In this document: one piece after another, positions 1 to 29,725 of the stretch | Position numbering within the stretch: position 1 is the first letter of the stretch | Layout of the letters: every line of letters begins with the position of its first letter | NCBI GenBank assembly: GCA_900543475.1 | Contig: UQRU01000016.1 | Location: 1 to 29,725, forward strand | From: an uncultured Eubacteriales bacterium | GTDB taxonomy: Bacteria > Bacillota > Clostridia > Christensenellales > CAG-138 | Length of the DNA stretch: 29,725 nucleotides | Direction: 5' to 3' | Notes under the pieces: generated by a model | The model's database searches: none | Told to the model about the DNA's origin: nothing | Seen by the model: only the letters and a program-made list of their open reading frames with translations | Position numbers and translations under genes: made by a program

Positions 1-27
1 CGTACACGCCGCCAAATCCGATTATAG

Positions 28-58
28 CCTCCGGGGGCTGCGGCCCCCGAACCCCCAA
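28..58. other. GC-rich hairpin upstream of a terminator
   Basis: A perfect stem CGGGGGC (32-38) and GCCCCCG (43-49) closes a TGCG loop and is followed by a short C run. It lies in the first 60 bases, where no gene is visible. It may be the 3' untranslated region of an off-window gene, or a copy of a dispersed GC-rich palindromic element. Only one copy is visible here, so repeat status is unproven. Confidence 0.35.
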
Positions 59-76
59 GGGTTTTTCGACAGGCTG

Positions 77-105
77 ACAAGCGGCATTATGCCGCTTGTT
101 TTTTT
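77..105 (+). terminator. Rho-independent terminator of an off-window gene
   Basis: A 10-bp perfect stem ACAAGCGGCA (77-86) and TGCCGCTTGT (90-99) with a TTA loop runs into seven T residues on the plus strand. No plus-strand gene lies before it in the window, so it should end a gene to the left of base 1. Confidence 0.8.
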
Positions 106-162
106 CGCTCCACATTCTGGGGCCGGCATCGCCAGGCCCGCGGCCCAATGCTAGGGCATAAT

Positions 163-187
163 AAAAGAGCCGGCGCAAGGCCGGCCC
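163..187 (-). terminator. Terminator of the rubrerythrin gene
   Basis: Read on the minus strand, an 8-bp stem (187-180 with 174-167, one G-T pair) is followed by TCTTTTATT. It sits about 35 bases after the rubrerythrin stop. Confidence 0.65.
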
Positions 188-221
188 TAAAAAGAGGAAT
201 ACCGATGATCTCTCGCTGAAA

Positions 222-767
222 TTACGCGTTGAAGTACCGCTTGAGCAGGCCGGCAAAGGCTTTGCCGTGACGGGCTTCGTCCCGGGCCATCTCATGGACG
301 GTGTCGTGGATGGCGTCCAGGTTGGCCGCCTTGGCCATCTTGGCAAGGTCCGTCTTGCCTGCGGTGGCGCCGTTCTCCGCCTCTACCCGCATCTGCAGGT
401 TCTTCTTGGTGGAGTCCGTGACCACTTCCCCCAGCAGCTCCGCAAACTTGGCCGCATGCTCCGCCTCTTCATAGGCGGCCTTCTCCCAGTACAGGCCGAT
501 CTCCGGATACCCTTCCCGATGGGCCACCCGGGCCATGGCCAGGTACATGCCGACTTCCGTGCACTCGCCCTGGAAATTTGCCCGCAGGCCTGCCTTGATC
601 TCCTCGGGAACGTCCTTGGCCACGCCCACCACATGCTCGGCGGCCCAGCTCATCTCCCCGCTCTGCTCGATGAATTTATCCGCGCCCGCTTTGCACACCG
701 GGCACTTTTCCGGAGGCGTATCGCCTTCATGCACATAACCGCAGATAGAGCACACAAACTTTTTCAT
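222..767 (-). CDS. Reverse rubrerythrin (N-terminal rubredoxin domain)
   Basis: A non-haem di-iron peroxidase that reduces H2O2 (and indirectly O2 toxicity) with electrons from NAD(P)H or rubredoxin systems; cytoplasmic. A rubredoxin-type site with two Cys-x2-Cys pairs lies in the first 30 residues. The ferritin-like domain follows, with two ExxH motifs (EEAEH and DEARH). In classical rubrerythrin the rubredoxin domain is C-terminal, so this is the reversed form common in Clostridia. Two ATGs are possible. The one at 773 is only 2 bases from GGAGG, while the one at 767 has 8-base spacing and is preferred (181 aa). It is monocistronic, with its own promoter and terminator. The family assignment is firm; the exact electron donor is not visible. 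Confidence 0.93.
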
Positions 768-799
768 TTTCATTTCCTCCCTCGTTTTTCCTTGATCTA

Positions 800-828
800 A
801 AAATAATACTTATTCTCAATTTTGTAAA
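800..828 (-). promoter_or_regulatory. Rubrerythrin promoter with a small inverted repeat
   Basis: On the minus strand TTTACA (828-823) is 17 bases from TATTTT (805-800). The inverted repeat AATAA-TAC-TTATT (803-815) overlaps the spacer and -10 region. A PerR or Fur-family repressor would be a logical regulator for rubrerythrin, but the repeat is only a partial match to those boxes. Confidence 0.5.
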
Positions 829-907
829 GACCCTTTTTTCAATTTCCCGAAGTTTTTTTCGCGAAGCAAAGGGGCGCTTGCTTAAGTGGGCAAGTTAGCG
901 CCTATGG

Positions 908-1933
908 TCAGCAATTCTCGCCATTTTTTAAGCCCAGGCGATAATCCTCCAGATTCCGGATCAAAAGCTGGGGCGTATCCAGGCCATAGGGGCATTTGGC
1001 GCTGCATTGATTGCAATGGAGGCATTGGGTGATGTGCTCCATATTGGCCTGCCAGGTAGGCGTATACCAATCCTTACTGGGGGCGCGCCGGCGCATCAGC
1101 GCCATCCGGGCGCAATCGCTGATGAGGATGCCGGCGGGGCAAGGCATACAGTATCCGCAGCCGCGGCAAAAGTCTCCCGCCAGCTCTGTCCGGTCTTTTT
1201 GGATGACCGCTTGTAGATCTTCCGTCATGCTGACCGGCGTATCGACGCACGCAAGGAACGCATCCAGCTCCCATTCCCGCTGTACCCCCCAAATGGGTAA
1301 TACATTGTCATATTGGGCTTGCCAGGCATAGGCGGCGGAGGCATTGCGGATCAGGCCGCCGGCCAAGGCCTTCATAGCGATAAAGCCCATGTTCGCCTTT
1401 TTACAGCCTTCCACCAAGGATAATTCCTTTTCGGAGGAAAGATAGCTGAAAGGAAATTGCAGCGTCTCATATAAGCCGCTTTCAATGGCTTCCTGCGCCA
1501 CTTTTAAACGATGATTGGTGATGCCGATATGCCGGATCAACCCCTTGGCTTTGGCTTCCAACAGGGCTTCATACAAACCGCTCCCATCCCCGGGCTTAGG
1601 GCAGAAGTCGGGGTTGTGTAGCTGATAGATATCGATATGATCCGCTTGTAGATTTTGTAGGGACGTGCGCAAATCTTCCCACAGGTCTTCCGGGGTCTTG
1701 GCGGCGGTCTTGCTGGCGACATAGATCCCCTCCCAATTGCCGCCGAAGGCAGCCCCCAACTTTTCCTCGCTGTCGGAATAAGCCCTGGCGGTATCGAAGA
1801 AATCAATGCCGCGTTGGCGGGCTTTACGCAGCAGATACACCGCATCCTCTTTGCTGATCCGCTGAATGGGTAGGGCCCCGAAGCCATTCTTGTTCACCGT
1901 GATCCCGGTGGACCCTAAGGTAACCGTTACCAT
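908..1933 (-). CDS. Aldo/keto reductase with C-terminal 4Fe-4S domain
   Basis: Likely an NAD(P)H- or ferredoxin-linked carbonyl reductase of the Clostridia aldo/keto reductase group that carries ferredoxin-like clusters. The TIM-barrel part shows the catalytic tetrad: D47 (FFDTA), Y52, K75 (VASKT) and H106 (YQLHN). Two cysteine clusters follow: C256/C259/C262/C265 and C304/C307/C310/C314, each ending in CP as in bacterial ferredoxins. At 341 aa it is full length for this group. GGAGG precedes the ATG at 1933. It is a single gene with a possible extended -10 promoter. The substrate cannot be told from sequence. These clusters suggest electron exchange with ferredoxin (inference). Confidence 0.88.
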   Translation of the reverse strand: MVTVTLGSTGITVNKNGFGALPIQRISKEDAVYLLRKARQRGIDFFDTARAYSDSEEKLGAAFGGNWEGIYVASKTAAKTPEDLWEDLRTSLQNLQADHIDIYQLHNPDFCPKPGDGSGLYEALLEAKAKGLIRHIGITNHRLKVAQEAIESGLYETLQFPFSYLSSEKELSLVEGCKKANMGFIAMKALAGGLIRNASAAYAWQAQYDNVLPIWGVQREWELDAFLACVDTPVSMTEDLQAVIQKDRTELAGDFCRGCGYCMPCPAGILISDCARMALMRRRAPSKDWYTPTWQANMEHITQCLHCNQCSAKCPYGLDTPQLLIRNLEDYRLGLKNGENC

Positions 1934-1990
1934 AAATACCCTCCTTATTTATTTTTTCCGCTGGGATTCATCAAAAATATTGCTAAAAAA

Positions 1991-1999
1991 ATTATACCA
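1991..1999 (-). promoter_or_regulatory. Extended -10 promoter of the aldo/keto reductase
   Basis: The minus strand reads TGG-TATAAT (1999-1991), a consensus -10 with an extended TGn element. No good -35 lies at 17 bases. It is about 60 bases before the start codon. Confidence 0.5.
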
Positions 2000-2035
2000 T
2001 TCCAGCATTGCCTTTGACTAGGCTGTGCCAATAGA

Positions 2036-2066
2036 AAAAACAAAAGCGCCTGGGCAAACCAAGCGC
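2036..2066 (-). terminator. Terminator after the AlkD-like gene
   Basis: On the minus strand the stem GCGCTTGG (2066-2059) pairs with CCAGGCGC (2053-2046), followed by TTTTGTTTTTT. The stem starts directly after the TAG stop of the AlkD-like gene, so it should end the DUF1538/P-II/AlkD run. Confidence 0.8.
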
Positions 2067-2873
2067 CTAAGACCTTTCCGAATAAGGTGGTTGTGAGATA
2101 GCCCCAGGCCTGCCCCCACCCGGCAGCGACTTTCGCATATTCCGGAGGAGCGCCTTGCGTTCCGGGGGGATGCGATAGCTATCCAGCCCCTTTTGCAGGG
2201 CTTTGCGATAGGTCTCTTCATCCAAATGGCACGTTGCCCCGCAAAGATAACCGATTGTAGCCTCCCATTGCACCGTCAACCCTTGGCTGATGCCCCAGGC
2301 AACCGCCATTTTTACATAGTAATCCGGGTGGCTTACTCCATCATATAGGGCAAGGGTATCCTGGATATGAATATCGTCCATAAAGTAGTGAAGCAGCATC
2401 ACGCAAGCAAACCGCACATGATACACCTGTTCAGAGGCTAGAAGGGGCCGCAAAAAAGCAAGCACGGACGCCGGTTCCTTTTTGGCGCAGGTCATGGCCG
2501 CGCAAAAACTGTCGCACACGGCCCAATTGTCCACCAAGGGCAAAAAATCCAGGCACAATTGTAGCCGCTGGGGGAGGGGGCAGGGCAACTGGGCGATCAC
2601 AAGGCCTTGGAGCATGCGGATCTCATAGGGAGGGTCCGCTGCCCCAAAGGCGGCCTCTAAGAAAGCTTCCGGCGCTTCTTTTAAGATACGGCGGGCCTCC
2701 TTGCGCAAAACGGGCATTCGCACCCCAAGAAAAGCATCCGGCGCCAGGCCAGGGACAAGCCCTAGATGAAAGCGCTTATACTGGGGATCCCCCTGCTGAC
2801 ACAGGGCGTCCAATACGCGCCTATAAATAGGAGGTGGCGGGTCGGGGATAACATTTGACGGATGGACAAACAT
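2067..2873 (-). CDS. DNA alkylation repair protein, AlkD-like (HEAT-repeat glycosylase)
   Basis: Resembles the AlkC/AlkD superfamily, which removes N3- and N7-alkylated purines without base flipping. The N-terminal region GDPQYKRFHLGLVPG followed by LGVRMPVLRK (about residues 30-57) is the family signature. The rest is helical HEAT-like repeat with the diagnostic DNWAVCDSF segment. 268 aa is slightly longer than typical (about 230-250), and the last ~20 residues are proline/glycine-rich and probably disordered. The ATG at 2873 lies 7 bases after the P-II stop and has only a weak AGGTG at long spacing, so translation may be coupled. The neighbours have no obvious repair role, so co-transcription may be accidental. 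Confidence 0.85.
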   Translation of the reverse strand: MFVHPSNVIPDPPPPIYRRVLDALCQQGDPQYKRFHLGLVPGLAPDAFLGVRMPVLRKEARRILKEAPEAFLEAAFGAADPPYEIRMLQGLVIAQLPCPLPQRLQLCLDFLPLVDNWAVCDSFCAAMTCAKKEPASVLAFLRPLLASEQVYHVRFACVMLLHYFMDDIHIQDTLALYDGVSHPDYYVKMAVAWGISQGLTVQWEATIGYLCGATCHLDEETYRKALQKGLDSYRIPPERKALLRNMRKSLPGGGRPGAISQPPYSERS

Positions 2874-2880
2874 AGGCCGC

Positions 2881-3627
2881 TTAGGTCACCTGCACAAAAT
2901 CTTCCACCGGTAAGGAAAAAACAATGGCCTTAGCCTCCGCCCGCAGGCCAAACCCCTGGTTGACAGCCTGCATGATGGGGAGCCGCTGTTCCGCAGGCGT
3001 TAGGATAGCCACGATCTCCTTGTCGGCCTGGAGGGTGATGCCAAGGAACCGGCTGGCGCCATCATGGCCGACTCCCCGGGCATAAATCACCGTGCCGCCT
3101 GTTGCGCCTGCGGCTTTTGCATGCTCCATGATCGCGTCAGTATAGCCGGGATTGGCAATGGCCAAAACAAGGCTGAGCCCTTCGGAACGATAGGGGTCCG
3201 ATCTGGGCGGCTGCGCCTCCTTTGCAGCCGGTTCCGCCGGCGGGGCGGCGATGGGCATTTCCTGTTCCATGGGTGCGTCCTCCTTTTCCGGGTCTTTTTC
3301 CATGCGTTGGGTCAGGGCGGCTTCAAATAAGGCGCCAATACCGCTTAAGGGCAGGGTAAAGGCAATACCCTTGCCGGCGGTGCGAATGAACCGGCGTCCG
3401 GCGATATCGCCTAACATATCCGGCAGATCCGCTGCGCTCACCAAAGAGAGCACCACGTCCTTATCCACGTTATCCAAGCCCAGCATAGCCATGATATCGC
3501 TGCCAGCGGTGCCAACCCCCATGGCGAGAAAGCTAGCCTGGTTATATTTTCGGTTCAAAAAGGCGGAGATCCCTTCGCCCTTTCCCCGATCCACAATGGT
3601 GATCAATGCCTTAACAGTAGGGTCCAT
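2881..3627 (-). CDS. Tandem P-II-like signalling protein
   Basis: Two P-II-like ferredoxin-fold domains in one chain of 248 aa. Domain 1 covers about residues 1-100 (VKALITIVDRGKGE near the start). Domain 2 covers about 150-248 and carries AGATGGTVIYARG, the usual region of the P-II T-loop and nucleotide site. The linker (about 108-150) is rich in Pro, Glu and Ala. The start at 3627 is chosen because AGGAGG lies 9 bases upstream and the preceding DUF1538 stop is 1 base away; an in-frame codon at 3663 would need a large overlap. P-II genes are known next to DUF1538 genes, so it probably senses a nucleotide or metabolite and controls that membrane protein (inference). Canonical P-II proteins are single domains of ~112 aa. 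Confidence 0.78.
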   Translation of the reverse strand: MDPTVKALITIVDRGKGEGISAFLNRKYNQASFLAMGVGTAGSDIMAMLGLDNVDKDVVLSLVSAADLPDMLGDIAGRRFIRTAGKGIAFTLPLSGIGALFEAALTQRMEKDPEKEDAPMEQEMPIAAPPAEPAAKEAQPPRSDPYRSEGLSLVLAIANPGYTDAIMEHAKAAGATGGTVIYARGVGHDGASRFLGITLQADKEIVAILTPAEQRLPIMQAVNQGFGLRAEAKAIVFSLPVEDFVQVT

Positions 3628-3628
3628 G

Positions 3629-5155
3629 TCACGCAGCCTCCTGCTGGTAATCGATAATGTCATCGGGTAGCGTATCTACGAACTGACGGGCGGCGGTCAC
3701 TGCGGCCATCCGGCGTTTATATATGAGGCCCAGGCCCTGTATGGTGATCAGTGGGGTCATGGCCACCATGGCAACCACGCCGAAAGCATCCGTGAGGATA
3801 TTTCCGCCCAGGCTCTGGCAAGCGCCCATGGCAAAGGGCAGCAAAAATGTGGCCGTCATGGGCCCGGACGCCACGCCGCCAGAGTCAAAGGCAATACCTG
3901 TAAAGATCCGGGGCACAAAGAAGCTGAGCAGGATGGCCGCCAAATAACCTGGAATTAGCATATAGAAAATGGATATGCCGGTCAACACCCGGGTCATTGC
4001 AAGGCCGGCGGATATCGCCACACCGATGGAAAGGCTGCGGTTCATGGCGGATTGTGGAACCGCACCGTTGGTGATCTCCTCTACTTGCTTGTTTAGCACA
4101 TGGACGGCGGGTTCCGCCATGACGATATAGTAGCCGATCAACATGCTCAAGGGGATCAGCAGCCATTTGTAGGGAGATGCCCCTAAGGCGACCCCCATAT
4201 AATTACCCGCAGGCAAAAAACCCACGTTTACCCCGCAGAGAAAGACCACCAGCCCCACATAGGTATAGGCGAATCCAATAAGGATGCTGGCTAGCTTCCG
4301 GCGGCGGAACCGGCGGGCTAAGAAATTGTATAGGAAAAACACCAGGGCAATGGGACCTACCGCCAAGGCCACCTCTCGGCAATAATGAGGGAAGGCATGG
4401 AGAAATTGCAAGGCCAATTCCCCGGTGGTGGAAATGGAGACAAGCGCATAGGTTTGAACCCCCGCGGAATCCGGGCGGAAGATGACCCCTAAAAGCATAA
4501 CGGAAAGGATGGGGCCGATGGAACATAGGGCAACCAGGCCAAAGGAATCATCGTGGCTATTTTTGTCGCTTCGGATGGAGGCGACGCCTATGCCTAGGGC
4601 TAAAATAAACGGCACGGTAATGGGGCCGGTGGTTACCCCGCCCGCATCAAAGGCAAGGGGGATAAACCTACCCGGCGTAAAGGCGGAAAGTAGAAAAACC
4701 AGCCCATAAAACCCCAACAACATAAACCGCAAAGGAACGTTGAACAGGATGCGCAGCATGGCCACCACCAGAAACACGCCAACGCCTACCCCTACGGTAA
4801 GCACCAGCACAAGGTTGGGGATATCGCTTACCTGTTCCGCCAGCACCTGCAAATCCGGCTCCGCAACGGTGATGATCAAGCCGATGAAAAAAGAAATGGC
4901 CAATACCAGCCCCACCTTTCGGGTGCGGGTCATGCTGACGCCAATGGCTTCGCCCATGGGGGACATGGCGATGTCCACCCCCAGCGAAAACAGGCCCATG
5001 CCTAAAATCAACAACACAGCCCCCCCGATAAACAACGCCATGATGTTCAAGGGGAGGGGCGCAAGGGAAAAGCTTAAAGCCAGAACGATCAACGTAATGG
5101 GGACCACGGAGGCCAAGGCTTCATGAATCTTTTCCTTTAAGAGAATACTTGCCAT
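3629..5155 (-). CDS. DUF1538 family integral membrane protein
   Basis: A 508-aa multi-spanning membrane protein, probably a transporter or channel; the substrate is unknown. It is an internal duplication with offset about 250 residues. AEPDLQVL (98-105) matches AEPAVHVL (347-354), FDAGGVTTGP (169-178) matches FDSGGVASGP (423-432), and DSFGLVAL (203-210) matches DAFGVVAM (456-463). The repeated acidic and GG motifs inside membrane segments suggest a pseudo-twofold pore. GGAGG lies 4-5 bases before the ATG at 5155. It is the first gene of a run with the P-II-like protein 1 base downstream, so stoichiometric coupling is likely. No clear sigma-A promoter was found upstream. Confidence 0.85.
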   Translation of the reverse strand: MASILLKEKIHEALASVVPITLIVLALSFSLAPLPLNIMALFIGGAVLLILGMGLFSLGVDIAMSPMGEAIGVSMTRTRKVGLVLAISFFIGLIITVAEPDLQVLAEQVSDIPNLVLVLTVGVGVGVFLVVAMLRILFNVPLRFMLLGFYGLVFLLSAFTPGRFIPLAFDAGGVTTGPITVPFILALGIGVASIRSDKNSHDDSFGLVALCSIGPILSVMLLGVIFRPDSAGVQTYALVSISTTGELALQFLHAFPHYCREVALAVGPIALVFFLYNFLARRFRRRKLASILIGFAYTYVGLVVFLCGVNVGFLPAGNYMGVALGASPYKWLLIPLSMLIGYYIVMAEPAVHVLNKQVEEITNGAVPQSAMNRSLSIGVAISAGLAMTRVLTGISIFYMLIPGYLAAILLSFFVPRIFTGIAFDSGGVASGPMTATFLLPFAMGACQSLGGNILTDAFGVVAMVAMTPLITIQGLGLIYKRRMAAVTAARQFVDTLPDDIIDYQQEAA

Positions 5156-5554
5156 AGCGCCTCCTTATTATGAAAAATAATTACAGAAATATGGGGCGAA
5201 CATATCCACTCCATATAGCATCCTATAAACAATGGTAATATATACAGCCTTGATTCGCAAGGCGCATTCTGTAAAAAAACTGTTAAGGGGAACTTCTGCT
5301 GGATCCGGCAAGCAGGCAAAGCGCAAAGGGAAGGCTATTTAAGCCTATGCCGGGAGCAAGGAAAAGCTACCTTGGGCTGGAACCAATGGGCAAAAATCCT
5401 TCGGCAATAGGGCGAAGGCAAGCCCTGCCCGCTTTTCCGCAGGGACAAGGGTCGCCTCGCTGTCCCTATCCAACCGCGGAAGGGCGCGGTCCCCACATCC
5501 ATGAAATACGGCAGGATCTACCAAAGAAAAGTACGTTGGCTGTTAGAAAAATGG
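5156..5554. other. Non-coding region with competing hairpins
   Basis: No convincing gene lies in these 400 bases between the divergent DUF1538 and EF-G genes. An 82-codon frame at 5347-5595 runs through hairpins and the EF-G promoter and lacks a ribosome site. Visible structures are CCCTGC (5423-5428) with GCAGGG (5439-5444); GGGACA (5442-5447) with TGTCCC (5461-5466), which shares bases with the first; and ACCGCG (5473-5478) with CGCGGT (5485-5490). Confidence 0.4.
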
Positions 5555-5583
5555 TTTACAACGGACAAATGCGCTGGTACAAT
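5555..5583 (+). promoter_or_regulatory. Sigma-A promoter of the EF-G paralogue
   Basis: TTTACA (5555-5560), a 17-base spacer and TACAAT (5578-5583) make a near-consensus housekeeping promoter. The start would be near 5590, giving a leader of about 72 bases. Confidence 0.8.
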
Positions 5584-5661
5584 ATTATTTGGTGACGCAT
5601 GCACCTATTTTAACACCATGTTTTATTATACTACTACACTACTACCGACAGGGGGACAACC

Positions 5662-7734
5662 ATGAAGAACTATACCGCAGCAAACATCCGCAATATCGGC
5701 ATTTTCGGCCACGGCGGCGAAGGGAAAACCACCCTTACCGAGGCAATGCTTTTTAATGCCGGTCTGATCGAGCGTATCGGTAAGGTGGAAAACGGCAATA
5801 CCACCACCGACTACGATCCCGAAGAGGTCAAGCGCACCATTTCCATCAACGCCGCGCTGGCGCCCTTCGAGTGGAAGGATGTCAAGGTCAACATCATTGA
5901 CGCCCCTGGCTTTTTCGATTTTTATGGCGAAGTGACCGCTGCCATGGCGTTGGCGGACGCGGCCCTGATCGTGGTAGGCGCTGTTTCCGGCCCAGTGGTA
6001 GGAACGGAAAAGGCCATGGCCATGTGCAAAAAGTCTGGCAAAGCCCGCATGATGGTCATCAACCAGATGGACCGGGAAAATGCCAACTTCGACAAGGTGA
6101 TGGGCGAAATAAACGAAAAGTTTGGCCCCAGCGTCGTGCCCATTCAGCTGCCCATTATGGAAAAGGGCGCCTTTGTGGGGTATGTGGATATCGTCCATAT
6201 GACCGCCCGCCGCTTCGACGGCAAGGGCGAGAAGGAAATGCCTATCCCCGATGGCCTTGCCGATCGGGCCCAAGAGCTGTACGAGCAGCTGACCGAAGCC
6301 GCTGCGGAAAGCGATGAAGCCCTCATGGAGAAGTTCTTTGAAGAGGGCGAGCTCTCCCGGGACGAGATCCTCCAGGGCCTAAGCCAGGGCGTGTTGGACG
6401 GCGTCGTTACCCCGGTGTGCTGCTGCGCGGCCGCTCCCAATATTGGCGTGACCACCTTGATGGATAACCTGATCCACTATATGCCCGCCGCCAACCAGGT
6501 ATCTGCTCCTGCGGCCATCAACCCCAAGAACGGCGAGGCCGTGCAGGTGGGCCAGGACGGGAAGTTTGCCGGCCAGGTCATCAAGACGGTGATCGACCAG
6601 TTTGGTAAATATTCCATCATTAAGGTCTATCGCGGCACGCTCAGCGTGGATACGCCCCTGTATAACACCAATCAGGAAAAGAACGAGAAGGGCACTGCCC
6701 CTGGCCTCATGCGGGGCAAGAAGGTTACGCCCATGGATAAGTTGATCGCTGGGGATATCGGCGCGCTGTCCAAGCTCCAGTATACCGCCACGGGAGATAC
6801 CCTGTGCGATCCTTCGGACCCGGTGCAGTTTGCAGCCATCGAGTTCCCCAAGCCCTGCATTAGCCTGGCGGTTTCCGCGAAGAAGCAGGGTGAGGAGGAC
6901 AAGGTCTTTGCCGGACTTAACAAGCTCCTGGAAGAAGACCCCACCATGGCCATCGAAAAGAACGTGGAGACTGGCGATGTGCTGATCTGCGGCCTGGGCG
7001 AAGTGCATCTGGATGTGCTTTGCTCCAAGCTGAAGAATAAGACCGGCGTGGAAGCCCAGATCTCCGATCCTCGGATCCCCTACCGGGAGACCATTCGCGG
7101 CACCGCGGAAGCCGAAGGTAAGCATAAGAAGCAAACCGGCGGCAGCGGCCAGTTTGGCGTGGTCAATATGCGCTTTGAGCCCTTGACCAACGGCGAAGAT
7201 TTCGAGTTCGTCAATGCCATTGTGGGCGGCGTGGTGCCCAAGGAATACATCCCCGCCGTGGAAAAGGGTACCCGGGAAGCCATGAAGAAGGGCGTATTGG
7301 CCGGCTATCCCATGATCGGCGTCAAGGCCACCCTGTTCTTCGGCAAGTACCATCCCGTGGACTCCAAGGAAGTGGCCTTTAAGAGCGCGGCCCGTCTGGC
7401 CTATAAGGAAGCCTGCGCCAAGGCCCAGCCTGCCTTGATCGAGCCCATCTATCAGTACAACATCACCGTGCCCAACGAGTATACCGGCGCCATCATGGGC
7501 GATCTGTCCAGCCGCCGGGGTCGGGTGTTGGGTATGAACCCCTGCGAGGACGGTACCGAGGTAGTGGCGGAAGCGCCCCTGTCCGAAATGTTTAAGTATG
7601 CCACGGATCTGCGCTCCATGACCCAGGCGCGGGGTTACTTTACCAGCCAATTTGTCCGCTATGAGGACGTCCCCGCCATGGAGGCCAAGAAGATCATCGA
7701 GAATGCCCAGAAGGACGAGGACGAGGACGAATAA
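5662..7734 (+). CDS. Elongation factor G paralogue (FusA2-like translation GTPase)
   Basis: A 690-aa ribosome-binding translation factor with the EF-G domain order: G domain, beta-barrel, two ferredoxin-like domains and domain IV-like region. It is a paralogue, not the primary fusA. The P-loop is GHGGEGKT (16-23) instead of GHIDAGKT. G3 is DAPGF (80-84) with the catalytic His of DxPGH replaced by Phe, as in EF-G2/FusA2 proteins. G4 is NQMD (134-137) instead of NKxD. It is not beside rpsL, rpsG or tuf and stands alone between its own promoter and terminator. The tail is highly acidic (DEDEDE). The family includes members with weak or no GTP hydrolysis, so a specialised role in stalling, recycling or starvation is plausible (inference). 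GGGGG precedes the ATG. Confidence 0.87.
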   Translation: MKNYTAANIRNIGIFGHGGEGKTTLTEAMLFNAGLIERIGKVENGNTTTDYDPEEVKRTISINAALAPFEWKDVKVNIIDAPGFFDFYGEVTAAMALADAALIVVGAVSGPVVGTEKAMAMCKKSGKARMMVINQMDRENANFDKVMGEINEKFGPSVVPIQLPIMEKGAFVGYVDIVHMTARRFDGKGEKEMPIPDGLADRAQELYEQLTEAAAESDEALMEKFFEEGELSRDEILQGLSQGVLDGVVTPVCCCAAAPNIGVTTLMDNLIHYMPAANQVSAPAAINPKNGEAVQVGQDGKFAGQVIKTVIDQFGKYSIIKVYRGTLSVDTPLYNTNQEKNEKGTAPGLMRGKKVTPMDKLIAGDIGALSKLQYTATGDTLCDPSDPVQFAAIEFPKPCISLAVSAKKQGEEDKVFAGLNKLLEEDPTMAIEKNVETGDVLICGLGEVHLDVLCSKLKNKTGVEAQISDPRIPYRETIRGTAEAEGKHKKQTGGSGQFGVVNMRFEPLTNGEDFEFVNAIVGGVVPKEYIPAVEKGTREAMKKGVLAGYPMIGVKATLFFGKYHPVDSKEVAFKSAARLAYKEACAKAQPALIEPIYQYNITVPNEYTGAIMGDLSSRRGRVLGMNPCEDGTEVVAEAPLSEMFKYATDLRSMTQARGYFTSQFVRYEDVPAMEAKKIIENAQKDEDEDE

Positions 7735-7746
7735 TCGATCCGGACA

Positions 7747-7773
7747 AAGGGATGCGCAAGCATCCCTTTTTTT
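7747..7773 (+). terminator. Terminator of the EF-G paralogue
   Basis: A 9-bp perfect stem AAGGGATGC (7747-7755) and GCATCCCTT (7760-7768) with a GCAA tetraloop, followed by Ts, 12 bases after the stop. Confidence 0.9.
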
Positions 7774-8037
7774 ATTAGGGAGCAGTGCGCGACAGGGATC
7801 ACCCCGATAGGGGATGCAGGGACGATCCCATTGGCATCCACAAACGTATGCCCCACCGGCTGACCTTCGCCCCTTATGCCCGCATCTGCTGTAAAGCCGA
7901 TGTTTTATCGGCCCCTTTGGATAGAACGGGAAATCAGACCCGGCCGCCTGGATACATTGTCCCGGGGGAAGCAATGGGGCGCGCCTGGATGGCCGCTGGC
8001 GACGGCTATGGGGAAAAGAGCCAATAGGAGGATGAAT

Positions 8038-8520
8038 ATGATGGAATATAGGGTCCGCGATATGACGCCGGCAGAATATCCCTTACTGGCGGATTTTTTG
8101 CATATGGCCATCTTTGTGCCCCCGGGGCAGCAGCCGCCGCCTCGGGAGGTATTGGCGTCGCCTGAAATGCAGGTATATTTTAAAAACTTCGGCCAGGGAG
8201 CGGGGGATAGAGGCGTGGTGGCAGAGGCGGCGGGCAAGCTGGTGGGGGCCGCCTGGGCCAGGATCATGGAGGACTACGGCCACGTGGATGACGATACCCC
8301 TTCCTTGGCGGCGGCGGTGGAAGCGCCCTACCGGGGGCAGGGGATCGGCGGGGCGCTGCTCAGGGCCTTGCTGGACCAACTTGCCCAGGCCGGATACCGG
8401 CGTGCCTCCCTTTCCGTACAAAAGGAAAACCCAGCCGTGGCCTTATATCGGCGGCTGGACTTCCACACCCTAAGGGAAACCGAATCGGAATATATTATGG
8501 TAAAGACCCTGGGATGTTAA
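8038..8520 (+). CDS. GNAT family N-acetyltransferase
   Basis: A 160-aa acetyl-CoA-dependent N-acetyltransferase; the acceptor is unknown. The acetyl-CoA motif A is VEAPYRGQGIGGALL (R/Q-x-x-G-x-G type), followed by a helix and the typical NPAVALYRRLDF motif B region. AGGAGG at 8026-8031 fixes the start at 8038 (6-base spacing) or 8041 (9 bases); the ATG at 8032 abuts the ribosome site. The region 7774-8025 upstream has no gene. A decayed homologous copy lies at about 15030-15340 in the same orientation, on the far side of the hydantoin-type gene block. Confidence 0.87.
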   Translation: MMEYRVRDMTPAEYPLLADFLHMAIFVPPGQQPPPREVLASPEMQVYFKNFGQGAGDRGVVAEAAGKLVGAAWARIMEDYGHVDDDTPSLAAAVEAPYRGQGIGGALLRALLDQLAQAGYRRASLSVQKENPAVALYRRLDFHTLRETESEYIMVKTLGC

Positions 8521-8581
8521 ACGGGGAAGGGAAAAACAGGCCGGTATAGGGCCTTCTATGGCCTAAAAAAGGAGCATGAGG

Positions 8582-8610
8582 TTGCTTCAACTAGAAAAAG
8601 AAGATAAAAT
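8582..8610 (+). promoter_or_regulatory. Candidate sigma-A promoter for the PucR-type regulator
   Basis: TTGCTT (8582-8587), 17 bases, TAAAAT (8605-8610). If used, the start is near 8617 and the regulator mRNA has a leader of about 337 bases. Confidence 0.5.
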
Positions 8611-8616
8611 ATGAAC

Positions 8617-8953
8617 ATATGGGAAAAAGGCCATGAAAATGTCGAAGAAACGGGGCGACATGGTAGCAACAAATGGGCCAAAACCGGCAGCTATCCATAT
8701 GGGGATTGGCGGGAAAGTTCGCCATGAGCCTGGGGCCCTTTAAGGAGCCTAAGCATAGGGGCGGAATATAGCTCCGCTTCTGAAAGCCGTTGCCGGGGAT
8801 GGAGCGAAGGTAGAAACACCTTCCATGTTGGAACCCCTTGCTGGAGCTGTATGAATGGCCGGAAGCGAAAGGCATTGCCCTTCCCGCCGACGGCAACGGT
8901 GCGGTAGCTGGCCCGGCGCAGAGCGGATAACAAGGGGAAACGAGGAGGCGCGC
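8617..8953 (+). other. Long untranslated stretch before the PucR-type regulator
   Basis: No gene with a ribosome site is seen in this ~340-base stretch. It contains short hairpins such as GCGGA/TCCGC near 8761-8775, but I do not recognise any riboswitch class. It may be a long leader, or decayed sequence linked to the block boundary. Confidence 0.35.
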
Positions 8954-10549
8954 ATGAGTGTAACGGTGGCGGATCTGTTGAATTTGCCTTCCCTGCGGCA
9001 GGCAAAGGTATTGGGCGGGCGAAATGGACTGGGGAAGATCGTTTCCTCTATTTCCGTATTGGAATCCGTGGACCCAGGAATCCTGATCGATCCCTTGTTT
9101 CCCCAGGGGGAATTTTACGGAAGCGAGATCGTGATTACCGGGTTTTTGAACTGCCGGGACGATGTCCAGCGGCAATGCGACAACCTGCGCCGCCTGGCGC
9201 AAGGCGGGGAAGTGGGGCTGATCCTCTATTATGTGGGGATCTATATGCCAAAGGTAGACCCTAAGCTCATTCAGCTGGCAGATGAATTGGATTTTGTGCT
9301 GATCTGTATGCCGGAAGGGGAACAGGCCCTTCGGTATGGGGAGGTGATCAACGATGTGACCGCCTGCATCTTCCGGGACCAGGCAAAGCAAAATTCCATC
9401 GTGTTGGACATCCTAGAACGGGTATCCGCCCTTCCGAAGCATCAGCAGTCCGTGAATACGGTGATGAAAATGCTCAGCGATCGGATATGCGCTACGGTGA
9501 TCCTGTGCGACGCAGCCTTTCACATTTTAAACCTGGTTACCTGGCCCCGCAGTACGGAAAACCGGATCAAGGAGGAGATGGAGCGCCTGCGGGCGTTTCC
9601 TTCCAGCGGGGGGAGCATCGCGTATCCCTTTGCCGGGGATTGCCGGCTGTACCGCAATGCCATCAAGACCGACAGCGGGCAAACCATGGAGTTATTGCTG
9701 CTCAAAGCAGGCTTGCCATTGGAAGCGGACGCCCTTTCCCAAATCGTGGATGCAGCAAGGATTTGCATCAACATTTGGGGTCGCAAGCACGGGGAGGTGG
9801 CCATCCATGAACTGGTACGGGCCATTTTGCAGGACGAGCCTATGAAGATGTACCGCCTGGCGGAGATCTTTCACATCGATATTGCCGCCATCCATGAAAT
9901 GTGGATTCTGGATAGTGGCCAGACCAAGGAGGCGACGGCCTACAAGGAACAGCTGGCCTGGGTAAAGGAATATCTATCCGGCTTCAAGGGGACGTTTGTG
10001 GCGGATATCTATGGGGAGCGGCTATTGTTGTTCCTGAGCACGCCGCCTTCCTTACAGGAGGCGGAGCAGATGCTTATGGACATCCTGAAAGGGGTTGCCC
10101 AGCAGGACGCCAACGCTACCTTGACCCGCTGCAGCCAGCTTATGACCACGGGGGATGTGCGGGCGGCATACCAAACCTATAAGGAACATCTAGGGGATGC
10201 CCGGAAGATCTTTCCCCTGCAGCGGATCTTTACAGGCGGGGATATGGAATTTGTCTCCCATTGCCGGCAGCTGATCCAGAAGGACGAGGCAGGGGTAAAG
10301 CAATGCCTGGCGCCGCTGGCGTATCTGCAAAAGGACGACGATGAGATGAACCTGCAAAAGACGCTGGCGGTATTTTTACTGGATGGGGCGTCCAGCGTAA
10401 CAAAAACCGCGCAGCTTTTATACTTGCATAAAAACACGGTAAAATATCGAATCAAGCGCATCGCGGACCTGTTGGGCTATCATCCCGGCAAGATGCCGGA
10501 GGCGGCTGCCCTGTATCAGGCGGTAGCAGTACAGCGCCTGCTCAATTGA
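8954..10549 (+). CDS. PucR family transcriptional regulator
   Basis: A 531-aa regulator. The N-terminal PucR/PurC-like domain (about residues 1-125, starting VTVADLLNLPSLRQAKVL) precedes a long middle region. The C-terminal HTH of the PucR type is TAQLLYLHKNTVKYRIKRI, about 50 residues before the end. The family controls purine, allantoin and related nitrogen-ring catabolism and often responds to pathway intermediates. GAGGAGG sits 6-7 bases before the ATG at 8954; reading further upstream gives arginine-rich non-conserved sequence. It is transcribed in the same direction as the permease-DUF917-HyuA genes but is separated from them by a strong terminator, so it probably acts as their separately expressed regulator (inference). 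Confidence 0.9.
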   Translation: MSVTVADLLNLPSLRQAKVLGGRNGLGKIVSSISVLESVDPGILIDPLFPQGEFYGSEIVITGFLNCRDDVQRQCDNLRRLAQGGEVGLILYYVGIYMPKVDPKLIQLADELDFVLICMPEGEQALRYGEVINDVTACIFRDQAKQNSIVLDILERVSALPKHQQSVNTVMKMLSDRICATVILCDAAFHILNLVTWPRSTENRIKEEMERLRAFPSSGGSIAYPFAGDCRLYRNAIKTDSGQTMELLLLKAGLPLEADALSQIVDAARICINIWGRKHGEVAIHELVRAILQDEPMKMYRLAEIFHIDIAAIHEMWILDSGQTKEATAYKEQLAWVKEYLSGFKGTFVADIYGERLLLFLSTPPSLQEAEQMLMDILKGVAQQDANATLTRCSQLMTTGDVRAAYQTYKEHLGDARKIFPLQRIFTGGDMEFVSHCRQLIQKDEAGVKQCLAPLAYLQKDDDEMNLQKTLAVFLLDGASSVTKTAQLLYLHKNTVKYRIKRIADLLGYHPGKMPEAAALYQAVAVQRLLN

Positions 10550-10766
10550 CGATGGCCTGGGCCCTTGTTTGACAGGACAAAGCCGAAACTCGGAGAAATC
10601 GCCTGGCGCCAGGTCGTTTCCGCATCGCCCGGGCCATGGACAAAGGCGCGTGGCTCCAGGCGGAGACGGCGCGCTCCCAGGCGCGGCTGCAAGCGCGTTG
10701 TGCCATGGGGCAGCCGGTTACGCCCTGGTAAAAGGTTTTTTTTGAATTTATTACAGCCAGCAGGAT

Positions 10767-10808
10767 GGGTTCCTTGTCCAAAAGGACAAGGAACCCCCTT
10801 TCTTTTTC
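10767..10808 (+). terminator. Terminator after the PucR-type regulator
   Basis: A 13-bp perfect stem (10767-10779 with 10784-10796, GGGTTCCTTGTCC and its complement) with an AAAA loop, followed by a pyrimidine/T-rich run (CCTTTCTTTTTC). It lies 220 bases after the regulator stop. The intervening 10550-10766 stretch shows no gene. Confidence 0.75.
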
Positions 10809-10822
10809 TGCCCTTACACCAA

Positions 10823-10851
10823 TTCACCTTTGTTGTGTAACGCAGTAAAAT
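10823..10851 (+). promoter_or_regulatory. Candidate promoter of the permease-DUF917-HyuA operon
   Basis: TTCACC (10823-10828), 17 bases and TAAAAT (10846-10851) give a promoter with a weak -35 and good -10. The inferred start is near 10858, with a 63-base leader. The weak -35 fits a regulated promoter. Confidence 0.5.
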
Positions 10852-10888
10852 GCAAGGGTATGCTGTCGGAATAAATCTTTCACCTTTG
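10823..10888. repeat. Direct repeat TTCACCTTTG in the permease promoter
   Basis: The 10-mer TTCACCTTTG occurs at 10823-10832, covering the -35, and again at 10879-10888, about 21 bases past the inferred start; the two are 56 bases apart. A 9-base inverted pair, TTTTCTGCC (10804-10812) and GGCAGAAAA (10891-10899), encloses the same region. This could be a pair of operators for the PucR-type protein. Confidence 0.45.
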
Positions 10889-10920
10889 CCGGCAGAAAAG
10901 CAATCATCCGGAGGTATCCT

Positions 10921-12264
10921 ATGCGCGAAACAAACACAGCCAAAGAGGCAAAAACCACCCAACAGGATAAGGGCATTTCCCAGATCCTGAGCAGTGAAAA
11001 GCGAACCTGGATCAGCGTGGCGTTCATCTGGATCGGCACCATGATCTGCATCCCGATGCTGATGGTAGGCGGCCTGTTTGCCAGCTCCCTTACCATGGGC
11101 TCCATCTTTTGGGCAACGGTGATCGGCTTTGCGATCTGCTGCCTGCTGATGGTGCTGGGCGGCATTATCGGCAGCGATCTGGGACTCAATGCCACCATGT
11201 GCTCCACCCGAGCCTTCGGCATGTCCGGCGCGAATTTCTCCATGGCGCTGGTGGTGTTCATTGCAGAGGCGGGCTGGTTTGCCGTGCAGACAGCCACCTG
11301 CGCCTTGGCTTTTAACACGCTTATGAGCCTGTTTGGCGTCGCATTTCCCTTCTGGCTCTCCTGCACCATCTGGGGCGTTGTGATGTTTATCACGGCGGTC
11401 TATGGTGTGAAATGGATGGCCGTGCTGAACTACATTGCCGTCCCCTTGTTGATCCTCTTGTGCGCCTATGGCTGCATCCACGCCCTGGACATGAGCGGAT
11501 GGGCCAGCATTTCCTCCACGGTAACGGAAAACCAGATGGGAATGCCCGCCGCCATCTCCACAGTCATCGGCCTGTTTGCCCTGGGCGCTACCTGCAACTC
11601 GGACTATACCCGGTATCTGCGTACGCGGGCGGATGTGGTAAAAGCCACGGTGATCGGCGTTCTGCCCGCCGCGACCTTTATGATCATGGTTGGGGCGATC
11701 ATGGCCTTGGGTACCGGCAATTACGATGTGACCGCCATATTTGCCAATCTGGGGATGCCCTTTATCGCCATGCTGGTGCTGATCCTGGCTACCTGGACCA
11801 CCAATACGGGCAATGCCTATATGTCCGGCTTGGCTGTATGTAAGATGTTTTCCATCAAGGATAAAGACCGGCCCAAGGTGACCATGGGCGTGGGCGTAGT
11901 CGGGGTTATTTTGGCCATTCTGGGTTTGGCGGATTTCCTCAACACCTACATCAGCATCATCGGCGCTGTGGTGCCCCCCATCATGGGCATCGTCATAAGC
12001 GATTACTGGGTAATCTGCAAGGCGGATAAAACGGCCTGGCTCCCCCGGCGGGGTACGAACTGGGTCGGGATCATCGCCTGGGTCCTGGGCGGCAGCTTTG
12101 CCTTGCTGGAGACCCTGGGCGTGCTACAGGTATTCAGCCCGGCGCTGGACGGCGTGGTGATCTCCTTTGTGGCCTATGCTGTGCTTTACAAAGCTCTGGA
12201 AAAGACGCCGCTGATCGGCCAGGGGGATATGACCATAGAGGAAGCTACGGCTTCGGCAAAATAA
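10921..12264 (+). CDS. NCS1-family cytosine/hydantoin-type permease
   Basis: A 447-aa polytopic inner-membrane protein with about 12 hydrophobic segments, similar to CodB and other nucleobase:cation symporter-1 transporters. Typical features are the early SISVAFIWIG-like first helix region (here WISVAFIWIGTMICIP), the AEAGWFAVQTATCALAF stretch and the STVIGLFALGATCNSDYTRY segment in the middle. NCS1 members move cytosine, purines, allantoin, thiamine or hydantoins. The downstream hydantoinase-like genes point to a ring compound of the hydantoin type (inference). GGAGG (10910-10914) lies 6 bases before the ATG. It is the first gene of a three-gene operon; the next starts 10 bases after its stop. 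Confidence 0.88.
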   Translation: MRETNTAKEAKTTQQDKGISQILSSEKRTWISVAFIWIGTMICIPMLMVGGLFASSLTMGSIFWATVIGFAICCLLMVLGGIIGSDLGLNATMCSTRAFGMSGANFSMALVVFIAEAGWFAVQTATCALAFNTLMSLFGVAFPFWLSCTIWGVVMFITAVYGVKWMAVLNYIAVPLLILLCAYGCIHALDMSGWASISSTVTENQMGMPAAISTVIGLFALGATCNSDYTRYLRTRADVVKATVIGVLPAATFMIMVGAIMALGTGNYDVTAIFANLGMPFIAMLVLILATWTTNTGNAYMSGLAVCKMFSIKDKDRPKVTMGVGVVGVILAILGLADFLNTYISIIGAVVPPIMGIVISDYWVICKADKTAWLPRRGTNWVGIIAWVLGGSFALLETLGVLQVFSPALDGVVISFVAYAVLYKALEKTPLIGQGDMTIEEATASAK

Positions 12265-12274
12265 GGAGAAGGAC

Positions 12275-13372
12275 ATGAGAAAAATCGGCATCAAAGAGAT
12301 TGAAGATATCGCTCTAGGCGCCGCGCTTCTAGGAGCCGGCGGCGGCGGGGACCCTTATATTGGCAAGCTGGTGGCCATGGGCGCCATACAGGAATGCGGC
12401 GAAGTGACCCTATTGGACCCCACGGAGTTGTCGGATGACGCCCTGGTCGTGCCCATCGCCATGATGGGGGCGCCTACCGTACTGGCGGAAAAGGGGATCG
12501 GCGGCCAGGAATATCAAACCCTGCATGAGATGGTATCCCAGTTTTTCGGCAAAAAGATCGATGCCTTTTTGCCCATTGAGGCAGGCGGGGTAAATTCCAT
12601 GCTCCCCATCGCTGCCTGCGCAAGGCTGGGGTTGCCCCTGGTGGATGCGGACGGCATGGGCCGCGCCTTCCCGGAACTGCAAATGGTCACCTTTACCATT
12701 GGCGGCTGCAGCGCTACGCCCATGGCCCTTACGGACGAAAAGGGGAACTGCGTCATCTTCCGCACCATTACCAACAAATGGACCGAGGAACTGGCCCGGG
12801 CGGTCACCATGAGCTGCGGCGGCGCAGTATCCGTCGCCCTGTACCCCATCAGCGGGGCCCAGCTGAAACAATACGGGGTGAAGAATATCGTCACCCGTAG
12901 CCAAAAGTTGGGCGAGGCCATACGCACCGTAAAGAATTGCGGAAAAGACGAAACGCCGGAATCCCACTTTCTGTCCTTCTCCGAGGGCTACAAGCTCTTT
13001 AAAGGAAAGATTACGGACGTGCTGCGGGAGACCCGGGGCGGGTTCAACTTCGGCAAAGTGGTGCTGGAGGGCATCGGGGAATGCAAGGGCCGGCAGGCAT
13101 TTGTGGAATTCCAGAACGAAAACCTGTGCGCAACGGTAGACGGGAAGATCGTAGCCACTACGCCGGACCTTATCTGCCTGGTAGATACGGAAACCTTTAT
13201 CCCCGTGACAACGGACGGGCTTAAATACGGCAAGCGGGTGCTAGTAGTTGGGCTAAAATGCTTTGAAATGTGGCGGACCCAGGCGGGGCTTGACCTGGTG
13301 GGACCCCAGTACTTTGGGTTGGATACGCCGTATATCCCCCTGGAGGAGCGCTGCGAAGGAGGAATAGCATGA
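12275..13372 (+). CDS. DUF917 / S-methyl-thiohydantoin desulfurase-like protein
   Basis: A 365-aa cytoplasmic protein of the DUF917 family, which (from memory) Pfam now describes as S-methyl thiohydantoin desulfurase N- and C-terminal domains. The N-terminal GAALLGAGGGGDPYIG is the family hallmark. Further conserved segments are IEAGGVNSMLPIAACARLGLP and DADGMGRAFPELQM. AAGGAG lies 6 bases before the ATG. The stop overlaps the HyuA start (ATGA), so the two proteins are translationally coupled and probably act together. DUF917 proteins often sit beside or are fused to HyuA-type proteins. The reaction is not established for most members; desulfuration or opening of a hydantoin-like ring is inference. 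Confidence 0.88.
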   Translation: MRKIGIKEIEDIALGAALLGAGGGGDPYIGKLVAMGAIQECGEVTLLDPTELSDDALVVPIAMMGAPTVLAEKGIGGQEYQTLHEMVSQFFGKKIDAFLPIEAGGVNSMLPIAACARLGLPLVDADGMGRAFPELQMVTFTIGGCSATPMALTDEKGNCVIFRTITNKWTEELARAVTMSCGGAVSVALYPISGAQLKQYGVKNIVTRSQKLGEAIRTVKNCGKDETPESHFLSFSEGYKLFKGKITDVLRETRGGFNFGKVVLEGIGECKGRQAFVEFQNENLCATVDGKIVATTPDLICLVDTETFIPVTTDGLKYGKRVLVVGLKCFEMWRTQAGLDLVGPQYFGLDTPYIPLEERCEGGIA

Positions 13373-14940
13373 TGTACAAGCTGGGCGTAGACGTGGGTGG
13401 CACCAACACGGACGCGGTGCTCATCGATGAAAATTTACAAGTGGTAGCGGATATAAAATATCCCACCTCCGGGGATGTATACGAGGGAATCCTCTGCGCT
13501 GTCCGGGAGGTACTGCGGGTATCCGGGATCGATAAAACCAAGATCCGCCAGGCAATGCTGGGCACCACCCAATGCACCAACGCCATTGTGGAGCGGAAAA
13601 ATCTGGCGCCCATCGGCATTCTCCGGCTGGGTGCGCCGGCCACAATGGCCGTCCGTCCCATGCTGGACTGGGCAGAGGATATCCAAGGGATCGCCGTAGG
13701 CAGCAAGATCATCGGCGGAGGCTTCGAGCATGACGGCAAGGAACTGGCGCCCTTTGACCGAGAGGCGGCCCGAGCCTTCTTCCAGGAGATGCGGGAAAAG
13801 GGCGTCAAATCCATGGCCATTTCCAGCGTATTCTCCACCGTGCGCAACGACCAGGAGCTGGAAGCAGCAAAGCTGTGCCGGGAAGTGATGGGGCCGGATG
13901 TACATGTATCCATTTCCAGCGAGATCGGCTCTATGGGCCTGATCGAGCGGGAAAACGCCACCATCTTGAACGCCGCCCTTTGGCAGGTGGCAGACCGGTT
14001 TACCGAAGGGTTTGCAAAGAGCCTGGCGGAGGAAGGGATCACCAACGCAGATATCTACCTTAGCCAGAACGACGGCACCTTGATGACCATGGAGCATGCG
14101 CGGCGGTATCCCATCCTCACCGTTGCCTGCGGCCCCACCAACTCCATACGCGGGGCCAGCTATCTAAGCAAGCTGAAAAACGCCATCGTGATCGACGTGG
14201 GCGGCACCACAACGGATCTGGGGGCGATCCAGAACGGATTCCCCCGGGAGTCCAGCGTGGCAGTTACCATAGGCGGGGTGCGCACCAATTTCCGCATGCC
14301 GGATGTGATCTCCATTGGTCTAGGGGGCGGCTCCATCGTGCGGCAAAAGCCGGATGGAAGCGTTACGGTAGGGCCGGACAGCGTGGGCTATGCCATAACC
14401 AGCAAGGCGCTGATCTTCGGCGGCGATACCCTCACCGCTACGGACATCGCAGTGCGGCTGGGCATGGTGACGTTGGGAGACCCTGCCCGGGTACAGCATA
14501 TTCCTCTGGACTTAGCCCAGAAGGCCATGCAGGTCATCACGACGCTGGCGGAGGATTTCATTGACGCCATGAAGGTGTCCAACCAGGACAGCGACGTTAT
14601 CTTGGTGGGCGGCGGCTCCATCATCTTGCCGGAGAAGCTGGCGGGCGCTGCTTCGGTGATCAAGCCGGCCCATTTTGGCTGCGCCAACGCCATTGGTTGC
14701 GCCATTTCCAAGGTGAGCGGCACTTATGAGCGGCTGATCAATTACGATGAGATCCCCCGGGAGCAGGCCCTGGCCAAGGCCAAGGCGGAAGCGGTGGAGC
14801 TGGCGGTAACAGCCGGCGCCATACGGGAAACGGTGGAGATCATCGAGGTGGAGGATGTGCCGCTGCAATATTATGCAGGCCATACCAGCCGGGTGAAGAT
14901 CAAGGCGGCAGGGGACCTGCAAAGCATCTGTCCTTCATAA
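13369..14940 (+). CDS. Hydantoinase/oxoprolinase family protein (HyuA-type)
   Basis: A 523-aa ATPase-like subunit of the hydantoinase/5-oxoprolinase family. It has two ASKHA-type phosphate motifs: DVGGTNTDAVL near residue 10, and DVGGTTTDLGAI near 275. The order is Hydant_A_N then Hydantoinase_A. It lacks the extra C-terminal region of long HyuA proteins, and no HyuB gene follows. It belongs to the shorter form seen with DUF917 partners. AAGGAGG lies 6 bases before ATG 13369 (a second ATG follows at once). The known family reaction is ATP-dependent opening of 5-oxoproline or N-methylhydantoin rings. The substrate here is unknown. Confidence 0.9.
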   Translation: MMYKLGVDVGGTNTDAVLIDENLQVVADIKYPTSGDVYEGILCAVREVLRVSGIDKTKIRQAMLGTTQCTNAIVERKNLAPIGILRLGAPATMAVRPMLDWAEDIQGIAVGSKIIGGGFEHDGKELAPFDREAARAFFQEMREKGVKSMAISSVFSTVRNDQELEAAKLCREVMGPDVHVSISSEIGSMGLIERENATILNAALWQVADRFTEGFAKSLAEEGITNADIYLSQNDGTLMTMEHARRYPILTVACGPTNSIRGASYLSKLKNAIVIDVGGTTTDLGAIQNGFPRESSVAVTIGGVRTNFRMPDVISIGLGGGSIVRQKPDGSVTVGPDSVGYAITSKALIFGGDTLTATDIAVRLGMVTLGDPARVQHIPLDLAQKAMQVITTLAEDFIDAMKVSNQDSDVILVGGGSIILPEKLAGAASVIKPAHFGCANAIGCAISKVSGTYERLINYDEIPREQALAKAKAEAVELAVTAGAIRETVEIIEVEDVPLQYYAGHTSRVKIKAAGDLQSICPS

Positions 14941-14964
14941 GACGCAAAAACGGAACCAATAACA

Positions 14965-15010
14965 GAAACCTTGCCAACCCCTTTGCGGGCAGGCGAGGTT
15001 TCTTTTTCTT
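14965..15010 (+). terminator. Terminator of the permease-DUF917-HyuA operon
   Basis: Stem GAAACCTTGCC (14965-14975) with GGCGAGGTTTC (14992-15002), one T-G pair, followed by TTTTTCTTC. It starts 25 bases after the HyuA stop. Confidence 0.8.
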
Positions 15011-15029
15011 CTCCGATGACCAATGGGCG

Positions 15030-15340
15030 TGGAAACTTCAGGCTGCCAACCGGGCTACCTTGGCCCGTCCCAGACCCGAATGTGGCGGCAAAGCTACCGC
15101 AGCGCCTGGCCCAGCCCTAGAGGCGGGCGCGGCCTTCCCTAGCCGGCGGAAGCATCCTATCCGTAGGGGGCGGGGGCGCTGATTAGGACCTGCGAGACTA
15201 GCTAACCTAGACCGGATACCCACAGGCTCCCTTTCCATACAAAAGGAAAACCCAGCCGCAGCCTTGTATCGGCGGCTAGGCGTTCCACCCCCTAAGGGAA
15301 ACCAAATGGGAGCATAGCATGGCAAAACCCTGGGGCGACA
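15030..15340 (+). pseudogene. Decayed copy of the GNAT acetyltransferase gene
   Basis: The stretch 15227-15335 aligns closely with 8402-8515 of the intact GNAT gene, including the part coding SLS-QKENPA-ALYRRL. A one-base insertion near 15284 and a deletion near 15327 shift the frame. Upstream, 15075-15226 aligns more loosely with 8230-8401 and contains stop codons (TAG, TAA) in the matching frame. The 5' boundary is vague. The copy has the same orientation as the intact gene. No other gene is visible between the operon terminator and 15385. Confidence 0.75.
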
Positions 15341-15384
15341 AACGAGGGGCGGCAGAAAGAGGCGCGCCCTTTGGAAAGGGGAAC

Positions 15385-16137
15385 CTATTCCAGGAAAAAG
15401 GCTTTGATGGCGTCGGCCATTTCCTCTGCCCGGGAGAGGATTAAAGGATGTTCACCCCAATCGAAAAGCCGATATTGGATATTCGGGCTTTTGCTGTGCA
15501 AATCCCGGCATTCCGATGCCATGTCGTTTGCCAGCATAGCGTCCCCTTGGCTGACGGTGATCAATAGGGGAACTTGGATGTCCTGTATGGGCCGGAGGAA
15601 AAGACGCAGGCCCTTTGTTTCACAATTTACCAGCGCCTCCGTGTCCAGATCCACGACCCGCTCCCAATCTTCCCCCTGGCACCATTCGTAAAAACCCCGC
15701 GCCTGCGGGTCCCCTTTGGCAGACTGACGTTCCTGCAAAAGGGCTTTGGAAAAGCCCGGCGCCAGCTTGCTTCCATCAAAGCTGTCCGCCACCACCTTGT
15801 TAAACAGTTCCGGCGCTGCAAGGGCGGCGTTGATGGCGGCATAGGCCCCGCCGCTGGTGCCGACCAGGTTTACCTTTGGATAGCCTAACGCTTTGCATAA
15901 GGTCACCACCTGCATCCCCTGGTCGATCCACAATTCATCCGGGAAACGGCAAACGCGTTCGGATTTTCCGTTCCCCAGAAAATCCAGCAGCACGATCCCC
16001 ATCGTCTGCTCATAGAGCGGCAGGATAAACTGGAACATCTTGGAGGAGGCGGTGTTGCCGTGCAGGAACACACAGGGTATACCGCTGCCGGATTCCGTAT
16101 AGAAAATCCGCTTGCCTGCATAGTAGAAATAGGCCAT
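15385..16137 (-). CDS. Alpha/beta hydrolase
   Basis: A 250-aa soluble hydrolase of the alpha/beta fold. The oxyanion segment is HGNTAS (26-31), the nucleophile elbow GTSGG has S95, the acid is D199 (SQGDAML) and the base H230 (WGEHPL), so the triad is complete. Length is normal. ATG 16137 is preferred because GGGGAG is 9 bases upstream; a GTG at 16143 is only 3 bases from it. It is the last gene of a three-gene minus-strand operon, 24 bases after the flavoprotein stop. The substrate cannot be predicted. Confidence 0.85.
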   Translation of the reverse strand: MAYFYYAGKRIFYTESGSGIPCVFLHGNTASSKMFQFILPLYEQTMGIVLLDFLGNGKSERVCRFPDELWIDQGMQVVTLCKALGYPKVNLVGTSGGAYAAINAALAAPELFNKVVADSFDGSKLAPGFSKALLQERQSAKGDPQARGFYEWCQGEDWERVVDLDTEALVNCETKGLRLFLRPIQDIQVPLLITVSQGDAMLANDMASECRDLHSKSPNIQYRLFDWGEHPLILSRAEEMADAIKAFFLE

Positions 16138-16161
16138 GGTCACGTTCTCCCCGTTTGCGGC

Positions 16162-16653
16162 TTAATGCCGCTTGCCGGTCCAATGCGTCGCTTCGATCAT
16201 AAAGACCCGGGTTTGGGACAGAATCCCCGGTTCAAAAGTATAGGGCCCTTTGGAAAACCGGGCCATGACTTGGGCTAGGCCGGCTTCCTTTTCCTGGGGT
16301 TCCCGTAGTTCTTTTGCCCGGCCAAAGCCGATCATGCTGGCATAGTGGTAAGAATATTCACAGGCGACCTCGCCGGCGATCAGTCCATGGTCGCAGTCCA
16401 TTTCAAAGCACACCTGAGGGTTCTCTTCCAGCATCTGAATTTTCCGGCCTTGGGCGGCACAGTGGAAAAATAGCTGCAACCGCCCTTCCGGCTGGATGAT
16501 GTAGCCAAAGTTCAGGGGCACCACATAGGGCCCGTCGGGCCCGGCCATGGCCAGGCGCATGACCGGACATCGGGCCAGAAGCTGCTGCAATTGGGCTGGA
16601 TCGGTGATGGCTCGGTCTTTTCTGCGCATGGGCGGGTAGGTTGCGTCAGCCAT
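16162..16653 (-). CDS. Pyridoxamine 5'-phosphate oxidase-like / Nim-type flavoprotein
   Basis: A 163-aa split-beta-barrel flavoprotein of the Pyridox_ox_2 group that includes NimA-type nitroimidazole reductases. Recognisable are the start MRRKDRAITD, the VMRLAMAGPDGPYVVPLNFGY strand pair (FMN-contact region) and the FHCAAQGRKIQMLEENPQVCFEMD stretch. ATG 16653 has AGGAGG at 9 bases; ATG 16662 abuts the same site. The start lies 1 base after the PAP2 stop, so the two are translationally coupled. The natural substrate of this family is mostly unknown; Nim-like drug reduction is not proven by sequence. Confidence 0.84.
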   Translation of the reverse strand: MADATYPPMRRKDRAITDPAQLQQLLARCPVMRLAMAGPDGPYVVPLNFGYIIQPEGRLQLFFHCAAQGRKIQMLEENPQVCFEMDCDHGLIAGEVACEYSYHYASMIGFGRAKELREPQEKEAGLAQVMARFSKGPYTFEPGILSQTRVFMIEATHWTGKRH

Positions 16654-16654
16654 A

Positions 16655-17584
16655 TTAAGCATCCTCCTTTGGCATTTTTTTTGATGAATGTCCTATTTTT
16701 TTCCAAAAGGGAAAGGTCAAGGGCCAAACCAAACCGCCAAATAGGGCGATTAGGCAATACCGTATGCCATCCCCTATGGGATCTCCCTGAACCAGTTGCT
16801 GGATAGGCGCTTTTAATCCCGCTTTAAGCCCCAAAATGACGGCTAGCCCTAGCACGACCTTGCAAATTTGGCCCAACAGGGGGGCGTGGGTGTCATAGCG
16901 GATATGCCGTTCCTCTACCCACCAGGCAATGGATAGGCCTAGGGCCGCACCGGCCAGAGAATAGGCGCTTTCCAGGCCGTGCTGGTCAAATTCCGCCACG
17001 TTAGCCGAACCTTTTGGGGCCAACAACAGATAGCCAAGCATCAGGGCCATGGCAGCCAGGATGATCCCCCGGATGGCTCCAGGCCGCAGCCTGTCAAACA
17101 GCCGGATACATACCAAGCTGGTCAAGAGGCCCACCACCAAGGAAACGCCAACGTCCAGAGGCGTATGCACCCCCAGATACATCCGGGAGAAGCCGGTAAG
17201 CAGGATGATGATGGCGCAAAGCCACGTTACCCACCTACGCTTTGCCCAGAGGGCGATAGCGGAAAATTCCGCCGTGACGTTTTGGGTATGGCCGCTGGGA
17301 AAGGAGTAGCCGGTGGCCGCAGCCCGGGCGGATTCCACAATGGTGAAAGCAGGGTCCTTCACCCAAGGCCGGGGAATTAAAAATAAGGCTTTTAAAAGTT
17401 GGTTGACAGCCGTGCCGGTGGTGGCAATTAGAAATAGGCAATACCCTTTTTGCTTGTCAAAGCACCATAACAGCAGCAAGACCGCGGCGATACATACGGT
17501 TTGATCCCCTAGATAGGTGAGAACGGAAAAGACAGCGTTCAAAAACGGTGTGCGGAGTCCCTCCAAGGCATACAGAATATCCAT
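16655..17584 (-). CDS. PAP2-family membrane phosphatase
   Basis: A 309-aa integral membrane lipid-phosphate phosphatase. The three PAP2 motifs are complete: K65-x6-R72P73 (KALFLIPRP), PSGH 96-99, and SR-x5-H-x3-D (S133 R134 ... H140 ... D144). At least six hydrophobic segments follow the usual plan. Active sites of this family face outwards. The start at 17584 was chosen because residues match the family from there; upstream in-frame sequence is not family-like and crosses the promoter. The ribosome site is weak (AAGGGA, 15 bases away), so the start carries some doubt. Possible substrates are undecaprenyl or phosphatidyl phosphates (inference). Confidence 0.85.
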   Translation of the reverse strand: MDILYALEGLRTPFLNAVFSVLTYLGDQTVCIAAVLLLLWCFDKQKGYCLFLIATTGTAVNQLLKALFLIPRPWVKDPAFTIVESARAAATGYSFPSGHTQNVTAEFSAIALWAKRRWVTWLCAIIILLTGFSRMYLGVHTPLDVGVSLVVGLLTSLVCIRLFDRLRPGAIRGIILAAMALMLGYLLLAPKGSANVAEFDQHGLESAYSLAGAALGLSIAWWVEERHIRYDTHAPLLGQICKVVLGLAVILGLKAGLKAPIQQLVQGDPIGDGIRYCLIALFGGLVWPLTFPFWKKIGHSSKKMPKEDA

Positions 17585-17652
17585 ACGGCAACATAAGGTC
17601 CCTTCATGGAAGAATGGACGCTCCCATAGGTTAGAGAACGTCTTTGGTGCAT

Positions 17653-17682
17653 AGTATATCACACAACGCCGCACCCTTTCAA
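17653..17682 (-). promoter_or_regulatory. Promoter of the PAP2-flavoprotein-hydrolase operon
   Basis: On the minus strand TTGAAA (17682-17677) is 18 bases from TATACT (17658-17653). The inferred start near 17646 gives a 62-base leader. Confidence 0.75.
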
Positions 17683-17724
17683 TGCGGCGGCTGGCCGCCT
17701 TATGATAAATGCCGGGCCCTTGCT

Positions 17725-17753
17725 TTGCCAGATGGCGAGCCATGTGATATACT
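17725..17753 (+). promoter_or_regulatory. Promoter of the nucleoside kinase gene
   Basis: TTGCCA (17725-17730), 17 bases and TATACT (17748-17753). The inferred start near 17760 gives a 60-base leader. Confidence 0.78.
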
Positions 17754-17819
17754 GGAAAAAACGGATCTGGCTTGCGCTCGTTTGCAAAGGCGTTTGGCGG
17801 ATTGGAAAGGAGAGATGAC

Positions 17820-19520
17820 ATGCAGCTTTTTTTAGATGGAAAAGCCATAGAGGCCCAATGCGGGGAAACCTTGCTGACCCTGGTGCGGCGGGCTGGGCTG
17901 GATTCCCTGGATATGGCCCAGCGTCCCCTTGCGGCCCAGATTGGCGGCGATATATATACCCTGAATGTAGACCCCGTCCACGAAACCCCCACGGGGATAG
18001 AACCTAGGCAGGCAGTGCGGCGGGCCCAGGGCCAGATCAAGCTCCTACGCTATGGGGATGACCTTGGCAAGCGGGTTTATGAGCGGACCCTGCAATATGT
18101 GCTGTTTATGGCCTTGCGGCAGTTATGGCCCAAGGCGAAGGTACAGGTGAATTATTCCTTAGGGCCAGGTTTGTACATTACGGTGGAAAAGGAGCCAGAT
18201 CTGTCCCAGGATGATATCAACCAGCTGGATGCTTGCTGTAGGGCCATTGTCCGGCAGGATCTACCCTTGCTGCGGGAGCGGCTGGATATTCAGGCAGCCA
18301 TCGATTTTTATCAGAAGGAAGGGCAGGAGGATAAAGTAAGGCTTCTCCGTTGGCGCAAATTCAACTACTTCGACTGCTACCGCCAGGGGGATTATCTGGA
18401 CTATTTCTACGGGGAAATGGCCCCTTCCACAGGCTATGCCCAGGTATTTAGCATCCAGCTGGAATCCCCGGGGCTGATCCTGTGTATGCCGGACGATGAA
18501 GATCCCAATAAACCGGGGGTATATCATAGAAGCCCGAAATTCGCCGCCGTGTTCGCCCAGAGCGATCAATGGGGCCGGCTGCTCCATTGCGGCAATGTGG
18601 CGGATCTGAACGAGATGGTGGAAAACGGCTCCATCCGGGAGCTGATCCGCATCAACGAAGCCCTTCACGAGAAACGCTACGCGGCCATTGCAGACGACAT
18701 CGTGCAGCGGGGCGCCCGGGCGGTGATGGTGGCAGGGCCGTCCTCCTCCGGTAAGACCACCTCTGCCAACCGGTTATACACCCATCTGCGGGTGCTGGGG
18801 AAGAATCCGGTGCTGATCTCCCTGGATAACTATTATATCGACCGGGATAAGATCCAGCCGGATGAAAATGGAGAATTGGATCTTGAGAGCATCGATACCC
18901 TGGATGTTGCCCGGTTTAACCAGGACCTGGAAGCGCTGATCGACGGCAAGCTGGTGGAAACGCCTATTTTTGATTTTAAGGTTGGCCGTCGTGCCCCTAA
19001 GGGACGGGAGATCCAGGTGGCGGCAGGGGAGCCTATGATCATCGAAGGCATCCACGGCCTGAACCAGCGAATGATCAGCCCATCCATTCCAGCGGAGGCG
19101 GTATTCCGCGTGTACATCAGCGCCCTGACCACCCTGAACCTGGACGACCATAACCGGATTCGCACCACGGATATACGCCTGCTGCGGCGGCTGGTGCGGG
19201 ATTATGAGACCCGGGGAGCTTCCGTGGAGCATACCATGTCCATGTGGCCCAGCGTACAGCGGGGAGAGCGCACCTGGATCTTCCCCTATCAGGAACAGGC
19301 GGACGCCTTGTTTAATACCACGCTGGTTTACGAGCCCGCGGTGCTCAAAAAACATATCTATCCCTTGCTGCTCCAGGTGACGGAGGATAGCCCCTACTAT
19401 GCCGATGTGCACAGCATCATCAAATTCCTGAACTACTTCCAGGAGGCGGAGGTGGAGGACGAGATCCCGCCCACCTCGATCCTGCGGGAATTCATCGGCG
19501 GCAACGCCTTCTACCGATAA
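17820..19520 (+). CDS. Nucleoside kinase with threonyl-tRNA synthetase-like N-terminus
   Basis: A 566-aa fusion. Residues 1-60 form a TGS-like domain and about 60-220 resemble the ThrRS second-additional domain. Residues ~280-566 form a phosphoribulokinase/uridine-kinase P-loop domain with Walker A GPSSSGKT (306-313). The family is annotated as nucleoside (uridine) kinase in Clostridia and likely phosphorylates a nucleoside with ATP or GTP. Neither aminoacylation nor editing is expected, because no synthetase catalytic core is present. AAAGGAG (17806-17812) is 7 bases before ATG 17820. It is divergent from PAP2 with a good promoter. The role of the ThrRS-like part is unknown. Confidence 0.88.
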   Translation: MQLFLDGKAIEAQCGETLLTLVRRAGLDSLDMAQRPLAAQIGGDIYTLNVDPVHETPTGIEPRQAVRRAQGQIKLLRYGDDLGKRVYERTLQYVLFMALRQLWPKAKVQVNYSLGPGLYITVEKEPDLSQDDINQLDACCRAIVRQDLPLLRERLDIQAAIDFYQKEGQEDKVRLLRWRKFNYFDCYRQGDYLDYFYGEMAPSTGYAQVFSIQLESPGLILCMPDDEDPNKPGVYHRSPKFAAVFAQSDQWGRLLHCGNVADLNEMVENGSIRELIRINEALHEKRYAAIADDIVQRGARAVMVAGPSSSGKTTSANRLYTHLRVLGKNPVLISLDNYYIDRDKIQPDENGELDLESIDTLDVARFNQDLEALIDGKLVETPIFDFKVGRRAPKGREIQVAAGEPMIIEGIHGLNQRMISPSIPAEAVFRVYISALTTLNLDDHNRIRTTDIRLLRRLVRDYETRGASVEHTMSMWPSVQRGERTWIFPYQEQADALFNTTLVYEPAVLKKHIYPLLLQVTEDSPYYADVHSIIKFLNYFQEAEVEDEIPPTSILREFIGGNAFYR

Positions 19521-19549
19521 ATAAAAGGGCGGCGCCGGCATTGCGCGTG

Positions 19550-20074
19550 ATGGGAAGCGGAAGGAAACAGATCCGATTGGCCGGAGCGGCGCTACTGGTT
19601 GTGGGGATCGTATGGGCGGCCGGGTTCGGCTGGGGCGCGCCCCAGGGGGACACCCGGCAGGGCCGGGAGCAGCTCTTGGAAACCTCCCTTGCAAAAGGGG
19701 AAGAATGGCGCATCGTAACGGAGAGCCAGATTGCGGGCTACATCGTCAGCGGCGGGGTAAGCAGAGACGGCATGGCTACCATCGCTGTATTTGCACTGGA
19801 AGGGTCGGAGAAATACCGGTTTTATACCGCAACCAATCGCAGCCAAAACCACCCGATGCTGGCCGGAGCCACCATAAACGGCAGCCGGTACGACCTGTGC
19901 TGGTTTCCGAATGCCCGGACGGAATACGCCTTATTGACCTATACGGCCAATGGGGAAACCCAAACGCTACAGTTTGATACCGGGGATGGAGACATCGTTG
20001 CAAACCCTGCTCCCCAGGGCGACGATACGCTGCAAGCCCGCTATGTGGACGGGGACGGAATTTGGTACGAATAA
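19550..20074 (+). CDS. Hypothetical membrane-anchored protein
   Basis: I do not recognise this 174-aa protein. It has a basic N-terminus (GSGRKQIR), one hydrophobic segment at about 8-27, and a predicted extracytoplasmic beta-rich remainder with many Gly, Thr and Tyr residues, so it is probably exported or anchored by an uncleaved signal. It starts 30 bases after the nucleoside kinase stop and is probably co-transcribed with it. No strong ribosome site is seen; ATG 19550, GTG 19547 and TTG 19541 are all possible. A strong two-way terminator follows. Confidence 0.6.
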   Translation: MGSGRKQIRLAGAALLVVGIVWAAGFGWGAPQGDTRQGREQLLETSLAKGEEWRIVTESQIAGYIVSGGVSRDGMATIAVFALEGSEKYRFYTATNRSQNHPMLAGATINGSRYDLCWFPNARTEYALLTYTANGETQTLQFDTGDGDIVANPAPQGDDTLQARYVDGDGIWYE

Positions 20075-20100
20075 ACGACCAACAGCAACCACCGACAGCG

Positions 20101-20132
20101 AAAAGAGGGAAGCCCACGGGCTTCCCTCTTTT
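20101..20132. terminator. Bidirectional terminator between convergent genes
   Basis: A 14-bp perfect stem AAAAGAGGGAAGCC (20101-20114) and its complement (20119-20132) with a CACG loop. It has T runs on both strands (TTTT in each direction), so it can end both the kinase/hypothetical pair and the [2Fe-2S] operon. Confidence 0.88.
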
Positions 20133-20148
20133 GTATATATGGGCGGGT

Positions 20149-20388
20149 TTACGCCTTTGCCAGCACGTGCTCCTGGAAGAAGGCGTCCACCGTTTCCGGG
20201 GAAACGGAATAGAGCGTCCCATCCACGGTGACGGATACACCATTCTGGCAGTTCTTCATGCAAAACGCCCCTGCCAGCTCCACCTTATCCTGCAGCTGAT
20301 GCTGGGCGATCAGGTGCTGCAGCTCTTCCACCACCTGGCGGGAACCCTTGATATGGCAGGAACTGCCGATACAAATCGTGACCTTCAT
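20149..20388 (-). CDS. NuoE-like [2Fe-2S] ferredoxin domain protein
   Basis: A 79-aa thioredoxin-fold [2Fe-2S] protein of the NuoE/HydC type. The four ligands are C6 and C11 (CIGSSC) and C43 and C47 (CMKNC), the C-x4-C plus C-x3-C pattern of this family. It has no other domain, so it is an electron carrier or redox sensor rather than a full dehydrogenase subunit. GGGAGG lies 7 bases before the ATG. It is the last gene of the phosphatase-AdhE-kinase run, 15 bases after the kinase stop. Such proteins in Clostridia often accompany [FeFe]-hydrogenase genes; no hydrogenase is present in this window. Confidence 0.88.
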   Translation of the reverse strand: MKVTICIGSSCHIKGSRQVVEELQHLIAQHQLQDKVELAGAFCMKNCQNGVSVTVDGTLYSVSPETVDAFFQEHVLAKA

Positions 20389-20403
20389 GATGCTTCCTCC
20401 CTG

Positions 20404-21150
20404 TTATTGATATTCCGCCACATCCACCCAGGAAAGCAGGAATTCCCGCTCCTGGGGCTTACCCTTCACGGACTGGGACGCGGCTACGATGGGGAGCCAG
20501 CGCTCCACATATTGCCGGGCGGTGTCGCTCTTCTTGCAGAAGAGGTTCAGGTACTTCTTCGCCCCATCGATATCCCCGTTTAGCCAGAACAGAAGATACG
20601 TCCGGGCCACGTCCGCGGAGGCGTTGCCCTGGGTGGCATGGGACCAATCCAGAATGTAGGGGCCGTTCTCCGACATGATGATGTTGGAGGGGTTGAAATC
20701 CCCGTGGCAGACCTTGTTGTGGTGGGGAGTGGAGTCCAACCGGGTGTGCAGTTCATACCGGGTGGTGGCGTCCAAGCCCGTTTCGTCGATCTTGCGCTTC
20801 ATCTTATCGTGCAATTTATTGAGCAGAGGCGCACGGTGGGTATGGACATCCATTTGCAGATCCACAAACTGCTCCAAATATGCGTCCTTTTCCTGGGGAT
20901 TTTCCTCCATTAGCTGGGCCAGGGTCTTGCCGGGGATGTATTCGGATACGATGGCCCATTTGCCGTCGATCACGGACACCTCCAATACCTTGGGGACCCG
21001 AATGCCAGCTTCCTCCACACGGGCCTGGTTCAGGGCCTCGTTAAGGATATCCGACTTGGAAAAGTTGGCGTCAAATACCTTGATCGCCTTGTCGCCATCC
21101 CGATAGACGGTCTTGTTGTTGCGTACCGCAATTACACGTTCCAGATTCAT
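20404..21150 (-). CDS. Aminoglycoside phosphotransferase (APH)-fold kinase
   Basis: A 248-aa protein-kinase-like small-molecule kinase. The ATP-binding lysine is K24 (AIKVFD), the catalytic loop is HGD-x4-N (149-156, CHGDFNPSNI), and the metal-binding aspartate is D168 (ILDWSHA). It lacks the features of known aminoglycoside resistance enzymes and resembles the clostridial APH-family proteins of unknown substrate (TIGR02172-like). AAGGAGG lies 6 bases before the ATG. It is 15 bases after adhE, inside the operon that begins with a SpoIIE-type phosphatase. A kinase and a phosphatase in one redox operon suggest opposing phosphorylation of a small molecule or protein (inference). Confidence 0.82.
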   Translation of the reverse strand: MNLERVIAVRNNKTVYRDGDKAIKVFDANFSKSDILNEALNQARVEEAGIRVPKVLEVSVIDGKWAIVSEYIPGKTLAQLMEENPQEKDAYLEQFVDLQMDVHTHRAPLLNKLHDKMKRKIDETGLDATTRYELHTRLDSTPHHNKVCHGDFNPSNIIMSENGPYILDWSHATQGNASADVARTYLLFWLNGDIDGAKKYLNLFCKKSDTARQYVERWLPIVAASQSVKGKPQEREFLLSWVDVAEYQ

Positions 21151-21165
21151 ATTCCGCCTCCTTGC

Positions 21166-23787
21166 TTAAACGGGTTCATGGGTGCCGTAATAGGCGTTCA
21201 GGTACATCTGCCGCATCTCATTCATGAGGGGATAACGGGGGTTGGCGCCGGTGCATTGATCGTCAAAGGCCTGCTCCACCATCTCATCCAGCCTGGCCAG
21301 GAAGTCCGCCTCGTCGATGCCATAATCCCGGATGGTCTTTTTGATGCCGACCCGGGCCTTCAGGTCGTTGATGGCCTGGATCAGGTTCTCCAGCTTCTCC
21401 TCCTGGGTGCTGCCCCCCAGGCCCAGGTAGTCCGCAACCTCGCAGTACCGGGCCAGGGTATGGGGGTATGCGTACTGGGAGAAGGTACCCATCTTCGGCG
21501 GCGCTTCCACCGCGTTGAAGCGGATGACTTCCTCGATCATCAGGGCGTTGGCTACGCCGTGGGGCAGGTGATGGAAGGCGCCCAGCTTATGGGCCAGGGA
21601 GTGGCACACCCCCAGGAAGGCGTTGGCAAAGGCCATGCCCGCCATGGTGGCGGCGTTGGCCATCTTTTCCCGGGCCTCCGGGTCGTTCTGGCCGTTGTCA
21701 TAGGCCCGGGGCAGGTATTCGAAGATGGTCTTGAGGGAGCGCAGGGCCAGGCCGTCGGTATAATCCGTGGCCAGCATGGCGGCGTAGGCTTCCAGATCGT
21801 GGGTCACCGCATCGATGCCGGAGGCGGCGGTAAGGCCCTTGGGGGCGCTCATGTGCAGATCCGCGTCCACGATGGCCATGTTGGGCATCAGCTCATAGTC
21901 GGCCAGGGGGTATTTCACGCCGGACTGCTCGTCGGTGATCACCGCGAAGGGGGTCACCTCGGAACCGGTGCCCGCGGAGGTGGGGATGGCCACAAAGTAG
22001 GCCTTTTCGCCCATCTTGGGGAAGGTGTAGACCCGCTTGCGGATATCCACAAAGCGCATGGCCATATCCATGAAGTCCGCTTCGGGATGCTCGTACATGA
22101 CCCACATGATCTTGGCCGCGTCCATGGCGGAGCCGCCGCCCAGGGCGATGATCACATCCGGCTCAAAGGCGCGCATCTGCTGGGCGCCCTCCTTGGCGCA
22201 GGCCAGGGTGGGATCCGGCTCCACGTTGAAGAAGCAGGCGTGGGCGATGCCCATTTCATCCAGCTTGTCGGTGATGGGCTTGGCAAAGCCACTCTTATAG
22301 AGGAAGGAGTCCGTCACCAGGAAGGCGCGGCGCTTGCCCATGACCGTCTTGAGTTCGTCCAGGGCCACAGGCAGGCAGCCCTTCTTGATATAGACCTTTT
22401 CCGGCACCCGGAACCAAAGCATATTTTCCCTCCTTGCAGCAACGGTCTTAATGTTCAAAAGGTGCTTGACGCCCACGTTTTCGGAAACGCTGTTCCCGCC
22501 CCAGGAGCCGCAGCCCAGGGTGAGGGAGGGGGCCAGCTTGAAGTTATACAGGTCGCCGATACCGCCTTGGGCGGAGGGAGTGTTCACCAGGATCCGGCAG
22601 GTCTTCATCCGGGCAGCGAAATCGTGGAGCTTTTCCTGCTGGGTAATGGGGTTCAGGTACACCGAAGCAGTATGGCCATAGCCGCCGTCCGCCACCAGGC
22701 GCTCCGCCTTATCCAGGGCCTCGTTGAAATCCGCAGCCCGGTACATGGCCAATACGGGGGAGAGCTTTTCGTGGGCAAACTCTTCGGAAAGCTCCACGCT
22801 CTCCACCTCGCCGATGAGGATCTTGGTGCCTTCCGGCACCGAGACCCCGGCCAGCTTGGCGATGGTACAGGCGCTCTGGCCTACGATTTTGGCATTGAGG
22901 GCGCCGTTGATGAGGATGGTCTTACGCACCTTGCGCAGCTCGTCCTCCTGGAGGAAGTGGCAGCCCCGGGCGGCAAATTCCGCCTTCACCCCGGCGTATA
23001 CGCTATCCACGGCGATGACGGACTGCTCGGAGGCGCAGATCATGCCGTTGTCAAAGATTTTGGAATGGATAATGGAGTTGACGGCAAGGCGGATATCCGC
23101 GCTATCGTCGATGATGGCGGGGGTATTGCCGGGGCCAACGCCCAGGGCGGGCTTGCCGCTGGAATAGGCTGATTTTACCATGCCGGGGCCGCCGGTGGCA
23201 AGGATGAGATCCGATTCCCGCATGACGGTGGTGGTAAGATCCAGGGAGGGCACGTCGATCCAGTCGATGATGCCTTCCGGGGCGCCGGCGGCCACAGCGG
23301 CCTCCAGCACGATACGGGCTGCGGCGATGGTGCTGTTTTTTGCCCGGGGATGGGGGCTGATGATGATGCCGTTGCGGGTCTTGAGGCACAGGAGGGTCTT
23401 GAAGATGGCGGTGGAGGTGGGGTTGGTGGTGGGGATCACCGCGGCGATGACGCCCACAGGCTCCGCGATCTTCATGATGCCGTAGGCCTTATCCTCTTCG
23501 ATGACGCCGCAGGTCTTGGTGTGCTTATAGGCGTTGTAGATGTACTCTGCGGCATAGTGGTTCTTAATGACCTTATCTTCCACCACGCCCATGCCGGTTT
23601 CCTCCACAGCCATTTTGGCCAGGGGGATACGGGCCTTGTTGGCGGCGGTAGCGGCAGCCAGGAAGATCCGGTCTACCTGCTCCTGGGAATAGGTGGCAAA
23701 GACCGCTTGGGCCCGGCGGACCCGGGCGAATGCCGCTTCCAGGGTCTCCAGGCTGTCCACAAGGGGATACTGTACGTTGCTGTCCAT
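21166..23787 (-). CDS. adhE: Bifunctional acetaldehyde-CoA/alcohol dehydrogenase
   Basis: An 873-aa enzyme converting acetyl-CoA to acetaldehyde and then ethanol with two NADH. The N-terminal aldehyde dehydrogenase domain (1-~440) has catalytic C251 in NGMICASEQ. The linker has the ENMLWFRVPEKVY hallmark. The C-terminal iron-dependent alcohol dehydrogenase domain shows GGGSAMDAAK, the metal-binding DAVTHDLEAY region and the histidine-rich FLGVCHSLAHKLGAFHHLPHG region. Length matches AdhE, which forms spirosomes in other bacteria. AGGAGG lies 7 bases before the ATG. It is the second gene of a four-gene operon, 72 bases after the phosphatase. It would regenerate NAD+ during fermentation. No clear Rex site lies directly upstream. 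Confidence 0.97.
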   Translation of the reverse strand: MDSNVQYPLVDSLETLEAAFARVRRAQAVFATYSQEQVDRIFLAAATAANKARIPLAKMAVEETGMGVVEDKVIKNHYAAEYIYNAYKHTKTCGVIEEDKAYGIMKIAEPVGVIAAVIPTTNPTSTAIFKTLLCLKTRNGIIISPHPRAKNSTIAAARIVLEAAVAAGAPEGIIDWIDVPSLDLTTTVMRESDLILATGGPGMVKSAYSSGKPALGVGPGNTPAIIDDSADIRLAVNSIIHSKIFDNGMICASEQSVIAVDSVYAGVKAEFAARGCHFLQEDELRKVRKTILINGALNAKIVGQSACTIAKLAGVSVPEGTKILIGEVESVELSEEFAHEKLSPVLAMYRAADFNEALDKAERLVADGGYGHTASVYLNPITQQEKLHDFAARMKTCRILVNTPSAQGGIGDLYNFKLAPSLTLGCGSWGGNSVSENVGVKHLLNIKTVAARRENMLWFRVPEKVYIKKGCLPVALDELKTVMGKRRAFLVTDSFLYKSGFAKPITDKLDEMGIAHACFFNVEPDPTLACAKEGAQQMRAFEPDVIIALGGGSAMDAAKIMWVMYEHPEADFMDMAMRFVDIRKRVYTFPKMGEKAYFVAIPTSAGTGSEVTPFAVITDEQSGVKYPLADYELMPNMAIVDADLHMSAPKGLTAASGIDAVTHDLEAYAAMLATDYTDGLALRSLKTIFEYLPRAYDNGQNDPEAREKMANAATMAGMAFANAFLGVCHSLAHKLGAFHHLPHGVANALMIEEVIRFNAVEAPPKMGTFSQYAYPHTLARYCEVADYLGLGGSTQEEKLENLIQAINDLKARVGIKKTIRDYGIDEADFLARLDEMVEQAFDDQCTGANPRYPLMNEMRQMYLNAYYGTHEPV

Positions 23788-23859
23788 TATTCATCCTCCT
23801 ATTTAGATTAAAAACAATATGGCAACCTTCCAGCGCAAAGGGCGAAGGGAAGGGTTGGT

Positions 23860-25038
23860 TTAGAAGTAGCTGACCCGGATCTTCTTGCCCATTTCCTCCA
23901 GGCATTTACTCAGCTCGTCCACCAGCCGCATCTTGATGCTGAAACTGATGGGCAGGTTAGGGTTCTGGTGGGCGGCATTGACGGCCCGGCCCACATAGAA
24001 GTTAATGTCTGTAGCCTCCTGGAAAAGCATACGGGCGATTTGGGAGGCGCCGTCCATCCTGCTGCACCATTCCCCATAGCGGGCGTTGTCCTTAAGGTAA
24101 TCTTGGGCGTATTCCAGCACCCGGTTGATGGTGATGACCCCTTCTGTGGCCAGGTCCACCCCCTCGATGGAAGCGGTAGGCGGGATCTCCGGGTCCAGAT
24201 ATAAGGGCATGGCCACGGTCAGAGGCTTGCCCAGATGCTCTGCGGCCAGGGTGGAGGTGGTGCCGCCGCAGACGATGTGCTTGCCCGCCTTGGCAAAGAA
24301 CAGGCTAAGCATCTTATTTACATCCGCCGGGTCTGTGGGAGGGCCAAAGAGCAGGTTGACCGGGTTCCGCTGCCGGATCTTCACGGTGCAGACCGTGGCG
24401 TCGTCCCCAGGTTCCCCGCCATAGAGCTGCTCGCATTGGCTGATCAGCATGGCGGAAAGGGTCTTTGCCGTCAAGGCGGGATCATAGTTCTCCTCTAAAA
24501 AGGCAGTCGCATTGGGAAGCTGCCAGCCAAAGTTCAGCTTGGGCCCCACCCCTGCATGGATGACCCCGTCGCTGACCGCTACAAAGGTATCCCCTTCCCG
24601 CAGCCGGACATGGGATTGGGCCACCGTTTTGCCATCGATGATCCGCTCCGTAATGGGGTAGGGGGTGCCTTTCCCGTCCCGCAGCAGGATCACCCGGGGA
24701 TTATCGTATTGGATGATCTCCGCTTCCAGGCTGGCGGTGACCCGCAGGATGGTGAAGGTAGAATAGGCGACCCCCCGCACCTTGCAGATGGGCAGAGTCT
24801 TGGCAATGGCCTGCACGCAATCCTCTAAGGGCAGGTCGTTGGCCATCATGGTGGAAATGATCTTGGCGGTGAGGGTGGAAAGGATGCTGGCTTTTACGCC
24901 GCTACCCAATCCATCCGCCAGCACCAGCACCAGGGAATCCCCGCCGTCCTGCTCCACCAATTCCACATGGTCGCCGCAAAGCTGTTCGCCAATATGGTTG
25001 ATGCTGACATAACCCACATCCGTGCAAAGTTCCTTCAT
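23860..25038 (-). CDS. SpoIIE-family (PPM) serine phosphatase with extra C-terminal domain
   Basis: A 392-aa protein with a PPM/SpoIIE-type phosphatase core at 1-~222. The metal-binding aspartates are D23 (CGDHV), D42 (ADGLGSG), D157 (VSDGVI) and D212/D213 (GDDATV). No membrane segment is present, so it is not the sporulation SpoIIE. Residues ~230-392 form a further domain I cannot name, with a CGGTTS motif (about 258-263) and a long helical end. Similar phosphatases sit with NuoE-like [2Fe-2S] proteins and [FeFe] hydrogenases in Clostridia (from memory). It is the first gene of the adhE operon. GAGGT about 6 bases before the ATG is a moderate ribosome site. Target unknown. Confidence 0.85.
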   Translation of the reverse strand: MKELCTDVGYVSINHIGEQLCGDHVELVEQDGGDSLVLVLADGLGSGVKASILSTLTAKIISTMMANDLPLEDCVQAIAKTLPICKVRGVAYSTFTILRVTASLEAEIIQYDNPRVILLRDGKGTPYPITERIIDGKTVAQSHVRLREGDTFVAVSDGVIHAGVGPKLNFGWQLPNATAFLEENYDPALTAKTLSAMLISQCEQLYGGEPGDDATVCTVKIRQRNPVNLLFGPPTDPADVNKMLSLFFAKAGKHIVCGGTTSTLAAEHLGKPLTVAMPLYLDPEIPPTASIEGVDLATEGVITINRVLEYAQDYLKDNARYGEWCSRMDGASQIARMLFQEATDINFYVGRAVNAAHQNPNLPISFSIKMRLVDELSKCLEEMGKKIRVSYF

Positions 25039-25096
25039 GCTAGACCTCGCTGCACCTCCGGCCCGACAAGGCCGCCTCCCCTGATTTTTCGATAAT

Positions 25097-25102
25097 ATTG
25101 TA
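25097..25102 (-). promoter_or_regulatory. -10 element of the phosphatase-adhE operon
   Basis: The minus strand reads TAG-TACAAT (hexamer 25102-25097), with no acceptable -35 17 bases upstream (TCCCCC there). The inferred start is near 25090, giving a leader of ~51 bases. The missing -35 suggests activator dependence. Confidence 0.5.
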
Positions 25103-25141
25103 CTATAGGAGAGGCGGTAGGGGGAAAGATAAAATGGGAAT

Positions 25142-25189
25142 ATCGATATTCTGATATCGATAGAAATACATCGTTATTTTTATAACGAT
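25142..25189. promoter_or_regulatory. Twin 20-bp palindromic operator ATCGnTAT-N4-ATAnCGAT
   Basis: Two perfect palindromes share one pattern: 25142-25161 (arms ATCGATAT/ATATCGAT, spacer TCTG) and 25170-25189 (arms ATCGTTAT/ATAACGAT, spacer TTTT). Their centres are 28 bases apart. They lie in an AT-rich gap (25039-25346, no gene) upstream of the SpoIIE-type phosphatase and centre at about -61.5 and -89.5 of its inferred start. The pattern is not one I recognise. Confidence 0.6.
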
Positions 25190-25298
25190 TTGACTTACAT
25201 TTTTATTGCCAGTGGAAAAAGCCTATATGCAGCCGCTGCTGACATATAAAATATAACATAAAAAAATATATATTAAAATATGTTTCTCCTTACCCAAT

Positions 25299-25327
25299 AA
25301 AAAAGCTGCTCCCACAATGGAAGCAGC
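25299..25327 (-). terminator. Terminator of the lipoprotein gene
   Basis: On the minus strand GCTGCTTCC (25327-25319) pairs with GGGAGCAGC (25313-25305), one T-G pair, followed by TTTTTT. It starts 20 bases after the lipoprotein stop. Confidence 0.82.
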
Positions 25328-25346
25328 GATCCAAAGCCCGCAGGCA

Positions 25347-25844
25347 TTATGATACCGGCGTTACTTGGATGGTATCCAGGACCTGAGAGAAGGTGGGACG
25401 CAGCCCATCAAAATCGTCTTGGGGGGCTGCGCAGCATACACAGTAGATATGGGAAGGGGTATAAGCGATATATAATTCATTATACCAGGTAACGCCGTCC
25501 TGTTCCCCGGTGTAGCTTACTTTCGCCCAGTTGTAGCCCGCCATTTCCTCTTGGGAGATATCCAAAACCTGTGCGTCGGGGATCCCCCAGGTAAAGGCCT
25601 GGATGAAGATCTCCAACATACCCGACTGGGCCAGATAATCCTCGCTGGGGTTTGGCTGATAGGAAAGGTAAATCATTCCTCCATCCGGGGAATAGAAAAA
25701 ATATTGATCCAGATCTGCCTCCACCGGCGAGACCTGCCAACGAGGGGGGATCTCCAACTGTAACTCAGCGGAAGTATATACCGTGGGCCCAGCGCAGCCA
25801 GCAAAGAGAAGCAGGCAAACCAGAACAAGGATCAGCCGTTTCAT
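25347..25844 (-). CDS. Putative lipoprotein
   Basis: A 165-aa exported protein with a lipoprotein signal: basic MKR, a hydrophobic stretch (LILVLVCLLL) and lipobox LFAGC with the acylated Cys at 17. The mature part is a soluble alpha/beta domain with several aromatic residues (about WYNELYIAY) and two adjacent cysteines (VCC). I do not recognise the family. ATG 25844 (MKRL) is favoured over ATG 25853, since GAGG is only 2 bases from the latter. It is monocistronic. It is divergent from spoIIP across 226 bases. Confidence 0.72.
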   Translation of the reverse strand: MKRLILVLVCLLLFAGCAGPTVYTSAELQLEIPPRWQVSPVEADLDQYFFYSPDGGMIYLSYQPNPSEDYLAQSGMLEIFIQAFTWGIPDAQVLDISQEEMAGYNWAKVSYTGEQDGVTWYNELYIAYTPSHIYCVCCAAPQDDFDGLRPTFSQVLDTIQVTPVS

Positions 25845-25874
25845 ACTATTCATTACCTCATATTGTATAGAATT

Positions 25875-25903
25875 GGCGGCGCGCCGCCCACATCAGCATT
25901 ATA
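25875..25903 (-). promoter_or_regulatory. Lipoprotein promoter with an adjacent 14-bp GC palindrome
   Basis: The minus strand has TATAAT (25903-25898) with a poor -35. The inferred start is near 25891. The perfect palindrome GGCGGCGCGCCGCC (25875-25888) falls at about +3 to +16, where a repressor operator or leader hairpin would act. Confidence 0.4.
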
Positions 25904-26022
25904 CGGCATTGGCCATGACAAATAAAGGCTTTTTTGTCATCGTTGGTGGAGATGGCAAAAAAGGCGGAAACTGGGCGGATGAGCTGGTAGCCTGGCATGG
26001 AAGGGGCAATTCCACATTCCAA

Positions 26023-26051
26023 TCATATCTTGGGCCCGGGGGTCATACCCT
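26023..26051 (+). promoter_or_regulatory. Candidate sigma-E-like promoter of spoIIP
   Basis: TCATATC (26023-26029), 14 bases, CATACCCT (26044-26051) matches the B. subtilis sigma-E pattern (kmATATT, 14-15 bases, CATACAnT) in 6 of 7 and about 7 of 8 positions. The start would be near 26058, only ~13 bases before the ATG but just upstream of GGAGG. Confidence 0.45.
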
Positions 26052-26070
26052 GATACCATGGAGGGCTTGT

Positions 26071-27069
26071 ATGATGCGAAAGAGATTGCCGCTGCAAAAA
26101 GGCAAAAGAAGGCCCGTGCTGCTTCCGCTCCTGCTGGGCATATGCTGTTTTGGCGTTTTGTGGATCCAGGGGCGGACCTATTATGGCGAGACCATGGCCC
26201 TGGAGCATAGGTTAGCGGGAATGCAGCTTCCGGTATTGTATGGGGTACCCTATTCCACGCCTACGCCGGCTACGCCTGCGCCTACGGTGGGTACGGATAT
26301 CGATAAAGGGGTCGGCGAAGGGATCCGGGTGGAACTATTGACCATATCGGAGACCCCGGCGGTGGACCTGACCGGCGATGCCCCCAAGATCCTGATCTAC
26401 CATACCCATACCACGGAATCCTATTTTAAGACGGCGGATCAGGACTATGAGGAAAGCAGCGATTGGCGTACGGAAAACAACGAATACAACATTGTGGCGG
26501 TTGGGGAGCGGCTAGCCAAGATCCTGCGGGAGACCTATGGGATCAGCGTCATCCACGATATTACGGACCATGAGCCGCCCAAGTTGGCCACCAGCTATTC
26601 CCGCTCCGTAAAGACCATGGAGAAATACAAGGAGGAATATCCCTCCATTACCATGTTTATTGACGTGCACCGGGATGCCTATGGGAACGATCCAAAGGAG
26701 CCGGCGGATTATGTGATCATCGATGGGAAAGAAGTGGCCCGTTTAATGTTTGTGGTGGGGACCGGGGAGGGCGCCACGGGAACGGGCTATGAGCAGATGC
26801 CGGATTTTGCTTCCAACTATGCTTTGGCAAAAGCCATAACGGAATCCTTGGCAGCAGTGGACCCAGGGCTCGTACGGAATATCCGGGTCAAGTCCGGGCG
26901 ATATAACCAGCACATTTCCAACCAATGCCTGCTGGTGGAGGTGGGGCATAACGCCAACACCCTGGAACAGGCCCTGAACGCGGTGGATTATCTGGCGGCG
27001 GCCATTGCGGAGGCAGCAGGCTTGGAAAAAGGCGGCACGGATGCCGCCCCCAGCTTATTTGCGCCCTGA
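26071..27069 (+). CDS. spoIIP: Stage II sporulation protein P-like peptidoglycan hydrolase
   Basis: A 332-aa membrane-anchored amidase/endopeptidase that works with SpoIID and SpoIIM in engulfment. A basic N-terminus and a transmembrane segment (about 16-33) lead to a Pro/Thr-rich linker (60-75). The SpoIIP domain follows with the zinc-site motifs YHTHTTESY (110-118; H111, H113, E116), DVHRDAYG (198-205) and EVGHNANTLEQA near the C-terminus. Length is typical. GGAGG (26060-26064) lies 6 bases before the ATG at 26071. It faces gpr tail to tail, with 4 bases between the stops. In B. subtilis the two are in tandem. Confidence 0.93.
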   Translation: MMRKRLPLQKGKRRPVLLPLLLGICCFGVLWIQGRTYYGETMALEHRLAGMQLPVLYGVPYSTPTPATPAPTVGTDIDKGVGEGIRVELLTISETPAVDLTGDAPKILIYHTHTTESYFKTADQDYEESSDWRTENNEYNIVAVGERLAKILRETYGISVIHDITDHEPPKLATSYSRSVKTMEKYKEEYPSITMFIDVHRDAYGNDPKEPADYVIIDGKEVARLMFVVGTGEGATGTGYEQMPDFASNYALAKAITESLAAVDPGLVRNIRVKSGRYNQHISNQCLLVEVGHNANTLEQALNAVDYLAAAIAEAAGLEKGGTDAAPSLFAP

Positions 27070-27073
27070 GAAA

Positions 27074-27997
27074 TCAGGATACCAGCATGCGCACCTCATC
27101 GTAATCCGTACCAAATAAGGCCATGTTGATCCCATCCGCCAAGACCCGGGACATATCGATGGCGATTTGGTCCACATCCTTTGGGGTGACGATCATGGAG
27201 CCCAGATGCTCCTCGATAACCTTTTCCGCCAGGCCGCGGAGCTTTTCTTCATCCTGATGGAGGCCGGTCTCGTCCGCGATCAGGGAGATGGTATCCTGGG
27301 AGATGGTGGTGGCATAGACCACCATGGGTACCCCGATGGCCAGTACCGGCACGCCGAAGGTAGCTTGGTTTAGCCCTTTGCGGGTATTGCCCACGCCGCT
27401 GCCTGGCTGTATGCCCGTATCTGTCATCTGGATGGTGGTGCTGATCCGGGCGGCACGGCGGGAGGCTAGCGCATCTACTGCCAGGATCATGTCCGGGTGC
27501 AACCGCTCCACCACGCCCTGGACGATCTCCATGGTCTCGATCCCGGTGACCCCCAATACCCCCGGCGCCACTGCGCAAACCGAGCGAATGGGACGAGAGA
27601 GGGCGTCTGGCACATATTCCGTAACATGCCGGGTCACATACACCTGCTCCGCCACCCGAGGACCTAAAGAATCCGAGGTGATAGCCCGGTTCCCAAGGCC
27701 TACCACCAATATGGTGGCGTCCTGGGACAGGTCCTTCCACAATTGCTCCAATTCCTTTGCCAGGCTCTTGCTCACTGCGGCGAAGAGATCCAGCGGACGA
27801 TCCACTAAACCTGGCGCGTCCAAGGTCACATACTGGCCCATGGCTTTCCCCAGCTTTTCAGCCGCCCCTTGGGTGGTGACCCGGATCCTGGAAACGGCTA
27901 AGCCTTGGCCTTCTTCTTTTTCCTCTTCTACCCCCGAAAGCGCCGGGTTTAGCTCCCGCGCTTCCAAGGCAAGGTCGGTGTAGATATTCTTCTGCAT
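27074..27997 (-). CDS. gpr: Germination protease
   Basis: A 307-aa endopeptidase that degrades small acid-soluble spore proteins at germination. The first ~15 residues (to about NPALSG) are the inhibitory propeptide removed by self-processing. LGNRAITSDSLGP, AVDALASR and TDTGIQPGSGVGNTRKG are the family core motifs; the last includes the conserved catalytic aspartate region. It is shorter than the 370-aa B. subtilis enzyme but within the clostridial range. AGGAGG lies 8 bases before the ATG. It is divergent from rpsT, as in B. subtilis, and has a sigma-G-like promoter. Confidence 0.95.
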   Translation of the reverse strand: MQKNIYTDLALEARELNPALSGVEEEKEEGQGLAVSRIRVTTQGAAEKLGKAMGQYVTLDAPGLVDRPLDLFAAVSKSLAKELEQLWKDLSQDATILVVGLGNRAITSDSLGPRVAEQVYVTRHVTEYVPDALSRPIRSVCAVAPGVLGVTGIETMEIVQGVVERLHPDMILAVDALASRRAARISTTIQMTDTGIQPGSGVGNTRKGLNQATFGVPVLAIGVPMVVYATTISQDTISLIADETGLHQDEEKLRGLAEKVIEEHLGSMIVTPKDVDQIAIDMSRVLADGINMALFGTDYDEVRMLVS

Positions 27998-28029
27998 ATG
28001 CCTTTCCTCCTGTCAGATGGGTTCTAGGC

Positions 28030-28061
28030 TAGTATGCGGCGAATCAGTCCGCATTATTTGC
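28030..28061 (-). promoter_or_regulatory. Candidate sigma-G-type promoter of gpr
   Basis: On the minus strand GCAAATA (28061-28055) is 18 bases from CATACTA (28036-28030). CATACTA matches the sigma-F/G -10 class well; the -35 is one base off GHATR. The inferred start near 28023 gives a 26-base leader. gpr is a sigma-F/G gene in B. subtilis. Confidence 0.5.
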
Positions 28062-28092
28062 AAAAAATCCGCTGGAATACGGGACTTTGGGC

Positions 28093-28121
28093 TTGCAAAG
28101 GTGAAAGGGACATGGTATAAT
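28093..28121 (+). promoter_or_regulatory. Sigma-A promoter of rpsT
   Basis: TTGCAA (28093-28098), 17 bases and TATAAT (28116-28121). The inferred start near 28128 is 30 bases before the TTG start. Confidence 0.88.
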
Positions 28122-28157
28122 TTCTACTGTTCGAGTAAAAAAAGGGAGGAACGTACT

Positions 28158-28418
28158 TTGGCTAACCATAAGTCCGCGCTTAAGCGGGTTGGCATTACCG
28201 CGAAAAAGAATCTTCGCAACCGCATGATCACTTCTCAGGTGAAGACCGCTGTCAAGGGTTTTGACGCGGCCCTGGCTGGCGACGATGAAGCCGCCATCAA
28301 GAGCAGCTACCTCAATGCTGTTAGCACAGTGGACAAGGCTGCGGCGAAGGGCGTGATCCATAAGAATGCGGCGGATCGTAAAAAGGCCCAGATGGCCATT
28401 AAGCTGGCTGCAAAATAA
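28158..28418 (+). CDS. rpsT: 30S ribosomal protein S20
   Basis: An 86-aa small basic protein that binds 16S rRNA near the 5' domain. The start ANHKSALKR, the KNLRNRMITSQVKTAVK stretch and the HKNAADRKKAQM end are the S20 signature. The start codon is TTG at 28158 with GGGAGG at 8 bases; no ATG lies in frame near it. E. coli rpsT also uses a UUG start, tied to self-regulation; whether the same holds here is inference. It is monocistronic, with a strong promoter and a terminator. Confidence 0.97.
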   Translation: MANHKSALKRVGITAKKNLRNRMITSQVKTAVKGFDAALAGDDEAAIKSSYLNAVSTVDKAAAKGVIHKNAADRKKAQMAIKLAAK

Positions 28419-28442
28419 TCCCTTCGGCTGTTAAAACGCAAT

Positions 28443-28465
28443 AAACCGGCCCTGCCGGTTTTTTT
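28443..28465 (+). terminator. Terminator of rpsT
   Basis: Stem AAACCGGC (28443-28450) with GCCGGTTT (28454-28461) and seven Ts from 28459. It lies just before the ribosome site of the EamA gene. Confidence 0.88.
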
Positions 28466-28498
28466 GCGTACCTATTTTTATTGGGATGGAGGCATACC

Positions 28499-29398
28499 TT
28501 GCAAAAACAAAGGGGCTTGTTTTTCGTCCTGGGTGCCGGGGTCCTCTGGGGCTCCACCTTGGGCTTGTATGCTAGGTTCATGGACGCCTTGGGCTTTTCT
28601 CCCATGCAGACCACGGCTGTGCGTATGCTGGTCAGCGCCCTGGTATTCTTCCTATATGCCCTTTGCTTTGATAGGCGGCTTTTCCGCATCCACTGGAAGG
28701 ATTGCTGGATGTTCGTTGGGACCGGGGTGCTGAGCATTGGGGCGTTTTGTTATTTTTATTTTACCTCCCTGCAATATTGCCCCCTATCCGTTTCCGCTAT
28801 CCTGCTGTATACATCGCCGGTTTTCATCATGCTGTTTTCCGCCCTGCTGTTCCACGAGAAGATCACCCCTAGGAAACTCCTGGCCATGGCGTTGGCATTG
28901 GTAGGCTGCGGCCTGGTCAGCGGCCTGATGGACGGCTTTGGCTCGGTCCCTGTCTATGGCGTGGTCACCGGCTTGCTCTCGGGGCTTACTTACGCCCTGT
29001 ACAGCATCTTTGCAAGGGTGGCCCTGCAGAAATACCATACCCTCACCATCAACTTATATACCTTCCTGTTCGCCACCTTGGCGACCCTGCCTTTGGGCGG
29101 GGTAGGGGCTACCCTCCGGGGCCTTGCCGGCTCAATGGAAGCCCTACTGGTGGGGATCGTGGGAAGCCTGCTTTGCAGTGCAGCGCCCTTTTTCCTATAT
29201 ACCAAAGGAATGGAGACCTTGGATACGGGCAAAGCCGGCATTTTAGCTACCACGGAACCGGTGATGAGCGCGGTGGTGAGCGTAGTTATCCTCAAAGAGC
29301 CCATGGGGCTTTGGGGCGCCGTTGGCATCGGCCTGGTGCTGGCCGCCATCGTATTGCTGGCCCAGCGCCAAACAAAAGAAAAAACCCCCGAGGCTTAA
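28499..29398 (+). CDS. EamA-family (DMT) transporter
   Basis: A 299-aa membrane exporter of the drug/metabolite transporter superfamily with about ten hydrophobic helices in two homologous EamA halves (about 8-145 and 153-290). Typical are GVLWGSTLGLYAR near the start, SAILLYTSPVFIMLFSALLFHEKIT in the first half, and AGILATTEPVMSAVVSVVILKE in the second. The start is TTG at 28499 because GGAGG (28488-28492) is 6 bases upstream; an in-frame TTG at 28481 precedes that ribosome site. The substrate is unknown (amino acids or other metabolites in the family). No promoter of its own was found. Confidence 0.88.
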   Translation: MQKQRGLFFVLGAGVLWGSTLGLYARFMDALGFSPMQTTAVRMLVSALVFFLYALCFDRRLFRIHWKDCWMFVGTGVLSIGAFCYFYFTSLQYCPLSVSAILLYTSPVFIMLFSALLFHEKITPRKLLAMALALVGCGLVSGLMDGFGSVPVYGVVTGLLSGLTYALYSIFARVALQKYHTLTINLYTFLFATLATLPLGGVGATLRGLAGSMEALLVGIVGSLLCSAAPFFLYTKGMETLDTGKAGILATTEPVMSAVVSVVILKEPMGLWGAVGIGLVLAAIVLLAQRQTKEKTPEA

Positions 29399-29467
29399 GC
29401 CTTCGGCAGGTGAAAAGTACCTTTTGGTCGTAGGTGGCAGAAAAGAGATCCCATACGGTTTATGCTA

Positions 29468-29499
29468 GGCCGCATCCCTTCCGGGGGTGCGGCCTTTTT
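29468..29499 (+). terminator. Terminator after the EamA transporter
   Basis: An 11-bp stem (29468-29478, GGCCGCATCCC, with 29484-29494, one T-G pair) followed by TTTTTG. It lies 70 bases after the stop. Confidence 0.82.
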
Positions 29500-29530
29500 G
29501 ATTGGCGGTATCCCGGGGCCTAAATCAGCG

Positions 29531-29725
<195 letters not shown>

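Follow-up and report, generated by a model that had tools for sequence, protein, structure and literature searches.

Which protein binds the pair of palindromes in front of the phosphatase-adhE operon, and does it turn the operon on or off? The window (the whole stretch of 29,725 bases that was analysed) contains two exact matches to ATCGnTAT-N4-ATAnCGAT, at 25142-25161 and 25170-25189. An earlier note on this DNA had reported both as perfect palindromes, and exact matching confirms them. Not one of 100 dinucleotide shuffles of the window contains an exact match. With up to three mismatches the window holds three matches, a number equalled by 2 of 100 dinucleotide shuffles.

A refined motif, ATCGATA-N6-TATCGAT (14 letters), resolves three copies on a 14-bp grid, which score 14, 12 and 12; no strand is assigned to any of them. 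The promoter-proximal copy (25142..25161) matches at 14/14 and is centred at about -61.5 from the inferred start. The middle copy (25156..25175) is weaker, at 12/14, and has half-sites in common with both neighbours. The distal copy (25170..25189) also scores 12/14 on the refined motif, yet is a perfect palindrome. The two outer copies are 28 bp apart and form a non-overlapping pair. Outside the three grid copies, nothing in the window scores 11/14. Two other readings of the palindromes were dropped: an RNA element, because Rfam finds none in the window at the gathering threshold, and a terminator, because a scan of 24950-25900 returned the hairpin of the upstream gene alone.

The palindromes sit between two groups of minus-strand genes. 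Upstream lies a gene of unknown family (25347-25853). Downstream runs a series that begins with a SpoIIE-family protein phosphatase (23860..25038, minus strand; Pfam PF07228), the first gene of the operon, followed by adhE, encoding a bifunctional acetaldehyde-CoA/alcohol dehydrogenase (21166..23787, minus strand; NF010378 at 1388 bits, and Pfam), and an APH/RIO1-like kinase gene (20404..21150, minus strand; Pfam). A consensus scan places a terminator-like hairpin behind the upstream gene, on the minus strand at 25305..25327 (one found, against 1.2 expected by chance). Hence, the phosphatase-adhE operon probably needs a promoter of its own here.

The candidate -10 element of this promoter is TACAAT (25097..25102, minus strand), 39 nt downstream of the proximal operator. 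TATAGT, which overlaps it, is an alternative candidate, and relatives favour the position of TACAAT. Provided that TACAAT (25102-25097) is the -10 in use, the operators are centred at -61.5, -75.5 and -89.5. The first and last of these values had been derived before with the same hexamer as a ruler, and they hold for the inferred start. It was also fair to say that the promoter has no -35: the best hexamer near that position is TTCCCC (3/6 match, spacer 18). The -10 is not extended, since TAG precedes it.

To find relatives of the locus, the window phosphatase was searched against genome contigs, and the best 80 of 137 loci were kept (top identity 71%). A number of these best 80 contain the motif, and at several of them an adhE or Fe-ADH match follows it closely. 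In Pelolinea submarina (L048) the motif is followed first by the gene of a 217-aa protein with both Rex domains. Its operon runs rexB-adhE-APH kinase-PAS [FeFe] hydrogenase-SpoIIE phosphatase-[FeFe] hydrogenase, and the APH-family gene after adhE is similar to the window kinase gene. A relative of the Rex-family protein occurs in 40 of the best 80 phosphatase loci, one of them partial. Rex is an NADH-sensing repressor of fermentation genes. We coined the name RexB for the divergent Rex-family protein found here. The Pelolinea copy scores above the cut-off for PF06971 (Rex winged-helix N-terminal) and for PF02629 (NAD-binding CoA_binding), and the best PDB match of RexB is a Rex (3wg9, E 1.1e-36). 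The phosphatase itself has more than 8000 relatives; in the window it stands directly before adhE.

We searched for further RexB proteins in the class of G002 (292 genomes), the order of G005 (295), the phylum of G001 (151) and the order of G014 (197, genomes that repeat those of G005's order), adding at most the 30 best-scoring loci per search. In the phylum of G001 (151 genomes) the only match was in Pelolinea itself; 59 of the 295 genomes in the order of G005 have a match at 1e-45. The resulting RexB set comprises 94 unique genes from best-scoring loci, with at least 43% identity to the Pelolinea copy, and the canonical Rex set 16 unique genes with less than 40%. rexB genes that start inside the match (L065, L118) were left out of the extraction. 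In a quick tree, with SH-aLRT support only, a branch with support 100 separates the RexB rows from 21 canonical rows, among them five solved structures. The nucleotide-binding motif GxGxxG and the Asp that follows it are invariant in the 94 RexB rows. RexB is present in 11 of the 15 genomes that were examined first, and canonical Rex accompanies it in 9 of these 11. Judged by its sequences, RexB is a divergent clade of the Rex family and not canonical Rex.

No rexB is present among the window genes. Of 77 hand-chosen genomes, the nearest by the GPR protein is G734 (L001), at 67%, followed by G735 (L003), at 59%. G734 has rexB and a single site, which precedes the -10 of an nfnA-like gene by 38 nt; G798 and G807, relatives of G734, have the same site and the same spacing before that gene. 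In G735 there is no RexB at the cut-off used. A rexB gene in the window's own genome is plausible.

What would RexB do at this promoter? We consider it probable that the palindromes are a RexB operator array and that RexB, bound at -61.5, activates phosphatase-adhE. RexB, presumably encoded elsewhere in the genome, would bind the 20-bp sites as a dimer. Bound to the copy at -61.5, it would sit immediately upstream of RNA polymerase, on a promoter whose -35 is poor. From there RexB would touch the alpha subunit of the polymerase, in the class I mode, and so most likely raise transcription of phosphatase-adhE. The signal may be NAD(H); our guess is that the operon is on at high NADH.

Arrays of this kind also occur in relatives. 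Among 55 rexB promoters, 30 have a second copy (at least 10/14) 14 bp upstream of the best one, and 23 of 54 have one 14 bp downstream. Second copies at shifts other than 14 and 28 amount to 0.2%. Neighbouring copies in an array have one half-site in common. Adjacent dimers should thus exclude each other, and every second copy can be filled.

The case for activation starts from distance, since -61.5 is the classic class I position of Crp/Fnr-type activators. We assembled 80 non-redundant array-gene pairs from 67 arrays (13 on both strands), the window included, in which the array lies outside long reading frames and the facing gene has a ribosome-binding-site-like stretch. Sites inside reading frames of at least 150 aa were not counted as promoters. 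Eight sites in the nearest genome's family were lost to this crude filter, among them L257, which is identical with L001:3098, where the promoter was read by hand.

Measured from the end of the site, -10-like hexamers (5/6) occur 21 times at 38 nt and 13 times at 39 nt in the 80 pairs. The next peaks, at 10 nt and -15 nt, have 12 and 8 hexamers, and no other offset exceeds 7. Distances of 38 and 39 nt correspond to site centres of -60.5 and -61.5 and account for 34 of the 80 array-gene pairs, the window being at 39. The spacing to which the earlier note had attached meaning is thus a recurrent one. It persists when similar spacers are grouped, for which 78 pairs had enough sequence: with groups below 60% spacer identity, 15 (38 nt) and 7 (39 nt) of 62 fall at this distance, against a mean of 0.95 at the other offsets from 12 to 74 nt, and with a looser grouping 7 and 3 of 49, against 0.9. 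In rexB promoters alone a -10 lies at 37-40 nt in 27 of 55, or in 15 of 38 protein clusters.

The same spacing is found at Fe-ADH promoters (L004, L005, L042, L069, L090, L203), at PAS-hydrogenase promoters with a leader of about 370 nt (L013, L015), at the nfnA-like gene (L001) and at adhE genes (L166, L211, L213, L245). Judging by -10 boxes, about half of the promoters keep a fixed distance near -61.5 from their inferred starts. The window, with TACAAT at 39 nt and a -35 of 3/6, is a member of this group. Among class I-spaced promoters an extended -10 (TGn) occurs in 22 of 36, and the -35 is often TTtACA or TTcACA.

Some observations speak against activation. At four rexB promoters with class I spacing the -35 is a perfect TTGACA, so that no activator is needed. 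The consensus G at the third base of the -35 is present in 7 of 36 class I-spaced promoters, which is the random share; the G is hence not selected, and its absence from 29 of 36 is no more than random. Finally, the -10 of the window is not of the extended type.

A second architecture complicates the picture. In 17 of the 55 rexB promoters the array lies over a TTGACA-type promoter, 27 have the 37-39-nt layout and 11 have neither. On the RexB tree the two layouts require at least 7 changes. L005 and L069 have both, an overlapping type at a rexB or LysR gene and a 38-nt type at an Fe-ADH promoter, which fits an activator that would also repress other promoters. In the family of the nearest genome we examined 18 further pairs that had not been used in forming the idea: 3 are at 38 nt, two of them homologous, and several others have a -10-like hexamer inside the site. 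A site over a TTGACA promoter looks like repression.

Overlapping-type rexB-adhE operons also exist (L012), and they do not fit one NADH polarity. Activation from class I sites combined with repression from overlapping ones would leave adhE without a single NADH polarity that suits both groups. The suggestion that the palindromes bind an activator stands in part: the position recurs, but in other lineages the same site is in a repressor position, and activation is read from position.

More tentatively, and with rather less than even confidence, we extend the proposal to RexB as a whole. It would be a Rex-family activator with a new operator code; at ethanol, H2 and NADPH-linked genes it would act from -60.5/-61.5, by way of RNA polymerase. 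From overlapping sites it would repress other promoters, in some species its own, and its NAD(H) switch would be altered (Asp/His to Asn).

Alternatively, RexB could repress from -61.5, contacting or blocking the alpha subunit, so that the promoter stays off until NADH rises. GalR, at -60.5 on galP1, is such a repressor upstream of the -35. Promoters with overlapping sites occur in the same RexB clade, the consensus TTGACA of four class I-spaced rexB promoters agrees with repression, and a single, canonical Rex polarity would then suit adhE in all lineages. The available portions of three papers also describe Rex proteins as repressors (PMC8457756, PMC8836258, PMC8376106). However, the class I-spaced promoters often have an extended -10 (22/36) and, like activator-dependent promoters, are not selected for the -35 G (present in 7/36), and a repressor should seldom need a fixed distance. 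We regard repression from -61.5 as unlikely, yet as a reading to be taken seriously.

Activation and repression by RexB both presuppose that the sites belong to RexB. Of the 94 rexB genes, 55 have a site of at least 12/14 in the 500 bp upstream; of the 16 canonical rex genes, none has. Where at least 300 bp are available the count is 53 of 92 (Fisher 9e-6, uncorrected for kinship). A regulator gene with the motif in its own promoter, as the earlier note had envisaged, is thus present in relatives. For the remaining 39 of 94 rexB genes the 500 bp upstream contain no good site. In two of these misses (G049, G185) an array lies about 1.3 kb upstream, before the Fe-ADH gene that precedes rexB.

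Sites and RexB also tend to occur in the same genomes. In the class sample a one-mismatch match is found in 17 of 25 RexB genomes (at least 46% identity, counted by hand) and in 74 of 267 others (p 1e-4). Such one-mismatch scans are noisy, a reversed control pattern matching many genomes as well; we therefore rely on the rexB upstream regions and the offsets instead. In the family of the nearest genome 9 of 24 RexB genomes and 7 of 57 others have an exact match to the relaxed pattern (p 0.014). Of these 7 site-bearing genomes without RexB, 6 have the fetched match inside a reading frame of at least 150 aa. In the seventh, G778, the site precedes a PAS-hydrogenase gene and no RexB was found. 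G009 has sites, one of them before a PAS-hydrogenase gene (L015), and no Rex-family gene was found in it.

These exceptions count against the RexB reading and leave some room for an unrelated regulator whose regulon merely takes in rexB and adhE: a few genomes (G009, G778) have sites without any RexB, and 39 of 94 rexB genes have no near site. Against such a regulator are the link to the clade (55/94 versus 0/16), the co-occurrence at class level (17/25 versus 74/267 genomes) and the Rex-box register of the site with its matching protein changes, described below. We consider it improbable.

The motif recurs in Clostridia before rexB, adhE, Fe-ADH, nfnA-like and [FeFe]-hydrogenase genes. By this recurrence the palindromes are a conserved operator, and the idea of a regulon for redox or ethanol metabolism is borne out in that the motif marks redox, ethanol and H2 genes. 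Matches in L083, L088 and L099 were set aside, as they look like chance occurrences inside genes. At L001:3098 and L255 the site stands at the 38-nt spacing before the nfnA-like gene, so named because of a DHODB Fe-S domain in L255, suggesting that NADPH/ferredoxin balance may be part of the RexB regulon. In Lachnotalea glycerini a site (L093:1487-1520) precedes NuoE/NuoF-like genes (Pfam), possibly an electron-bifurcating hydrogenase operon.

How does the site compare with a Rex box? The Asp191 region of Rex takes part in the NADH switch. At the position of T. maritima Asp191, 96% of RexB rows have Asn and 94% of canonical rows His. As far as the accessible part of PMC8836258 goes, Arg48 of T. 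maritima Rex reads Gua5 of a 22-bp operator and Lys49 helps to read Ade8. Counted from the dyad, these bases are positions 7 and 4. In a profile of 88 sites, picked by motif likeness, G is at position 7 in 84 and A at position 4 in 82, and all 94 RexB rows have Arg48-Lys49.

The wing is different. In T. maritima Rex the wing residues Arg60 and Gly61 contact Thy4 and Thy3, that is positions 8 and 9 (PMC8836258, accessible part). None of the 94 RexB rows has an Arg60-Gly61 wing of this type: residue 60 is Pro in 94/94 and residue 61 Lys or Arg in 98%. Position 8 of the site is C, whereas it is T in the T. maritima operator. The changed outer base appears to go with the changed wing, as a correlation. 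The half-sites TTGTGAA and TTGTTAA of the canonical Rex operator do not occur in the motif, where the half-site is ATCGATA. The palindrome thus appears to be of the Rex operator type, in a new letter code. The earlier note did not recognise the motif as Rex. This holds for the known TTGTTAA/TTGTGAA sequence but not for the family, given the Rex-box geometry and the linked Rex-family gene.

In a RexB subclade with the wing SCAGKPK (L062, L063, L064, L067, L070), ATCAATAC-N4-ATACTGAT-like sites replace ATCGATA. They lie about 50 bp upstream of rexB and are possibly a further operator code.

A Crp/Fnr-type activator, suggested by the classic class I position of -61.5, is very improbable and was dropped, since the sites are directly followed by the gene of a divergent Rex-family regulator (by Pfam annotation at a few loci only) and the palindrome has Rex-box geometry. 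The class I activators of this type share with the RexB promoters a site centre of -60.5/-61.5 upstream of a weak -35; RexB is another protein family with another site sequence.

Canonical clostridial Rex is the closer comparison. Like RexB it combines a winged helix with an NAD(H)-binding domain, has alcohol and hydrogen targets and is autoregulated. Its operator, TTGTTAA-N4-TTAACAA in the available part of PMC8457756, is likewise a palindrome with a 4-bp centre and the same recognition register. In contrast, RexB has the half-site ATCGATA instead of TTGTTAA, overlapping 14-bp arrays and a frequent -60.5/-61.5 position. Its wing is Pro-Lys/Arg and not Gln/Arg-Gly, its recognition helix has Lys49 where Gln is mostly found, and its switch residue is Asn and not His or Asp.

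C. thermocellum has a second, divergent Rex, Rex_1799 / Cthe_0422, with 36 and 34% identity to characterised Rex (PMC8457756). Rex_1799 is probably a RexB. Going by locus numbers, we take its gene to adjoin adhE. The available part of PMC8457756 gives a motif for Rex_2471, which matches TTGTTAA, and none for Rex_1799; it also states that activation by Rex is a suggestion still to be demonstrated. In the literature searched, mostly outside subscription papers, we found no mention of ATCGATA as a Rex site.

As a clade with a separate operator, present together with canonical rex in 9 of the 11 RexB genomes examined first, RexB would give Clostridia a second redox circuit, for ethanol and hydrogen. 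RexB-type promoters make activation by Rex directly testable. The ATCGATA code may also allow adhE and hydrogenase regulons to be called where the TTGTTAA motif finds nothing.

HydS of Ruminococcus albus, a putative H2-sensing [FeFe] hydrogenase, bears a PAS domain like the hydrogenase beside the phosphatase in L048 and L013. H2-sensing control has been proposed for the HydS system (Zheng et al., as cited in the accessible part of PMC5707799), whereas the link here is a Rex-family DNA site. In L048 and L013 the SpoIIE phosphatase gene is flanked on both sides by [FeFe]-hydrogenase genes; no hydrogenase was recognised in the window proteins that were scanned.

Elsewhere in the window a DUF1538 gene adjoins the gene of a P-II-domain protein (2881-5155). 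Consecutive genes at 8855-14940 encode a PucR regulator, a cytosine/purine permease, S-Me-THD and hydantoinase A, likely a cluster for purine or hydantoin utilisation.
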